Origin: Oscillatoriophycideae cyanobacterium NC_groundwater_1537_Pr4_S-0.65um_50_18
GTDB taxonomy: Bacteria > Cyanobacteriota > Cyanobacteriia > Elainellales > Elainellaceae
DNA length: 64,000 bases
NCBI GenBank assembly: GCA_016208305.1
Contig: JACQYI010000014.1
Span: forward strand, 1 to 64,000
Direction: 5' to 3'
Shown here one piece after another: positions 1 through 64,000 of this stretch. The notes beneath the pieces are model-generated. The model saw nothing but the letters and a program-made list of their open reading frames with translations, did not search any database and was not told where the DNA came from. Made by a program: the position numbers and the translations under genes. The number at the start of each line of letters is the position of its first letter. The first letter of the stretch is position 1.

Positions 1-2
1 TG

Positions 3-170
3 ATTGAACCCGATAACTGCAATTTTGAGAGTGACAGGATTCATGATGTTATTCCAACTGCCGTTGATTTATCTGCGCGAACAGAGCACTTGTCTCAAAT
101 GAGTCTCAAAACTCTGATTTATTCTATTATTCGAGGTGCCCAAAAGAGTTTGGGGGCTGCGCAACGCTAG
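3..170 (+). CDS. possible 3' end of a gene entering from the left edge
   Basis: This frame is open from the window edge to a TAG at 168-170, giving about 55 codons with no stop. The residues (ending in IIRGAQKSLGAAQR) match no family I recognise. It could be the C-terminal tail of a gene whose start lies outside the window, or chance; no other frame in the first 300 bases looks better. The sequence from 171 to 307 shows nothing I can identify. Confidence 0.22.
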   Translation: MEPDNCNFESDRIHDVIPTAVDLSARTEHLSQMSLKTLIYSIIRGAQKSLGAAQR

Positions 171-307
171 CCTCAGAGAAATCAATGGCGTTGCTGAAAC
201 GAAGGTTGAACGATGATGAGAGGGTATAAGCATGAGCATTTCATGCTTTCCTACGCTCTCACCATCCTTCTCTTTAGGGCACTCTCCCCTTGTGGGCGCT
301 TGAGTCG

Positions 308-913
308 TTAACGAGAAACGCGATGGAGCCACATGAAATTCATGGATTCGAGCGTCTGATCAGTTGACCGAGCATATCGATCCTGGGCTTCGCCGTAGGA
401 GAAACTTTGGCAGCAGGAAGCGATCGCCCGGTTACTGTACTTCAGTTTTTCTCCAGAAACATCATTGAAATAGCCCCAAGGATACCACTCGCCCCACGGG
501 TCATTCACATAGAAATTTTTAGCATCATATCCACGAATGACAATTACATGTCCAAAACCAGTAAAGTAACCGTGAACAATACAGGTCTGTCCTTTATCCA
601 GAGCTAATCGAATATCTGACAAAGTAGCGTTGAGTAGCAGGTCATCCTTAATCCCATAAGATTCAATCAATTTCTTTAATCCTTCGGGTCTATGTCTGCT
701 CCAATCATTTTGCGTGCATCGGTGATACATCTGGTCTTCAAGCTGTTTCTGGGAATCGTCCCCTCGAATTCCTAAATGATAGAGACACATCGCGACGCTA
801 GTTACATTACAAGCTCCAGACGGATTAAACTTGTTATCGCGCTGAGAAAAGTAGGGAACTGCAATGTCTACAGGAGAAACTGCAATAGTCACAGGAGAAG
901 CGGCAATAGTCAT
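308..913 (-). CDS. C39-type (papain-like) peptidase domain protein
   Basis: A 201-residue protein with the peptidase_C39_2 layout. An N-terminal VPYFSQRDN block leads into GACNVTS with the likely catalytic Cys35; GHVIVIRGYD carries His122, and VNDPWG (Asn137/Asp138) completes a Cys-His-Asn/Asp triad. The N-terminus has a small IAxSPV triplication and no clear signal peptide. I chose the ATG at 913 because GGAG lies 7 bases upstream; an upstream ATG at 961 has no such site. Family members hydrolyse peptide bonds or act as bacteriocin-processing-like domains; substrate unknown. It stands alone, with no ABC transporter beside it, so bacteriocin export is not supported. Confidence 0.75.
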   Translation of the reverse strand: MTIAASPVTIAVSPVDIAVPYFSQRDNKFNPSGACNVTSVAMCLYHLGIRGDDSQKQLEDQMYHRCTQNDWSRHRPEGLKKLIESYGIKDDLLLNATLSDIRLALDKGQTCIVHGYFTGFGHVIVIRGYDAKNFYVNDPWGEWYPWGYFNDVSGEKLKYSNRAIASCCQSFSYGEAQDRYARSTDQTLESMNFMWLHRVSR

Positions 914-1277
914 GTTCAAGCTCCAAAAAAATGGGTAGAAAGAGGGCAGAGCAGGGATCATAAACCCGCTAGGTTTACGCTTGCCTGACCGCTGCTGTTC
1001 CTTTCATTTCGTTGTAGTTATGGCAGTTTTGAACTGTCGCAGTTTGATAGGCAGTTTGAACCATTGATTCCCGCGTTAATTTTGAAACATGTTGTCAGCG
1101 GTCTGTTTTGAGCAATTGGGTTTATCTCAAGCTAGGAGCGATCGATCTAGTGTCTGCACGCTGCGGGCTTGCTTTATCGGACTGCATCAGTTCTAATAGC
1201 TGACATCTATTGATCCATGTCACCTGGTTAAATTCCTCGATCGAGCAATCTGTGAAAATCAGGAGGGAATATTGCTG
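914..1277. other. intergenic region with small palindrome
   Basis: No gene recognised. GCAGTTT occurs three times (about 1023, 1039 and 1051), and CAGTT-TTG-AACTG near 1024 is a perfect short palindrome, perhaps an operator for one of the divergent flanking genes. An AGGAGGG ribosome-binding site at 1261-1267 belongs to the next gene. Confidence 0.4.
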
Positions 1278-2732
1278 ATGAATGCTGCATCAAGATACTG
1301 GAACATTTGCCGAGTTAATCCTGCCGTAGAAAGGAAAGGATACGAATTTCGTTGGGTGCCGATCGCTCAGGCAGCATTTGAGCAAGTCCTGGAGGCATCT
1401 AAGGGTCAGAGTGATAGGGTGCAATCTGATCTGCTATCACGGTTTCAGGTTGAAGAGTCTTCTGTAGATCTGGCGGATCAGGCTCAGGCAGGTCTTTGTT
1501 TAAGGTGCTATGTCTCCGAACCCATTTTGCGAGCCTGTCAGCGCATCGACCACTTATTTAGCAGCAGACAATCTTTTACCTATCGAGATTTGCTGCCGTT
1601 TGTGCTAAACGATGATGGAGAAACGTTAGTTGTTTTAGATAGCGATTGTAAAACGCAATCCATTCTGGATCACAATCAACAGCCACAACCCACGGCCTAT
1701 AAATTTTTTACAGTCGAAATTCTACGTTCGTTCCGGGCAAATTCTCAGTCAAGTATGAGCCTGGATAACTGGACTTATTTGCAAACTCGGCAACATCCCG
1801 AACTCAAAGCCTTTCTGTCAGAGTTTGGCTTTCAGAATTTGAGCGACTGGGCATGTTTGAATCAAGCAAGACCCGCACAACTAGCCTGTTTGACAGAGAG
1901 CGATCGACGAATAGTAGAAAGCTTTCATGCCGTCTACCGCCGCGATCGTCGTATGCAGCCAAGACAAACTGGCAGAGGCAAATGTCCTGAACCTTCACTA
2001 GCCCAACTGCAGGAAATGCTGGCAGAATTGCAGCAGCGAAAGATCACGATCACAACGCCAGCTGAACTGCTGAAAACCTTAAAGCAGATTGCTCAATCTT
2101 TGAGGCAGCTCGATGTCTGGAGTTCGCGTGAACCGCTGGAAATTCAGGTGGGGGAGGAAGGACAATCGATCGAGCGACCTGATTTAATCCAGGATTCTAT
2201 AAGTGAATTGGATCTGGATCAGCAGGAATTTCTAGAGTTTTTTCATCAGCAGCTTGAACAATCCTTAACTCAGGCGATCGAGCAGGAGATTCAGAAAGCA
2301 GTGACTCGACTGCAACAAAGCAAGCGATATCATGCCTTTGCCGCCCAGTTCATTCCAGGGCTGATGCTTTACTATGAGCAGGGAATATCGCTGAAAGAAA
2401 TTGCACCAGCTCTGGGAATGACAAGTAAGGATCAGGCAGGACGCATCCTGAATCTAGGCGCACTTCTCAGCACTATTCGCATCCACACGGTGCAGCAGCT
2501 TCTCGATCGGGTGCTGGCAAAAGCCCAGCAGAAAGGACTGGCGCAACCTCCGCTCCAACCAGACTATCTTCAAGCCATCCTAGAACAGGTAGAAGCCTTT
2601 GCCGATGCTGAAGTCTTTCGGGCAGCCGCAGCAGAAATCAGGGCAGGCAACAGCCGATCGATGGATAGCGTTTATGCTCAACAGCTCTGCCGTTATTTGA
2701 GGTTGCTAAATAACGGAACGACTGACCAATGA
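1278..2732 (+). CDS. sigma-70-like / HTH protein of cyanobacteria, function unproven
   Basis: A 484-residue soluble protein. Near the C-terminus (about residues 365-420) a segment reading YYEQGISLKEIAPALGM followed by a second amphipathic helix resembles the region-4 helix-turn-helix of sigma-70-like proteins. The middle is Gln-rich and helical (QLQEMLAELQQRK). I recall large sigma-like proteins of this kind paired with DUF1822 genes in cyanobacteria, and a DUF1822 gene lies 75 bases downstream, so the two are probably co-transcribed. The ATG at 1278 is preferred because AGGAGGG sits 10 bases upstream; a TTG at 1272 is too close. Whether it binds RNA polymerase core cannot be judged here. Confidence 0.6.
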   Translation: MNAASRYWNICRVNPAVERKGYEFRWVPIAQAAFEQVLEASKGQSDRVQSDLLSRFQVEESSVDLADQAQAGLCLRCYVSEPILRACQRIDHLFSSRQSFTYRDLLPFVLNDDGETLVVLDSDCKTQSILDHNQQPQPTAYKFFTVEILRSFRANSQSSMSLDNWTYLQTRQHPELKAFLSEFGFQNLSDWACLNQARPAQLACLTESDRRIVESFHAVYRRDRRMQPRQTGRGKCPEPSLAQLQEMLAELQQRKITITTPAELLKTLKQIAQSLRQLDVWSSREPLEIQVGEEGQSIERPDLIQDSISELDLDQQEFLEFFHQQLEQSLTQAIEQEIQKAVTRLQQSKRYHAFAAQFIPGLMLYYEQGISLKEIAPALGMTSKDQAGRILNLGALLSTIRIHTVQQLLDRVLAKAQQKGLAQPPLQPDYLQAILEQVEAFADAEVFRAAAAEIRAGNSRSMDSVYAQQLCRYLRLLNNGTTDQ

Positions 2733-2807
2733 AATGCCTCGATTTAGCAGCGACTTTAGTTAAACAATTTTCCTATTCATATTTATAATCCCCACTAGGA
2801 GCATGTC

Positions 2808-3869
2808 ATGAGCCGTTTCTTCACTCACACCCATTACCTAAACGATTTGCCGCTCTACTCAATCGACTTAGAGCCAGAAGACTTCGATTCTGGCAGGGCG
2901 ATCAGCCAGTTGCCCATCAACGAATCTGGCCAGTGGCAAGCTTACCTGAATGCGATCGCTCTGTTTAGTTTCAGGCGATGGCTCGAAGCGCAGCTTCCCG
3001 ATCGCTCCGTTCAACAAGATACTCATGCGATCGAATCGATGGGGCAACTAGAGGTTCATGGCTTTAAGCTTGGTTTAATTGCCGCTGAACATATTTTGGA
3101 TGAAAAGGTTTATATTCCCCGACGAGCGATCGAACAAGTGCAGTCTCACTTCTATGTTTTGCTTGAAGTTTTAGAAGAGGAAGAACGCAGTCTCATCAAA
3201 GGTTTTTTGCGTCACGATCATTTAGTTGAAGCACTGAATCATCTGCCACAGAATCCTTCTGAATCGGAAGTTTATGCGCTGCCATTTTCAATGCTAAATG
3301 CTGAAGTCAATCATCTGCTTGCCTATTGTCGTTATCTTGCTCCGTCAGCTAGCTTTTCATCTAGTATGAGCGATCGCAACAGTCAAGCGATCGCGGATAC
3401 CGTTGAACCGATTGTAAACTTTGGGCAAACCTCAAGAACAAAACTCAGCCAGTGGCTTGAGGGAATCCTGGATGAAGGCTGGCAGTTGATTGAAACGTTG
3501 ATTAGCCCGGATGCGGCGCTGGCCTTTAATACAAGAAGTTCAGCGACAGGGACAAAGCGGGGAAAATTAATTGACTTAGGCATTCAACTGGGTGAACAGA
3601 AAGTGGCATTGCTCATCATCATCACGCCAGAAGTCGAAGATAAACTAGCTACTGTAATTCAGATTCATCCTACAGGTTCAGCGAAAGCTTTGCCGTCCTG
3701 TTTCAAACTCAGCCTCGTTTCTAAAACAGGACAAATTCTACGACAGGTTGAATCTAGGCAAAACGACAGCTACATCCAGCTTCCTATTTTAAGAGGAAAA
3801 ATAGGGACACAGTTCAGCGTCCAACTGAGCTTAAATACGCTTACGCTTTTAGAAGAATTTGAACTGTAG
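2808..3869 (+). CDS. DUF1822 family protein
   Basis: A 353-residue protein matching the cyanobacterial DUF1822 pattern: an N-terminal YSIDLEPEDF-type start, then NAIALFSFRRWLEAQLPD, and a C-terminal beta-rich half that reads like a carbohydrate-binding or adhesion fold (RGKLIDLGIQLGEQKVALLI). It has no signal peptide or membrane segment. GGAG lies just upstream of the ATG. It follows the sigma-like gene on the same strand and is likely its operon partner. Biochemical role unknown; DUF1822 genes are often found near CHAT, CHASE2 and DUF928 genes, all present 14-22 kb further on. Confidence 0.7.
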   Translation: MSRFFTHTHYLNDLPLYSIDLEPEDFDSGRAISQLPINESGQWQAYLNAIALFSFRRWLEAQLPDRSVQQDTHAIESMGQLEVHGFKLGLIAAEHILDEKVYIPRRAIEQVQSHFYVLLEVLEEEERSLIKGFLRHDHLVEALNHLPQNPSESEVYALPFSMLNAEVNHLLAYCRYLAPSASFSSSMSDRNSQAIADTVEPIVNFGQTSRTKLSQWLEGILDEGWQLIETLISPDAALAFNTRSSATGTKRGKLIDLGIQLGEQKVALLIIITPEVEDKLATVIQIHPTGSAKALPSCFKLSLVSKTGQILRQVESRQNDSYIQLPILRGKIGTQFSVQLSLNTLTLLEEFEL

Positions 3870-3965
3870 AACCAACCCATTTGAGATTTGAGTTGGAGGC
3901 TGCAAGGTGCTTCAGCGTTAGCCTGACATAGAAGGGATAGACAAGCCTCGTGTAACAGCAAGCCG

Positions 3966-6900
3966 TTAAGTTCGGTTAGCCAAATCAGCAACGATCGCAC
4001 CCAGTTGAACCAGGTCAAAGGGTTTAGCCATATGCCTTTGAAACCCAGCCTCAATCACCCGTTGGCGTTCTGCTTCACTGGTATAGCCCGTCAGTGCGAT
4101 CGCCGGAATTTGGCCTCCATCTGCTGCACCGAGCGATCGCACCTGTTGAATCAAGGAGTAGCCATCTTCCTCAGGCAAACCAAGATCAGAAATCAGCACA
4201 TCATATCGGTTGGGGCTTTCGCTGAGCGCAGCGATCGCGTCTCTCGCAGTCGTTACGGTCAACACCTCTGCTCCGTAACTTTCTAGCATCAGTCTCAAGG
4301 TTGCCAGCACATCGGCCTGATCGTCAACCACCAAAATCCGCAAGCCTTCTAGCGCAGGGGGATGCGGCGAAGCGTTCAAAGAAGTCTCGACAATCGGTGA
4401 CGAGGTTGGGGGTGGGGCGTATAAAAACAACCGCACCGTCATAGTAGTACCTTGGCCTTCGCCCGGACTTTCGGCCTGCACAGTGCCACCATGCAGCTCG
4501 ACAAGATGCCGCACGATCGCCAATCCCAATCCCAGCCCTTGATTGGTTTTGGTAGTGCTAGAATCGCCCTGATAAAATCGCTCAAAGATATGCGGCAATA
4601 GCTCTGCGGCAATACCTTTACCAGTATCACTGACTTGAACTTGCGCCTGGTTGCCCACCTGCGACAGCGTGATCTGCACACGGCCACCCGCAGGCGTAAA
4701 CTTGATTGCGTTCGAGAGCAGATTCCACAGCACTTGCTGCAATCGGTTGGCATCCCCCAGCACGGTCAGCGAACTGAGCGATGATACCAACTGAATATTT
4801 TTTGCGACCGCCAATAAGTGAACGCTATCGAGAGCAGCTCGAACCAATAAGCCCAAGTCGATGGGGTGGCTATTCAATTGCAACTTGCCACTCGCAATCC
4901 GAGAGCCATCTAGAATATCTTCAATCAGATGGTTGAGTAGCTTACTGCTCTGCTCAATAGCGGCTAAGGCACGAGCGACGGTTGCCTCGTCGCAGGTACC
5001 GCTGCGGAGCAGTGGCACCCAGCCCAGCAGCGAGGTCAGCGGATTTCGCAGTTCATGAGACAGATTTGAGAGAAATTCATCTTTGGCACGATTAGCCGCT
5101 TCAGCCTGCTGGCGTGCCGTGCGCTCAGTCACATCGGAGATCGCTAGCAAAATCATGTCTGTGTTGTCTTCTCGGTGCAGTTTGCACGCATTGAGCAGCA
5201 GGTTTTTATGCCCAATCCGCTCAAAATCATGATTCACCTCAAGATCTTGCACCGCCAGATCATCCGCCAGAATACTGTTCAACATCGATCGCAATTCAGG
5301 AATATCCCACTGCCTATTGCCTAATTCAAACAGCAGCATATGAAGAGCTTCAGCTTCAGAAACCTGAAATGTCTCGTAAAACGATCGATTTGCGGCGTTC
5401 ACCCGTAAATCAGCGTCTAGCACCACCAGCGGAATTTGCACCATTTCAACGATGGTTTCTGCATAATTGCGCGCGCGCTCTAGGCTGGTCGTGTAGCGTT
5501 TAAGGGTGTCAATATCTTGTAACACCAGCGTCACACCGTCAATTTGGTTTTCGGTGGTGCGATAGGGGCGAATGCGGAGGCTATACCAGTATCCGGCTTC
5601 TGTTTGGATCTCCTGCTCTTTGGTGTTGAGGGTTTCCAACACCTCCAAAATCATCGGTTCTAGCTGCGAAGCATCAAAATTGCCATGCAGGTCAGTGAAG
5701 GGGCGTCCGATATCGGTGGGGATAAAATTGAACAGTCGCTGAACGCTAGGTGTAAAGCGGCGAATCCTTAAGTCATTCGTCAGCATGACAATCGGGATAT
5801 TAATGCTGGCGATAAAGTTATTGAGATCGTTATTGTCCCGATTTTGTTGCAGATTCCGACTCCGCAGTTCTTCATTGGTCGTCGAAAGTTCTTCATTGGT
5901 AGCTTGAATCTCTTCCTTCGCCGTTTGCAGTTCTTCATTCGTGCTTTGCAGTTCCTCATTGCTCGATAGGATCTCTTCATTCGCGATGCGCAAATTTTGG
6001 TTGAGTTGAGCTTGATCCTGAATCACCGCTTGCAGATGCGCTTGAGCCGAGAGTTCGCGTTGGGTGGCGGCAGACAGCGCCTGACGAAGCGTTACAAGCT
6101 CACGCGCTAAGTCCACTGGCTCCAAGTTTTCTCCGGTTGCAGGGCTGGTGTATGGGGCAGAAGCAGGAGCAGAGGGAGCGATAGGATTAAAAAGTACCAA
6201 AAAATAGAGGGCATTTGTCAGGGCTGGGCGAAAGGGCATCACCTCTAGATTCAGCCGCGATCGCGAAACCTCTCCACCCGCAAATCGCTCATCCAGTTCC
6301 ATTTGAATATCTTCCTGCCGCACCAGCACGTTCTCTGTCTGAGCCTGATACAGGGCAGTGCGAAGGGGCATCACCAGCCCTTCACGAGCCATAGACAGCA
6401 GGTTTAGCTCTGTAGTGCTGGGAGTCAACTTCAGGTAAAGATCGAGATCTCCGCGCATCTGTAAGATCCGCATTTGTTCATCGACCACCACCGATAGCGG
6501 TATATAGCGATTGGCGATCAGTTGGTCAACTTCTCTGGCTAAATCAAAGAAAATGGAGCGGCTTTCGACACGCTGCGGATTAGGGAGACTGGGGACAATT
6601 GGAGAACTGGCTGCAAACGCAAATAAGGGATTCGATAAGCTCAATTTGCGGGCATAGATTTTGCAGGCTTCATCTACGGGCGTAAACAAATTTGAGGCAG
6701 CTTTGACGCTTTCTGCCGTACCTAATACCAAGTAACCCGTTAAGTTAAGACTGTAATGAAACAACGCCATGATGCGCTCTTGCAGGCGATCGGATAAATA
6801 AATCAGCACATTACGGCAGCTAATTAGATCGAGATTCGAGAACGGAGGATCACCGCCTAAGTTATGATGAGCAAACACACACAATTCGCGAATGGCACTG

Positions 6901-8147
6901 CTAATTTGATAGCCACCCTCCGCGTGGGTGACAAAAAATCGGCTTTTGCGCTCCGGTGAAACCCCTTCCATCTGGCTTTCGAGGTAAAACCCTGACCGGG
7001 CTTTGCTAATGGCAGATTCGCTGATGTCAGTGGCAAAGATCTGAATCGGCGGGACGGTGGCGCGATCGCTGAAGAACTCTACCAAGCAAATGGCGAGTGA
7101 GTAGACTTCTTCCCCAGTTGAGCAGCCCGCCACCCAAATCCGAATCGGCACATCGTTCGCTTTATTTTGGCTGATCCTAGGGAAAATCTGGGTCTTCAAT
7201 TGCTCAAAGACCTGCGGATCGCGAAAGAAACTGGTTACATGGATGAGAATTTCTTCGTACAGCGCTTGAATTTCGTCCCTGTGCGTTTGCAAATATTGCG
7301 CGTATGCGGCCAGACTGTCCAGCTTGCACAGCAGCATCCGCCGCTGGATGCGGCGCTCTAGCGACGCCGGTTTGTATTGGGTAAAGTCAACGCCCGTTGT
7401 CGTGCGGAGCAGGGAAAAAATTCGGCTTAGTGGATCACCCGGTTTTGGCGGTGGCTCCTGGATGATCTGCAACGGCTCGGATTGCCCCAGTAAGGGGTTG
7501 CGACTGAGATTGCTCAGTTCTGTGGCAATGGCTTGCGGCGGCAACACAAAGTCCACATTGCCTGTTGCAACCGCCGTATTGGGCATACTGTTAAATTGTG
7601 CTGTTGCATCACATTCGGCAAAGGTGACACCCCCGGCAATCTTGACGGCTTTCACCCCTTGGGCACCGTCTCCATCCATCCCTGACAGCACAACGGCGAT
7701 CGCTTTGTTGCCGCGATCGGTCGCTAACGACTCAAAAAAGATGTCAGCAGGTAAATATCTGCCGTCATTTTTCTGCCGGGGCACGAGCCGTAAAAAGCCA
7801 TCTACCAGGGTCATTTGGGTATTGGGCGGAATCACATAGACTGCGTTTGGCTCAACCTGCATCTGGTCTTCCACCTGACGCACAGGCATGGCAGTCACTC
7901 TGCCCAAAATTTCCGATAGCAGGCTTTCATAGTCAGGCGACAAATGCTGAATGAGCACAAACGCCATGCCTGTATCCGTTGGCAAATGGCGGATCAGTTC
8001 TGTAAATGCCTCTAGCCCGCCCGCAGAAGCAGCAATTCCCACCACTGGAAAAGCGGCATCGGTGGGGGATAGCTGATTAGGCTCCGAGGCTGAATTGACG
8101 GGGAGTGAGGCGGATGAATCGTTGGGAGCAGGTAGCTCAGCAGACAT
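3966..8147 (-). CDS. CheB-CheR-PAS hybrid sensor histidine kinase with receiver
   Basis: A 1393-residue cytoplasmic signalling fusion. In order: CheB methylesterase (about 30-220; GIAASAGG Ser, QHLSPD His, GMDGDG Asp); CheR methyltransferase (about 240-510; VAGCSTGEE SAM site, SCRNVLIY); PAS-like region; a NEELQSTNEELQ-type coiled coil (about 720-770); two further PAS domains; HisKA with SHELRNP (phospho-His); HATPase_c with DTGKGI and GLGLGLAI; and a C-terminal receiver (VVDDQ, phospho-Asp in ISDLGLP, Lys in AKPFD). CheB/CheR fused to kinases is a known architecture outside chemotaxis arrays. No chemoreceptor or cheA/W gene is nearby, so its methylation substrate is unknown. All catalytic residues are present. 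Confidence 0.93.
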   Translation of the reverse strand: MSAELPAPNDSSASLPVNSASEPNQLSPTDAAFPVVGIAASAGGLEAFTELIRHLPTDTGMAFVLIQHLSPDYESLLSEILGRVTAMPVRQVEDQMQVEPNAVYVIPPNTQMTLVDGFLRLVPRQKNDGRYLPADIFFESLATDRGNKAIAVVLSGMDGDGAQGVKAVKIAGGVTFAECDATAQFNSMPNTAVATGNVDFVLPPQAIATELSNLSRNPLLGQSEPLQIIQEPPPKPGDPLSRIFSLLRTTTGVDFTQYKPASLERRIQRRMLLCKLDSLAAYAQYLQTHRDEIQALYEEILIHVTSFFRDPQVFEQLKTQIFPRISQNKANDVPIRIWVAGCSTGEEVYSLAICLVEFFSDRATVPPIQIFATDISESAISKARSGFYLESQMEGVSPERKSRFFVTHAEGGYQISSAIRELCVFAHHNLGGDPPFSNLDLISCRNVLIYLSDRLQERIMALFHYSLNLTGYLVLGTAESVKAASNLFTPVDEACKIYARKLSLSNPLFAFAASSPIVPSLPNPQRVESRSIFFDLAREVDQLIANRYIPLSVVVDEQMRILQMRGDLDLYLKLTPSTTELNLLSMAREGLVMPLRTALYQAQTENVLVRQEDIQMELDERFAGGEVSRSRLNLEVMPFRPALTNALYFLVLFNPIAPSAPASAPYTSPATGENLEPVDLARELVTLRQALSAATQRELSAQAHLQAVIQDQAQLNQNLRIANEEILSSNEELQSTNEELQTAKEEIQATNEELSTTNEELRSRNLQQNRDNNDLNNFIASINIPIVMLTNDLRIRRFTPSVQRLFNFIPTDIGRPFTDLHGNFDASQLEPMILEVLETLNTKEQEIQTEAGYWYSLRIRPYRTTENQIDGVTLVLQDIDTLKRYTTSLERARNYAETIVEMVQIPLVVLDADLRVNAANRSFYETFQVSEAEALHMLLFELGNRQWDIPELRSMLNSILADDLAVQDLEVNHDFERIGHKNLLLNACKLHREDNTDMILLAISDVTERTARQQAEAANRAKDEFLSNLSHELRNPLTSLLGWVPLLRSGTCDEATVARALAAIEQSSKLLNHLIEDILDGSRIASGKLQLNSHPIDLGLLVRAALDSVHLLAVAKNIQLVSSLSSLTVLGDANRLQQVLWNLLSNAIKFTPAGGRVQITLSQVGNQAQVQVSDTGKGIAAELLPHIFERFYQGDSSTTKTNQGLGLGLAIVRHLVELHGGTVQAESPGEGQGTTMTVRLFLYAPPPTSSPIVETSLNASPHPPALEGLRILVVDDQADVLATLRLMLESYGAEVLTVTTARDAIAALSESPNRYDVLISDLGLPEEDGYSLIQQVRSLGAADGGQIPAIALTGYTSEAERQRVIEAGFQRHMAKPFDLVQLGAIVADLANRT

Positions 8148-8404
8148 AGATGGTTGCTAGACTTCGAGAGAAAAAGCACCAAGTCACGTCAATTTTAAGC
8201 CATAAAAATATAAGCTGCTCAATTCACTCCGCAACCTTACCAGTGGAAATTCGCGTCATTTTAGCCTTGTCTATCCAGTAGGTTAGGTTAGCGTCAGCGT
8301 TACCCCAAACGGCTAGACTCCTTCGTTATGGAAATGAAGGAAACTTAAAGAGTCGTTACAGATGCATGATGTTGCCATTGGCATAGCAGGCGCTGATTTG
8401 GGAT

Positions 8405-10507
8405 CTACCTGGCATACGCTGCCAATAATTGTTCCGTAGTATAGGATTGCGCACCTATCTCAAAACGTTCGACATTAAAAATGCCTTGATTCCAGGAATT
8501 CGCGTTGCCCAAGGCATCCTGACGACCTGAAATCTGAATCCCCTTGCCTAAGGCTCTGATCTTCATACTGGCATTGTCAAGAAAGTCCAGATTCATCCGA
8601 TCGTCTCCCGCCCCACCCTCAAGGGTTCCATTGCCAATTCCAGTATGGAAAAAATCTGACCCCTTGCCTCCGGTAATAAGGGCACTATCGATCGCCAAAG
8701 TTGTACCCGAAATGATGATGCGATCGTTTCCATCTCCACCGTCTACAACTGCATGGCGCACTCCATAACCTGCACTATTTCCTTTTCCAGTAATAGTTAG
8801 GAGATCATCTCCGTTACCCCCATTAACTGATCCGTTAGCGATGCCATAACCCGTTCCAATCTTTGTGCCTACAGCAGCCGTTGCAGAACCTTGACCTGTA
8901 ATGTTCAAAGTATCGTTACCGTTGCCGCCATTAACTAAACTATCCGCAATGCCATAGCCCGTTGCGCGGATCGACAAGTCACCGCTGCCTGTTGCTTTTC
9001 CGGTGATGGTAATCCTGTCATCGCCATCATCTCCAGCCACTGCCGCTTGAGCAACCCCGTAGCCCGTTGCTGCGAAGGTCGAGGTAGAAACACTGCCGGA
9101 AGCATCGCCCGTAAGGGTCAGGACATCAGCACCGCTGCCGCCATCTGCTGAGCCTTGCAGGACTCCATAGGCGATCGCAGTCGGATTGCCGACAAAAGAA
9201 TCTGCTTTGCCTGTCCCCATAACGGTAATCGTATCCTTGCCACTGCCCCCCTTCACCGACCCCTTCGAGATACCATAGCCGCTGCCCGTTCCCCCCGTGA
9301 ATCCTGAGCCTGTGCCAGAGCCAGCGATCGTTAAGGTGTCATCCTCGCTGCCTGCATCAACTCTTCCCCTCAATAGCCCATAGCCCCTTCCTATCCCTGC
9401 ACCCGCCCGTCCGCCCATCCCCAGCCCAGTTCCTTTCAGGGCAATTACATCGTTGCCGCTGCCCCCCTCTACCGAGCCGTCTGCAACACCATAGCCGACT
9501 GGCGTTTCACCGACCACCAACGTCAACCCTTGTCCAGAGCCAGCGATGGTTAGGCTGTCATTGCCACTGCCTCCATTGATGGCTCCGTTAGAGACTCCAT
9601 AGCCAATCCCAGTTCCGCCGAAAGAGCCTTCTCCCCGACCTGTGCCCGTTAGGATCAAGGTATCATCGCCAAGCCCTGCCTCTACTGAGCTTTGATTAAC
9701 CCCATAACCCATCCCCGTAGCAAAATTTGAGCCAGCGCCGTCGCCCGTAAGGGTAATCGCATCGTTGCCGCTGCCGCCGTCGATTGCCCCTTGAAAGACT
9801 CCAGAGCCACTCCCTTGTTCAGCAGGATTGCCAAATCCTCTACCAGAACCCGCAAGAGTGATGACATCATCGCCCTTCCCACCGTGAGCCGACCCACCAG
9901 AGAGTCCATAACCCGTCCCGGTGCCCACGGTTGCTGAGCCTTCACCCTTCAAGATCAGGATATCATTGCCATCGCCACCGTTCACCGCTGCCCGAAAAAC
10001 CCCATAGCCCTTGGCGATCGTGCTTCCTGCATTGCTGGCTGAGCCAGTACCCGTAAGGGTAATTGCATCATCGCCACTCCCTCCATCGATCCATCCATCG
10101 ATCGCCCCATAGCCATTCCCAATAACATGGGCTGCATCGCTGGCTGAGCCAATACCGCTAATTGTAAGGACATCGTTTCCACTTCCGGCGCTGATGGAGA
10201 CTTGAGACAGTCCATAGCCCTCTCCCAAACGTCCTTTAGCGGTGCCAACAGCGATCAGCGTGTCATCACCTTCTCCAGCATCTATACGGGCAGACGAGAT
10301 AGCAAATGCCTCTGCTTTGCCCCCTAATGAAGGATCAGAAGTGACGGTTGCGATCCCCTTAATTTGATCATTGCCGCCCAAAGCCTCGATCGCAGCCTTG
10401 ACAATGGCAACTCCAGAAACATCGGCTGGAGGGCTAGTGAGTTCTATCGTTCCAGAAAATACATCGGCTTGATCCGTTCCCTTAAAAGCACCTGTTAGCT
10501 GAGGCAT
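8405..10507 (-). CDS. secreted glycine-rich repeat protein, RTX-related
   Basis: A 700-residue protein made of roughly a dozen imperfect units of about 40-45 residues. Each combines GGSGNDxITLTGxGxG with a GxGYGVxxGxVxGG stretch. The GGxGxD cores are RTX (haemolysin-type Ca2+-binding) nonapeptide-like, but they are separated by long GTGYG spacers instead of running in tandem. The C-terminal about 60 residues (ending EQLLAAYAR) are non-repetitive and may be a type I secretion signal. No N-terminal signal peptide. GGAAC precedes the ATG. Likely an extracellular beta-roll or fibrous protein; export system and role not visible here. Confidence 0.75.
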   Translation of the reverse strand: MPQLTGAFKGTDQADVFSGTIELTSPPADVSGVAIVKAAIEALGGNDQIKGIATVTSDPSLGGKAEAFAISSARIDAGEGDDTLIAVGTAKGRLGEGYGLSQVSISAGSGNDVLTISGIGSASDAAHVIGNGYGAIDGWIDGGSGDDAITLTGTGSASNAGSTIAKGYGVFRAAVNGGDGNDILILKGEGSATVGTGTGYGLSGGSAHGGKGDDVITLAGSGRGFGNPAEQGSGSGVFQGAIDGGSGNDAITLTGDGAGSNFATGMGYGVNQSSVEAGLGDDTLILTGTGRGEGSFGGTGIGYGVSNGAINGGSGNDSLTIAGSGQGLTLVVGETPVGYGVADGSVEGGSGNDVIALKGTGLGMGGRAGAGIGRGYGLLRGRVDAGSEDDTLTIAGSGTGSGFTGGTGSGYGISKGSVKGGSGKDTITVMGTGKADSFVGNPTAIAYGVLQGSADGGSGADVLTLTGDASGSVSTSTFAATGYGVAQAAVAGDDGDDRITITGKATGSGDLSIRATGYGIADSLVNGGNGNDTLNITGQGSATAAVGTKIGTGYGIANGSVNGGNGDDLLTITGKGNSAGYGVRHAVVDGGDGNDRIIISGTTLAIDSALITGGKGSDFFHTGIGNGTLEGGAGDDRMNLDFLDNASMKIRALGKGIQISGRQDALGNANSWNQGIFNVERFEIGAQSYTTEQLLAAYAR

Positions 10508-10716
10508 ATTAACGTTCCTTTATGTATGCAAAAATTTATATAAATCGATTCAGAAATGCTGTCTTCTACAGAGTCAAGAATTTTTGAAGGCTGTCGATGG
10601 TGAAACTATAGAAAAACATCTTGAGGAACTTATGAGGACATCCGGTACTCTGGAAAGAATCAGGGAATCGAGCGATTACCTCAACACCTCATCTCTCTTC
10701 ACGGGATTGCTCCAAG

Positions 10717-12231
10717 ATGGCAAACGCTTCAACTGACATTATCATTATCGGTGCGGGCATCGCTGGACTGGCGGCGGGCTGCTACGCTCAGATGAATGGC
10801 TATCAAACCTGCATCTTTGAAATGCATACCCTCCCAGGCGGGCTATGTACCGCATGGCAACGGCAGGGATTTACCTTTGATGGGTGTATTCAGTATCTGT
10901 TTGGTTCTGGACAGGGGCAGCCTTTTTCTCGTCTTTGGGAAGAACTGGGCGTGATTCCGGGACAGCAGTTTGTTCACCACGATGAATTGATGCGAATTAG
11001 TGATCCGGGCGGCAAAACCCTGATTGTCTATAGCAACCCCGATCGCTTAGAACAGCATTTGATGGAGCTTTCGCCAGCGGATCATCGATTAATCAAAGAT
11101 TTTTGCGCTGGGATTCGCACCTTTACGGGTTTTGATTTGTCACTGCTCCAGCAACAGCCAAAAGCACTCAGGACTCCAGCAGATTGGGGGCAATTGGGTC
11201 GGAAACTATTGCCCTTCGTCTGTCCCATGACGCGATGGGGAAATCTGTCGGCTCAAGAATTTGCCGATCGCTTCAAAGACCCATTTCTGCGTCGTGCGAT
11301 TCTGCAAATGTTTGCCTGGAGCAGTATTCCGGTCATGGTGGGGATGTCTTTACTGGCGTATATGCAAACTCACAACGCCGGATTTCCGCTAGGGGGATCG
11401 TCAAAGTTTGCCCATCGGATCGCGCAGCGCTACCTGGAATTAGGCGGCACAATTCACTATGAGTCCCAAGTAGAGCGAGTGCTAATTGAAACCCGTCGGG
11501 CGATCGGCATTCGACTGTATAACAATGAGGAATATCGGGCTAATCGGGTGATTTCTGCCTGCGATGGGCACAGTACGCTTTTCGGGTTGCTCGGTCGTCA
11601 ATATATACCCCGTCAGATGCAACGCTATTATGACGGTCGGTTGCCGATTCACGCCCAGATCCAGGTATCGATCGGAGTCAATCGCGATCTGTCGGGCGAC
11701 CCCCACTGGGTCACCTACCTGCTGGATCAGCCTGTCGTGATTGCCGCTGAGCCACGGTTTGAGATTGGCGTCAAGCATTACTGCTTCGACCCTTCCTTGG
11801 CACCCGTCGGTAAATCTGTGCTGATTGTGATGCTGACGACGACTTATGACTACTGGCAACGGATCTATGGGCGATCGCTCTACGATACAGAACAGCTCCA
11901 GGAATCCAGCATTCTGATCGATCGCCTAGAGCAATTTTACCCCGGCCTTCAGGCAGATATGGAATTTGTCGATGTTGCCACACCCCTTAGCTATGAACGG
12001 TACACGGGCAACTGGCAGGGATCAAGCTGTGGCTGGCTCTTAACCAAGCAAACCTTGCCGCTGCTGATCCAAGGGATACCCAAAACTTTGCCTAAACTGC
12101 GGAATTTTTACATGGTTGGGCAGTGGGTAGAGCCGGGAGGAAGTGTTCCGGTAGTAGCGATGTCGGGACGCAATATCATTCAGCAGATTTGCGCTGAGGA
12201 CAGGAAAACTTTTAGAGCCGTGAAAGATTAA
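10717..12231 (+). CDS. CrtI-like FAD/NAD(P)-dependent oxidoreductase
   Basis: A 504-residue flavoprotein of the phytoene desaturase / carotene isomerase superfamily. The N-terminal dinucleotide fold is IIIIGAGIAGLAAG (GxGxxG) followed by an acidic FEMH. The next segment, LPGGLCTAW, is typical of CrtI/CrtO/CrtISO relatives, and the C-terminal VGQWVEPGGSVPVVAMSGR is the second FAD-contacting motif. Substrate unclear: carotenoid isomerase/desaturase-like enzymes and all-trans-retinol saturase-like enzymes share these motifs. Divergent from the repeat protein with a 209-base shared promoter region. The upstream Shine-Dalgarno site is weak. Confidence 0.8.
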   Translation: MANASTDIIIIGAGIAGLAAGCYAQMNGYQTCIFEMHTLPGGLCTAWQRQGFTFDGCIQYLFGSGQGQPFSRLWEELGVIPGQQFVHHDELMRISDPGGKTLIVYSNPDRLEQHLMELSPADHRLIKDFCAGIRTFTGFDLSLLQQQPKALRTPADWGQLGRKLLPFVCPMTRWGNLSAQEFADRFKDPFLRRAILQMFAWSSIPVMVGMSLLAYMQTHNAGFPLGGSSKFAHRIAQRYLELGGTIHYESQVERVLIETRRAIGIRLYNNEEYRANRVISACDGHSTLFGLLGRQYIPRQMQRYYDGRLPIHAQIQVSIGVNRDLSGDPHWVTYLLDQPVVIAAEPRFEIGVKHYCFDPSLAPVGKSVLIVMLTTTYDYWQRIYGRSLYDTEQLQESSILIDRLEQFYPGLQADMEFVDVATPLSYERYTGNWQGSSCGWLLTKQTLPLLIQGIPKTLPKLRNFYMVGQWVEPGGSVPVVAMSGRNIIQQICAEDRKTFRAVKD

Positions 12232-12354
12232 AATCTATCATCCTTCCATCACCCTTAGGCTTCTCTCCGGGTCAATGCCTGAACTCATTCGCTTGTCTCA
12301 ATACCAGCGAAACCTGAGTCTATCAGCCATTTTTTCTCGCGATCGCCCCAAAGA

Positions 12355-12419
12355 CCGGGTGCATCTCGTCGTTAGGGGAGCAGATATTTTTAGGGATGAG
12401 AGAGTGGGATGATGGGACG
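12355..12419. repeat. dispersed intergenic repeat, copy A
   Basis: This stretch (CATCTCGT..TTAGGGGAGCAGATATTTT..GATGAGAGAGTGGGAT) recurs in inverted orientation at 31620-31672 with only a few mismatches. It lies downstream of the CrtI-like gene and cbiO, between convergent genes. It also carries the GAGAGTGGGATGATGGGA string seen in the SQR/RND region. Confidence 0.7.
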
Positions 12420-12443
12420 AAAACCTCAAGCGACCTTGCCCCT

Positions 12444-13298
12444 TCAACCATATCTAAATACGTCTAGTATCCGGCGACGCAGCGGGTCAGAAATGCTGTT
12501 TGTGGCTTGGTAATCGGCTTGCGCTGAGGGGCTGGACAATGCTTCTACAACTTTATCTAATACATCAAACACTAAAGGAACGCCCAAGTGAAGCTGTTCT
12601 AGCGTATCTCGCTGAGCAAATACCTCCTGAGGTGTGCCCTCTAGCACGAGCTGTCCCTGGTTGAGAATAAAAATCCAGTCTGCCCAGAAGTAGGCCAGGT
12701 CTAGGTCGTGGGTTGCCATGACGATCGTCGTGCCTGTTGCCTGAATCTGCCGCAGCTTTGCCATTAGATCACGGCTCTGAAGCCGATCGAGATAGGCTGT
12801 GGGTTCATCGAGAAGCAATAGCTCTGGCTGAAGCACCATCACATCAGCCAAAGAAACCCGTTTTTTTTGCCCTAAGCTCAAGTGATGCACTGGACAGGCA
12901 GCTAGCTCAGATAAGTTAAATGCGGTGATGGCTTGCCCCACCCGCTGATTTACCTCTGATTCGGGTAAACCCAAGTTGCACAGCCCATAGGAAATATCTT
13001 CCTCAACCGTAGACGCAACTAACTGCTGCTCTGGATCTTGAAACACTAGCCCCACCTTTTGCCGCAAATTCATCAGAGAGTTGCGATCGTAGCGTAGGGG
13101 AGAGCCTTGCCAATGGACTGCACCGCTTTGAGGCTTATAGAGTCCGTTGGCCAAGAGAAACAGCGTCGTTTTGCCGCAGCCATTATGTCCTAGAAGCGCA
13201 CAGCGTTTTCCTTTGGGAATGCGTAGCGTTAGGCTCTGGAGTGCAGGATGGGGGCTGCTGGGATAGGTGTAATCAACTTTCTCAAATTCGAGTAGCAT
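12444..13298 (-). CDS. cbiO: cobalt ECF transporter ATPase CbiO
   Basis: A 284-residue ABC ATPase. Walker A GHNGCGKTT (about 37-45), Q-loop VFQDPEQQL, signature LSLGQKKRVSLA, Walker B LLLLDEPTAYLD and switch His (ATHDLDLAY) are all present, and the Q-loop context is typical of energy-coupling-factor ATPases. It is the last gene of cbiM-cbiN-x-cbiQ-cbiO; its ATG lies inside the 3' end of cbiQ (17-base overlap), implying translational coupling. It powers Co2+ uptake through CbiM/N with CbiQ as the coupling T-component. The cobalamin riboswitch ahead of the operon argues for cobalt over nickel. Confidence 0.93.
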   Translation of the reverse strand: MLLEFEKVDYTYPSSPHPALQSLTLRIPKGKRCALLGHNGCGKTTLFLLANGLYKPQSGAVHWQGSPLRYDRNSLMNLRQKVGLVFQDPEQQLVASTVEEDISYGLCNLGLPESEVNQRVGQAITAFNLSELAACPVHHLSLGQKKRVSLADVMVLQPELLLLDEPTAYLDRLQSRDLMAKLRQIQATGTTIVMATHDLDLAYFWADWIFILNQGQLVLEGTPQEVFAQRDTLEQLHLGVPLVFDVLDKVVEALSSPSAQADYQATNSISDPLRRRILDVFRYG

Positions 13299-14088
13299 AG
13301 TGCCATCCTGTGATCATCACCAAGCATGCGCAGCCTAACAGCGCTTCAAAGCTATACCGTTTAGACGAGCGATATTGCCGCGAGTGGCAAACGCGAAAGT
13401 CTCCGGTAAAACCGCGAGAGGTGAGAGTGAGTGAAACCTGACGATAATTTTCTACCGTCCGCCGGAGCAACTGCCCGATTAATAACCCTAGACTCTTAAG
13501 CCAGAGTTTGCGGGTGCGGTAGCCGCCGCGAGACTGTTGAGCAATCCAGAGCTGGTTTGCAGTCTGTAAGAGGACAAAGATAAACCGATACATCAGCATC
13601 ATCAGTTCGGTGAGCAAGGCAGGACAGCCGATGCGCCGAAGGACATGCAAAATCTCGGTGAAGGGAATAGTCAAGATAATAAAGTATATGCAGGCCGTAG
13701 AGGCGATCGCCCTTGCCCCTAATTCTGTGGCTTGATGCATGCCCTGCTGGCTGAGGTAAATGTAGTAGCCTCCCCAAGCGAATCCTTGCCAAACATCGGC
13801 CTGTATTGCTTGCAGATGAGGGAGATCTACACCACTCACGACCAAAGCAGGCAAACTGGTAAGCCAAAATGCAGCCGGGATTGAGAGCAACCGCAAATAG
13901 ACGGATGACGGAATGCCAGCATAGACCACCGTCCAAATGCTAATCCAAACTGCAATGAAAAGCTGTACCGGGACATAAGCCGCATAGGTGATCAGCAGCA
14001 AGGCGATCGCAAAGAGTAGCTTATGTTCGGGTGGCAATTGCCGCAGCCGACTGCCGTAAGCCAGGGTGTCAATTTGCAGCGACGACAT
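13282..14088 (-). CDS. cbiQ: cobalt ECF transporter transmembrane protein CbiQ
   Basis: A 268-residue membrane protein with about five to six hydrophobic helices (for example LLFAIALLLITYAAYVP and LLTELMMLMYRFIFVLLQT). A cytoplasmic LTLTSRGFTG segment close to the family's Ala-Arg-Gly coupling motif follows a basic RRTVENYRQV helix. It is the T-component linking CbiO to the CbiM/N substrate unit. AGGAG lies 6 bases before the ATG. The gene overlaps cbiO and follows the small unassigned ORF by 5 bases, so the operon is tightly packed. Confidence 0.9.
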   Translation of the reverse strand: MSSLQIDTLAYGSRLRQLPPEHKLLFAIALLLITYAAYVPVQLFIAVWISIWTVVYAGIPSSVYLRLLSIPAAFWLTSLPALVVSGVDLPHLQAIQADVWQGFAWGGYYIYLSQQGMHQATELGARAIASTACIYFIILTIPFTEILHVLRRIGCPALLTELMMLMYRFIFVLLQTANQLWIAQQSRGGYRTRKLWLKSLGLLIGQLLRRTVENYRQVSLTLTSRGFTGDFRVCHSRQYRSSKRYSFEALLGCACLVMITGWHYATRI

Positions 14089-14093
14089 CCTGC

Positions 14094-14390
14094 CTACGCT
14101 CCTGCGACGCTAGACGCTATAACAGTCGCCGTCGCCTCTAAATTCTCATCCTCTACAGGCAAATTGCCCAATAGAGCGGGGTGCTGACCAGAAGCACTAA
14201 GGGCGATCGCGCAATTCGGTTCATCAGCTCCCAAACGTTCCGCTGGCTGAATCGACCATGCGGCGGCTGCACTTTTAGGGAGAGCTTGCAACGGCCTTAG
14301 AAGCTGTTCACTACCGCTCACGCAAATCGCTCGCTGAGTCCGGTGGGCATCACAGCTTGTGTAGCCCCACATGACAGATTTCTGGTTCAA
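14094..14390 (-). CDS. small unassigned ORF inside the cbi operon
   Basis: A 98-codon ORF that starts with TTG overlapping the TGA of cbiN and ends 5 bases before cbiQ. Its position makes translation by coupling plausible. The product (MNQKSVMWGYTSC...) is Ala/Ser-rich with scattered Cys and His (SCDAHRTQRAICV) and has no membrane helix or recognised domain. It could be a metal-related accessory protein of this transporter or merely coding-like filler between cbiN and cbiQ. Confidence 0.4.
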   Translation of the reverse strand: MNQKSVMWGYTSCDAHRTQRAICVSGSEQLLRPLQALPKSAAAAWSIQPAERLGADEPNCAIALSASGQHPALLGNLPVEDENLEATATVIASSVAGA

Positions 14391-14683
14391 TGCTCATCCC
14401 TCTCGCGTCTCTCCGATCGTCCCTTATATAGACCCAAAATATACCCCATTACCCCTGCGCCAATTCCAGCTTGAGCGGCAAATAGAAAAGTTTGCACTTC
14501 AGGCCCTGAGTCTTTGATCACAGGTTCAACCCAAGGCTTATAGTCTGGATGATCGGTTTCAATGGCAGTGATAAAGTGACCATCGGTTGCGCCAAACTCT
14601 CTGCCTTGAAGCACCAGTAAAGGCCCTAGGGCTAAAACGAGGATTCCTCCCATCAATAGCCAGTTGCTTGATAGTTTGCTCAT
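14387..14683 (-). CDS. cbiN: cobalt transport protein CbiN
   Basis: A 98-residue protein with two membrane helices: WLLMGGILVLALGPLLVL at the N-terminus and ETFL-type FLFAAQAGIGAGVMGYILGLY near the C-terminus. They flank a periplasmic loop containing GATDGHFITAIETDHPDYKPW, which matches the CbiN family loop. CbiN assists metal loading of CbiM. It starts 3 bases after the cbiM stop with a GAGGGG site, so the genes are co-translated. Confidence 0.9.
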   Translation of the reverse strand: MSKLSSNWLLMGGILVLALGPLLVLQGREFGATDGHFITAIETDHPDYKPWVEPVIKDSGPEVQTFLFAAQAGIGAGVMGYILGLYKGRSERRERDEH

Positions 14684-14686
14684 GGT

Positions 14687-15442
14687 TTAATGCCCCTCAA
14701 AGACATTGAGCATTTGCAATTCCTGCTTTCCATGTTTTTGCAGCCAATTCCAAACGAGTACGGTTAGCAGACCTTCACAAAGGGCTAAGGGCACCTGAGT
14801 AATTGCAAAAATGCCGACAAACTTAAAAAGCGATGCTAAGAAACCACCCTGTAGCGCCGGAAATGCTAGGGAAAGCTGTACAGCCGTTGTTAAATAGGTG
14901 ATCAAATCTGACAAGGTTGCAGCTAAAAAGATTGCAACAGCTTGATTCCCAAACCTTAGCATCAAATGGTAAATGCCGTAGGCCATAAAAGGCCCCACGA
15001 TCGCCATAGAAAACATATTTGCGCCCAGCGTGGTCAACCCCCCATGCGCCAGCAAAACCGCTTGGAAAAGCAACACCAATCCGCCCAAAACAGACATGAC
15101 GGAGGGGCCAAATAAAACCGCGCCCAATCCCGTTCCGGTTGGGTGAGAGCAACTGCCCGTAACTGAGGGAATTTTTAGAGCCGACAGCACAAAGGTAAAA
15201 GCGCCTGCCAGAGCCAGCAAGAGCTTTAATTCTGGCTTCTGCTGGGTGATGTGAGTTAGCGATCGCAGCCCCACTAAAAAGAATGGCAACGATACAGCCC
15301 ACCAAAAAATGGCCCACTGCACGGGCAAAAATCCTTCTGCAATGTGCATGGCGTAGACAGGTGTCGCTGACCCAAGCAAAATATAGCAACTGAGGCTAGC
15401 CATGACTCCCAGGCTTAGCCATTTTCGATATCGTGTCTTCAT
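14687..15442 (-). CDS. cbiM: cobalt ECF transporter substrate-binding protein CbiM
   Basis: A 251-residue S-component. An N-terminal signal-like helix ([22 protein letters not shown]) precedes MHIAEGFLP. In CbiM/NikM proteins the processed N-terminus begins Met-His and its His binds the metal. Further motifs are [17 protein letters not shown] (His-rich metal site) and several membrane helices. It is the first gene of the operon. GAGG lies 6-7 bases before the ATG, and the cobalamin riboswitch sits in the leader. Confidence 0.94.
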
Positions 15443-15477
15443 CCTGTACCTCGCAGATAGTAAGACGTTGTTGTTTG

Positions 15478-15650
15478 CGACTGGCAGGCATTCTGGCTTT
15501 AGAGAACTTTAAGGTTGGAGATTCAAATTTTGAACTGGATGAACTCACTTAAAACTCAAACTCTCTTTTACAGTTGCGGGACAGCGGTAGAGTCACACTA
15601 CACTTTCCCTGTTTCCTCCGACGGCTGCTCCCCGTCAGAACCAAGTCGTG
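15478..15650 (-). ncRNA. cobalamin (B12) riboswitch upstream of cbiM
   Basis: On the minus strand the leader carries the conserved cobalamin riboswitch pieces. AGGGAAAGTGTAGTGTGAC and GCTGTCCCGCAACTGTAA (about 15574-15616) form the core, and the 3' block GCCAGAATGCCTGCCAGTC lies at about 15480-15498. It ends about 35 bases before the cbiM start codon, so it most likely represses cobalt uptake when B12 is plentiful, by sequestering the ribosome-binding site or by attenuation. Exact ends are estimated from the motif order. Confidence 0.88.
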
Positions 15651-15857
15651 GACTCAGAATACCAGATTGAGAGAAGATGTTGAAAGAATGTCTACAAAAC
15701 ATTTTGCTCCAAGCTTTACACTCAAAGCTTTTGCAGCATCTTCAGCACATATTGGTGATTCTGCGGCTTTCCTTAAAAGGGTTGAGCTGTAAGGTTTAGC
15801 CGAAGCTGCCCTATCCGATGATGGGGATAGTCAGGTGTTTACAATTAGCAATCAATT

Positions 15858-16460
15858 TTAAGAGTTTATGGTTTTCATCTGCACAGTTGTAGGCGGATTG
15901 AGCCACTGTCTACCCAAAATAAACGGCAGCAGTTTAGCAATATTTCTAGCATCGTCAATGCCTCGATGATGGGTTCCTTCTAGGTCAATCTCTGCCAGTT
16001 GCAAGGCTTCTGCCATACCGTAACGCTTGGGTAACTTCTGGGTTTTACTAAACAACTTCTTGAGATTGACGTGAGGATAGGCAATGGGAAAAGGAACGTC
16101 ATGAAACTTACTGTCTTGCTTAAACTGATTGCGATCGAAATCTCCCCAGGAACCAAAAACAGCATTAGGGTAGGTTAAGAGCCATTCTTGCAAAAGACCG
16201 ATCGCTTCCCCATAACCAGGAGCTTGATCAACCTGCATTTGGGTGATTGAAGTGAGGGATTGACAGAACTCGGTGAGCCGAGGAAAGCGAATGGGTTTGA
16301 TAAAGGTTTGAAATTCATCAAGGATGGTCAAGCTTTGAGCTTCAACCATAACCGCTCCAATCTCTATGATTTCCATCTCATGTCGTTGGATGGTTTCTTG
16401 GTTGCAGCAAGTTGCTTCCAGATCGAGTACCAAATAATAATCATATTTTTCTAATTTCAT
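15858..16460 (-). CDS. DEDDh 3'-5' exonuclease (ERI-1/KapD-like)
   Basis: A 200-residue exonuclease of the RNase T/DnaQ superfamily. Exo I is VLDLEATCC (Asp13, Glu15), exo II lies in FGSWGDFDRNQF, and exo III is HHRGIDDARNIAKLL with the DEDDh His and final Asp. This architecture fits the stand-alone ERI-1-like 3'hExo group that trims RNA or DNA ends. I used the ATG at 16460, preceded by a purine-rich AGAGAG; an in-frame ATG at 16487 would add nine residues. Monocistronic by appearance. Confidence 0.85.
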   Translation of the reverse strand: MKLEKYDYYLVLDLEATCCNQETIQRHEMEIIEIGAVMVEAQSLTILDEFQTFIKPIRFPRLTEFCQSLTSITQMQVDQAPGYGEAIGLLQEWLLTYPNAVFGSWGDFDRNQFKQDSKFHDVPFPIAYPHVNLKKLFSKTQKLPKRYGMAEALQLAEIDLEGTHHRGIDDARNIAKLLPFILGRQWLNPPTTVQMKTINS

Positions 16461-16627
16461 CTGTTTCTCTCTTTTACTCAGATTCATCCAGAAAAGTTTA
16501 CGAGCTTTTGCAGAAAGTATTGATCTAAGGATTTTTGTGGTACTTGCTTTGTTCTTATCACAAAAATCTTTAGCTAGAAATCCCCCTTTCGGACGTAAAC
16601 TTTTGCATCACTGCTTGCCGCATGACA

Positions 16628-17473
16628 TCAACAGGTCTCCGTTGGAATCAGTGAGTATTCATGCCAGTCGCAAACAGGGCGATAGCCAATTTGGTGATAG
16701 ATATGATTAGAGATGGGATTGGCTAAATCTGTAAACAAGAAACATCGATCGCATCCCTGATCTAAGAGTTTCTGGCTCAGAACGGCAACACAGGCCGTTG
16801 CATACCTTTTGCAGCGATATGCAGGTGGCGTATAGACCGGAGCGATCCGAGCCACGGTTTGAGAAAACAGTCTGCCGCCAGCCATTGAAACAGGAACGCC
16901 GTCTTCCCACAGATAAATGCTCTGTTGATTCAACCGCATATCGACTATGCGTTCTGCCTCATGACTCACCGCCATGCCAATTTCAGCATTAAATGCCCTA
17001 AACCAGTCGATCAGCAAGGCACGATCGCTTTCCACTGCCAGCCTCAGAAAACCATCAGGCGTTGCCACAGGTTTTACCTCCGTGAGCTGATGCAGCCTCA
17101 TTTCGATCTCTCGGTGATAGGGCTGCCCAGTCACAGTCTGCCAAGCTTGCACAAAGGCTTCTGCCTCGGCTACCAGGCCGCTCACCCCCGGTAGCTGCGA
17201 TCGTTGCAAATCTTGAGCAATCAACTTCAGCGCGTTTAAGTCTTTCACTTTGGATAGCAGCAGTTTGTGGGGAGGCGTGCGAATGGCGATCGCTAGAATG
17301 TTGCCTTCTGCTTGAACAAAAGCCAGATAGGGTTGCTCAGAATAACGTTCTGGGTAATGCAGCAGGGTCTGTAAAACGCTAATCAGCACATTATGCTCTG
17401 CTTCATCTTGCATCAGATAATTCTGAGTCTGCTGCCAAAATTCTTTGATGTCATTCAATTGGTGTAACTGCAT
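16628..17473 (-). CDS. GNAT family N-acetyltransferase
   Basis: About 281 residues. The C-terminal half carries the GNAT acetyl-CoA fold: VARIAPVYTPPAYRCKRYAT with the R-x-x-R/K-G/A-type P-loop, then LFTDLANPISNHIYHQIGYRPV, the typical DxxNPxSNxxYxxxGY motif. The N-terminal half is a helical extension. The substrate cannot be inferred. Start choice is uncertain: ATG 17473 has GAGG six bases upstream, while ATG 17485 and GTG 17500 are in frame. Confidence 0.78.
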   Translation of the reverse strand: MQLHQLNDIKEFWQQTQNYLMQDEAEHNVLISVLQTLLHYPERYSEQPYLAFVQAEGNILAIAIRTPPHKLLLSKVKDLNALKLIAQDLQRSQLPGVSGLVAEAEAFVQAWQTVTGQPYHREIEMRLHQLTEVKPVATPDGFLRLAVESDRALLIDWFRAFNAEIGMAVSHEAERIVDMRLNQQSIYLWEDGVPVSMAGGRLFSQTVARIAPVYTPPAYRCKRYATACVAVLSQKLLDQGCDRCFLFTDLANPISNHIYHQIGYRPVCDWHEYSLIPTETC

Positions 17474-17809
17474 CACTGACCTCATCACAGCTATGTCCAC
17501 TCTCAGGAATTGCGATCGCGGCCTCAGGAGATTCCACTAACCTGGGTGCCTGCTGTTTATCCCACAGGGGAATAGGTTTCCCTGGAACAGATCGGGATAG
17601 GGTGAATCGTAGGCAGCTCGTTCATGGTGTTTATGAAGGCTTAAGCCGTTCACTACAGCCTTTCTTGATAACACAATATTGATCTCAATGTCATCTCATC
17701 GGGTACAGTTCATCGGGTACTGTAAACCTTTGCTTTGTTCTCTCTCTAGCATTCCTATTGCAACAAATAATATGCAATGCTTGAAATAAATACATGAGGA
17801 GAGAAGCGA
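17474..17809. other. intergenic/promoter region before the CHAT gene
   Basis: No gene recognised. A direct repeat CATCGGGTAC occurs twice in tandem context near 17697-17722. AGGAGAG precedes the ATG at 17810. Confidence 0.4.
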
Positions 17810-20806
17810 ATGGGGATCAGGCGATCGCTCTCCACCCGTTGGAAGCAAGCAGGCTATCCTCTCATCTTATTTATTTTGGCTTGCTATCTGACGATCGGCT
17901 TGCCGCTTGCTCAAGCTCAGCTTTCTATGCCTCGCGCTGTCGCTCAGCAGCAGGATGAGTCAGAAGCTTTAACCACAGAGGCTTTGATTACAGAGGCTTT
18001 GACCACAGGGCAGACGCTTTATCAGGCAGGGCGATTTCATGAGGCAGCCCAGATCTGGCAGAAAGCCGCAGCACGTTACGAGGCGCAAGGGGATAGGCTG
18101 CATCAGGCGATTGCTCTCAGCTATCTGTCTTTAGCCCAGCAGAGGTTAGGAAAATGGGCAGATGCAACAACAGCCGTAAACGATAGCTTAACGTTATTAA
18201 CCTCATTCGCCCCAGTTGACCCTCGATCGCCCATTCTTATCCAGGCTCTAGCTCAGACGCTCAACGGACGTGGACAACTAGAATTTGCTCAGGGAAAAGC
18301 AGAACAGGCCGTTGCGACCTGGCAGCAAGCTACAGTGCATTATCGGCAGTTGGGCGATCGGGATGGCATCATCGGCAGTTTAACCAACCAGGTTCAAGCA
18401 TTAGAGGCGTTGGGGCTATATCGTCGAGCTTGTGATACGGCGTTTGAAGCACTGGATATTGCTAGCTCCTGTGAGATCGAGAACGCGGCTGCTATGACGT
18501 TGGCAATCTCTCAAGTTTTAGGTGCCTTAGATACTTCAAATCAGGCTCATCGGCAGGATTGTCAGGGTTTTGCTGTGGAGAGGCTAGATCAATCTACCTG
18601 CGTCAGTTCGGTTCAGCTTTTGGCATTGCGGAGTCTGGGGCAAGTCTTGCGGCTAGTCGGCTACCTGCCTCAATCGCAGCATGTCCTGCAACAAACTTTA
18701 GAGCAAGCGAAACTCTTGCAGGCAGCACCCGAAATCAGCGCGACGCTGCTGAGTCTGGCGAATACAGAACGCGCCCTCTACGCACAAGCCAAAGATCTGG
18801 CCGATCGCACCGGATTGAGAAATGCGGGGCGAGGAGCACAGCGCCAGCAGGATAAAACTGTAGACTTGGCGCACCAAGCCTTGGCGCACTACCAAGAGGC
18901 GATCGCGGCGGCGGCAGTTCTACCCAATCGTGCCCTTCAAATCCAAGCTCAGTTGCCGCTGCTTAGCCTGTTGATTGATTTGCAGCAGTGGCTCAATCCT
19001 GAATCCCATTCTGAACTTAGTGCCACTGAAGGTTTGCAGCCGCAGATTCAAGCACAGCTCAATGCCCTTACGGAGTCACTCACCGATCTACCCGCCGATC
19101 GCACAGCAGTCTATGTTCGGGTCGGTTTGGCGCAAAGCTTGATGCGGCTCCATTCAATTCGAGCAAACTCGCCTTGGTTCACAAGCCAAATCGAGGGCGA
19201 TCGCATCGCAGTAGTTCCCCTGCTCACCGTAGCGCTTCAGCAGGCCAAAACGCTGCAAGACAAGCGCGCAGAGTCCTATGTGTTGGGGACGTTGGGACAT
19301 TGGTACGAGCAGGCCGCTACGCAAGCGGAGCAGGTGAGGGCACAACAGCTCACCCAGTCTGCCTTGGGGCTGGCGCAGGCAACACAGGCTTGGGAAATTG
19401 CCTATCAGTGGCAATGGCAGCTTGGACGAATTTACACCCAACAGCGCCAGCCTGAATTGGCGATCGCTCACTATACCGCTGCCCTAGAAACCCTGAAATC
19501 GGTGCGAGCTGATTTACGGGCGATCGATGCCGAAGTCCAATTTTCGTTTCGGGATGCGGTGGAGCCAGTCTATCGGGAGCTAGTAGAGTTGCGATTAAGC
19601 GCCGGAAATGCCGCCCAAAAGCCGCTAACTCAGAATGACCTGAGACAAATCGTGCGAGAAATTGATGCGCTTCAGGTGAGCGAATTAGAGAATTTCCTCC
19701 GCTGTAATTTGACTCAGCCGATCGAACTGGATGCCACCCAGATTGATCCGACTGCCGCCGTGATTTATCCAATTCTGCTGGACAATCAGATGGCGATCGT
19801 ATTGCGGCTGCCGCAGCCGGAAAATCAGCCGGAAAACCCATTAGAGACACAGTCGCTATACCTCCATTCTGTGCCGTTGCCGCGCAGCACCATTGAACCT
19901 GTCCTAGCGTCGCTACGGCAAGAGCTAGAGCGTCCCTACCTCGCGGCTGAGGCTTTAGCAGCTTCGCAGCAGGTTTATGATTGGCTGATTCGATCGTTTC
20001 AGCCCACCCTAGCCGCCCATCAGATCAAAACTCTGGTGTTTGTATTAGATGGTGTTCTGCGCAACATTCCTATGGCGGCATTGCATGATGGAGAGCACTT
20101 TTTGGTCGAACAGTATGCGATCGCCCTGATGCCAGGATTACAGCTCATTCCGCCCACCCATCATCAGCGTAGACCTCTGAGTGCGCTCACCTTTGGACTC
20201 TCCGAAACGCGCCCCAATTTCCCGCCGCATGAAAACTTTTCGGCATTGGCGAACGTCGAAACCGAGATTGAAATGATTCAAGCACAGATTCCAAGTCGAA
20301 CGGTGCTGAATCAAAAATTTACCAGCTCAGCCTTGCAAGAGTTGCTGCAAAAGCTACCCGTTCCGATCGTGCATGTAGCAACGCATGGTCAATTCAGCTC
20401 GATTCCCGAAGAAACATTTATTTTAACCTGGGACGAACGCATTGATATGAATCAGTTGAGTACTCTGCTTCAGAACCGTAGCGAAACCACTTCAAATCCG
20501 ATCGAGCTACTGATTTTGAGTGCTTGCAAAACAGCCGATGGCGATAGCCGAGCCACCTTAGGGTTGGCAGGTGTAGCCGTGCAGTCGGGTGCCCGTAGCA
20601 CGATCGCCTCGCTTTGGTCGATCGATGATTTAGCAACCGCTGATCTGATGGGGCAGTTCTATCGAGAGTTTATTGGCAAAGCCGAAGATCCAGCAGTGAC
20701 CAAAGCTGAAGCTCTCCGGCGCGCTCAGGTGGCTCTGCTTAAAACGAACGGTTATCAAGCGCCGCTGTTTTGGGCTGCCTATGTGCTGGTGGGAGACTGG
20801 CTCTGA
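17810..20806 (+). CDS. TPR-CHAT domain protein (caspase-like protease)
   Basis: A 998-residue protein with an N-terminal signal or anchor helix (YPLILFILACYLTIGLPL, about 16-35). About 500 residues of tetratricopeptide repeats follow (for example ALYQAGRFHEAAQIWQKA-type units), and then a C-terminal CHAT domain (about 690-998). The CHAT catalytic dyad is complete: His859 in HVATHGQFS and Cys906 in LILSACKTADG. CHAT proteases cleave protein partners in bacterial conflict or cell-death pathways, and many cyanobacterial members are of unknown substrate. The gene converges on the DUF928 gene with one base between their stops. Confidence 0.9.
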   Translation: MGIRRSLSTRWKQAGYPLILFILACYLTIGLPLAQAQLSMPRAVAQQQDESEALTTEALITEALTTGQTLYQAGRFHEAAQIWQKAAARYEAQGDRLHQAIALSYLSLAQQRLGKWADATTAVNDSLTLLTSFAPVDPRSPILIQALAQTLNGRGQLEFAQGKAEQAVATWQQATVHYRQLGDRDGIIGSLTNQVQALEALGLYRRACDTAFEALDIASSCEIENAAAMTLAISQVLGALDTSNQAHRQDCQGFAVERLDQSTCVSSVQLLALRSLGQVLRLVGYLPQSQHVLQQTLEQAKLLQAAPEISATLLSLANTERALYAQAKDLADRTGLRNAGRGAQRQQDKTVDLAHQALAHYQEAIAAAAVLPNRALQIQAQLPLLSLLIDLQQWLNPESHSELSATEGLQPQIQAQLNALTESLTDLPADRTAVYVRVGLAQSLMRLHSIRANSPWFTSQIEGDRIAVVPLLTVALQQAKTLQDKRAESYVLGTLGHWYEQAATQAEQVRAQQLTQSALGLAQATQAWEIAYQWQWQLGRIYTQQRQPELAIAHYTAALETLKSVRADLRAIDAEVQFSFRDAVEPVYRELVELRLSAGNAAQKPLTQNDLRQIVREIDALQVSELENFLRCNLTQPIELDATQIDPTAAVIYPILLDNQMAIVLRLPQPENQPENPLETQSLYLHSVPLPRSTIEPVLASLRQELERPYLAAEALAASQQVYDWLIRSFQPTLAAHQIKTLVFVLDGVLRNIPMAALHDGEHFLVEQYAIALMPGLQLIPPTHHQRRPLSALTFGLSETRPNFPPHENFSALANVETEIEMIQAQIPSRTVLNQKFTSSALQELLQKLPVPIVHVATHGQFSSIPEETFILTWDERIDMNQLSTLLQNRSETTSNPIELLILSACKTADGDSRATLGLAGVAVQSGARSTIASLWSIDDLATADLMGQFYREFIGKAEDPAVTKAEALRRAQVALLKTNGYQAPLFWAAYVLVGDWL

Positions 20807-20807
20807 T

Positions 20808-21620
20808 TCACTCCGTAGCATTCACACTGCCGCAGCAGTTCAAGATCGGCTCATCGGCAATCGCTCCCAGCCCCACCGAGTCTAATAAATTCGACCAGCT
20901 AGACTCAGGGACTTGAGGCGTGGCTGCGATCGCCGCTAATGCAGCCAGCCGATCGTGCCAGAGATTGTGCTCGACGTATAGCGCCAGTCGATCGGCTTCA
21001 GATGTCGCCTCTGCAAGCTGGTGGCGCAGTGTAATATCAGGCTGTATCCGCTGGATCAAGCCTTCAACTTTAGGATTTTGAGAGGGGCTATGCGGATTGA
21101 GCCAGACCGAAAAGATCCAGCGATACGGCTGGTTGACGGGCAGCGATCGGCGTAGCGTGACAGAAATGATGCCAGACTCTGCGGGCAGCGTGATGCGTTC
21201 GGTCTGGATGGGCTGCTGGCGATCGTCCAAGATGACCAATTCGGCGGTGGGCTGAGCCGAGGAGCGATCCGGGGAGAGCTGAGGCACATAAACCCAGAAA
21301 GACGGAAACTCGCTTAACGTGAGGGCAAGTACCGAACGGGACTCAGTGCTACAGGTCGCTGCTGGATCAACGGCTCCCGTTCCTGGGACGATCGCAATCA
21401 GTTGATCCAGACAAGGCCCGCGTGAGCCACCCGAAATGCGGCTGGGGGGTCGATTTGTCCCTGCAAAGTCTGCGGGGGAAGCGCTGAGGAAATATACGTG
21501 ACTCAGAGGTAAATCATAGGGGGAAGATTCAGGCAGCAAAGCGGAAGCCCTGGCTGAGAATGGAGCGATCGCCAGGCTGAGAATAACAAAGCTATAGGGG
21601 AGGAATGCGGCAAGAGACAT
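20808..21620 (-). CDS. DUF928 family protein
   Basis: A 270-residue exported protein: an N-terminal hydrophobic signal (FLPYSFVILSLAIAPFSARA), then the family pattern SGGSRGPC, LIAIVPGTG, LTLSEFPSFWVYVP, ESGIISVTLRR, PYRWIFSVW and VEGLIQRI. DUF928 is a beta-rich domain common beside CHAT, CHASE2 and FHA-like genes in cyanobacteria; function unknown. Start ATG 21620 is preferred (GGAA upstream), with a TTG at 21632 possible. It lies 87 bases after the CHASE2 gene on the same strand and is probably its operon partner. Confidence 0.85.
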   Translation of the reverse strand: MSLAAFLPYSFVILSLAIAPFSARASALLPESSPYDLPLSHVYFLSASPADFAGTNRPPSRISGGSRGPCLDQLIAIVPGTGAVDPAATCSTESRSVLALTLSEFPSFWVYVPQLSPDRSSAQPTAELVILDDRQQPIQTERITLPAESGIISVTLRRSLPVNQPYRWIFSVWLNPHSPSQNPKVEGLIQRIQPDITLRHQLAEATSEADRLALYVEHNLWHDRLAALAAIAATPQVPESSWSNLLDSVGLGAIADEPILNCCGSVNATE

Positions 21621-21707
21621 GATGCGTTCCAATATTAAACTGGATTATACAGGGGGTTTACAAGGTTGCGGAAACAGATTCCGGGCTGTTTTTTCAATAG
21701 ACTATCC

Positions 21708-24086
21708 TCAATGTCGATCGCGTTCAACCCAACTATAGAACGCCAGAAGAGAACCGCCCCAGGAAGCCATAAACGCCAGTGCTACTGGAATCAGCGGCAG
21801 CCAAACCCCCGATAGCAAGCTGATTGCACAAAGGCCATACAGCCCGCCGATCGCACCTAGCAATCCGGCTAGACTGGCGATCGCTGTCCATCCCGGCTGA
21901 GCGATCGGCGTTCGCAAGGCATTTCCTCTCAAGAAAGCCCCACGTAGCGAAAATCCCCCGACCCAGCCCATCAGCCCACCCCCCAGCGACCAAGCACTGA
22001 CCCAGAACCACTCTACCCATTCAGGAAACCATCCGATCCAAGGGCGGCGATCGAGCACAGCGCTAATAATCTGGCTAATCATATGAGCCTGAACGACAAC
22101 CCCTGGCGTTTTGACAGGAAGGCTTCCCTGGCTGTAGGGAGTCAGGTGTGAATCTTTAATATCGGCTGTGCCAATCAGCACGATGCGATCGCGCACCCAG
22201 GCGGGCAGTTGGCGATCGACTGTGCCGTTGAGTAAATCGGTGAGCGAAACCTGGCGCAGCTCAGGCGATCGGTAGTTCACCAGAATTTGATAGCCTGCAA
22301 CTTCGCTGGGGGGCAGCTGGTAGCCGCCTGCATCAGCCGTGAGTTGAGGAATCACGACCGAGCCAAGCTGCATCTCGCCCCTGGCGCTTTTTTGCAGCGT
22401 TAGACCGCGCTGCTCCAAATAGCTCAAGGCGATGCCCAGACTCAAAGATTGGCTGGTGGGGCATTCTGGTACGGCAGGCGCAGCCAGAAGCTGCCGCCGA
22501 ATGACATACTGTGGGTCAAGGGGAAAGTCGCTAAATCCCAGGCGATCGGCGGCAAACTCTGGAGGAGCCGGAATGCCGACAGGCCGACCGATCGTTTCTC
22601 CCAACTCGCAGGTTGCCAGCAGCGGCATTTCAGCCAAGAGGGGACTCAGCTCTGGCGCAAACTGAAAATCATGGAAGATATCTAAGCCGATGACGCTGGG
22701 CTGGTGCGGCGCTAGCTTTTGCAGCAGCAGCAGCAATGCCTGATCCGACAGCGAACCCTGCCGCTTCATGCCCAGCCGATTCTGGTATTGAAGATCAGCC
22801 TCGCTGACGGTGACAATCAAAATCCGATCATCGATCGGCTCCGGTGGCCGTCCCCGCATCAGGTGATCAAAAGCCTGTAGCTCCCAAGCCTGAAAACCGC
22901 CGAGCGATCGCACTCCCAACACTGCTATAGCCACGGCTGCGCTCGTCAAGAGTGCCGTGTGGCGAGGCGGCGAGCCTTCGGCGGGCAACTCCGCCAGCTG
23001 ACGCGCCACCCATTTTTGACTAAACACCGATTGATAGACGCGATTGAAGACCTGCAAACGGCTACCTTGCTGCGTCACTAGTCCAGAGAGGCGTAGCGCT
23101 AAGTGATCGGGCGATCGCGCCGCAGACAGACTGCCCCGTCGCAGCAGCTGCTGATAGAGTTTTAGGAGCCGACGACGATGGCGGTGCCGCAAGATGCGAT
23201 CGCGAATCGTGCGCAGATGCTCTGGTTCATCTTGGGCTTCCCAATGGTCGATCAGGTGCGATCGCACCAGTTGTTCAATTTGCTGAACTTCGGTGCCAGC
23301 CGTTATGAATCCGTCACGGGTAGCTACCAGCCAGCAGAGCTTCTGGGTAAGAAACGGCTGTCCGCCCGTCCAGTCTAGAATGGCTTGCAAAACGACCTGT
23401 GGCTGGGCGGCTTTCGGCTGCAAGCCTTCTGCCAGAAAGGTGCTTTCCTGGGGTTGAAAGCCCTGAAGCTGAATAAACCGCCCGATGTTAAACGGCGTCG
23501 CATGGGGAGATTGAATCAGATCTGAGGGGGCAGCCACGCCGAGCAGCACGAAAGAAAGGCGGCGATAGGCAGGACGGTGCGATCGCTGCTCATAGCAATG
23601 GCGGATCAGGCCAAAAAACTCATCGGTCGGAAAGTTCAAGCCCAGCAAGCTGTCTACTTCATCGATAAAAATCACCAGCTTTTGCGGAATTTGTACCAGC
23701 AGCACTTGCTCGATAAATTCTTTGAGCCGCTGCACAGGCGACAGATCAGCCCTTTCTTGCAGCCAGGTTCGTCGACGCAGGCTCAGTTCAAAGCCGCTGA
23801 TCAGCTCTTGAATAATGCCGCCATACCACTGGGCTACTGTAATCTGCTGGCTGCCAATTCCCGACAGCTCAACTTCGGCGCAGGCAATTCCCGCTTGCGT
23901 CAGTCGGTTCATGGTGCGAACCCGCAGCGAAGATTTGCCCATCTGCCGGGAATTCAGCACATAGCAATATTCGCCCGCAAGCAGCGCTTCGTAAAGGGCT
24001 TGATCCGCCTGCCGAATCACATAGGAGCGGGCATCGGCAGGTAAACTCCCACCCATCTGATAAGGATGAATTGAGGGTGTGCTCAT
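21708..24086 (-). CDS. AAA_35-CHASE2 membrane sensor protein
   Basis: A 792-residue protein. The N-terminal AAA-like ATPase (AAA_35) has [11 protein letters not shown] as Walker A (Lys51), [11 protein letters not shown] as Walker B and [16 protein letters not shown] single helix (about 375-395) follows, then a CHASE2 extracytoplasmic sensor ([27 protein letters not shown]) and about three C-terminal membrane helices. The output domain is at the N-terminus and there is no kinase. The chosen ATG at 24086 overlaps the stop of the upstream ATPase gene (ATGA), a strong coupling signal; the frame stays open a further 71 codons upstream inside that gene and should not be used. Confidence 0.88.
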
Positions 24087-25456
24087 GTGGGGTTGCTCCC
24101 ATCTGAGGCGCGCCAATGCGTCTGAAAATACAGCCGATACAGGGCACAGCGCGGCGCGGCTTGATTGCCCACCAATTTCACCAGTCCCAGGCTTTGCAGT
24201 TGATACGCTTGGGTTGGCTCTAACTGCACCGGGCGATCGGACAGCATTACGGCTTTGAGAGCGGCTGTGAGCTGCGGCTGCGACGACAGCGTTAGCCAAT
24301 GATCGCGGAGATGGTGCGCGTAGATGCCAGCATCGGTAGGGGCTGCGGCTAGAAATTGCGCCAGCGATCGCTCTGGATGGGTCTTGATCGCCTCAAAAGC
24401 CTGCTCTAGCAGATAAGGATGCCCACCCACCAAATCAATCAGCGGCAGGATTAGCGCCTGATCGGCGGCCAACCCATGCTGCTGGGCAAACGATCGAACT
24501 TGGTCTTGGGTAAATTCGGGTAACTCGATGGGTGTCCCAACATTAAACGGCGACTGATGTAAATTCAGCCGAATATAGACATCGGTAGAATGCACAATGA
24601 CCAGACGGAGCTGTTTCCAGATCGGCCGACTGCGAGCTTTTTCGTACCAGGAGCGCAGCAAGCCAAAGACATCTTCGTAAATTTCTGGATACGGAAACAG
24701 GATATCGACTTTATCTAAACAGATGACTAGTGGCCGATCAGATTGCCTGAGCACATACTCTTCTAAGTAGGTGGTGCAGCTGACTTTACTGCCCATCCCC
24801 GCCTCATCCCAATACTGCTCAAGCTGATGAGGCAAGCCCAACTCGCGGCTTAGGTTCAGGCAAAACCACCGCAAAAACTTATCGAGATCGGTGAAGTGAA
24901 TCTGGCGATCGGCCAGTTCAAAGCTTAAACTAACTGTTCGATAGTTCTGGACAGCCAGTTGAGCCAGCAGCCGATTCAGCAAACAGGTTTTACCCATCAG
25001 CGTTGGGGCTTTGATCCGCACCAGGGCCCCAGGTTGCAGCAGCGTTTCATAACACAAGGATTCGATCGGCGGCCGCTCAATATAGCAATCCTCGGTATAG
25101 TCGTTTTGGATATCATCATGCTGAATCTGCCGATCGCCAATCGGGGCTGGCTTGGCGGCAGCAAGGCGATCGCGATCCAGAGCTTGCCCTTGCCAGTATC
25201 GTTTCAATGCTTCTTTGAAATTACTTTTTCTAACCCGTTCTCCCAAGGCTTCGCTCAGCTCTTTCCAGAGTTTGGGGGCAACGTCTTGGCTAATGTAGCT
25301 AGTCGCATACTGATGCTTGGCGGCAATTTGATCGTACTCTTCGCGGTTCCAGGCTCCTTCTAAAATCAGAATTTCTATATCGTTGAGGTTTCTGCCTGCT
25401 TTTTCTGAGAGCGATCGATTGGCGGCTTTGATCAGCTCTTTTAGATCAAAACTCAT
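24083..25456 (-). CDS. vMAP-type HTH + AAA_35 ATPase
   Basis: A 457-residue protein. Residues 1-90 match the vWA-MoxR-associated (vMAP) N-terminal HTH region: [20 protein letters not shown] and [20 protein letters not shown]. After a linker, an AAA_35 ATPase follows, with [15 protein letters not shown] as Walker [16 protein letters not shown] as Walker B (Lys replaces the usual Glu) and [13 protein letters not shown]. The ATG at 25456 has GGAG nine bases upstream. It shares the AAA_35 family and an ATGA overlap with the CHASE2 protein, so the two ATPases may work together. Role unknown, perhaps regulatory. Confidence 0.85.
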
Positions 25457-25737
25457 GATTTTATTCTCCAAGTCTACAACGTCCAGAGCCTAGCGATGCG
25501 CTGCAATCTTTAGCCTTGCAATCTTCAGCCTTGCAATCTATAGCCAAGGATACTCTCAATTTCAGCAATTTTTTCTAGCTTGATAATCCCCTGAATTAAC
25601 CTGAATTAACCTCAATTGTGACATTGTAGGTTTCCTTTGAGACTCCCGACTTTAACTCAACTCTGCGATCGCTCCATTAGCCATACTTGCGAATGTAAGA
25701 CCCATTCATCCACCAATATTGAAATAGGAGTTCTCAA

Positions 25738-26529
25738 ATGGGACAGTACATTGGCAACAACAGCAACAACGTTTTTCGAGCTTACAAAGAGCGGGGCGGC
25801 TTTACGGATTTCTTCAGAAAAGTCTGGAAGCCTTGGACGATCGTCGGTAATGGCGGCAACGATAACCTCACGGGGGGTGAAAAGAACGACCAAATGTATG
25901 GTGGCGACGGCATCGATACACTCTACGGCTTGGGCGGTGACGACTACCTCAGCGGCGGTGCTGGAGTAGATTACCTCTTTGGCGGTGAAGGAAATGACCG
26001 GATTAGTGCTGGCGAAGGCGACGACCAACTCTTTGGCGGTAACGGCAACGACTTTATGGGTGGCGGTGCCGACGGTAACGATTATCTGTTTGGGGAGGCA
26101 GGCAATGATGCCATGTTTGGCGTAACCGGAAACGACTATCTCAACGGCGGCTCTGGCAGCGACCAAGTCTTTGGTGAAAGTGGCAACGATACGCTGTCTG
26201 GTTATGGGTTCACGACAGGCGAACTCGATACGCTAACGGGGGGTAGCGGCACAGATAAGTTCATCCTAGGGGATTATTTTGGCGATGCTTATTACCTTGG
26301 GTCAGGACATGCCTTAATTGCTGACTTTAACCGCTTTGAAGGCGACAAAATTCAAATTCATGGGCCAATTTCTGACTATGTGCTAGTTGATTCACTGGAT
26401 ATGACTGGAAACGGTACCCGTGATACCGGCATTTATAAGAATAGTGACCTGATTGGAATTGTCGAAAACAGATTCGGTATGAGTAAGGCGATCGATTTTA
26501 TCTCTGCTCCGCCAGTCATTATTACCTGA
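25738..26529 (+). CDS. RTX-type calcium-binding protein
   Basis: A 263-residue protein with at least ten tandem GGxGxDxLxGGxGxD-like nonapeptides (about 38-160), which form a Ca2+-dependent beta-roll. A C-terminal region (ADFNRFEGDKIQIHG, typical of bacterial RTX exoproteins) follows. There is no N-terminal signal, consistent with type I secretion. AGGAG lies 7 bases before the ATG. The sequence is near-consensus, unlike the degenerate repeats of the 8.4-10.5 kb protein. Confidence 0.88.
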   Translation: MGQYIGNNSNNVFRAYKERGGFTDFFRKVWKPWTIVGNGGNDNLTGGEKNDQMYGGDGIDTLYGLGGDDYLSGGAGVDYLFGGEGNDRISAGEGDDQLFGGNGNDFMGGGADGNDYLFGEAGNDAMFGVTGNDYLNGGSGSDQVFGESGNDTLSGYGFTTGELDTLTGGSGTDKFILGDYFGDAYYLGSGHALIADFNRFEGDKIQIHGPISDYVLVDSLDMTGNGTRDTGIYKNSDLIGIVENRFGMSKAIDFISAPPVIIT

Positions 26530-26541
26530 AGAAATCCCATA

Positions 26542-26580
26542 TGAGATGTTGTGCTGCGCCCAAGGGGGTACAACATCTCA
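26542..26580. terminator. hairpin after the RTX gene
   Basis: TGAGATGTTGT at 26542-26552 pairs with ACAACATCTCA at 26570-26580 (11-base perfect stem, 17-base loop), 13 bases after the RTX stop codon. There is no clear U-tract, so this may be a processing or stabilising hairpin and not an intrinsic terminator. Confidence 0.55.
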
Positions 26581-26614
26581 CGCTTAGGCCCCTTACAAAA
26601 TTAAAACCAGGAAT

Positions 26615-26653
26615 TTTTTGAGAGCGTGCGGCTCTGGCACACGCTCTCAAAAA
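26615..26653. terminator. strong bidirectional terminator-like hairpin
   Basis: TTTTTGAGAGCGTG pairs with CACGCTCTCAAAAA (14-base stem) around an 11-base loop, flanked by T- and A-runs on either side. This is a typical bidirectional intrinsic terminator downstream of the RTX gene. The rest of 26654-26993 holds nothing I recognise. Confidence 0.75.
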
Positions 26654-26993
26654 GTTTTTCAAGTTATGTCTGTGGAGATCTTTAGGAGCAGGAATGAAGC
26701 AAAACCCAATAGTTTTCGAAAGTGCCGCGCTTCTCAAAAACTATGACAGGTCAATGCGTTGGCGATCCTTCAGAACAATACAGAATGCTAAGTTTTAAGG
26801 GGAAACTCCGTAAGGCTTAGCCATTATTCGGTATATCTAATAAATAACCTGGCAATCTTGAAGAAGGTATGGATGGAATATTTTTTGTTGGAGTGCGCTC
26901 CATGTGTCTGGCATTCTAAAAAATATTCAGTACAAAAAATATTCAACCGCTGGGTTAACAGAGACCTGCTAATACTGTCCCATTACAAGAACA

Positions 26994-28703
26994 ATGCCTA
27001 CAGTCCGCACCAACAAAAATAGACGCAGAGCAACCACCAACGGCAACGGTGAGATTGAGGGAATTATTTTTGGCTCAGAGTGGACACAAGAAGAAAGCAG
27101 CCAGTTTAGCATTGATATTACCTTTGCTCCCGGAGAAAGCAGCCGATCGCTCAGTTTGACCATTCCAGACGACAAGATTTTTGACGGTAATCGGGCGATC
27201 GTGATCACGATCGACGAAGATGCGCCATTTGGCTTTAGCCAGGAGGTTTACGTCTTTAGTGAAGACCGCAGACTGAACGAAAATCCGGCACTGCTGCTGA
27301 GCGATCCAGATGGCAATCTCGCATCTGACACCAGCGTTGATCCAGTTGCTATCAGCCTGACGCTAACTCCTGATAGCCCCATTCGCGCCACAACGCTGAT
27401 CATTGAAGACGATCAACGCCGCGGTCGCATCCTCAAAGGCAGTGCCAACAATGATAACCTGACGGTTCCAGACGATACGACCGTCAGCAGTCCCCGCTTT
27501 AGCGGCTACGGCTATGCCATTTATGGAGAGGCAGGTCATGACACGCTCACCAGTCGCGGCGGGGCGGATAACCTGCATGGCGGACAGGGGAGCGATCGGC
27601 TGCACAGCGGTGATAATAACGATTTTCTGGCGGGCAATTCGGGCAACGATGTGCTGCGTGGCGAAGCAGACAATGATGTGCTAGATGGCGGCAGAGGCGA
27701 CGATCGCCTTGAGGGGGGTTCTGGCTCTGATAGTCTGTTTGGCTGGAGCGGCAACGATGTCTTGTATGGCGAAGCGGGCAGCGACAGTCTCTCTGGCGAA
27801 GCGGGTCGCGACTACCTCTCTGGCGGTGATGATTTCGATACGCTGGAAGGTGGTTCTGGAGCCGATCGCTTTGATTTTTATAACCCCGCCGATCGGGTCG
27901 ATGAAGTGACCGATTTCAACCCCGTCGAGGGAGATAAAATCGGCCTCTACATTGGCTCAGGTGCGTTCAAAGCGGCTGGACTCTCGGCCTCATTTCAGCC
28001 AGCCCAGTTTCGGTTGGGCAAGGTTGCCACGACTGCAAGCCATCGTCTGATCTACGATCGCGCTACGGGCGACCTCTTTTTTGATGCCGATGGGACAGGG
28101 GCAGCGCTGCCCATAGCCATCGCAACGCTTGCAACTCAACCGACTCTCTCATCTACCGACATTCGCACCTTTGGCGAAGACGATCGAACACCGCCCCCCG
28201 GCTCTGATCCGCCGGATGGGAGTCCACCGGATACACCGGGAAACGGCGATCCGGATAGCAATGACCCTAATAACAATGACCCCAATAGCGGCGATCCAGA
28301 CACCCAAGAGGCAGATATTCTCACGGGTTCGCGCCGGAATGATCGACTCGTTGGCCATTCGGGTCACGATCGGTTAGACGGCAAGGCAGGCAATGATCTG
28401 TTGAAAGGGCAAGCGGGAAATGATCTGCTGATAGGCGGATTGGGCAGCGATCGCTATCTGGGAGGGCGAGGCCGGGATATTTTTGCGATCGAGAAAGGGA
28501 TCGGCACAGATACGATTCTTGACTTCAAAGATCGACAAGATAAATTAGGGTTAGGCAAAGGGATTAAGTTTCGGAGGTTGACGATCGAATCGCAGGGAAG
28601 ACAAACTTTGATTAGCTTAGGGAATGATTCGTTAGCTTTGCTAAAAGGCGTTAAGGCAAGCCAGATTACGCTAGCGGATATTGCCTCAATCCCTCCTCTA
28701 TGA
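26994..28703 (+). CDS. Calx-beta-like / RTX calcium-binding protein
   Basis: A 569-residue protein. The N-terminal part resembles a Calx-beta fold (SIDITFAPGESSRSLSLTIPDD then AIVITIDEDA). Tandem RTX repeats follow (about 175-285, SGNDVLRGEADNDVLDGG-type). A Pro/Asp/Asn-rich linker (about 400-440, with NDPNNNDPNSGDP) and a second short RTX block with a C-terminal ILDFKDRQDKLGL motif complete it. No signal peptide: probable type I secreted, Ca2+-stabilised surface protein. It lies 464 bases after the first RTX gene and 99 before the haemagglutinin-like gene, all on the plus strand. Confidence 0.85.
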   Translation: MPTVRTNKNRRRATTNGNGEIEGIIFGSEWTQEESSQFSIDITFAPGESSRSLSLTIPDDKIFDGNRAIVITIDEDAPFGFSQEVYVFSEDRRLNENPALLLSDPDGNLASDTSVDPVAISLTLTPDSPIRATTLIIEDDQRRGRILKGSANNDNLTVPDDTTVSSPRFSGYGYAIYGEAGHDTLTSRGGADNLHGGQGSDRLHSGDNNDFLAGNSGNDVLRGEADNDVLDGGRGDDRLEGGSGSDSLFGWSGNDVLYGEAGSDSLSGEAGRDYLSGGDDFDTLEGGSGADRFDFYNPADRVDEVTDFNPVEGDKIGLYIGSGAFKAAGLSASFQPAQFRLGKVATTASHRLIYDRATGDLFFDADGTGAALPIAIATLATQPTLSSTDIRTFGEDDRTPPPGSDPPDGSPPDTPGNGDPDSNDPNNNDPNSGDPDTQEADILTGSRRNDRLVGHSGHDRLDGKAGNDLLKGQAGNDLLIGGLGSDRYLGGRGRDIFAIEKGIGTDTILDFKDRQDKLGLGKGIKFRRLTIESQGRQTLISLGNDSLALLKGVKASQITLADIASIPPL

Positions 28704-28802
28704 CCCCAGCTAGCGACTAGAAGTGGTGACTCGCTGGCGCAGGACATCTAACAGGCTAGAAATCTATTCACCTTGTTTTCGTCAGCTTCTTAACCTAGAA
28801 CA

Positions 28803-31484
28803 GTGCCTCATTCAAAAAGTGGGAAATCTCGGCTCTTGCAATTTAACCCTCAGACCCGTTTTTCAGGATTGTTGGGGCGCGGATGGCCTGGTCTCAGGAC
28901 TTGTCTCAGCATTGCTTGCCTCGGCGCTGCTTTCAGCGTTTGCATGGGCAATCTCGCTTTGGCTCAAGTTACCCCAGATGCCACCTTGCCTCGGCGCAGT
29001 ATCACACAGTCTAGAAACAGAACGATCGTAATTACAGGCGGAACGCAGGTCGGCACCAATCTCTTTCACAGCTTTCAGCAGTTCTCTGTTCCGGTAAATA
29101 GAACGGCTTCATTTCAATCGCTCGATCCGGGAACGGACAATATCCTTGTGCGGGTCACAGGTCGTTCTGCCTCTCAGATTAATGGCGCGATCGAAGCATT
29201 GCAGCTTGATGGCAGTTTAAGTTCTGCAAATTTATTTCTGCTCAATCCTAACGGCATCACCTTCGGTTCAGAGGCTTCACTGAATCTGGGTGGCTCTTTT
29301 TTCGCCACAACCGCCGATCGCCTCAACTTCGCTGACAATACCGCCTTCAGTGCCGTCAATCCGTCGTCATTGCTCACGGTGAGCGTTCCCGTAGGGCTAC
29401 AGTTTGGGCGATCGCCCGCAGGAATTCGAGCCGAAGCAGGGGCAAATCTGACGTTAGAAACGCCGGATTCGCCTGTTATTGGCGGGTTACAGGTTCCAGA
29501 GGGCAAAACGCTAGCGCTGATTGGCGGCAGGGTCACGCTGCGATCGGCACTGCTTAGAGCCACGGCTGGGCGAATTGAACTGGGGGCGATAGGTCTGACA
29601 GACGGATCTGCGCAAGTCAGCCTCAATCCATCTGCATCAGGCTGGCGGCTAGGCTATGGGCAGGTGGAGCGTTTTGACACCCTCACGCTCACAGGTGGGA
29701 CGCTGGTCAGCGCCAGCGGCAATGGGGCAGGCAGTATTCAGATGCAAGGCGATCGCGTAGATATCACCGATGCGTTTGTCATTGCCAACACCCTGGGCAA
29801 TGCCGATGGCGGCAAGATTCAAATTCGCGCTGAGGATCTGCGAATCAATGGCGGGGCGATCGTTGGTTCTTTGTCCGCAGGAAGCGGTCAAACCGCATCC
29901 ATTCAAATTGCTACCGATCGCCTGCGGATGCAAGATGGCGGGCAGGTGGCGATTGTCGCTTATGGCACAGGACAGGGAAGAGACTTGACTGTAACCGCAA
30001 CAGACTCAGTCACCGTGACAGGGGGCACGATTGCCGCTCAGATTTGGGAACCTAGCGGCTTAATTAACCAAGTTGCCGAAACGGCTACAGCCCCAGGCGG
30101 TAATCTGCGCATCACCACTCCTAGCCTCAGCATTTTGAACGGTGCCCAGATCAATACCACCACTTTTGGCGCGGGCAATGCTGGAGCGATCGAGGTTCGT
30201 GCCAGTACGATCGCGCTAGATGGGGTGGCGCTTCAGAGCAATGGGCGGCTGTTTGCGCCGCAGGGTTTGCCTATTGGCAGTGGTCTTTTTTCAGGAACCG
30301 AACGGGGATCGAGTGGCAGTGGCGGATCGCTACGGCTGACCGCAGATCACTTGCAGATCAGCGCTGGCGCAGTTTTGCAAACCACCACATTTGGCAGTGG
30401 TAATGCCGGAACGCTGAGGGTGAACGCAGTCCGCGTGGAGGTACAGGGCACAGATCCAGAAGGACGATTTCCCTCTAGCATCATTGCAGCATCGGGAGGA
30501 ATTCCAGGCTTACGCACCGAAGGCGTGGCTGCCGCAACCGGGCGAGGGGGAACGCTACGGCTCCACACGCAGGAATTACAGGTAGCAGATGGCGCAGCAA
30601 TCGCCGTAGGCAGCCTTAACCCAGACGAAACGCAGGCACAGGGAGCCGGAAGCGCTCAGATTTGGGCTAATCGCATTCGCCTGAGCGATCGCAGCAGCAT
30701 TCTCTCGGAAACGGCATCGGGCAATGGCGGCAATATCACCTTGAACGTTCCCATGCTGTTGTTGCTCAGCCGCAACAGCCGGATCTCGACCAATGCAGGC
30801 AGCAGCCGAACGGGTGGCGACGGTGGCAATATTGCGATCGACGCAGGCTATATCGTTACTGGGCTAACGGATAACAGCGACATTACGGCAAATGCGTTTA
30901 CTGGCACCGGGGGCGATGTCCAAATTAATGCCGATGGCGTGCTTGGCATTGAGCCACGTCAGCAGCAGACTCGCCTGAGCGACATCACAGCCAGTTCCGA
31001 ACTGGGCACTAGCGGCACCATTCGGCTGAATGCACCCACGTTTGATCCCACTCGCGGACTGGTCAGCCTGCCCACTGAGGTGGTGAGTCTAAAACTGGAT
31101 CAGCGCTGTCGTGCGAATCGTCAGCCAGCAGCGGGGCAGTTTATTGAAACAGGACGGAGTGGATTACCGATTGCGCCCAATCAAGCTGAGGAGAGGCTTC
31201 TTTGGGAGGATCTGCGCTTTCCAGGGCGATCGCAGGTTGCGACAGCAGCTTCTCAACGGTCTACAGCGGCTATGCCTTTCTCAGAAGCTCAGGTCTCAGA
31301 AGCTCAAGTCTCAGAAGCTCAAGTCTCAGAAGCTCAAGTCTCAGAAGCTCAAGTTCTAGAGGCTCAGGGATGGGTAAGGGAAAGCAACGGAGCCGTTGTT
31401 CTTACCGCCGAATCACAAACCGTCACTCCTTACGGATCTTGGCTCACTCCAGCGGCTTGCACAACATCGCACGCTGGTTCCTAA
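28803..31484 (+). CDS. filamentous-haemagglutinin-type exoprotein (TpsA-like, S-layer-like)
   Basis: An 893-residue exported protein. The signal peptide (TCLSIACLGAAFSVCMGNLALAQ) is followed by a TPS/FHA N-terminal domain (VITGGTQVGTNLFHSF, LFLLNPNGITFG, TADRLNF) and then a long beta-helix of GNAGxIxVxA and GGxLRLT units. The C-terminus carries five tandem SEAQV pentapeptides. TpsA proteins cross the outer membrane through a TpsB porin; no TpsB is in the window. Start is GTG 28803 with no convincing ribosome-binding site, but only this start keeps the full signal peptide. The upstream AAA/CHASE2/CHAT/DUF928 genes are frequent neighbours in cyanobacteria. Confidence 0.85.
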   Translation: MPHSKSGKSRLLQFNPQTRFSGLLGRGWPGLRTCLSIACLGAAFSVCMGNLALAQVTPDATLPRRSITQSRNRTIVITGGTQVGTNLFHSFQQFSVPVNRTASFQSLDPGTDNILVRVTGRSASQINGAIEALQLDGSLSSANLFLLNPNGITFGSEASLNLGGSFFATTADRLNFADNTAFSAVNPSSLLTVSVPVGLQFGRSPAGIRAEAGANLTLETPDSPVIGGLQVPEGKTLALIGGRVTLRSALLRATAGRIELGAIGLTDGSAQVSLNPSASGWRLGYGQVERFDTLTLTGGTLVSASGNGAGSIQMQGDRVDITDAFVIANTLGNADGGKIQIRAEDLRINGGAIVGSLSAGSGQTASIQIATDRLRMQDGGQVAIVAYGTGQGRDLTVTATDSVTVTGGTIAAQIWEPSGLINQVAETATAPGGNLRITTPSLSILNGAQINTTTFGAGNAGAIEVRASTIALDGVALQSNGRLFAPQGLPIGSGLFSGTERGSSGSGGSLRLTADHLQISAGAVLQTTTFGSGNAGTLRVNAVRVEVQGTDPEGRFPSSIIAASGGIPGLRTEGVAAATGRGGTLRLHTQELQVADGAAIAVGSLNPDETQAQGAGSAQIWANRIRLSDRSSILSETASGNGGNITLNVPMLLLLSRNSRISTNAGSSRTGGDGGNIAIDAGYIVTGLTDNSDITANAFTGTGGDVQINADGVLGIEPRQQQTRLSDITASSELGTSGTIRLNAPTFDPTRGLVSLPTEVVSLKLDQRCRANRQPAAGQFIETGRSGLPIAPNQAEERLLWEDLRFPGRSQVATAASQRSTAAMPFSEAQVSEAQVSEAQVSEAQVSEAQVLEAQGWVRESNGAVVLTAESQTVTPYGSWLTPAACTTSHAGS
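31281..31369 (+). repeat. 15-base in-frame tandem repeat encoding SEAQV
   Basis: TCAGAAGCTCAAGTC repeats about five times nearly without change, plus a degenerate sixth unit, inside the 3' part of the haemagglutinin-like gene. Units keep the reading frame and are candidates for slipped-strand length variation. Confidence 0.9.
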
Positions 31485-31619
31485 AGCTTCATTGATACGC
31501 CGCACGCCAGAGGTAATCACCCGTTCAGAGGGAGCGCGATCGCCTGCCAAGAGGGAGGCTTTCAATGTTACGAGTGCGGGAGGGTGGGATGATGCGATCG
31601 CCGTTATTTGCTCTCCGAG

Positions 31620-31672
31620 CATCTCACTCTCTCATCACTCAAAATATCTGCTCCCCTAACGAGATGTACCCG
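31620..31672. repeat. dispersed intergenic repeat, copy B
   Basis: Reverse complement of the element at 12355-12419, with few mismatches over about 50 bases (core CTCGTTAGGGGAGCAGATAT). It lies between the convergent haemagglutinin-like and endonuclease-like genes, next to another GAGGGTGGGATGATG string at about 31580. Confidence 0.7.
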
Positions 31673-31754
31673 TCGTGAGGTCAAAATTTCAAGTTCTGAG
31701 GGCAAATGCTCTTGGTTTGAACTGCAAGGTTCGTGCTTTGAGCCAAGGCGATCG

Positions 31755-32390
31755 CTATTGAGTGATGAGTTCACCCATTCGTTTTAAGATTTGCAAGACC
31801 TGTTGGGCTTCACTAGGCAACGTATAAAGCGAAAAGGCGCGGGATAAAGCATATTGAGGAGTTGGTTGTTGCAGCAGCTTGATAAACAACGCATCATCTC
31901 CATTGGTAATCATGCCAAACAGAGATGAGTTAGAACTACCGTTTGCCATCATGTAGGCCAGCGCTTGGGGCAAGGCCGATCGCACAGAAATGCTGGTCTT
32001 TTTCGATTCCACCACCAGCACCCAAAATTGATTCTGCATAATTAGCAGATCAATACGCCCCCGCAGAATTTCTTCTCCATCATTGAGCGCCAATTCGATC
32101 GCTGTTTCAGACCGCAATCTAAACGGTGGATCGTAAAAGCCAGCGAGTTCGAGTAAAGGGGATATTGCTAGAAGCGTAACAGCACCCTCCAATAGCTCAC
32201 CTGCGGAACGGTGATACGCTAACCGCCGATACATCACTGCTAAGGCCGCCAGCTCAATGTCCGTCAGAGCGGGTAATGCATCCATCCATTCTATGAAAAA
32301 CTGTGGATCAGAATTGCGTTGCAGCCCAAACTTCGCCTCTGCTTCGGCAAGACTTTTAACCGCATCTGTGACTGCAATGGTTTGTGCCAT
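31755..32390 (-). CDS. restriction-endonuclease-like (PD-(D/E)XK) protein
   Basis: A 211-residue protein resembling the type I restriction R-subunit N-terminal nuclease-like family. RGRIDLLIMQNQFWVLVVESKKTS supplies the Asp and the Glu-x-Lys (ESK) of a PD-(D/E)XK active site. The N-terminal about 100 residues are helical. No methyltransferase, specificity subunit or helicase is adjacent, so it is an orphan, of the kind often annotated 'restriction endonuclease subunit R' in cyanobacteria. Nuclease activity is an inference from the motif. Confidence 0.65.
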   Translation of the reverse strand: MAQTIAVTDAVKSLAEAEAKFGLQRNSDPQFFIEWMDALPALTDIELAALAVMYRRLAYHRSAGELLEGAVTLLAISPLLELAGFYDPPFRLRSETAIELALNDGEEILRGRIDLLIMQNQFWVLVVESKKTSISVRSALPQALAYMMANGSSNSSLFGMITNGDDALFIKLLQQPTPQYALSRAFSLYTLPSEAQQVLQILKRMGELITQ

Positions 32391-32476
32391 GCTCTCATTC
32401 TGTCATAGCCACTCGAATGTCAAACTGAATTCTAACGAATTCTGATGTCGGTGCAGCGTTGAGCGGTTGTAGCGAA

Positions 32477-35185
32477 TCACATCATTAACTTGAAAAACAA
32501 AACCGTAAACCCAACCATGAGGCAGAGGTGGGGCAGATTGCTCAATATAGGGCGTTGGGTGATGCGCAACAGCGGATAGACGCTGAAAATTAGAGCCGAG
32601 AGGATTGTCACTCCTTGCAGGAACGTCGCCACATCCGTACTCCAGGTCAGCGTTGGTAAGCCCGCGCCGCTAAAGCCCAAGGTTCGTGCCAAAACAGGTA
32701 GAATTTGCCCCGCTTCTGTGACGGCAGCCGGGACATAGTGTGTCAGGTTAGCAGCTAGGGTAAAGGGCAAATAGGCGTAGAGGACGGTGAGATAGGAGGG
32801 CTGTTTGGGGTCTAGCAGACGGGCGATCGCATGGGTGCCATAGGTCAATCCCAAGGGAAGGCTGAGGAGGGCAAGGGCGATCGGGGTACTGGTGAGCAGA
32901 TGATTGGCATCCAGGGGAAGATCGGGGTAGCCTAGCCATGCTAAAAGCCGTTGGGCATGGTGCATAAACACTCCCCCAAACAGCAGCAAGAGCAGCGCGC
33001 CTTCTGCCCAAAAGCCTCGGTGATTGTCCAGCAAGTCGGACGTGGGAAACCGCAGGTTTAACTGGGCTGAGCGGTTGGGACAGGCTTTGAGGCAGGTCAT
33101 GCACAGCATGCAGTCTCGGTTGTCTTGCAATTGAGCCGGATGGGAATAGAGCGGACAGCCACCCGTCGCCTGTCCTTCGTTGGGCAGCGCATCGGCAAAG
33201 GTGACGGGGGTGGCGCTACTGCCTTTGTAGCAGCCAAACGTATGGCACTGGCTGCCGCACACCTGTTGGGTCGATCGCAACTCCACCATAGCCAGCTTGG
33301 CAAACATCCCGTTCATGCCGCCAATTGGGCAGAGATAGCGACACCAGAGCCTGCGCTCATAAATCAGGCTAAAGATCACCGCTCCGGCTGTAATCGTTAG
33401 CAGCAGCCAGGCCGATAAATAGGCATGATGGGGTAAATCCCAGAGTTTTTCCCACAGGTAAATGGCCACAAAGCCACCAAACAAAATCCAGGCTCCCCAG
33501 CGATTGAGCCATTGGGTATTCCAGGTGAGTTGCTGACGCGGAAACAGCCGCAGGGAGAACCGACGAATCCATTCTGCGGTGATCATGAAGGGGCAAACGG
33601 CGCACCAAAGCCGGCCGACAAAGACAAAGAGAAACAGATAACCCGGCCACCACCAGGCCCAGAACAGATTGAGGGTTACACTGCTGTCTCGCGTTTGCGG
33701 GCCAATGAATCCGGCGATCGTCACAGGCACAAAGAAGGCCATCATCGCGATCCAGAGACCCTCTGGATACCAGCGGCTCAGCAATACTTGCCGCAGCCAG
33801 GGCACATGGGTAAGCAAATCCACGCGGAAGGCATTCTTGGCCGACTGTACCGACCACAGGGCTTGTTCTGAAATCACTGCCTGCCCCGGTGGGGTCATGA
33901 TCACGGCTCGATGCAAAATTTCTGCCAGTTCGGTCAGGTTGCCGGGATAGTCGTAGCTCAGCAAGCGACGCAAATCGGACTGATCTAAAGTCAGCAGCGG
34001 ACGATTTTGAGCCTGACAAAACTGAGCTAAAAAGGAACGGGCAAATGCTGGAATATCTGCCTTGCGCTGGGGCAGGCTAAACAGCTTGATGGTGATAGTG
34101 TCTATTGTGGGCAGATCGAGTTTGTCTGGAGCCGCAAGGATTAAGCGCACCCAGGACTGAGCGGGCTGAGGATGCTCAGTGGTCAGAGTGTTGACACTAC
34201 TCAGCCCGTGATTGGGCAATATCTCACCTGTTTTGCAGTAGTCGATCAGGCGGGCGCGATCGCCCCCACTCAACACCTGGACATTATTGAGCAGTAGGGT
34301 TCCCCGCTCCAGCAGTTCGAGAATGCTTGCTTGTCCACTGACTCTACCAAATAGGCCATCGGTATTGAGCCTGCCTTCGCTGGATCGGGGTAGCTTGGCA
34401 CAATCGAGTTCAGCAAAAGGTTGGTCTGCGAGTTTAGAACGGGCATGGATCAACCCTGCCAGAAAGGTTTTTCCCGTTCCGGGTTGAGCTTGAAGCAACA
34501 CAGGGTTCAAACTCGCTGCGGCTTGGTCAATTTGCTCTACCAGCTTTTGGCTGGCTTTGCTGTCGCCCAGGATCATCTCTCCAGTTGGAACCGCTTGAAT
34601 ATAAGACTGTAAGCCTTGAATGCGGCGTTGTTCTTGCGCAATACGAACGCTGAAGGCATTTAAGTCTTGCGCTAACAGGGCGTTAAACAGATGTTCAAGC
34701 TCGACATACTGCTGCATGAGCTGATGAAACTGAGCCTCAGGCAAAAACCAGATTTCGCTGGCCGTCAGGGCGATCGCCTGTGTCTGGTGCCTGCCGTTTT
34801 CCAGGTTTGCCATCAGTGACACATAGCCAAATAGCTCTCCAGCTTTGCGATAGCGAATCAGAGATTTGCCAATTGGGGAGAGCCGAGAAATTTCGACGGT
34901 GCCGCACTTCAGCAGGTATAGCCCAATGTTTTTTTGCTTTTCCTGGTAGATCTGCGTTTGGGGTTCAACACGAAAGCAATATAAGGACTGGGCGATCGCT
35001 TGCAATGCCTCTGCTGGTAATTGTCCCAAAAGCCGATGAGAACTTAACCAATGCCGACAATCTTCAACAGCTTTGTCATCAGCCATAACAACACTGGCCA
35101 TATCTGCGATCAAGGGCAAGGGCTGATCGGTTGCCAGTGTAGAGTCGGTTTGAACAGATGCTGTAGCTGTCGTTCTGGGATGCAT
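32477..35185 (-). CDS. CRP-like + AAA+ (sigma-54-activator-like) + NapH/CcoG-type Fe-S membrane fusion
   Basis: A 902-residue fusion. Residues 50-185 are a cyclic-nucleotide-binding/CRP-like sensor (KNIGLYLLKCGTVEIS, GELFGYVSLM). Residues 205-430 are an AAA+ module of the sigma-54-activator type (Walker A PGTGKT 235-240), but the GAFTGA loop is absent (GLFGRVSGQA instead). From about 475 onward come membrane helices with NapH/NosR/CcoG-like Cys motifs: C528xxCP, C615xxxCP, C643/C647/C652 and a ferredoxin-like C692xxCxxCxxxCP. About four more helices follow. It could couple a redox or electron-transfer signal to a regulatory ATPase. Divergent from ado, it is the best candidate local oxygen/redox regulator; DNA binding is not evident. 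Confidence 0.8.
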   Translation of the reverse strand: MHPRTTATASVQTDSTLATDQPLPLIADMASVVMADDKAVEDCRHWLSSHRLLGQLPAEALQAIAQSLYCFRVEPQTQIYQEKQKNIGLYLLKCGTVEISRLSPIGKSLIRYRKAGELFGYVSLMANLENGRHQTQAIALTASEIWFLPEAQFHQLMQQYVELEHLFNALLAQDLNAFSVRIAQEQRRIQGLQSYIQAVPTGEMILGDSKASQKLVEQIDQAAASLNPVLLQAQPGTGKTFLAGLIHARSKLADQPFAELDCAKLPRSSEGRLNTDGLFGRVSGQASILELLERGTLLLNNVQVLSGGDRARLIDYCKTGEILPNHGLSSVNTLTTEHPQPAQSWVRLILAAPDKLDLPTIDTITIKLFSLPQRKADIPAFARSFLAQFCQAQNRPLLTLDQSDLRRLLSYDYPGNLTELAEILHRAVIMTPPGQAVISEQALWSVQSAKNAFRVDLLTHVPWLRQVLLSRWYPEGLWIAMMAFFVPVTIAGFIGPQTRDSSVTLNLFWAWWWPGYLFLFVFVGRLWCAVCPFMITAEWIRRFSLRLFPRQQLTWNTQWLNRWGAWILFGGFVAIYLWEKLWDLPHHAYLSAWLLLTITAGAVIFSLIYERRLWCRYLCPIGGMNGMFAKLAMVELRSTQQVCGSQCHTFGCYKGSSATPVTFADALPNEGQATGGCPLYSHPAQLQDNRDCMLCMTCLKACPNRSAQLNLRFPTSDLLDNHRGFWAEGALLLLLFGGVFMHHAQRLLAWLGYPDLPLDANHLLTSTPIALALLSLPLGLTYGTHAIARLLDPKQPSYLTVLYAYLPFTLAANLTHYVPAAVTEAGQILPVLARTLGFSGAGLPTLTWSTDVATFLQGVTILSALIFSVYPLLRITQRPILSNLPHLCLMVGFTVLFFKLMM

Positions 35186-35360
35186 ATGCTCGTTGCAGCG
35201 ACCTGCATGGTGAAAGGGTGTGGAAAGCTAAGAAAGTGGGAAGATGAACCATTTATCATTTCACCCCTTTATTATCTCACCCTCATATTTCCCCTCTCAC
35301 TCTGGTTTGGTAGCAAGAACTTGATTGACTAACAAAATTCCTGAAACCATGACTCTTGCT

Positions 35361-35411
35361 ATTGTTGGGTTTCACATTGTACTGCTACGCAGAAGCAAGC
35401 AACAACCCAAT
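35361..35411. repeat. inverted repeat in the fusion gene/ado intergenic region
   Basis: ATTGTTGGGTT (35361-35371) and AACAACCCAAT (35401-35411) are perfect inverted 11-mers with a 29-base loop, in the 313-base divergent intergenic region. It may be an RNA hairpin in the fusion-gene leader or a looped operator pair. Confidence 0.6.
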
Positions 35412-35442
35412 CTACTAGCGCGGCAAGTCTTTTTTAGAATAA

Positions 35443-35463
35443 ACAGCCATATAGTTATATAAT
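35443..35463 (+). promoter_or_regulatory. ado promoter -10 with shared ACAGCCATATA element
   Basis: ACAGCCATATA (35443-35453; reverse strand TATATGGCTGT) abuts a perfect TATAAT -10 at 35458-35463, 36 bases before the ado start. No good -35 is visible 17 bases upstream (TAGAAT), suggesting activator dependence. The same element occurs at the rogue psbA promoter and, with one change, at the SQR operon promoter. Confidence 0.6.
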
Positions 35464-35498
35464 TTAGTAAAATTTTAATATGACGAGGAGCATTGCAG

Positions 35499-36194
35499 AT
35501 GTCTCAATCGCAGACTGGTTTTACTCTTGATTTTCACAGTGACACCTACCGCGATAGCTTTAGTCGCATCAATGCCATTGTGATTGTGGGGGAGCAAGAG
35601 GCACATGATAATTTCATAGGTTTGACTAAACTTCTACCCGAACATACAGCAGCCTTAACTCGTCTCGGTAAGATGGAGTTTCGTCATCGCAAAAGCTTTG
35701 AAGCCTGCGGACGTAATCTCGCTGTCATCCCCGACTTAAGGTTTGCCGAACAGTTTTTTGCTGAGTTGCATCAAGCGTTTCAATCGGCGATCGCCCATCA
35801 TCAAACTGCCGCTTGTTTGCTCATACAGGCACTGATTATTGAATGTTTTGCGATCGCCGCTTACAACACCTATATTCCCGTTGCGGATGACTTTGCCCGT
35901 CGCGTAACAGAGTCAGTCGTTGCCGATGAATATGAGCATCTCAACTTCGGTGAAATTTGGCTAAAGGCAAATTTTGCAGCTGTCAAAGAGGAATTAGAAG
36001 CCACCAATGGCCAGGTTTTACCGATTATTTGGCGGATGTTGAATCAAGTTGAATTGGATGCCAAGGGCATTGGCATGAATAAGCAATCTCTGATTGAAGA
36101 GTTTATCGTTCGCTATGGCGAAGCACTTAGCCAGATTGGGTTTAGCACCCGTGAGATACTCCGCTTGACCAGCCAAGGCTTGCAGTCAGCGTAA
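35499..36194 (+). CDS. ado: aldehyde-deformylating oxygenase (ADO)
   Basis: A 231-residue protein, the normal length for cyanobacterial ADO, a ferritin-like di-iron enzyme that turns fatty aldehydes into alkanes plus formate using O2 and reductant. All six metal ligands fall at the canonical positions: Glu32 (GEQEA), Glu60 and His63 (KMEFRHRK), Glu115 ([11 protein letters not shown]), Glu144 and His147 (DEYEHLN). GAGGAG lies 8 bases before ATG 35499. The usual partner, acyl-ACP reductase (aar), is not adjacent; instead a rogue psbA follows. This points to an ADO paralogue under separate, probably low-oxygen, control, either for alkane formation or for another aldehyde- or O2-linked role. Confidence 0.93.
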
Positions 36195-36231
36195 TGTAAA
36201 GTTACAGCACTCTAAAAAATAATTAAATAAC

Positions 36232-36260
36232 TTATTGGTTATATGGCTGTAGTATATACT
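36232..36260 (+). promoter_or_regulatory. rogue psbA promoter with TATATGGCTGT element
   Basis: TATATGGCTGT (36240-36250) lies between a weak -35 (TTATTG, 36232-36237) and a TATACT -10 (36255-36260). On the coding strand this segment closely matches the SQR operon promoter (TTATATGACTGTA before a TATAAT). It implies a leader of about 190 bases before the psbA start. Confidence 0.55.
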
Positions 36261-36458
36261 CAAACCAAAGAAGCTTGTTTCTAAAGGTTTCTTTGTTTGC
36301 TAGATCCTTGTAACCAAGGGTATTGTCGCCTTATTTCTGGTGGCTTTAAGGTTGGCAAATTGTCTGGATCGATCGCTGGGTTTGTAAGCATCATCAACCT
36401 TCATCACTTGGCCTTACAGATCCAACCCGTTCTCCTCATTTTTGGGAGGTTTCATCTT

Positions 36459-37580
36459 ATGGCTATTGCGATTAAAAATCGACCATCACCGGACATCAAA
36501 GCCTGGGATTGGTTCTGTGAGAAGATTACCAGTACCAACAATCGCTTTTATATCGGTTGGTTTGGGGTACTGATGATTCCGACTTTACTAGTTGCCGTAA
36601 CCGTCTTTATCCTGGCATTAATTGCGGCTCCACCCGTTGACATGGAAGGCATTCGTGAGCCAGTGTTCGGTTCTCTCATGGATGGCAACAATCTAATTAC
36701 GGCTGCTGTAATTCCTACTTCTGCGGCGATCGGACTGCACCTTTATCCCATCTGGGATGCTGCATCCATTGACGAATGGCTCTACAACGGAGGGCCTTAC
36801 CAATTGATTGTGCTGCACTTTTTGATTGGCATTTTTGCATATATGGGTCGCCAGTGGGAATTGAGCTACCGTCTGGGTATGCGCCCCTGGCTTGCGGTAG
36901 CGTTTTCTGCTCCCGTTACTGCCGCAACTGCTGTACTTTTGGTTTATCCGATCGGTCAGGGTAGCTTTTCAGAAGGTTTACCCTTGGGCATTGCTGGCAC
37001 CTTCCACTTTATGTTTGCGTTCCAGGCTGACCACAATATCTTGATGCATCCCTTACATATGCTGGGTGTCATTGGTGTGTTGGGTGGCGCACTGTTGAGC
37101 GCTACACATGGTTCTCTGGTTACAGCAAGTCTCATCCGAGAAACCTCTGACCTAGAATCAACCAATGTCGGATATCACTTTGGGCAGCAGGAAGCAACCT
37201 ATAACCTGATAGCAAGTCACTCCGGTTATTTAGGGCGGTTGCTGGTGCCAGGGCTGGCATTTCGCAACAGCCGTACTGTGCATTTTTTGCTGGTTGCTCT
37301 GCCTACCGTTGGCATTTGGCTGGCGGCTTTGGGGATTGGTGTAATGGCATTTAACCTCAATGGGTTTAACTTCAACCAATCTATTTTGGACAGCCAGGGA
37401 AAAGTAGTTCCGACGAATGCCGATATCCTCAATCGAGCTACGTTAGGTATTCAAGTGATGCATGCTCCCAATACCCATCATTTTCCAGAGGTATTAGCGA
37501 GTGGTAATGCAGTACCCGTAAATGTCTTGGCTTCAGCGTTCAGCCAAGCTGTACCAGAGGCAGTTACTGTACCGAGCTGA
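36459..37580 (+). CDS. psbA: rogue (sentinel-type) photosystem II D1 protein
   Basis: A 373-residue divergent D1. In standard D1 numbering it keeps Tyr161, His190, His198, His215, His272, His332 and His337, so core pigments, YZ and the iron site look intact. It alters the water-oxidation site: Asp61 to Glu, Asp170 to Glu, Glu189 to Asp, Glu333 to Ala, Asp342 to Val. The QB pocket is changed too (Phe255 to Leu, Ser264 to Ala, one extra residue after His252). The C-terminal tail differs from the usual processed tail. This matches rogue/sentinel D1, thought to make PSII centres that cannot oxidise water. The segment YMGRQWEL is ordinary and no far-red (FaRLiP) genes are near, arguing against chlorophyll f synthase. 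Start ATG 36459 has GGGAGG upstream; the upstream open frame is not used. Confidence 0.88.
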
Positions 37581-37592
37581 CGCCTCGAATTG

Positions 37593-37648
37593 AGTTCACT
37601 TCTGAGTTCACTTCAATCTAAGTTCACTTCAATCTAAGTTCACTTCAG
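37593..37648 (+). repeat. tandem GTTCACTTC repeat after rogue psbA
   Basis: Four copies of (A)GTTCACTTC follow each other; the last three share the 16-base unit AGTTCACTTCAATCTA. It starts 12 bases after the psbA stop. Function unknown. Confidence 0.75.
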
Positions 37649-37659
37649 TAAGGAGGTAG

Positions 37660-37782
37660 GGCGTGTCATCCATAAAGCTGAAACGGTCATTCACCCAGGT
37701 TTGACACTTCCAGGTATTGCAAGAGACTGTAAGCTGGGAACCATAGCAGGTCAAACCGCTAGTTTCTAATTGATGACACGCC
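37660..37782. repeat. short element with GGCGTGTCATC inverted ends
   Basis: GGCGTGTCATC (37660-37670) and GATGACACGCC (37772-37782) are perfect 11-base inverted repeats 101 bases apart, directly before the MITE. It may be a separate small non-autonomous element or a long hairpin. Confidence 0.5.
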
Positions 37783-37787
37783 TTAGA

Positions 37788-38113
37788 GGGTGTTTGAAAA
37801 GTGGTCGGCTGTGATGTTAGGCACCTGTTGATCCCCCCTGCCCCCCTACCCTGCGCTACGGTGTACACACAAGTTTCCTGATTTGTCTTCAAGGTTTTCT
37901 AGCCCCCTAAATCCCCCAATTCTGGGGGATTTAGGGGGCGAAGTGCAGAATGTTTAGCCAGAGTCAAAGATCTGTGTACACCGTAACTACCCTGCGGGAA
38001 GCCGCTTCGCGTCTAGAAAAAGGGGGAAAATGAATTCAAAGTCCCCCTTTTGAAGGGGAATTTAGGGGGATCTGAAACGTTTTGCTACCCCTAGTTGGAC
38101 TTTTCAAACATCC
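37788..38113. mobile_element. MITE with GGRTGTTTGAAAAGT inverted ends
   Basis: GGGTGTTTGAAAAGT at the left (about 37788-37802) and ACTTTTCAAACATCC at the right (about 38099-38113) form about 15-base terminal inverted repeats with one mismatch. The roughly 325-base element has no ORF of note. Its interior is rich in GGGGGATTTAGGGGG-type palindromes and it contains a second, nested element. The transposase that would move it is not in the window. Confidence 0.7.
37856..37986. mobile_element. nested 131-base MITE with 10-base target duplication
   Basis: The element has TACGGTGTACACA / TGTGTACACCGTA terminal inverted repeats and is flanked by the direct repeat CTACCCTGCG (37846-37855 and 37987-37996), a target-site duplication. 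Its centre holds a nearly perfect palindrome (CCCCCTAAATCCCCC with GGGGGATTTAGGGGG). It sits inside the larger MITE, so it arrived later. Confidence 0.8.
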
Positions 38114-38165
38114 TTTTAGACAAAAATAGTACTTTGTGAAGGCCTCTGATAGTATCTTAAATGAG

Positions 38166-39161
38166 TTATAGAAGCGCATTAAAAATATAGCCGATGCTGA
38201 TAATCCCTAGAGTCATTAACCCAACAAATACGGCTAAGAGTTGAGGTTGCAGCACTTTCTTGAGAATCACCATTTCAGGCAGCGATAAAGCCGTTACAGA
38301 CATTGTGAACGCCAAAACCGTACCCATTGGCACACCTTTATTGACTAAAGCTTCCGTAATTGGCATAACACCCGCAATATTGGCATAGAGTGGCACACCT
38401 AAAATGACTGCGAGCGGCACGGCTAAAGGATTACTTGCGCTTGCATATTGGGCAATAAAAGCTGTCGGCACATAGCCATGAATGCCCGCTCCGATCGCAA
38501 CGCCAATCACGACATAGAGCCATACCGATCGCACAATTTCGCTCGCTTGAAACTGCCCTTGCTCAAATCTTTTTCGCCAAGTCAGCACTACTGGTTCTAG
38601 AGTTTCTGCATCCTCTGGAAGCCTGACTTGACGCGCTTTTTGCAGTTCCCAGACGAAAGGTTCCACCCATCTTTCTACTTTGAGTAGCCCGATGATGTAT
38701 CCAGAAACGATCGCTAAACCCACGCCAAAGCCAATGTAGATCAGCGTTACCTTCAATCCAAACAAACCCCACAAAAGAATCACAGCTACCTCATTAACCA
38801 TCGGCGCTGCCATCAGATAGGAGAAAGTCACTCCTAACGGGACACCTGCTTCTAAAAAACCAATGAACAAAGGCACCGCAGAGCAAGAGCAGAAGGGTGT
38901 GACGATGCCGACCATAGCCGCCAAGATATTGCCCGCAAATGTTCGCCTCCCCTCTAGCAAAGTGCGCACGCGCTCTGGTTCTAAAAAGCTTTGAAAAGTG
39001 CCAATCAGAAAGCTAATGACTAGCAGTAAAGTTAAGATTTTGGGTATATCGTAAAGAAAAAAATGTAGACTCGATCCGAAGGGCGATGTAATCGACAAGC
39101 TCAAGAGCTGGGTAACGATCTGGATCGCCAACCAATCAAATGGATAAAACGGATCGAACAT
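38166..39161 (-). CDS. DUF318/ArsP-type permease
   Basis: A 331-residue membrane protein with about eight helices. The hallmark TPFCSCSAVPLF lies near residues 89-100 and a second half repeats the fold (MPITEALVNKGVPMGTVLAF), as in the UPF0718/ArsP permease family (SO_0444/YraQ relatives). ArsP exports organoarsenicals; other members are linked to Cu or redox stress, so the substrate is open. GGAGG is 8 bases before ATG 39161. It starts 12 bases after the thioredoxin-like gene, a frequent partner, and is last in the minus-strand train that begins at 49.6 kb. Confidence 0.85.
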   Translation of the reverse strand: MFDPFYPFDWLAIQIVTQLLSLSITSPFGSSLHFFLYDIPKILTLLLVISFLIGTFQSFLEPERVRTLLEGRRTFAGNILAAMVGIVTPFCSCSAVPLFIGFLEAGVPLGVTFSYLMAAPMVNEVAVILLWGLFGLKVTLIYIGFGVGLAIVSGYIIGLLKVERWVEPFVWELQKARQVRLPEDAETLEPVVLTWRKRFEQGQFQASEIVRSVWLYVVIGVAIGAGIHGYVPTAFIAQYASASNPLAVPLAVILGVPLYANIAGVMPITEALVNKGVPMGTVLAFTMSVTALSLPEMVILKKVLQPQLLAVFVGLMTLGIISIGYIFNALL

Positions 39162-39173
39162 CAATTTACCTCC

Positions 39174-39416
39174 TTAGTAATGCAAGAGAGCCTGAATTTG
39201 TTCGGGACTGATGACTTGACCTTTGCTGACAACTTTGCCATTGATGGCCATCGCGGGAGTAGACATCACACCTCTTTTAGCGATTTCGATAGGGTCATTA
39301 ATATGCAAGACTTCAGCAGTTAAATTAAGGTTTGCTACGGCTTGTTTAACGTTGGCTTCTAGCTGTTGACACTTTTTACAGCCTGTCCCTAAAATTTCGA
39401 TCTTGATTGCGTTCAT
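39174..39416 (-). CDS. small thioredoxin-like redox-active disulfide protein
   Basis: An 80-residue thioredoxin-fold protein with GTGCKKCQQLEANV (CxxC active site near residue 12) and the cis-Pro motif STPAMAINGKVVSKG. It belongs to the TM0996 / redox-active disulfide protein 2 family, which commonly accompanies DUF318 permeases. It probably keeps a thiol in the permease or its cargo reduced. No signal peptide, so cytoplasmic. Confidence 0.88.
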   Translation of the reverse strand: MNAIKIEILGTGCKKCQQLEANVKQAVANLNLTAEVLHINDPIEIAKRGVMSTPAMAINGKVVSKGQVISPEQIQALLHY

Positions 39417-39481
39417 AACACAGTTACTTTTTGTGCGCTGTCATGTAATTTAGTCAACTCAATAGCGATCGCCCAACCTTT

Positions 39482-40159
39482 TTAGCACCAAGATTGTTCA
39501 TCGGGAGAGTTGTGTAGCAGCTCTCGGATGTTAGCTTCGATTACCCGGTAGCCGACATTGCCATTGAGTCGTTGCCGTCCTTCATTAAAAATTAAGGTTG
39601 GGCTGACGGTAACACTATGCTCTTTGACCAACTCAAAATCTTTGGAGAGCAGAGCATAAGCCTCGCCATTATCAATTTGCTCCTGGATGGCGGCGATCGG
39701 TAACCCTAGCTCCTCAGCGATTGCAAATTGTACCTTGCGGTCAGAAACATTTGCCAGTTTAGTAAAAAACGCTTCCCGAAATGCCCAGATTGCTTTTTCA
39801 AAAACATGATCTGATTTTTGAACAATGCCTTTAATTTCTAGCAATTGAATGGCGTGAAGAAACAAATGACAAGAGGTAGACGAAGGTGGAATTACATCAG
39901 TCCAAATATCCGGATGAACGCTAATGTGATCGAATTTTTTCACAACTTCGTGAACGTGGTTGCTATAGCCTTTGAAACCCCCCTGATCTCGCCAGCGCGT
40001 TTCCAATTTTTCGCGGGCATTGCCAAACACAGAGACAAAATGAGGGGCGATCGCAATCTTGTCTTGAAAGGTAGTTTGCAGCTCATCTATGCGAATTTGA
40101 GCGATATAGGCCCATACACAGAGAACGTCAGAAAAGTAGAAAATGCGAATAGGTGACAT
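39482..40159 (-). CDS. DsbA-family (FrnE-like) protein lacking one active-site Cys
   Basis: A 225-residue DsbA/FrnE-like protein: IRIFYFSDVLCVWAYIAQ at the N-terminus, a helical insertion, VTVSPTLIFNEG (cis-Pro loop) and a C-terminal Cys at the very end (EQSWC). FrnE-like enzymes usually carry CPWC or CxxC here; this one has CVWA, with only the first Cys. It therefore cannot make the normal disulfide, unless with the terminal Cys, and may be an isomerase, a glutathione-transferase-like or a persulfide-handling variant. No signal peptide. Confidence 0.8.
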   Translation of the reverse strand: MSPIRIFYFSDVLCVWAYIAQIRIDELQTTFQDKIAIAPHFVSVFGNAREKLETRWRDQGGFKGYSNHVHEVVKKFDHISVHPDIWTDVIPPSSTSCHLFLHAIQLLEIKGIVQKSDHVFEKAIWAFREAFFTKLANVSDRKVQFAIAEELGLPIAAIQEQIDNGEAYALLSKDFELVKEHSVTVSPTLIFNEGRQRLNGNVGYRVIEANIRELLHNSPDEQSWC

Positions 40160-40325
40160 GGGGTAAGTGGGGGTAAGTGAGTGGATGGGAGTGCGTGAGG
40201 GTGAGTGGGTGGGTGGGTGCGAGAGTAAAGAATGGGTAGGGCGATCGCGTCATCCCGGTCATCCCCATCATCCCGTCATCCCACCCTCTCACTCTCCCAC
40301 TCTCCCATCATCCCACCCTCCCATC
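40160..40325. repeat. low-complexity GAGTGGGTGGGTG / CATCCCGTCATCCC repeat
   Basis: The gap between the RND pump and DsbA-like genes consists of GGGTGAGTGGGTGGG strings then CATCCCGTCATCCCACCCTC strings, inverted relative to each other. Similar DNA fills other gaps of this gene train (45604-45846, 46595-46735, 49318-49440). Confidence 0.8.
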
Positions 40326-43300
40326 ACTTGCAATTTTGACAACCGGTTGATCAACGTCAGCGTTGGTCATTTTCTGATTGCCTTTGCGGTTGCGCCAGAG
40401 TTTGTAATACAAAATGGGCACCGCCGATCGCGATAGTAATAAAGAGGCCACTTCCCCTGCCATCAGCGAGATCGCTAAGCCTTGGAAAATGGGATCGGTG
40501 AGAATAATGGCCGAGCCTACCACAACGGCAGCAGCCGTAAGCAGCATCGGACGGAAGCGGACGGCTCCGGCATCGATCACGGCTTCTTCGAGGGGCATTC
40601 CTTCCTTGAGGCGCAGCTCGATAAAATCTACCAGAATGATCGAATTTCGCACCACAATCCCTGCTCCGGCGATAAAGCCGATCATTGATGTTGCCGTGAA
40701 AAATGACCCCATTAACCAGTGAGCCGGCATAATGCCAATCAAAGAGAAGGGAATAGCAGCCATGATCACAAGCGGTGTCATAAATGACTGAAACCAGCCC
40801 ACAACTAAGGCATAAATCAGCACTAGCACTACTGCAAAGGCAATTCCCAGATCGCGGAAGACTTCGTAGGTGACTTGCCATTCGCCATCCCACTTAATCG
40901 CGTAAGTTTCGGTAGTTGGGGGTTGCTGGGTCAAGTAGGTGGTGGTGTGAGAGGGTGAATATGCAGGAGAGTGGGACAGAAGTTTATCGATCTGCGGTTG
41001 CAGGTTGAGCATGGCATAGACGGCACTTTCTACCCTGCCAGAAACATCGCCTAGGACATAGACAACAGGCTGTAAGTTTTTGTGGTAGATGCTGGTATCT
41101 GCCGTGGTCGTTTCCGTTTTTACCAAGGCGCTGAGGGGTACTAAAGTGCCGTTCGCTCCTTTAAGATTTAGGCTTGTTAGATCCTCTAGGCTGGTGCGGC
41201 TTGATTGGCTAAATCGCAGATTAATGGCCACATCTTCACGAGCGTTTTGATCATGCAAAAGCCCGACATTTTGCCCCGAAAGGGCCATTTGCAGAACTTC
41301 CGAAATTTGGCTGGGGCTGATGCCATTTAATGCGGCTTTTTCGCGATCGATCACCAGTCGATAATCGGCCTGTGGCGCTTCCACGTACCAGTCAACATCA
41401 ACAACTCCATCGGTTGCTTTGTATAAATCGCGAATTTGGGTGGCCAGGTCAATTTGCCCTTGATAATCAGGGCCGTATACTTCTGTCACCAAGGTTTGTA
41501 AAACCGGAGGCCCAGGGGGAATTTCGGCAACTTGGATGCGCGCACTATAGCGATCGCCAATCTCCTTCAGCTTGGGACGAATGGCTTTGGCAATATCGTG
41601 GCTTTGACGTTTGCGTTCTCCCTTGGGCAAAAAGTTGACCTGAATATCGGCTACATTGGCACCCGATCGCAAAAAGTAATGCCGCACCAAGCCATTGAAA
41701 TTGTAAGGAGAAGAAGTACCAATATAGCTTTGATAGTGAATGACTTCCGGCACGGTGGCGAGGTATTGGCCCATTTCTTTGGTCACTCTAGCGGTCTGCT
41801 CTAGCGTCGTGCCTTCTGGCATGTTCACAACTACCTGTAACTCGCTCTTATTGTCAAACGGCAGCATCTTGAGAATCACCAGCTTAGCGCCCGCCAACCC
41901 GCCAACAATAAAGATTAGAGCCAACACCGTTGCAACCACAAACGTAGTGCCTCGACGCGAATAATGCACCAACGGATACATAAACCGTCGATATAAACGA
42001 GTTAGTGTATCTTCTCCGTGGTCGTGGGCGGCATGACTAGCACCGCTAAACACACGCATTGTCGTCCAGGGCACCACAATGAAGGCCACCAGTGCCGAGA
42101 AGATCATGGCAGCAGAGGCCCCTAAGGGAATAGGCAGCATGTAGGGACCCATCAAGCCGCCGACAAACGCCATCGGTAAAATGGCCGCAATCACCGCCAA
42201 GGTTGCCAGAATGGTAGGGTTGCCTACCTCATCCACAGCTTCCAAGACAATCTGCTGTAGGGTGCGCCGCCGATTGGTCGACAGTTGCAATCGCGTTTTA
42301 TTTTCGGGTAATTGCAGGTGGCGACCGACATTTTCAACAACCACGATCGCGTCATCGACCAGAATTCCAATAGAAAAAATCAACGCAAAAAAGGTGACTC
42401 GATTAAGCGTGAAGTGATAGAAAACAAAGCTAGCAAGGGTGAGTGATAGCGTAACGGGAATCGATACCGCGACTACCATTGCCTCTTTTTTGCCCATGAC
42501 AAACCACATCAGCAGCGTCACAGAACCTACGGCAATCAGCATGTGAAATAGCAGTTCATTCGATCGTTCTGCTGCGGTTTCACCATAGTCCCGCGTGACC
42601 GTTAGATGAACGTTGCTTGGCAGATAGTTGCGCTTAATTTGTTCGAGTTTATGCAGCACTCGATGGGAAACTTGAATCGCGTTGGCTCCAGAACGTTTGG
42701 CGATCGCGATCGTGACCGCTTCGGTTTCTTGAGAGGGTGGAAGGGTGAGAGGGTGGGATGATGAGAGGGTGGGAGCAATCGTCTTGCCCACTCTCTCACT
42801 CTCCCTCACTCCCCCACTCTCCCGCTCTCCCACTCTCCCACTCTCCCGCTCCTGCCCTCCTTGTCCAAAAAACACATAGCTGGCCGGTTCCTCTGAACCA
42901 TCGGTGACTGTAGCGACATCACGTAGATAGACCGGTTGATTGTTGGCAACAGCCACAACTAACTGTTTGGCATCATCGGGCGATCGCATCAAGCTCTGGG
43001 TTCTGACCAAAAATGACTGATTATTCTGGTTAAAAGCGCCGCTGGCCAGTTCAGTATTTTGTGCCTGAAACGCTGTTGCAATCTCTAGCGGTGTTAAGTC
43101 ATAGGCATTCAGCCGTGTTGGATTAAGTTCTACTCGGAGCTGTCGCTTCTGCCCGCCGATCAGCGTCGTTTCTGAAACATCCGGCACTTGCTTAATTTGC
43201 TCATCTAATTGCGCCGCAATTTGTCGCAATTCTGCTCCAGTGTTTTGCTTACCCCATAGCGTTAGCGTCAAAATCGGAACATCATCAATGGATCTTGACT

Positions 43301-43742
43301 TAATCAAGGGTTGTGAGGCACCCGGCGGAATCTTGTCAAAGTTGGCATAAAGCTTGTTATAAAGTTGGACAATTGAATCTTCGGTGTTTTGTCCGACCAG
43401 AAAACGCACAATCACCAAAGACGAACCCGGACGCGAGGTAGAGTAAACATATTCCACGCCGGGAAGTTCTTTAATCAACTTCTCCATCGGAGCCGTCACC
43501 CGCTGTTCCACATCCTTAGCCGAGGCTCCGGGCATTTGCACAAACACATCAGCCATCGGTACCGTAATTTGCGGTTCCTCTTCCCGTGGCAGGATCAAAG
43601 TTGCTCCAATCCCCAACAGCAGCGATACCAAAATGATCAGCGGTGTCAGTTTGGAGTCGATGAATTTTTTGGCTAAATTTCCAACAAAACCTAACGGATG
43701 AGGTTTTGAAAGATCCCGTTCAAGCTTTGAGCCGTTGTTCAT
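40308..43742 (-). CDS. RND efflux transporter (AcrB/HAE1 family)
   Basis: A 1144-residue inner-membrane RND pump with the family's twelve-helix plan and two large periplasmic loops. The TM4 block [21 protein letters not shown] carries the proton-relay Asp pair. Other marks are the N-terminal [11 protein letters not shown] and C-terminal [19 protein letters not shown]. It works with the adaptor at 44.3-45.6 kb. It starts 2 bases after the previous stop with GAGG. About 40 residues (near 295-338, [14 protein letters not shown]...) and a Ser/Thr/Pro stretch near 919-935 are encoded by invading low-complexity repeats in frame. The position near SQR, ArsR and thiol proteins suggests a sulfur- or metal-related cargo. 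Confidence 0.92.
42729..42859. repeat. low-complexity repeat inside the RND gene
   Basis: About 130 bases of GAGAGGGTGGGATGATGAGAG and CTCTCCCACTCTCCCGCTC units interrupt the RND coding sequence without breaking the frame, in the periplasmic-loop region between VFFGQGGQ and [11 protein letters not shown]. These are the same units that fill the surrounding intergenic gaps. Confidence 0.85.
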
Positions 43743-43744
43743 AT

Positions 43745-44260
43745 TTACCTCATCCTGCCATTCATCATGGCAGACATTCCCTGTTCAGCAAATTGGGTGA
43801 TTTCCTGCGCATGTTCCTGAATGACTGCAACTATGTCAGGGTCATCAGATGTTTCTATGCCTTCAATTCCTTTAGAGGTAATGCGAAGTTGCCGCTGATA
43901 CTGATTGGCAGATTGGAGCATTGTTGGCAAGGTAGAACTCATGCCAATCATGGGAATGGACTGCTGCTGGCTGACCCGATCGTACATTTGAGAGACATGC
44001 GATTGAATCAAAGTCACAACTTCAGGATTATCGGATTCAGTTACGGCACGAATACCGCCTGGAATTTCTTCTACAGTGCGACGGATTTGCTCGTGATCGG
44101 CAAAGAGTTGATGAATAATTTGAGTATCGCTGCTACCTCCCATTCCTGGATTTCCCATCATTCCCGGATGTCGCCCCATTTGTCTGCTTACGGCTTGAGG
44201 GATGATTAAAACTACTATTAAAGCCACAACCGAAAACCAGAATAAAAACTTGCGCTGCAT
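43745..44260 (-). CDS. exported small protein with internal duplication, unknown
   Basis: A 171-residue protein with an N-terminal signal/anchor ([17 protein letters not shown]), a Gly/Met-rich linker ([14 protein letters not shown]), then two similar halves. [23 protein letters not shown] and [22 protein letters not shown] share the pattern GIxxxxxSDxPxxVxxIQxH. The repeated Ile-Gln-x-His could bind metal or haem. GGAG lies 8 bases before the ATG. It is sandwiched between the adaptor and the RND pump, so it is probably a periplasmic accessory of that pump. Confidence 0.7.
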
Positions 44261-44278
44261 TGAAACTCTCCAGAAAAT

Positions 44279-45601
44279 TCAAAGTTGCGGGTTGATCGGT
44301 TGCCCATCGCTGAGTTGCTCGATGCTGCTGGTAATGATGCGATCGCCCGTCATCAAACCTGAAACAATTTCTACCTGCGCCCCTTGTTGTTGCCCTGTTT
44401 TTACCCAACGCAATACAGCTGTCGGTCGATTCGATGGATTTGTGCTGATAACATATACGCCCTGCAATTGCCCCCGCTGAACCAGTGCTGTCGAGGGAAT
44501 GAGAATAGTGTCTTGTTTTCCGCCAACGGGTAAGATAATGCGCCCAAACATTCCAGAAATGAGACGACCCGAATTATTGAGGGGAATCTTGACCAGGAAA
44601 CTTCGCGAATTAGAATCTGCGGCTGGAACAATTTGCTGAATCGTTCCATTTAAGGTTTGATTGGCCGCATCTACCTGCACTTGAACGGGTTGACCGACTT
44701 GCACAAACCGTAAGTGTTCTTCGGGTACCGAAATTTCCAGTTGCAATCGGTCTGGATTTTCAACTTTCAGTAATGCCGTTCCAGGAGCAGCCATTTCGCC
44801 TTCATAGGCCAGCTTTTGGACGACAACTCCATCAAAGGGGGCAATGACAGTGCCGTAGCTTTCGCTAACCGAAGCAGACGTGACGCTGGATTCTGCCTGG
44901 TTTACCGCTGCGCGAGATTGGGCAATTGCCGCCTGCGCCTGGCGGACACCAGCCTCCGATTGGGCGACTCTGGCTCTGGCCTCCTCCAAGTTAGTATTAG
45001 CCTCATCCAACAGGGAACGGGCAACTGCACCTTCAGCATGCAGTTGTGCCATCCGAGTCTGGTTGATTTGGGCCAATTGTAGAGCAGCTTGGGCTTCTAA
45101 CGTTTGAGACTCCAATTGACTTAGCGTAGCCTGAGAACGGGCAACTTCTGCCTGCGCCTGCGCCACACCCGACTGCGCCTGACTGGTCTGGGCTGTCATG
45201 TCCATGACATCAATGCGAGCAAGAATGTCACCTTGTTGGAAGCGATCGCCTGCTTCTAACGACAGCTGCGTAATTCGCCCCATTACCCGTGTTGACAGCG
45301 TTGCCTGCTCAACCGGGCGAATCGTACCCGACAGTTCTACGGTATTGGCGATCGCTTGAGATCGAAGAGTTAAGGTTTCAACGATCATTGCTGAATCTAA
45401 CTTAGTCTCCGATACAGGGGTCGAACGGGTGAGTTGCAAAATACCCCAGGTTCCCCCTACCAGTAGCAAAGTTCCACCCAGCAGCAGCCCCCACCCCTTA
45501 CGAGAAAGTTTGGGTAAGGAAACTCGTTTTTGCTCAACTGATCCATCCAAGGTTTCATCGAGCGATTCATTTAGAGATTCATCGGAGGTAGTGTGAGTCA
45601 T
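44279..45601 (-). CDS. RND periplasmic adaptor (membrane fusion protein)
   Basis: A 440-residue adaptor: an N-terminal anchor helix (GWGLLLGGTLLLVGGTWGILQL), a split lipoyl/barrel-sandwich domain (LSGTIRPVEQATLSTRV... and GTVIAPFDGVVVQKLAYEGE), and between them a long Ala/Gln-rich coiled-coil hairpin (about 135-245). Beta-barrel and membrane-proximal domains (RLQLEISVPEEHLRFV) follow. It links the RND pump to an outer-membrane channel; no TolC-type gene is present in the window. It lies 18 bases upstream of the small periplasmic protein gene. Confidence 0.92.
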   Translation of the reverse strand: MTHTTSDESLNESLDETLDGSVEQKRVSLPKLSRKGWGLLLGGTLLLVGGTWGILQLTRSTPVSETKLDSAMIVETLTLRSQAIANTVELSGTIRPVEQATLSTRVMGRITQLSLEAGDRFQQGDILARIDVMDMTAQTSQAQSGVAQAQAEVARSQATLSQLESQTLEAQAALQLAQINQTRMAQLHAEGAVARSLLDEANTNLEEARARVAQSEAGVRQAQAAIAQSRAAVNQAESSVTSASVSESYGTVIAPFDGVVVQKLAYEGEMAAPGTALLKVENPDRLQLEISVPEEHLRFVQVGQPVQVQVDAANQTLNGTIQQIVPAADSNSRSFLVKIPLNNSGRLISGMFGRIILPVGGKQDTILIPSTALVQRGQLQGVYVISTNPSNRPTAVLRWVKTGQQQGAQVEIVSGLMTGDRIITSSIEQLSDGQPINPQL

Positions 45602-45603
45602 AA

Positions 45604-45846
45604 TCGTGCTCTTGTAAAAGCTTGATGAAGGGAGAGGGAGAGGGTGGGGGTGGGTAGGTGAGAGGAAGGGAGAGGGGGAAGGAGGAAGAGGGGGAAGGAG
45701 GAAGAGGGGGTGGGTGAGGGGGTGAATGAGTAAGGCTATCTTGCCGTCCCATCATCCCGTCATCACTTCATCCCATCATCCCGTCATCACTTCATCCCGT
45801 CATTTCACCATCCCTTCATCCCGCCCTCCCGTCCTCCCACGCTGCA
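45604..45846. repeat. low-complexity purine-rich / CATCCCGTCATC repeat
   Basis: GGGAGAGGGAGAGGGTGGG and GGGGGAAGGAGGAAGAG strings turn into CCCATCATCCCGTCATCAC strings. The repeat runs into the rhodanese gene and encodes its last about 14 residues (RGRTGGRDEGMVK). Confidence 0.8.
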
Positions 45847-46159
45847 CAGCATATCCTGCACCTTGCCATGCCAGTAAACCACCTTGCAGGTTATAGACTT
45901 GACAGTAGCCTTGAGTCACTAACCATTGCGCCGCGATCGCGCTGCGATGGCCTGATAGACAAGTAATCGCGATCGGCTGATCTTTGGGAATGTCTTTTAG
46001 AATGCGGTTACAGCTGAGTCGTTGCGCGCCTGGAATATGTCCCATCCAGTATTCCAACCAACCTCTAATATCAATAACCAAAAGTTGATTTCGGCGTGAT
46101 TTTAGCTGTGCAGGAACGAGTGAAACTGGATTCTGAGTTTGTTTTTGGGTTGATTTCAT
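45800..46159 (-). CDS. single-domain rhodanese (sulfurtransferase)
   Basis: A 119-residue rhodanese domain. LVIDIRGWLEYWMGHIPGAQRL is the substrate-shaping N-terminal motif and ITCLSGHRSA the catalytic loop with the persulfide-carrying Cys. It likely transfers sulfane sulfur produced by the SQR-like enzyme upstream. The tail beyond AVQRG is repeat-derived and probably dispensable. A DUF2892 protein, which in YgaP-type proteins is fused to rhodanese, is the first gene of the same train. Confidence 0.9.
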   Translation of the reverse strand: MKSTQKQTQNPVSLVPAQLKSRRNQLLVIDIRGWLEYWMGHIPGAQRLSCNRILKDIPKDQPIAITCLSGHRSAIAAQWLVTQGYCQVYNLQGGLLAWQGAGYAVQRGRTGGRDEGMVK

Positions 46160-46179
46160 GATGATGTTGTTATCCTGAC

Positions 46180-46575
46180 TTAGACTCTACTCATGACGGT
46201 GAAAGATTTGACGAATGGCCCTGCCATGCGAGGATCTTTAATCATAGAAACGTAGTCTCCGACTCGAAATTGCAGCTTACGGCTCATATAGGCCATGCCC
46301 AATCCCATCATGTTCAACCCTTTAGTTTTCCACTGCTCCCAGTGTTCGCGGTCAGCCCGCAGATCCCAACTCAATGGTTCTCCGTTATAGGTACCCGCAG
46401 AAGTCACCCGTCCTTCTTGAATCGTCAACACTCCCGTTGGGTTTGGATCATGCTCAAAACCATAGCCAATCACAGAATTAAAATGAATCTTGGCAAGTGC
46501 ATCGGCTAACTCTGGTTCTGCATTCCATTGCTCGCCAAATGCCTGCATCCATTCCGGTGAAAATAAGTCTGCCAT
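46180..46575 (-). CDS. SCP2 sterol-binding domain protein
   Basis: A 131-residue protein with the SCP2 fold: IHFNSVIGYGFEHDP-type beta strands, then RADREHWEQWKTKGLNMMGLGMAYMSRKLQFRVGDYVSMI, with the typical basic KLQFxGDxxxxI ending. Such proteins bind hydrophobic ligands such as fatty acyl chains or isoprenoids. A possible role in lipid or quinone handling within this respiratory/sulfur train is inference. GGAG lies 8 bases before the ATG. Confidence 0.72.
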   Translation of the reverse strand: MADLFSPEWMQAFGEQWNAEPELADALAKIHFNSVIGYGFEHDPNPTGVLTIQEGRVTSAGTYNGEPLSWDLRADREHWEQWKTKGLNMMGLGMAYMSRKLQFRVGDYVSMIKDPRMAGPFVKSFTVMSRV

Positions 46576-46594
46576 CGATGTTCTCCAAGTGTGT

Positions 46595-46735
46595 AAATCA
46601 GTAAAAGATGGGAGGGAGAGAGTGTGGGAGAGTGGGAAGGTGGTAAAAGGTCATCCTGTCATCCCCCTCTTGTCATCTCGTCATCCCACCCTCTCGTCAT
46701 CCCGTCATCCCGTCATCCCGCTATCTCTACTCATA
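46595..46735. repeat. low-complexity repeat between SCP2 and DUF3122 genes
   Basis: GGGAGGGAGAGAGTGTGGG, then a run of CATCCCGTCATCCCGTCATC units ending at the DUF3122 gene's stop. Same family as the other low-complexity blocks of this region. Confidence 0.8.
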
Positions 46736-47263
46736 ATTTGCAACGGTTTGCCACTCTTCAATGAGCAGCGGTGAAACTGACAAGCTAACAGCTTCACTAC
46801 CGAGAGTTGGTAATGTCAGCGTCAGCGGAATTCCCATCTGCAACTGCGGTAGTAGAGGTTGAAGATCGTATTGTCCAACAGTGGGTTCGGGTTGGGCAGC
46901 ATCGGTAAAGATAGTGCTAGAAGCATCTGTTGCCGTTAACGTTTTGCCTAACGAATTGGTTAAGGTCAACGGTTGGGCGCGATCGATTTCCGCTACACCC
47001 GGAAAGCCCACCAGCCTTAACTCAAAGCTGCTTTGACCATCAGGACGAATGCGTTTGAAAGCAACAGACTGCCAGCTATTGCCATGTTGATCTTTGAGGC
47101 TTTGGCGAGATTGATAAACAATTTGCCCAGGCGCTTCTTCGAGTTGCCGGACGGTGGCATTAGCGCTAGGAGAGTTCAGCATTCCTAATCCCCAAAGAAT
47201 AGCCAGTACGACTGCTCCCAGTAACACTAACCCCGAAAAGAACTTTCGAATTCGACATGCCAT
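46727..47263 (-). CDS. DUF3122 family protein
   Basis: A 178-residue membrane-anchored or exported protein (FFSGLVLLGAVVLAILWGLGML, about 8-29). It is followed by the DUF3122 pattern: VRQLEEAPGQIVYQSRQSL, GNSWQSVAFKR, FELRLVGFPGVAEID and GQYDLQPLLPQL. DUF3122 proteins are small beta-rich lumenal or periplasmic proteins of cyanobacteria without a known role. It ends just inside the low-complexity repeat. It follows arsR by 15 bases. Confidence 0.75.
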   Translation of the reverse strand: MACRIRKFFSGLVLLGAVVLAILWGLGMLNSPSANATVRQLEEAPGQIVYQSRQSLKDQHGNSWQSVAFKRIRPDGQSSFELRLVGFPGVAEIDRAQPLTLTNSLGKTLTATDASSTIFTDAAQPEPTVGQYDLQPLLPQLQMGIPLTLTLPTLGSEAVSLSVSPLLIEEWQTVANYE

Positions 47264-47278
47264 AACAATTGCGCTCTA

Positions 47279-47572
47279 TTAATAATTTGAAGCTTTACGA
47301 GTACGAGCACATAAAGCAAGTAAATCCAGATCAATCACCCGGTAATAACGCCAAACTCCTTCCCGACGACAGGCAACAACTCCAGCATTTTTCATCAGGC
47401 GTAGGTGTTTTGAGACATTGCCCTGAAGCAATCCTGTGCGATCGCAAATTTCCTGTACGCTACGTTCCTGATTGCACAGTGCCGCCAGAATTTGTAGTCG
47501 GGTAGGCTCAGCCAGAATTTTAAATCGGCTTGCGAGTGCCTCTAATTCGTCAGGGTTAAAGACTATTTCCAT
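47279..47572 (-). CDS. ArsR-family regulator, possible persulfide sensor
   Basis: A 97-residue winged-helix repressor: FKILAEPTRLQILAALC, RTGLLQGNVSKHLRLMKNAGVV (recognition helix), RREGVWRYYRV wing. The classic ArsR metal-box ELCVCDL is absent. It has Cys33 at the end of helix 2 and Cys88 in the last helix, plus Cys43 and Cys68. A Cys pair on these helices resembles SqrR/BigR-type persulfide sensors, and the gene sits two genes after an SQR-like flavoprotein. It probably represses the train from the 49.7-kb promoter and may act at the related promoters of ado and rogue psbA. Confidence 0.85.
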   Translation of the reverse strand: MEIVFNPDELEALASRFKILAEPTRLQILAALCNQERSVQEICDRTGLLQGNVSKHLRLMKNAGVVACRREGVWRYYRVIDLDLLALCARTRKASNY

Positions 47573-47582
47573 ATCCCTTGCT

Positions 47583-47891
47583 TCACTCTAATAAATTGGG
47601 ATGGCGATGGACGCTGATTAGGTAATGCAGCACTCCCTTTAAAGCACGCCAGTCAATGACAAGATGCATTACGGTAATGCCCAGTGCAATCACACTGAAC
47701 AGAAAATGCACATCGCCCCACTCATGCCTCGTTAGCCCTAAGAACAGCAGCAGTCTTCTTGCCCCTGCTCCCCTTGGCGCAAACCACAGCAGAAAACCCG
47801 TTAATGCCACCAAACTCCAACTAACCAGGAGTGCGATCGCCACCACAGCCTGAGCATAAGCTTTGGGATTAATTGAGCGTCTGAACTTCAT
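47583..47891 (-). CDS. DUF4405-like / cytochrome b-type small membrane protein
   Basis: A 102-residue protein with two to three helices (AVVAIALLVSWSLVALTGFLL and HFLFSVIALGITVMHLVID). The motif HEWGDVHFLFSVIALGITVMHLVIDW places His residues on opposing helices, as in b-haem-binding DUF4405 proteins. It could pass electrons from the SQR-like enzyme to the quinone pool or receive them. GAGGTG precedes the ATG by 9 bases. It is 10 bases upstream of arsR. Confidence 0.75.
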   Translation of the reverse strand: MKFRRSINPKAYAQAVVAIALLVSWSLVALTGFLLWFAPRGAGARRLLLFLGLTRHEWGDVHFLFSVIALGITVMHLVIDWRALKGVLHYLISVHRHPNLLE

Positions 47892-47930
47892 CTTGTCATC
47901 ACCTCTTTTACAGTAGAAGGCTGATCAGTG

Positions 47931-49274
47931 TCATACCTTTACCTGGATGCGCTCTGCACGGGGAGTAACGGGTTCTACCAGCGGCAGCCCGATCGCCCGA
48001 AAACCCCAACGCTCAAACCAGGGAATCGTCCAGCCTAGGCGCATCTTCGTCATAAAATAAGTCTCAAAGATTGCCTTTATCCATGACACCCAAATACCGT
48101 GATAGGTGAGCGCACGACGGCGATTTCCCGACTGATCTGGCAGCAATGGATCGGCTAAAAATAGCGCTCCAGTGTTGCCAAAATCTGCGAAGCAAATGGC
48201 TTGGAGGGTGGGTTGATAATGATTACCAGACGTGACCCCTAACTCTAGAGCAATATTATGGGCAACTGCCAACGCCATTTCTTCGCTCATTAATCCCACC
48301 TTAGGAGCACCCGTGGGAATAGGGGTTTGCTCTACGGCTTTGAGTTGAGTGATCACGCCCACGGCATAAATCGACTCAAAATCAGGATGACGATAGGTGG
48401 GCAATACGGGGATAAACCCCTTGGCATCTGTTAGCCCTGGCGCTTCGCGCAGGAAACGTGGCCCCCTAAAAGGCGGCAAGACCATTGTGTACTTTGATGG
48501 AATCACGCGCCCATCTGCCAGATGAACCGCATCCGGTTCAAAATGCGAAATGGCTGTATTTTCCATCAGCTCAATTTCCCGATCGGCCATGAATTTGCGC
48601 ATCAGCCAGCGGGAGTTATTCATGCCGCTGATGCCTAGATGTCCAGCATAGGGTTCTGAGGTAATAAAGGTAATTGGGACTTGCGATCGCTTCGACGTTG
48701 CGGAGCGACTTCTCAATCCCTTCTGCTGCAAAACATGATGGAGCAAGAAGGCAAACTCATAGGCGGGGCCAAAACAACTAGCTCCCGGTGCCGCACCCAC
48801 TACAATCGGCCCTGGATCGGCTAAGAATTCCTCCCATGCTTTACCTGCCAGTACCGCATGATGCGGATTACATACCGATTGGGTATAGCCTCCCTCCGGC
48901 CCCAACCCTGGAATAGCATCTAGTGCCAGTTCTGGCCCCGTAGCAATGACAGCATAATCGTAGTCCAGCACTCGCGTCACTGCACCATTAGCGCCAGGAT
49001 CGTTGATCGTAAGCTGACGTAACTTCGGATCAATCGCCGTAACAGCCGCGTGAATAAACTCAATGCCATGTTGAGGCACAGTCTTGTTTAAATCTAATTG
49101 AATGTGACTGAGAGACTTTAACCCCAACCCCACCCAAGGCAACGAAGGCACGAACGTAAATTTCAATTGATTTGAAATAAGCGTGATCTGATGTTCACGC
49201 GGCAAGGCGTGCCTCAATTCATAAGCAGCAGGCAATCCTCCTAGTCCAGCCCCAATGACAACAACACGAGCCAT
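47931..49274 (-). CDS. sqr: sulfide:quinone oxidoreductase-like flavoprotein
   Basis: A 447-residue FAD disulfide reductase with VVIGAGLGGLPAAYEL at the N-terminus, YAVIATGPE, and GVITQLKAVEQTPIPTGAPKVG near the second FAD site. Three Cys match the SQR catalytic set in spacing: Cys135 (SVCNPHH), Cys167 (GASCFGPAYEF) and Cys361 (AICFADFG). The C-terminus carries an amphipathic/hydrophobic segment (IKAIFETYFMTKMRLGW) suited to membrane attachment. SQR oxidises sulfide to sulfane sulfur and reduces plastoquinone. Rhodanese, DUF2892 and an ArsR sensor in the same train support this. A related flavocytochrome-c sulfide dehydrogenase or NDH-2-like role is less likely. AGGAG is 8 bases before the ATG. 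Confidence 0.8.
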   Translation of the reverse strand: MARVVVIGAGLGGLPAAYELRHALPREHQITLISNQLKFTFVPSLPWVGLGLKSLSHIQLDLNKTVPQHGIEFIHAAVTAIDPKLRQLTINDPGANGAVTRVLDYDYAVIATGPELALDAIPGLGPEGGYTQSVCNPHHAVLAGKAWEEFLADPGPIVVGAAPGASCFGPAYEFAFLLHHVLQQKGLRSRSATSKRSQVPITFITSEPYAGHLGISGMNNSRWLMRKFMADREIELMENTAISHFEPDAVHLADGRVIPSKYTMVLPPFRGPRFLREAPGLTDAKGFIPVLPTYRHPDFESIYAVGVITQLKAVEQTPIPTGAPKVGLMSEEMALAVAHNIALELGVTSGNHYQPTLQAICFADFGNTGALFLADPLLPDQSGNRRRALTYHGIWVSWIKAIFETYFMTKMRLGWTIPWFERWGFRAIGLPLVEPVTPRAERIQVKV

Positions 49275-49317
49275 AATAGCGACTCCTAAAGGTTAAGTTT
49301 TAAATGAAGTGTTAAAT

Positions 49318-49440
49318 AACGCAGGTGGGTGAGTGAGTGGGTAGGTGAGTGGATGGGTGAGTGAGTAGGTGGGTAAGATTATTTCGTCATCCCATCATCC
49401 TGCTCTCCCATCATCCTGCCCTCCCATCATCTCTCTCTCA
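49318..49440. repeat. low-complexity repeat between DUF2892 and sqr
   Basis: GGTGGGTGAGTGAGTGGG units are followed by CATCCTGCTCTCCCATCATCC units. The repeat touches the 3' end of the DUF2892 gene, whose last residues (GVRER) are encoded in it. Confidence 0.8.
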
Positions 49441-49648
49441 CTCCCAGCTTTTTCAGCAGCACAATTAACGGACACCAGTTCGTAAAAGCCGATTGCAGCA
49501 GATTTAGCCCCACAAACGCTGTCAAAAATAGCCATCTTGGATTGATTAACGATAGCGACAAGCTTATGAGTACGATGCTTCCGGCAATCAAACGTATCCA
49601 CTGATGCTGAGTCCAGGGTTGCTTATGACTGGTTATCGGCTCCAGCAT
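49427..49648 (-). CDS. DUF2892 (YgaP-type transmembrane) protein
   Basis: A 73-residue membrane protein with two helices (LIAGSIVLISLSLSLI and WLFLTAFVGLNLLQSAF). The family end motif FTNWCPLIVLLKKLG includes the conserved Cys. In YgaP this domain follows a rhodanese and is implicated in export of thiocyanate-like or sulfur species; here rhodanese is a separate gene of the same train. First gene of the minus-strand train; GGAGG lies 5 bases before the ATG. Confidence 0.88.
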   Translation of the reverse strand: MLEPITSHKQPWTQHQWIRLIAGSIVLISLSLSLINPRWLFLTAFVGLNLLQSAFTNWCPLIVLLKKLGVRER

Positions 49649-49674
49649 GAAGACCTCCAGGGATTGATAAAATC

Positions 49675-49703
49675 ATTATACTACTATACAGTCATATAAG
49701 TAA
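49675..49703 (-). promoter_or_regulatory. promoter/operator of the SQR gene train
   Basis: On the minus strand TTATATGACTGTA precedes TAGTAG and a perfect TATAAT -10 (49675-49680); the -35 region is poor (TTACTT). TATA-TGACTG-TATA is itself an imperfect palindrome between -35 and -10, a classic repressor position. It is the same element as at the rogue psbA and ado promoters (TATATGGCTGT). Confidence 0.6.
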
Positions 49704-50375
49704 TTAACTTAAATACTAAAAAACATTTACATAGTCATTAGGCATCTACCCCTTGATAAAACATGCGGCGTTACATAATGGCGAAATGAATTTGGGTTAG
49801 CTTTGATGCAATGTCCAGAAGGTAACCTTGATGTAATTTGCTTTCCCTAGGAGACTGGAGACATTTGTTGGAGCTAAAAAACAAAATCTGGCTCAGCCGA
49901 TCGCTTTAGAGCAGGCATCTCAGACTAGGTATTAGCTGATCATCGTGCGAATTTTTTTGAACTGTGGTGGGGCAGCGTTGAATCATGGCGCTTTCATTTC
50001 TAGGCTTTTGTGGCAAGCCCTAACTCTTTAGCCGGTCAAGTAGCCTCACGCTTTTTCGTTGTAAGTAACGTTCACATCTGTAGCGCACTGAGACTCAAAA
50101 TCCGCAAAAACTTAAGATGGCTTGATCTGTCTATGCCCCTGCAATAGATGAAGTTGACCCTACGTTACAGAGGAGTAAGCCTGTTTCTTTAGAGGTTGCT
50201 AACGATCGCTCCCATACGTTCATGCGCAAGATGAATCTGGGCTAGATTGCCCCTGTTGTCGTCAATCTATGCCCACCAATCCCTAAACGATCGCCTCTAG
50301 CCCGCAAAACTCTTTTCCTTACAGAAAAAGTACCCCCGATCAACTCCTATTAAGCACTTGCCCCAAATCAATGGC
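49704..50375. other. long gap without recognised gene
   Basis: No ORF of convincing length or family is seen in either direction. The DNA is AT-rich near the SQR promoter and then resembles decayed coding or leader sequence; I can name nothing in it. Confidence 0.5.
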
Positions 50376-51269
50376 CTACCGTTGTGGTTTCGCCAACATT
50401 GCAGCGTAAGGGGTTTCATGCAAATGAGCTTTGTAGGCTGAACCAAACAGAATCAGTTTGGCCGTAATTACAGCTTGCATCGCCGTGATGGTTGCTGCCG
50501 CAATCTCCAGCAAATCTTGGGTCTCATCTCCACACATGCCTTGTTTCAATGCCTGCATGTAAGCTTGCCGTACTTCGGTATTGACGTTAAACTTACAAAC
50601 TCCCAGCTGGATTGATTGGCTAATCATCGCTTCTGGTAATCCTGATGCGCCATGAAGCACCAGAGGAACCTGAATTAGGCGGCGAATTTTGGCAAGGCGA
50701 TCGAAATCTAGACGCGGCGGACTTTGGTATTCTCCATGCACATTACCAATCGTCACCGCTAGCGCATCCACCTTAGTCGCTTGCACAAACTCAATTGCCT
50801 GTTCAGGATCTGTCATTTTTGCTTCTTTTTCAGCAACGGTTAAACCATCCTCAGTGCCGCTGATTCTGCCGATTTCAGCCTCTACGATGCCATGATGTGC
50901 ATGAACAAGTCGGGTCATCTCTCGCGTAAAGGCTAAATTTTGTTCATAGGGCAGATGAGAACCATCCACCATAATCGAGGTCATCCCTGACTGAAGAGCT
51001 TCATGAATATCAGCCGCTGCACTGCTGTGATCGAGGTGAACGGCGATCGGCACAGTAGCAGATCGAGCGGCCTCTAGACACATGGCAATTAAAGGCGATC
51101 GCCCATACTTTAGCGCACTAGGGTGAAGTTGCAGTAGAGCCGGACTGCGGTTAAACTCTGCCGCATTGATAACGGCTTTTACGCCTTCTAAATTGTAAAC
51201 ATTAAACCCGCCGATCGCATAAATGTTGCGTCGGGCGGTTTCCAGCAATTCTTGGGTAGAAGCCAGCAT
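50376..51269 (-). CDS. class II fructose/tagatose-bisphosphate aldolase family protein
   Basis: A 297-residue class II aldolase of the short (GatY/KbaY-like) type, distinct from the longer Calvin-cycle enzyme. Zinc and substrate motifs are present: AVHLDHSSAAADI, SIMVDGSHLP, VEAEIGRISGTEDG, IGNVHGEY, LHGASGLP and FNVNTEVR. It would cleave or condense a ketose bisphosphate with DHAP; which sugar is not decidable. ATG 51269 was preferred to an upstream TTG at 51293. Apparently monocistronic and not part of the SQR train. Confidence 0.85.
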   Translation of the reverse strand: MLASTQELLETARRNIYAIGGFNVYNLEGVKAVINAAEFNRSPALLQLHPSALKYGRSPLIAMCLEAARSATVPIAVHLDHSSAAADIHEALQSGMTSIMVDGSHLPYEQNLAFTREMTRLVHAHHGIVEAEIGRISGTEDGLTVAEKEAKMTDPEQAIEFVQATKVDALAVTIGNVHGEYQSPPRLDFDRLAKIRRLIQVPLVLHGASGLPEAMISQSIQLGVCKFNVNTEVRQAYMQALKQGMCGDETQDLLEIAAATITAMQAVITAKLILFGSAYKAHLHETPYAAMLAKPQR

Positions 51270-51397
51270 AATTCTTTGCGCTGCCGTAATCAAATCTGGG
51301 TTAAATCTTATGCTGAGATGCGGCCTATCTAAGTTACAAGTTATTTCAGATCAAGGTTAATAGTGTGTCAATGATTGACTGGCGTGCTGGAGTAAAC

Positions 51398-51432
51398 GGG
51401 TAGAGGGGAAACTCTCATCTCCCCCTCTACCC
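51398..51432. repeat. hairpin repeat, copy 1 (left of D1' gene)
   Basis: GGGTAGAGGGG (51398-51408) pairs with CCCCTCTACCC (51422-51432). The element continues with CGCCAACTCTTATTTAATT. An almost identical copy in opposite orientation lies at 53479-53513, and a fragment of the CTACCCGCCAACTATTACG end lies at 63400. Confidence 0.8.
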
Positions 51433-52182
51433 GCCAACTCTTATTTAATTGACCACTAGTTGGAGTAAAGATTGTTGCGATTCATGTCCCAAACCACTCA
51501 TAGCTATTTGTTGCTCATTCTTGAGCAAGTTTGGCAGTGCTGGCAAGACTTGGACTCGCTAGTCACAGGTTTGAAAGACATATCGCTCGATCATTTCGCA
51601 TTCTACACTGTGAGTCCTGGTACAAGTCGAAAAAGCTGCTGTTCACATACAAGACTTGTTCGCGTGAGCCTCTCCGCAAGAGGTGACGTTACCCACATCA
51701 TCTTCAGGTATACATCGTTCGCGCAACGATTCTTTCGGGGAAACTCATAAATAATCGATTTTACAGACTTTAGAGAAAGCAGCGCCGTTCCAGAGAGTAG
51801 GTCTGTCTGAGGTCACGCAGGGCTTGAATCTGTCGGGCTGAAGCCATATTTCTCTGATGAACTAGGCTGTCTGGATGACAGCTCGATGACTCATCTTGAA
51901 GGGGTGCAGAGGGGGTTGGAGAAGGGGGATGCAAGATCTCTGAAAGCTTCGAGAGCGAGCTTAACCATTGAATAGAGCGAGTAGTCATTAGATGGGCCTA
52001 ATAGGTTTCATGTATACTACAAACATAATACAATGCACTACAAGGCGTCAAGGGCAGACTACAATGTTTTGGGAAAGCGAGGGGGAAAGTATAGGGGTGC
52101 AGTCTAGAGCCATTGACCTCACTGCATCGCCAAGATGATCCAATGGGCGATCGTCAGCCTACAAGGTTTTGCATTATTCTCA
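51433..52182. other. gap upstream of the D1' gene
   Basis: Apart from a weak 72-codon ORF (51770-51988, minus) nothing is recognised. A 92-codon plus-strand frame at 51472-51750 has no family signal and I do not call it. Confidence 0.45.
51770..51988 (-). CDS. possible small hypothetical protein
   Basis: A 72-codon ORF with an ATG start and a Ser/Pro-rich middle. The C-terminus (MASARQIQALRDLRQTYSLE) looks helical. It is divergent from the D1' gene about 300 bases away. No family recognised and the ribosome-binding site is poor, so it may be a chance ORF. Confidence 0.3.
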   Translation of the reverse strand: MTTRSIQWLSSLSKLSEILHPPSPTPSAPLQDESSSCHPDSLVHQRNMASARQIQALRDLRQTYSLERRCFL

Positions 52183-52211
52183 TTGACAAATATATAACTA
52201 GAAAGTTATAA
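52183..52211 (+). promoter_or_regulatory. D1' psbA promoter with internal inverted repeat
   Basis: TTGACA (52183-52188) and TTATAA (52206-52211) are spaced 17 bases. Between and over the -10 lies TATAACT-AGAA-AGTTATA (52193-52210), a perfect 7-base inverted repeat. AGTTATA also overlaps the -10 of the ado promoter. The leader would be about 75-80 bases. Confidence 0.65.
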
Positions 52212-52294
52212 AATAATATAGTCAAGTTTTACTTGCTTGATATTTACCCTATCTCATATCACTTCATGCATTTCGTGCATTGAAAATTGGAATT

Positions 52295-53377
52295 ATGACC
52301 ACATTATTGGAACGAAGAAGCTCAACGAACGCTTGGGAAAGACTGTGCAACTGGATTACCAGCGTTGAAAACCGCTTATATATCGGTTGGTTTGGGGTGT
52401 TGCTCATTCCAACGGCTTTAGTAGCTGCCATCGTTTTCATCATTGCAATGATTGCGGCTCCTCCAGTCGATATTGACGGCATCCGCGAACCTGTGTCGGG
52501 ATCTTTGCTTTACGGCAATAACCTGATGACAGCTGCAATAGTACCCACGTCAAACGCGATCGGACTACACTTTTACCCTATTTGGGAAGCCAGTTCAATG
52601 GATGAATGGCTTTACAATGGCGGTCCCTGGCAAATGATTGTGTTTCATTTCTTGATTGGCATTTATGCCTACATGGGACGGCAATGGGAATTGAGTTATC
52701 GCTTAGGAATGCGTCCCTGGATTCCAGTTGCCTATTCGGCTCCGGTAGCAGCGGCCACCTCGGTATTGCTAATCTATCCCATTGGGCAAGGCAGTTTTTC
52801 AGATGGACTAATGCTGGGCGTATCGGGCACTTTCAATTTCATGATTGTCTTCACCGCAGAACACAATATTCTGTTGCATCCGTTCCATATGCTGGGTGTA
52901 GCAGGTGTCTTTGGAGGAGCCTTGTTTAGTGCCATGCATGGTTCTCTAGTCACATCTTCTCTAGTGCGAGAAACTTCCGAAGTTGAGTCTCAGAACTATG
53001 GCTATAAATTTGGGCAAGAGGAAGAAACATACAATATCGTCGCAGCTCATGGCTATTTTGGTCGCCTGATCTTCCAATATGCCAGCTTTAACAACTCCCG
53101 ATCGCTACACTTCTTTCTAGCGGCTTGGCCTGTTGTGGGCATCTGGTTTGCGGCATTAGGCATCAGCACCATGTCATTTAACCTGAATGGGTTTAATTTC
53201 AACAACTCGGTGCTAGACAGCGAAGGGCGGGCAATTCCTACTTGGGCAGATCTCCTGAACCGAGCAAACCTGGGAATTGAAGTCATGCATGAGCGCAACG
53301 CTCACAATTTTCCGCTCGATCTGGCTGCGGGCGAAGCCCAACCTATTGCTTTGAAGGCTCCTGTGATCGCAGGTTAA
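52295..53377 (+). CDS. psbA: photosystem II D1' isoform (microaerobic-type D1)
   Basis: A 360-residue complete D1. All Mn4CaO5 ligands are present (Asp170, Glu189, His332, Glu333, His337, Asp342, Ala344), as are Tyr161, His190 and the QB Ser264, with a cleavable C-terminal tail. It carries the three marker changes of the low-oxygen isoform D1' (Gly80 to Ala, Phe158 to Leu, Thr286 to Ala). It also has Cys144 to Pro and Pro173 to Met as in Thermosynechococcus PsbA2, and Gln187 to Thr. It should support water oxidation with altered YZ/pheophytin energetics. Start ATG 52295 gives the standard MTT N-terminus. It lies alone, flanked by inverted hairpin repeats. Confidence 0.93.
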
Positions 53378-53478
53378 TCACCTGATTAGCATGGTTTAAG
53401 GGAGTGTAATTTCATCGTCAACTTTTCGCCTCTAGGGGGCAGTCAAGTAGTAGTTGGCGTAATAGTTGGCGGATAAAC

Positions 53479-53513
53479 GGGTAGAGGGGTAGATGAGAGT
53501 TTCCCCTCTACCC
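53479..53513. repeat. hairpin repeat, copy 2 (right of D1' gene)
   Basis: GGGTAGAGGGG (53479-53489) pairs with CCCCTCTACCC (53503-53513). Its reverse complement matches copy 1 over about 36 bases with one difference (loop AAACTCTCATCT). The adjoining TAGTTGGCGTAATAGTTGGCGG corresponds to the CCGCCAACTATTACG extension seen at 63.4 kb. Confidence 0.8.
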
Positions 53514-53570
53514 ATTCACTTATTCACCCATTCGCCCCATGAACTAGCCCAGTCCCAAATCATAATACCG

Positions 53571-53586
53571 ATATATCGCGATATAT
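53571..53586. promoter_or_regulatory. PadR operator candidate (perfect palindrome)
   Basis: ATATATCGCGATATAT is a perfect 16-base palindrome 44 bases upstream of the PadR start codon. Its position suggests autoregulation by the downstream PadR protein. Confidence 0.7.
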
Positions 53587-53630
53587 TTTTATTTGTTCTA
53601 TACTTGAGAAAGTTGTTGAGACACAAATTC

Positions 53631-54212
53631 ATGTTTAGACACTTTTACACACCGGCTTGGGCAGGCGCTGACTCCGATGAATCCTTTTATCGCCCTTGGT
53701 TTCAGCATGGCAAACGACCTCATGGCAAGCCTGATATGTTTGGCTTTGGTGGCGAAGATGAACCCCGGACTCGTCGGGGAGACATTAAATTTCTGCTGCT
53801 AGAGTTGTTAGCTGAGCAGCCCAGCCACGGCTACGACTTAATCAAACGCATGGAATCTCGCAATGGTGGCTTTCGTCGCCTCAGTCCTGGTTCTGTCTAT
53901 CCCACGCTGCAACTGCTAGAAGATGGCGGATATGTGATCAGCGAGACTACAGTGGGTAAGCGAGTTTACACCATTACAGATGAGGGGAGACAGTTCTTGG
54001 CTGAACGTGCTTCTCAAGAACCGCAAGCTGGCTCTTGGGAGGGATTCAGAAATAAACCGCAAGAGTTTAATCAATTGCGACAGGCGGCGATGGAGTTGGC
54101 GGGAGCAGTGATGCAGGTAGCTCGAAGCGGCAATTCCGATCGCATCAATCGTGTCAAGGATCTGTTAGAGCGAACGAAGCGAGAGATCTACGCAATGCTG
54201 GCAGAGGAATAG
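53631..54212 (+). CDS. PadR-family transcriptional regulator
   Basis: A 193-residue protein: an N-terminal His/Phe/Gly-rich extension of about 45 residues, then the PadR winged helix (RGDIKFLLLELLAEQPSHGYDLIKRM, LSPGSVYPTLQLLEDGGYV, KRVYTITDEGRQFLAER) and a C-terminal coiled coil for dimerisation. ATG 53631 was chosen because upstream codons would run through the hairpin repeat and the palindrome. Ligand unknown. No adjacent co-directional target gene, so it may act on itself and distant genes. Confidence 0.88.
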   Translation: MFRHFYTPAWAGADSDESFYRPWFQHGKRPHGKPDMFGFGGEDEPRTRRGDIKFLLLELLAEQPSHGYDLIKRMESRNGGFRRLSPGSVYPTLQLLEDGGYVISETTVGKRVYTITDEGRQFLAERASQEPQAGSWEGFRNKPQEFNQLRQAAMELAGAVMQVARSGNSDRINRVKDLLERTKREIYAMLAEE

Positions 54213-54397
54213 CGGTTGCAAGACCAGCAAACCGATCGCTGCATAGGACATAACTTAAGTGTAGAATATCCTAAAGATTTTTCGCGATCGCCCTTTCCAA
54301 CACAAGTGCAAACTTTAGTCATAAGTCTAGGACATGGTTGTGGAAACGGAGAGTGCCCACAACCATGTCCTAGCAGCCACGTCTTAAATCTTTGATC

Positions 54398-55222
54398 CTA
54401 AGACTGAAGAAACTCCAGTAGGTCAGCGTTGAGCTGGTCTTTGCTCGTGTCGCCCAGGCTATGCGATCCGCCCGGATAGATTTTTAACGTCGAATTCTTG
54501 ACAAGCTTTGCAGACAGGAGCGCCGAATCTGCGATCGGCACGATCTGATCGTCATCCCCATGAATGATCAGCGTCGGTACATCAAACTTCTTCAAATCAT
54601 CAGTGAAATCTGTTTCCGAAAAAGCCTTGATGCAGTCATAGGCGTTCTTATGTCCAGCCATCATGCCTTGCATCCACCACGCGTTAATCAGCCCTTGAGA
54701 AACTTTGGCACCGGGTCGATTGAAGCCAAAGAACGGGCCGCTAGCCACATCTAGAAAGAACTGCGATCGATCAGCTAAGAATGCTGCGCGAAAGCCATCA
54801 AACACCTCCATCGGCAGCCCACCCGGATTCGCCTCAGTCTTGAGCATAATCGGCGGCACTGCACCCATCAACACCGCTTTAGCAACCTTCGATGTTCCGT
54901 GGCGACCAATGTAGCGCGCCACTTCGCCCCCTCCAGTAGAATGTCCAATCATGACTGCATCTTTGAGATCTAGCGCCTCAAAAAGCTCGGCCAGATCGTC
55001 AGCGTAGGTGTCCATATCATTGCCGTTCCAGGGTTGGCTCGATCGCCCATGTCCCCGGCGATCATGCGCAATGCAGCGGTAGCCATGCGAGGCGAGAAAA
55101 AACATTTGTGATTCCCACGCATCTGCACTTAGCGGCCAGCCGTGACTAAAGACAATGGGTTGTCCTGTGCCCCAGTCTTTGTAATAAATCTGTGTGCCGT
55201 CTTGCGTTGTGATCGTGCTCAT
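54398..55222 (-). CDS. alpha/beta hydrolase (cofactor-free haloperoxidase-like)
   Basis: A 274-residue alpha/beta hydrolase close to the non-haem chloroperoxidase/arylesterase group. The nucleophile elbow is GHSTGGGE (Ser95); Asp225 lies in HGDDDQIVP, His254 in GGSHSLGD, and the oxyanion region is [11 protein letters not shown]. These enzymes hydrolyse esters or form peracids; the physiological substrate is unknown. No signal peptide. Confidence 0.9.
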
Positions 55223-55607
55223 CTTTTCACCTTGTTAGTTCTAGGATAGGGGTTGCCAAGTTAACAGCTTGGGGGTTGCACCACCTCAAGAGAATAAAGG
55301 ATGGAGGCGCAGTCCGTGTGCCATGTAGATAACGTTTACGGCATTTAGCGGTACGGGGTATAGCAAACCCAGCTAGAAGTAGCGATCGCTTTGAGTCGCT
55401 GCGTCACTCCAAAATATTGCAAGATAGCCCTGACAAAAATCTCTGAAGTTTCTGCCAAGGCTATTTTGTGGTTATGGACTGTAGTAGAGCTGCATTCGTA
55501 GCAGTTAAGACAAGGGCGCTTTGGAGGATGCGCGGAGCACGCCTTCAAAAATATCCTTGTCCCGATGATTATGGCTATTGATGGATTTCAATGACTGAAG
55601 CCGTTCG
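55223..55607. other. gap without recognised gene
   Basis: A 67-codon minus-strand frame at 55345-55548 has no family signal or ribosome-binding site; nothing else is seen. Confidence 0.45.
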
Positions 55608-56174
55608 TTAAGTGACGATCATCTCTCGTTGAGGTAATCCCCGGAGCTTTTGAGTGTTCTCAATCAGGCTTTGAGCTAAGGCATCGAGCCGCTTCGAGAG
55701 ACTCTCATCTTGCAAGTTGCCATCTTGATCAAAGGCTTTCCAGGCTTGGGCGATCGCCACCTGTTCTGGAATTGTCCAGGCGTGAATCCATCTCAGAATG
55801 GTTCGCATATCATTTAGAGCGTTGCTGTTAGACTGCCCACCCAAGACGCTAATTAGTCCGGTGACTTTGCCAGAGAAGTGCTCAAAACCCATGAGATCAA
55901 GCGCGTTTTTAAGGACGCCACTGAGGCTGCCATGATATTCGGGCGTCACTAAAACAACGCCATCCGCTCCTAGCACTGCCTGGCGAATCTTTTCTACGTC
56001 AGGATAGTTGGGGTACTCGTCGCTGCCATCACAGAAGGGCAAGTTTAGCGCTCGTAAATCCAAAAGCTCAACCTCAGCTCCTAAGGCTCTAAGGCGCTCT
56101 GCTACGATCTTTAATGCCTGCTGACTATAAGAGTCGGGTCTTAAACTTCCGGCAATTCCCACGATTTTGACCAT
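55608..56174 (-). CDS. NADPH-dependent FMN reductase family protein
   Basis: A 188-residue flavodoxin-like reductase: GIAGSLRPDSYSQQAL (FMN phosphate loop), VTPEYHGSLSGVLKNALD (isoalloxazine loop) and the usual alpha/beta order. Relatives reduce quinones, chromate, azo dyes or supply FMNH2; some ArsH-like members handle arsenicals. It probably acts in oxidative or quinone stress. The AT-rich upstream region contains TTTTATAAAAG as a possible promoter element. Confidence 0.9.
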   Translation of the reverse strand: MVKIVGIAGSLRPDSYSQQALKIVAERLRALGAEVELLDLRALNLPFCDGSDEYPNYPDVEKIRQAVLGADGVVLVTPEYHGSLSGVLKNALDLMGFEHFSGKVTGLISVLGGQSNSNALNDMRTILRWIHAWTIPEQVAIAQAWKAFDQDGNLQDESLSKRLDALAQSLIENTQKLRGLPQREMIVT

Positions 56175-56371
56175 AGAACCTGCTCCTGAGGAAAATCTTG
56201 ATTTGCCTCTAGTATAGCTAATCCGTATTCATTATGAGTACGTTTTATAAAAGTTTTTACTCGTTCAATCCGATAGAAATCTTCCCTTAGGTGAATAGCG
56301 GTTTTGACCGCCTTTACGGATGATGGGAGCGTTTAACGTCAGCAAAAGTCTGATAATACGGTGGAACCGCT

Positions 56372-58858
56372 ATGCACTGGACTAAGCAGCTATCACTCAA
56401 GGTCAAATTTTTCTTAGGATCGCTGTTTTATCTCAGCTACGCGCCAAAGGCATTTCGTTACTCACGCTGGAAGGACAAGATTGAGCGTGAAGTGGTCATC
56501 GCACCGCCAGCAGAAACCTTTGATCAACCGGGAAAATTACTGCGAGCAGAGCCAACTGAAAGGGGCGGGCAATTTTACTTTGAGCAAGCAGAACTAGAGG
56601 TTTGTTTTTTAACGCCTGACCTCGTGCGGATGGATTGGCAGCCCGGAATCCGACCTGTGCCTTACGCGATCGCCCGTCATACCTGGGAACCTGTAGCCAC
56701 TCATTTAGAGGAAACAGCAGACGGTTGGAGGCTGACCAGCTTCGTCAACGACGCATGCGCCCTTCAGCTTACCGTTACCTTTGAGGGGCGAGTGACGGTG
56801 ATGGATGCACAGGGGGCGATCGTGCGGGAAGAGTTGCCCCCCCAAAAGTTGGCAGAGGGATGGACACATCAAGCGACACTGCGGCCTGAAGAAGCCATCT
56901 ATGGGTTAGGGGAAAGGGCAGTTTCGCTGAATTTGCGTCTGGCGAGAGAGATGACGAACAAGCAGGAAGTCACCCAGGCGCCCAAAACCTTTCGCATGTG
57001 GAACTACGATGCAGCAGGTAAATATGATGCTGGGGCTGACCCTATGTATATCTGCATTCCGCTGTATTGGGGCTTGCATCATCAGGGCAGCTACCTGGTC
57101 TTTTATGAAAACTCGTTTGATGCCCGGTTTAGCTTTGGTGAGGTCGCCACTGCTGCCTTTGAGGGCGGTGCCTTGCGCTATTACATTGCAGTTGGCGCTC
57201 CTGCTCAGCTATTAGAGCGCTACACCGAACTAACCGGACGATCGCCCCTGCCGCCTCAATGGGCGTTGGGTTATCACCAGTCGCATTGGGGCTATCGCAC
57301 CGAAGATGCAGTTAGGGAAACCTACCAGGGGTTTGAGGCGCATAACTTACCTCTGAGTGTGATTCACCTGGATATTGATGTACAGGTCGGGTTTCGAGCG
57401 TTTACGGTTGATCCCGATCGCTTCCCTAATCTGAGAGGGTTTATTCAAGAATTGCTGGAACATGGCGTGCAGTTTGTCACCATTCTCAACCCAGGGGTGA
57501 AGCTGAGCCGCAAGAGCAACTTGTTTTTAGAAGGGCGCGTGCTGGATGCCTTTTGTCGGTTAAATAATGGACAGTTGGTAGTTGCACCCGTGTGGCCAGG
57601 TTGGTGCGTGTTTCCTGACTTTACCCATCCGGTTGTCCGTCGTTGGTGGAGCCGTCAGTATGAGTTTTTGCTAGAGGTCGGAGTTGCGGGCTTTTGGCAT
57701 GATATGAATGAGCCTGCTGCATTTATTGCTTGGGGCGATCGCTCTTTGCCCCCTCGGTCAACGCAGCACTACATGGAAGGCAGAGGCGGCAACCATTTGG
57801 AAGCGCACAATGTCTATGGCTTGTTGCAGGCTCAAGCGGGCTATCAAAGCCTGTGTGAATCTCGTCCCAAACAGCGCCCTTTCATTGTTTCTCGTGCAGG
57901 CTGGGCGGGATTGCAGCGCTACGCCTGGACATGGACAGGGGATATTGACTGTACCTGGACGGCATTACGACAGACGATCTCAACCGTGATTGGCTTAGGA
58001 CTGTCGGGCGTTCCCTACAGCGGCCCCGATATTGGCGGATTTCAGGGCAATCCGACGGCAGAGTTGTATCTGCGCTGGTTTCAGATGTGCAGCTTTATCT
58101 CGTTTTGTCGCACGCACTCTGCCAACAATGTGGAAGACCGCACGCCTTGGTCGTATGGCGAACCGACGCTGAGTATCATTCGGCAGTTTTTGCAATTGCG
58201 CTATCAGCTGCTGCCCTATTTCTACACGCTGTCTTGGGAAGCTTCGCAGAAGGGCTATCCACCTGTGCGTCCTATTTTTTGGCTCGACCCGACGGATGCT
58301 AGCCTGTGGAGCGTGGATGATGCCTTTTTACTGGGCGATCGCCTGCTGATTTATCCGATTTTGCAGGACGGTCAGCGATCGCGTTCGGTCACCCTGCCCA
58401 GCGGCCAGTGGTATCACTTCTGGGACGATCTGCGGTTAGAAGGGCAAGCGACGATCGATGCGCCTCTAGAGCAAATTCCTGTGCTAGTGAAAGCAGGCAC
58501 CATTTTGCCTATGGCAGAGGGCGGATCATCCAACCTGCTGCGACAAAACTTGAAAGAAAAACATCTGACGCTACATCTCTATCCACCGACTGAAGGAACG
58601 AGTGAATGGACACTCTACACCGATATCGGAGATGGATATGACGCCTCTCGGCTCGATCGCTTTTCCATGCGGCGGATTGCGAGAGGAATAGATCTCTCCT
58701 GGTCATCCGAGGGCGATTTTCCTTTTCCCTATGGATCGATCCGAGTTCAGATTCATGGCATGGATATTCAGCAAGCCTGGGTAGATGGGGAAGCTGCAAC
58801 GGTCGTAGACAATCAGGTCAATGTTAGCGATCGCTTTGCTCACCTGCATGTGAGATGA
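56372..58858 (+). CDS. GH31 family alpha-glucosidase
   Basis: An 828-residue glycoside hydrolase of family 31. The nucleophile is Asp444 in GFWHDMNEP, and the acid/base is Asp553 in YSGPDIGGF. An N-terminal galactose-mutarotase-like beta domain (about 100-270) and proximal/distal C-terminal beta domains (about 640-828) complete the usual architecture. It would release glucose from alpha-glucosides such as maltodextrin or glycogen fragments. An N-terminal SLKVKFFLGSLFYLSYAP stretch is weakly hydrophobic but not a clear signal peptide, so probably cytoplasmic. Stand-alone gene. Confidence 0.93.
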   Translation: MHWTKQLSLKVKFFLGSLFYLSYAPKAFRYSRWKDKIEREVVIAPPAETFDQPGKLLRAEPTERGGQFYFEQAELEVCFLTPDLVRMDWQPGIRPVPYAIARHTWEPVATHLEETADGWRLTSFVNDACALQLTVTFEGRVTVMDAQGAIVREELPPQKLAEGWTHQATLRPEEAIYGLGERAVSLNLRLAREMTNKQEVTQAPKTFRMWNYDAAGKYDAGADPMYICIPLYWGLHHQGSYLVFYENSFDARFSFGEVATAAFEGGALRYYIAVGAPAQLLERYTELTGRSPLPPQWALGYHQSHWGYRTEDAVRETYQGFEAHNLPLSVIHLDIDVQVGFRAFTVDPDRFPNLRGFIQELLEHGVQFVTILNPGVKLSRKSNLFLEGRVLDAFCRLNNGQLVVAPVWPGWCVFPDFTHPVVRRWWSRQYEFLLEVGVAGFWHDMNEPAAFIAWGDRSLPPRSTQHYMEGRGGNHLEAHNVYGLLQAQAGYQSLCESRPKQRPFIVSRAGWAGLQRYAWTWTGDIDCTWTALRQTISTVIGLGLSGVPYSGPDIGGFQGNPTAELYLRWFQMCSFISFCRTHSANNVEDRTPWSYGEPTLSIIRQFLQLRYQLLPYFYTLSWEASQKGYPPVRPIFWLDPTDASLWSVDDAFLLGDRLLIYPILQDGQRSRSVTLPSGQWYHFWDDLRLEGQATIDAPLEQIPVLVKAGTILPMAEGGSSNLLRQNLKEKHLTLHLYPPTEGTSEWTLYTDIGDGYDASRLDRFSMRRIARGIDLSWSSEGDFPFPYGSIRVQIHGMDIQQAWVDGEAATVVDNQVNVSDRFAHLHVR

Positions 58859-58886
58859 GCAGGTGGATTAAAACGGGTACTCTATT

Positions 58887-59198
58887 TCACAACGCATCTG
58901 TACGATGAATTGACTCGATTAGTTCTTCAACCTCTTCATCATCAGGGCATTGCTGCACCTGAGATTTAAACCATGCCAATTCTTCAGCTTCCGTTTTCTG
59001 CAACTGATACACCAACAGCGTTCCGGCTACCCGCGCTAAGGTGAGAGGCTCATAGGCAATATGATTGAGTAACTCATGCGCCTCTTGGTACAAGCGCGCT
59101 GCCGCCACTTCGTTGAGAGGTTTTCCCATCTGGGAGGCAATATCTTGCAGGCTGTGCTGGATCGATCGGCTGAGATCGGATGGAGAAGAATCGTTCAT
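58887..59198 (-). CDS. small conserved-looking hypothetical protein
   Basis: A 103-residue, acidic, helical protein (HSLQDIASQMGKPLNEVAA... DDEEVEELIESIHR) without recognised domain, signal or membrane segment. It converges on the GH31 gene with a 28-base gap. The coding character (full-length, ATG start, few rare codons) supports a real gene, but the function is unknown. Confidence 0.55.
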   Translation of the reverse strand: MNDSSPSDLSRSIQHSLQDIASQMGKPLNEVAAARLYQEAHELLNHIAYEPLTLARVAGTLLVYQLQKTEAEELAWFKSQVQQCPDDEEVEELIESIHRTDAL

Positions 59199-59455
59199 GC
59201 TGTCAGTGTAAAGGATATTCAGATTTCAGAACATATGACAAAAGCCTCCGAAGGAACGAGAAGCAGAAACCGAGTCGGCGCTAACTTGCAAAGGTAAGGA
59301 TAGTGACCAGAGCAGCTCATTCAGCAATTTACAAATACCTACGAAGTCAATCTTGCCGATCGCCCTCATCTAACGATTGATAATGTTTCAAAAAATTCAA
59401 CAACATGTCAGAACATTACCGAACTCCTCTTAACCAGTTAAAACCGAGTGTGTTG

Positions 59456-59536
59456 AAACATGAGCAATACTTATCTTTATAGAGTGTGAGGGTTACTCAT
59501 GTTTTGTCAAGTACACTGTGAGCAGTGCTCATGTTT
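59456..59536. promoter_or_regulatory. repeated ACATGAGCA / TGCTCATGT sites before tetR
   Basis: AAACATGAGCA (59456-59466) is perfectly mirrored by TGCTCATGTTT (59526-59536), with a third half-like copy ACTCATGTTT at 59495-59504. The group ends 24 bases before the TetR start, a typical place for an autoregulatory operator. The rest of 59199-59455 holds nothing recognised. Confidence 0.55.
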
Positions 59537-59560
59537 TATTTGAGATAAGGACTGTTCCAA

Positions 59561-60259
59561 GTGTCTAACAACTCATCTAGCCCGACTGGAATGCGTCGCC
59601 AACCACGCCAAGCCCGCAGCCAAGAAAGGGTTAACCGCATTCTGGATGTGGCAGAAGAATTGTTTATTGAAGAGGGCTATAACGCCACGACGACCAATGC
59701 GATCGCTAAGCGGGCTAAAGTGGCGATCGGGTCGCTTTACCAGTTTTTCCCTGATAAGACATCGATTCTGCAAGGTTTAGCCCTGCGCTATAACGAATTG
59801 CTGTACCAGCGACTATCAGAGTTAAACACAGAGGCGCTAGTAACTTTACCGCTGACAGTTTATGTGGATCAAATGATTGATGCGACTGATCAATTTTTCA
59901 CAGATTATCCTGGCTACTACGCCATCTTCATGCCGCTGCAAGGCACAATACCAGAATTGCAAGAGATTGAAGCCGCAGCCGACGCACATCTGATTCAAAA
60001 CATGGCAACCGAATTATCTCTGCGTAATGCAGGACTAGAATCTCCGGATTATGAAGCAATCGCTTTTGTGCTGGTAAAGGCAATCGGAAACTTGCTGTGG
60101 CTAGCTCTAGGTCAAGAAAAACCGTTTCGGCAACGCTTAGTAACAGAAACGAAACGGCTTACTTTACACTACCTACAAAGCTATTTTTCATCAGAGTTCA
60201 TTCCAGCTCATCAGGCTGAGGCAGGTGTTCTCCCTCCCCTGCCACATCACCCATTATGA
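59561..60259 (+). CDS. TetR/AcrR-family transcriptional regulator
   Basis: A 232-residue regulator with a GTG start (AAGGA upstream). The N-terminal HTH is RILDVAEELFIEEGYNATTT-NAIAKRAKVAIGSLYQFFPDK. The C-terminal ligand domain is all helical, with VLVKAIGNLLWLALGQEKPF near the end, typical of TetR_C. Ligand and targets are unknown; the repeated CTCATGTTT sites upstream suggest self-control. Confidence 0.92.
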   Translation: MSNNSSSPTGMRRQPRQARSQERVNRILDVAEELFIEEGYNATTTNAIAKRAKVAIGSLYQFFPDKTSILQGLALRYNELLYQRLSELNTEALVTLPLTVYVDQMIDATDQFFTDYPGYYAIFMPLQGTIPELQEIEAAADAHLIQNMATELSLRNAGLESPDYEAIAFVLVKAIGNLLWLALGQEKPFRQRLVTETKRLTLHYLQSYFSSEFIPAHQAEAGVLPPLPHHPL

Positions 60260-60477
60260 GAAGCCACAATCCAACACCCGCATGGATTACGCGATCGCTT
60301 TTCTGAGATGCCGTAGCCTGCTTCTCGAAGAGTAGGCTTTACCCAATCTACAGTTCATTCCACCTACCGACTTAGGTTGTCACAAAAACAACGCTAATCA
60401 TTAACTTACGTATCCCTAAGCTGTCATCACAGGTCATGATATGTATTGCTTCTGGCAATCGTCAACCAGAGTTGATA

Positions 60478-63222
60478 TTAGCTCTGGCAGCTTTGAATTA
60501 ATCGAACAATGGACTCATCCTCAAACTCTTCCGCAAGCTGCAAAATCTTGTCAGCAAAAGCCATATATTTGACATTGAGATGCTTGAGCTGCTCTGCTTC
60601 ACTTTTAATATCTACCACATAACCTGCTGTTGCCGCTTGATACAAATTCGCTAATTCTTCTGATGTAGGGATAACCATATCTACAGGCGAGTCTGTGGTC
60701 GTCGATGTCGGCATTTCAGAAGTGTTATCAGGTTGATAAACCCATTCCAACTGTGCATGGTACTCCAATTGATCTAACAGGTCTGATGCTGCTACAGGCT
60801 TGGGTAGGAAATCGCTGTAGCCTGCATCAATACTCTGCTGTCGATCCATATTTGACACACTCGCGGAAGACGCAATGATTGGCGCATCTCGAAATGTGTC
60901 CAACTCTCGAAGTTCTCGAATCATCTCAAATCCGCTCATCACTGGCATCGCCAGATCAGAAATAATCAGATCGGGCTGATACGTTTTGGCTTTATCTAAG
61001 CCTTCTTGCCCATCGCTTGCCTCAATTAACTTGAAACCCAGCGGCTCTAGCAAATTAACGATGACCGAACGGTTTTCCCAGCGATCGTCAACCACAAGAA
61101 TAGTTCGCTGATTGCCTGAATAGCCTTTAATTTTCCCAATGTTTGTGATACTCCCGGACTCGATCCAGTCATCGCTTAGAGTACACTCAATCTCAAACTC
61201 AAAGGTGCTGCCGACACCAAGCTCACTCTTCACATGGATCTGGCTATTCATTAGCTCAACGATCGTTTGACTAATGGCAAGTCCTAGTCCTGTTCCTTCT
61301 GTTTGTAGCTTAGCTTTTTCAGTTTGTTCAAACGGCAGGAAGATCCGATCCAGATATTCAGGGGCAATGCCAACACCTGTATCTTGAATCATGAAATGAA
61401 TACGAACAGCGGATGATTTAGATGGATTGGGGCGAACATTGACCTCTACAGTAACGCTACCTTTAGAGGTAAATTTAATCGCATTACCAATTAAATTGAT
61501 TAAAACTTGACGCAACCGCTTCTCATCAACCTCAACCCCTATAGGCAAATTGTCGGGAGGTTGGTAGGTAAACTGAAGTCTTTTTTGCTCTGCTTTAATA
61601 CGGCAGATTTCTACAACTCCCTGTAGAAAGGCTGGTAGATGGATCAGGGTAGGAACCAGCTCTAATTTTCTTGCCTCAATCCTAGAAATGTCTAGTACAT
61701 CATTGATCAGTGTAAGAAGATGAGAACCACATTGATAAATAATTTGGGAACTGTAGCGATCTTTTTCGGGTAAGTTTGGTGAGCACTGTAGAATTTGGGC
61801 ATAGCCTAGAATCCCATTGAGCGGAGTTCTTAGCTCATGACTAATGTTGGCCAAGAATTCACTCTTAGCATGGTTAGCGGCATCCGCAGCATCCTTCGCT
61901 TCTCTCAGTTCTGTGGTACGTTCTTCAACTCGCTGTTCTAGATCTTCGTTGGTTTTCTCTAGTGTGGTAAAAGACTGTTGTAGTTGCCGCGCCATCTGGT
62001 TGAAGGATTGACCCAAACTGTCGAGTTCCCGAATCTCACTCACTGCGATCGACTGATCTAAATTCCCTGAGGCAATGGCTTGACTGGCCTGGTTTAATCG
62101 CAAAATGGGTTGGGCGATCCAGCGAGCAGTTACAATTCCCAAGCCACTCGCAACACCCAAAGCCGCTAAGCAAAGCAAAAGCGTAGTCCGGTTATTGGTA
62201 TTAATCTGCTCCATAAAGTCAGATTCTGGTACGGTAACCACCACTAACCAATCCAGATTCAGGTCATTCTTTAAAGGCGTGACTTTGATAAATTCACGAT
62301 TGTTTTCAAACTCAAAGGTTGCTTCATGGCTGTCTTTGATGTTTTCAAAGCTGCCAAACTGCTTCTGTAAATGTTCTGCGGTAGCTCGAATGAGGGTGTT
62401 TTCACTACTCAAAATGTTGAGCGGTTTCGGCTTGCCATTCTCCATAACGAATGGATCTTGATCTATCGAATGAGCAATCAGAGTTCCATCTCGTTCGATA
62501 ATAAAGACCTCTCCTGACGAGCTAACGTTAAGATTGCTCAGAAAATCACTGACTTGATCGAGGAAAACCTCAATCAGAAAAACGCCTTGTAGCTGCTTGG
62601 CCTCATTATAGATAGGCTGACTTAATGCCACAGCTACAACGGGATCATTTTGCCAGATGTAAGCTTCGCCCCAAACGGCTTTACCCGCTTTAACGGGCTG
62701 GGTATACCAAATCTCCTCACGCGGATTCCAACTGTCATAGACTTTAACCACGCGAGTCCGATTTCCCGTCGCATCGGTAGCGTAGGTCAGATTTTTCCCG
62801 TTCGTTCTGGAAGAAATTTCATCGATCGTAATGCCTTGATCCTTGAGAAAATTTCCAGCTCCGGCAAACTCCCCATTTGTCAGCGCATAGCCCAGGTAAC
62901 TGATGTCATTAAAAGTATTGGCTTGTCTCCAGAAATACTGCCCTGCTTTCCCGTGATCTTGAAGATTGAGCTGCCCCAACTCGATCGCATCTAGATCGGT
63001 TTTCAAAACCTGTTGGGGAGTAGTAATAAACTCATCAACGTGCTGCTCAACTAGGCGTGAATTTTTGTCGATTAACTGCCCAGCGATTTGGTTGACTGCT
63101 TTCTGCCCATTTCTAAAGGAGAGCCATCCCGTTAAGCCAACCGCCGCAAAAATTTGCAGCAAAAAAGGGACGACTAAGACAAGATAGAGGGGCAATCTTT
63201 TGGAGACTTTACTAGCCGTCAT
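60478..63222 (-). CDS. Cache-HAMP hybrid sensor histidine kinase with receiver
   Basis: A 914-residue membrane sensor: TM1 (LYLVLVVPFLLQIFAAVGL), an extracytoplasmic double-Cache domain (about 45-340, with YWFRNP-like IWYTQPVKAGKAVWGEAY), TM2 (TLLLCLAALGVASGLGIVTA), HAMP (PILRLNQASQAIASGNLDQ), coiled coil, HisKA (SEFLANISHELRTPLNG), HATPase_c (LIGNAIKF, DTGVGI, GTGLGLAIS) and a receiver (VVDDRWENRS, phospho-Asp in IISDLAMP). A C-terminal helical tail of about 100 residues may be an Hpt-like or dimerising segment. It senses a small molecule in the periplasm. The nearby TetR gene is not obviously coupled. Confidence 0.93.
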   Translation of the reverse strand: MTASKVSKRLPLYLVLVVPFLLQIFAAVGLTGWLSFRNGQKAVNQIAGQLIDKNSRLVEQHVDEFITTPQQVLKTDLDAIELGQLNLQDHGKAGQYFWRQANTFNDISYLGYALTNGEFAGAGNFLKDQGITIDEISSRTNGKNLTYATDATGNRTRVVKVYDSWNPREEIWYTQPVKAGKAVWGEAYIWQNDPVVAVALSQPIYNEAKQLQGVFLIEVFLDQVSDFLSNLNVSSSGEVFIIERDGTLIAHSIDQDPFVMENGKPKPLNILSSENTLIRATAEHLQKQFGSFENIKDSHEATFEFENNREFIKVTPLKNDLNLDWLVVVTVPESDFMEQINTNNRTTLLLCLAALGVASGLGIVTARWIAQPILRLNQASQAIASGNLDQSIAVSEIRELDSLGQSFNQMARQLQQSFTTLEKTNEDLEQRVEERTTELREAKDAADAANHAKSEFLANISHELRTPLNGILGYAQILQCSPNLPEKDRYSSQIIYQCGSHLLTLINDVLDISRIEARKLELVPTLIHLPAFLQGVVEICRIKAEQKRLQFTYQPPDNLPIGVEVDEKRLRQVLINLIGNAIKFTSKGSVTVEVNVRPNPSKSSAVRIHFMIQDTGVGIAPEYLDRIFLPFEQTEKAKLQTEGTGLGLAISQTIVELMNSQIHVKSELGVGSTFEFEIECTLSDDWIESGSITNIGKIKGYSGNQRTILVVDDRWENRSVIVNLLEPLGFKLIEASDGQEGLDKAKTYQPDLIISDLAMPVMSGFEMIRELRELDTFRDAPIIASSASVSNMDRQQSIDAGYSDFLPKPVAASDLLDQLEYHAQLEWVYQPDNTSEMPTSTTTDSPVDMVIPTSEELANLYQAATAGYVVDIKSEAEQLKHLNVKYMAFADKILQLAEEFEDESIVRLIQSCQS

Positions 63223-63397
63223 ATTTTTTAACTCTCAGGGATCTCAGAAGCATTCAAGTATCTTTCATAGATTGCCCAAAATTGGGGATCAGTTCACAGG
63301 AAGAAAATGTAGAACTGTAACTGTTAGCTCATGGCTCTAGCAGTCTGTCAATTATTAACTAACGTGGTTGAGTGGTTGGAAAACCTCATCAATCCAT

Positions 63398-63731
63398 CTA
63401 CCCGCCAACTATTACGGAACTGACCCCTAGGAAAGTCTCTGTCAGGATTCTATTGGGGATGCTTGGGCAGCTATGTCGTGTTCTAGACCTGTGGATAAAG
63501 AGCAAAATCAATGCCTACCGTAGGTATCTCCCCGAAATCGAGCAACAGATTACAGATACGGCACTCAACGGTAGTGGCATTCGGGATACAGCACAGGTAC
63601 TCAAAATGAGGCGAACCATGATGATTGAAGGGTTAAAAAAGATCGTCACCTTCAAGCAGTCAATGAAGCCCGTTTGGCAGTTGTTGAACTTACTCAAACC
63701 CTTACTCATTAGTAGTAAGAGTGAGCTGTAA
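63398..63731 (+). pseudogene. degenerate IS1-family InsA remnant with repeat end
   Basis: The frame from about 63440 encodes YRRYLPEIEQQITDTALNGSGIRDTAQVLKM, close to the DMAxNGSGIRDTARVL motif of the IS1 InsA/transposase N-terminal half. It then loses similarity and stops at 63731 without the catalytic DDE part. The 5' edge (63400, CTACCCGCCAACTATTACG) matches the dispersed hairpin repeats at 51.4 and 53.5 kb, suggesting those repeats are relics of the same element. Confidence 0.6.
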
Positions 63732-63852
63732 TCGCGAAAGCATCGCAAAATTATCGCTAGTATCCCTCAAAAGTAAGAGATGAAAATAAGAAAATTTCTT
63801 TACAATTAGCGAGTAACTCTTAAAAATTTAACAAATCTTATTGGAGCGAAAC

Positions 63853-63999
63853 ATGATAGCCACTCAAAACGCCTCCACTCGTCATCCAGCGCGTTGTACT
63901 GCTGCTCTCAACGAGTCTACTCAGTCTGCTGCTATTCCAGCTTTGTTGTCCATTTCGATCGCTCTCAATGTCAGCAGCGATCGCCTCATCAATCATTGA
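63853..63999 (+). CDS. possible 48-codon small protein at right edge
   Basis: An ATG with GGAG 7 bases upstream opens a 48-codon frame ending in TGA at 63997-63999. The product (MIATQNASTRHPARCTAALN...) is Ala/Ser-rich, with no recognised domain or clear membrane helix. An AT-rich promoter-like region lies upstream. It could be a small peptide, a leader for a gene beyond the edge, or chance. Confidence 0.35.
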   Translation: MIATQNASTRHPARCTAALNESTQSAAIPALLSISIALNVSSDRLINH

Positions 64000-64000
64000 G

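What the first reader, a model, noticed from the sequence alone, without database searches (positions are those of the whole stretch)
32477..35185. CRP-like + AAA+ + NapH-type Fe-S membrane fusion with no GAFTGA
The protein joins a cNMP-type sensor and a sigma-54-activator-like AAA+ module to a polyferredoxin-type membrane half with at least eleven Cys in four clusters. Cyanobacteria lack sigma-54, and the GAFTGA loop is missing, so the AAA+ part must do something else. Divergent from ado, it may report quinone or oxygen status by electron flow through its clusters.
Basis: partly seen in the sequence, partly recalled or inferred. Interest (0 to 1): 0.75.

Follow-up and report, generated by a model that had tools for sequence, protein, structure and literature searches.

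The report
Iron-sulfur membrane protein of sulfide islands
A cyanobacterial membrane protein that joins two worn-out signalling domains to an intact iron-sulfur electron-transfer domain turns out to be a recurrent member of a mobile sulfide and low-oxygen gene island, often next to a cysteine-making gene, and I found no published test of its function.

Summary
ORF 32477-35185(-), 902 aa, is a CRP-type cNMP-fold domain, a sigma-54-activator-type AAA+ module and a NapH-like Fe-S membrane half with 12 (not 11) conserved Cys. GAFTGA is absent, and the genome has no sigma-54. Two details change the reading. The catalytic Walker B Glu is missing in all 67 aligned homologues, and the cNMP-phosphate cassette and any DNA-binding domain are also missing, whereas the Fe-S half is the best-conserved part. 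So this is not a usual transcription activator; it looks like a pseudo-AAA+ control module on an electron-transfer protein.

The architecture is widespread in Cyanobacteria, in two clades. Clade B (~40% identical) is nearly housekeeping. Clade A (this gene; 37 of 291 genomes, two plasmids) is patchy and probably mobile. Clade A's commonest partner is not ado but cysK, directly downstream in 31 of 57 loci. That cysK type occurs only in clade A genomes (24/24), and 33/37 clade A genomes carry an SQR relative against 51/254 others. Rogue D1 and a second ADO are real but occasional neighbours.

Best explanation: a redox/quinol-coupled membrane component, probably regulatory, of a sulfide/low-O2 island. 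The mechanism is inferred, not shown.

The parts
32477..35185 (-). 902-aa fusion protein, clade A member: CNBD / pseudo-AAA+ / NapH-like Fe-S membrane protein
   Evidence: ORF; Pfam; family; tree
34616..35062 (-). cNMP-binding-fold domain (res. 42-190) without the phosphate-binding Glu/Arg; no HTH follows
   Evidence: Pfam; position 121 is Y/H/C in all 53 clade A rows
34196..34579 (-). AAA+ core (res. 203-330), sigma-54-activator type; L1/GAFTGA loop deleted
   Evidence: PDB sequence and fold matches to sigma-54 activators
34466..34480 (-). Walker A GTGKT (res. 236-240), Thr kept in 52 of 53 clade A rows; T240 is D in all clade B rows
34283..34300 (-). degenerate Walker B TLLLNN (res. 296-301); catalytic Glu replaced by Asn/His/Gln in all 67 rows
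33854..34069 (-). AAA+ lid (res. 373-444), sensor-II Arg mostly lost
   Evidence: Pfam
33281..33763 (-). NapH-like membrane core (res. 475-635) with CX2CP (528-532) and CX3CP (615-620)
   Evidence: Fer4_5; TIGR02163 42 bits, below cut-off; all Cys invariant
33077..33259 (-). soluble Fe-S loop (res. 643-703): CX3CX4C...CP plus a ferredoxin-type CX2CX2CX3CP
   Evidence: 8 Cys invariant; most conserved part
32480..33010 (-). C-terminal helix bundle (res. 726-902) with His742 invariant in both clades and His816 nearly so
   Evidence: bundle shared with a stand-alone Deinococcus protein
35493..36194 (+). second aldehyde deformylating oxygenase (ADO), divergent neighbour
   Evidence: PF11266; the other copy in the genome is 58% identical
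36297..37580 (+). rogue D1 (psbA) without a complete Mn site; first ~53 aa probably not translated
47931..49274 (-). SQR-like flavoprotein of the same island
   Evidence: Pyr_redox_2; best NCBIfam SQR_III_seleno, 75 bits, below cut-off
45800..46159 (-). rhodanese-domain protein of the same island
38166..40159 (-). ArsP-family permease, thioredoxin-3 and DsbA-like genes, recurrent in other clade A islands

Best explanation
The protein is a membrane-anchored, iron-sulfur redox component of a horizontally moving cyanobacterial sulfide/low-oxygen adaptation island. Most likely the NapH-like half exchanges electrons with the plastoquinone pool through its Fe-S clusters. The cytosolic half is a catalytically dead AAA+ unit that may bind ATP but not hydrolyse it, joined to a non-canonical CRP-fold domain. 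It would sense or gate that electron flow and pass the state on by protein contact, for example to the cysteine synthase encoded beside it, when SQR feeds sulfide electrons into the quinone pool. Shown here: domain anatomy, loss of the ATPase and sigma-54 residues, conservation of the Fe-S half, cysK and SQR linkage, patchy distribution and plasmid location. Inferred: bound clusters, quinone as electron partner, pseudo-ATPase as signal relay, sulfide as the cue, control of CysK.
For: Catalytic Glu absent in 67/67, Walker A Thr kept in 52/53 clade A rows, phosphate-cassette Glu absent in all 53. No HTH or FIS domain; no sigma-54. 12 invariant Cys, and the Fe-S core and loop are 57-62% identical between clades against 27-34% for the N-terminal domains. 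cysK directly downstream on the same strand in 31/57 clade A loci, 0/35 clade B. That cysK type occurs in 24 genomes, all with clade A, p 4e-26. SQR relatives in 33/37 clade A genomes against 51/254, p 2e-16, and within one family and one genus still p 6e-4 and 7e-3. Neighbours: rhodanese, ETHE1-like, TauE, ArsR, cydAB, Rieske, rogue D1. Plasmid copies with cysK and psbA. Tree: clade A monophyletic (SH-aLRT 100), cysK present on the deep branches and near the window gene's two nearest relatives. Published precedent: sqr lies close to rogue/microaerobic psbA in 15 genomes (PMC5061849).
Against: No expression, spectroscopy or mutant data. The window's own copy has no adjacent cysK, and the closest cysK in its genome is only 55% identical and lies elsewhere. 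19 of 66 clade A loci show none of the island genes within 10 kb; some of these are short contigs, but a Nostocales group with long contigs lacks them too. The quinone link rests on analogy with NapH/NosR. The near-universal clade B shows that the architecture itself is not sulfide-specific.
Confidence: 0.5

Rival explanations
1. It is an electron-transfer enzyme first (quinol- or thiol-linked reductase feeding a cytosolic or lumenal acceptor in sulfur metabolism), and the N-terminal domains only oligomerise it or switch it on.
For: The Fe-S half is the best-conserved part. A stand-alone homologue without the N-terminal domains exists in Deinococcus ficus, keeping the Cys motifs and the C-terminal bundle. 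NapH and NosR are electron-transfer proteins (PMC5928378).
Against: No partner oxidoreductase is constant next to it; cysK needs no electrons. Both clades keep the full CNBD and AAA+ domains, which argues for a needed control function.
Confidence: 0.28
2. It is a true redox-dependent gene regulator of its neighbours (ado, rogue psbA, sqr), acting at the membrane through a partner transcription factor.
For: Divergent position next to ADO in 4 loci and near ADO in a fifth; co-occurrence with that ADO type; ArsR genes nearby in several islands.
Against: No DNA-binding domain, no GAFTGA, no ATPase Glu, no sigma-54. ADO is next to few clade A genes. No shared upstream operator was found.
Confidence: 0.15
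3. It is a decaying paralogue of the housekeeping clade B protein carried along by the island without a function of its own.
For: Degenerate ATPase and cNMP motifs; fragments and split copies exist (L174; L047, L048).
Against: Full-length copies are 60-90% identical across families with every Cys kept. The same ATPase loss is conserved in the near-universal clade B. The cysK linkage is retained on deep branches.
Confidence: 0.05

Closest known systems
Clade B paralogue of the same architecture in most cyanobacteria (from memory probably includes Synechocystis slr0593, listed as 'cAMP binding membrane protein' in PMC3516471; not verified by sequence here)
   Same: Same domain order, same 12 Cys, same missing GAFTGA and catalytic Glu
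   Different: About 40% identical; Walker A Thr replaced by Asp; nearly universal; no cysK next to it
NapH / NosR / RdhC polyferredoxin-type membrane proteins
   Same: Membrane core with CX3CP-type motifs and a ferredoxin-type motif (PMC5928378)
   Different: First motif is CX2CP, extra C-terminal helix bundle, N-terminal CNBD and AAA+, scores far below the NapH model cut-off
Sigma-54 activators (NifA, NtrC, PspF, DmpR)
   Same: AAA+ fold and lid
   Different: No GAFTGA, no catalytic Glu, no DNA-binding domain, no sigma-54 in the genome
sqr / psbA sulfide and low-oxygen gene neighbourhoods of cyanobacteria (PMC5061849)
   Same: SQR, ArsR and rogue or microaerobic psbA in proximity
   Different: That paper's text has no mention of cysteine synthase, and in the passages read it does not name this gene

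Membership tests
Sigma-54-dependent activator (bEBP) | GAFTGA loop | tested here: not met
   Deleted in all 52 aligned
Sigma-54-dependent activator (bEBP) | Walker B with catalytic Glu (ATP hydrolysis) | tested here: not met
   Asn/His/Gln in 67/67
Sigma-54-dependent activator (bEBP) | DNA-binding (FIS/HTH) domain | tested here: not met
   No such Pfam match at E up to 0.1
Sigma-54-dependent activator (bEBP) | Sigma-54 present in the genome | tested here: not met
   PF04552 absent in the window's assembly, four control genomes positive
Sigma-54-dependent activator (bEBP) | AAA+ fold | tested here: met
   Pfam, PDB profile and Foldseek matches
CRP/FNR regulator | cNMP-binding-fold sensor domain | tested here: met
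   PF00027 E 3e-14
CRP/FNR regulator | HTH following the sensor domain | tested here: not met
   No HTH match; AAA+ follows
cNMP-binding protein | Phosphate-binding cassette Glu and Arg | tested here: not met
   Glu position is Y/H/C in 53/53 clade A and L/F in clade B; Arg position mostly Q
NapH/MauN family | Curated model score (TIGR02163, NF007013) | tested here: not met
   42 bits against a cut-off of 213; 31 against 234
NapH-like polyferredoxin membrane proteins (broad) | Fer4_5 domains with two CX3CP motifs | tested here: inconclusive
   Two Fer4_5 hits; second motif is CX3CP, first is CX2CP
NapH-like polyferredoxin membrane proteins (broad) | Bound 4Fe-4S clusters and quinol oxidation | not testable with these tools
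   Needs purified protein
Cyanobacterial sulfide/low-O2 island gene | Linkage with SQR, cysK, rogue or microaerobic psbA | tested here: met

The most novel reading that the evidence does not exclude
A new class of membrane redox signal transducer: electrons from the plastoquinone pool reduce an NapH-type Fe-S chain, and an ATP-binding but non-hydrolysing AAA+ ring with a CRP-fold cap relays that state by protein contact. The near-universal clade B would serve normal growth, and the mobile clade A, with its own cysteine synthase, would serve sulfidic or micro-oxic life.
Probability: 0.3. Interest if true: 0.85.

Novelty: new variant of a known kind. Interest (0 to 1): 0.62.

Why it matters
A protein architecture present in most cyanobacteria has no described function in the papers searched, and a 2026 review of cyanobacterial redox signalling has no hits for AAA, sulfide or SQR. 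The mobile paralogue marks a portable sulfide/low-oxygen island that also carries SQR relatives and sometimes rogue D1. It therefore offers a concrete handle on how cyanobacteria switch between oxygenic and sulfide-tolerant or anoxygenic photosynthesis, a question that current genomic work leaves open (PMC5061849, PMC8651085).

Tried and rejected
Sigma-54 activation: rejected. cAMP sensing: unlikely, cassette residues absent. ADO as the main partner: rejected as general, kept as occasional. A shared promoter operator (FNR, CRP or NtcA-type boxes, gapped palindromes) upstream of clade A genes: none stood out. Fold of the membrane half: C-half model pLDDT 80, pTM 0.82, but Foldseek gave no significant PDB match, and the VIA-align Z values of 5.5 or less are at the level of common helical arrangements; a missing match says nothing about novelty. 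The Fe-S loop is modelled with pLDDT under 50, so cluster geometry cannot be read. The whole 96.7-kb contig as a plasmid: a partial scan of the far end showed enzymes, two-component proteins and a T2SSE ATPase, no replication or transfer gene, so undecided. Literature searches for the architecture by name found nothing on its function. Own-genome FASTA was not available.

Full report
OBSERVATION. The ORF at 32477-35185 on the minus strand encodes 902 aa. Pfam finds cNMP_binding, Sigma54_activat, AAA_lid_14 and two Fer4_5 stretches, all above their curated cut-offs. The genome has no sigma-54 by PF04552, while the same search finds it in four control genomes.

ANATOMY. I aligned 52 family members and later 67, all but the window with named hosts. 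Three things stand out. First, the AAA+ module is a pseudo-ATPase. The loop that carries GAFTGA is deleted, the catalytic Walker B glutamate is Asn, His or Gln in all 67 rows, and the sensor-II Arg is mostly gone. Walker A GTGKT is nevertheless kept in nearly all clade A rows (Thr in 52 of 53), so ATP binding without hydrolysis is plausible. Second, the CRP-like domain lacks the residues of the phosphate-binding cassette, and neither an HTH nor a FIS domain follows. Third, the Fe-S membrane half is the conserved core: 12 Cys invariant, and 57-62% identity between the two clades in the core and loop, against 27-34% in the N-terminal domains. A stand-alone homologue of just this half, with the same Cys motifs, sits on a Deinococcus ficus plasmid (27% identity over 451 columns). 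My reading is a polyferredoxin membrane protein that acquired a regulatory front end, rather than a transcription activator that acquired clusters.

STRUCTURE. The full model has pLDDT 79 and pTM 0.51; its AAA+ part matches DmpR, NtrC1 and PspF. The C-half alone has pLDDT 80 and pTM 0.82, but the cluster-bearing loop is not resolved in the model, and no PDB fold match rises above chance level.

FAMILY. In 291 cyanobacterial genomes 220 have a match. Full-length members form two clades, both recovered with SH-aLRT 100. Clade B, about 40% identical to the window protein, is nearly universal, and the window's own genome has one. Clade A, at 55-90% identity, is in 37 genomes, scattered over families. 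In pairs of genomes that carry both, clade A is often 10-20 points more similar than clade B across families (39 of 64 inter-family pairs by more than 5 points, none the other way; some rows, notably G007, are partial). Two clade A copies lie on plasmids, one typed as conjugative. The two other genomes of the window's genus that were searched show only clade B-level matches (G077 and G279). This fits horizontal transfer, although a slower rate of clade A is not excluded.

NEIGHBOURHOOD. Clustering of neighbouring ORFs without a prior list gave a cysteine synthase as the top partner of clade A, typically 7-150 bp downstream on the same strand. In an enlarged, named set it is there in 31 of 57 loci with enough downstream sequence, and in none of 35 clade B loci. 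Genome-wide, that cysK type occurs in 24 genomes, every one of which has clade A. Relatives of the window's SQR-like protein occur in 33 of 37 clade A genomes and 51 of 254 others; the association holds inside one family and one genus. These counts are not corrected for a full species tree. Other recurrent neighbours are rhodanese, ETHE1-like metallo-beta-lactamase, TauE, ArsR, Rieske, Tll0287-like, cydAB and, in a minority, D1. Several of these names (ETHE1-like, TauE, cydAB) were read from sequence by me and not run through a family library. The Pseudanabaena plasmid shows the fuller set: this gene, cysK, rhodanese, Tll0287-like, Rieske, psbA, a NifX-like gene, an SQR-like gene and ArsR. Hosts include Phormidium pseudopriestleyi FRX01, the Antarctic species studied for photosynthesis in the presence of sulfide (PMC8002359, listed), and Synechococcus SynAce01.

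THE WINDOW'S OWN ISLAND. Around the gene lie ADO, a rogue D1 with a lost Mn site, an ArsP-family permease, thioredoxin-3, DsbA, an RND pump, HlyD, rhodanese, DUF3122, DUF4405, the SQR-like protein, and a second D1 with intact ligands at 52280. Its two nearest relatives in the tree have cysK, rhodanese and SQR or ETHE1-like neighbours. The cysK link is therefore probably ancestral to clade A and was lost here.

THE ADO LINK. ADO lies directly divergent in four clade A loci and nearby in a fifth. Six of the seven genomes with an ADO at least 70% identical to this one have clade A, p 2e-5.

MECHANISM. Shown: anatomy, loss of the catalytic and sigma-54 features, conservation of the Cys, linkage. 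Inferred: the NapH-like core exchanges electrons with plastoquinone, by analogy with NapH and NosR (PMC5928378); the pseudo-AAA+ and CRP-fold part gates or relays; the cue is sulfide-driven reduction of the quinone pool by SQR or falling O2; the target may be the neighbouring CysK. I give this 0.5, with a plain electron-transfer enzyme as main rival (0.28).

LITERATURE. sqr near rogue or microaerobic psbA has been reported (PMC5061849), and rogue D1 (PsbA4) has been deleted in Cyanothece with small effects (PMC9640542). A 2026 review of cyanobacterial redox signalling has no hits for AAA, sulfide or SQR (PMC13421787). From memory, Synechocystis slr0593 is probably the clade B member; it appears as 'cAMP binding membrane protein' with lower transcript under iron deprivation (PMC3516471), which would fit an Fe-S protein. 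I could not check its sequence.

VERDICT. Confirmed observation, interpretation partly supported. A new variant built of known modules, embedded in a probably mobile sulfide/low-oxygen island.

Noticed in passing
window 36297-37580: The rogue D1 ORF carries about 53 extra N-terminal codons from a TTG; the real start is probably the Met at about 36456 (MAIAIKNRP).
   Followed up: partly
window 35493-36194 and G000:C56:38421-39104: The genome has two ADO genes, 58% identical; ADO needs O2, yet this copy sits in a low-O2 island, which is odd.
   Followed up: partly
window 38166-39164: ArsP-family permease, best NCBIfam match efflux SaoE (below cut-off), recurrent in clade A islands together with a thioredoxin-3 gene.
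   Followed up: partly
L174 8109-8423: Pseudanabaena galeata plasmid pPg_02 carries a 69%-identical fragment of the AAA+ part only, a decayed copy next to an intact one on pPg_03.
   Followed up: no
L095 and L105: Nostoc carneum NIES-2107 has two clade A copies, one with cysK and one in a Nostocales group without island genes.
   Followed up: partly
L070 7643-11005: A clade B homologue in an open frame of 1121 aa, longer than the usual 850.
   Followed up: no
L173 7039-9320: Deinococcus ficus plasmid: stand-alone Fe-S membrane half directly downstream of a 308-aa protein without any Pfam match.
   Followed up: partly
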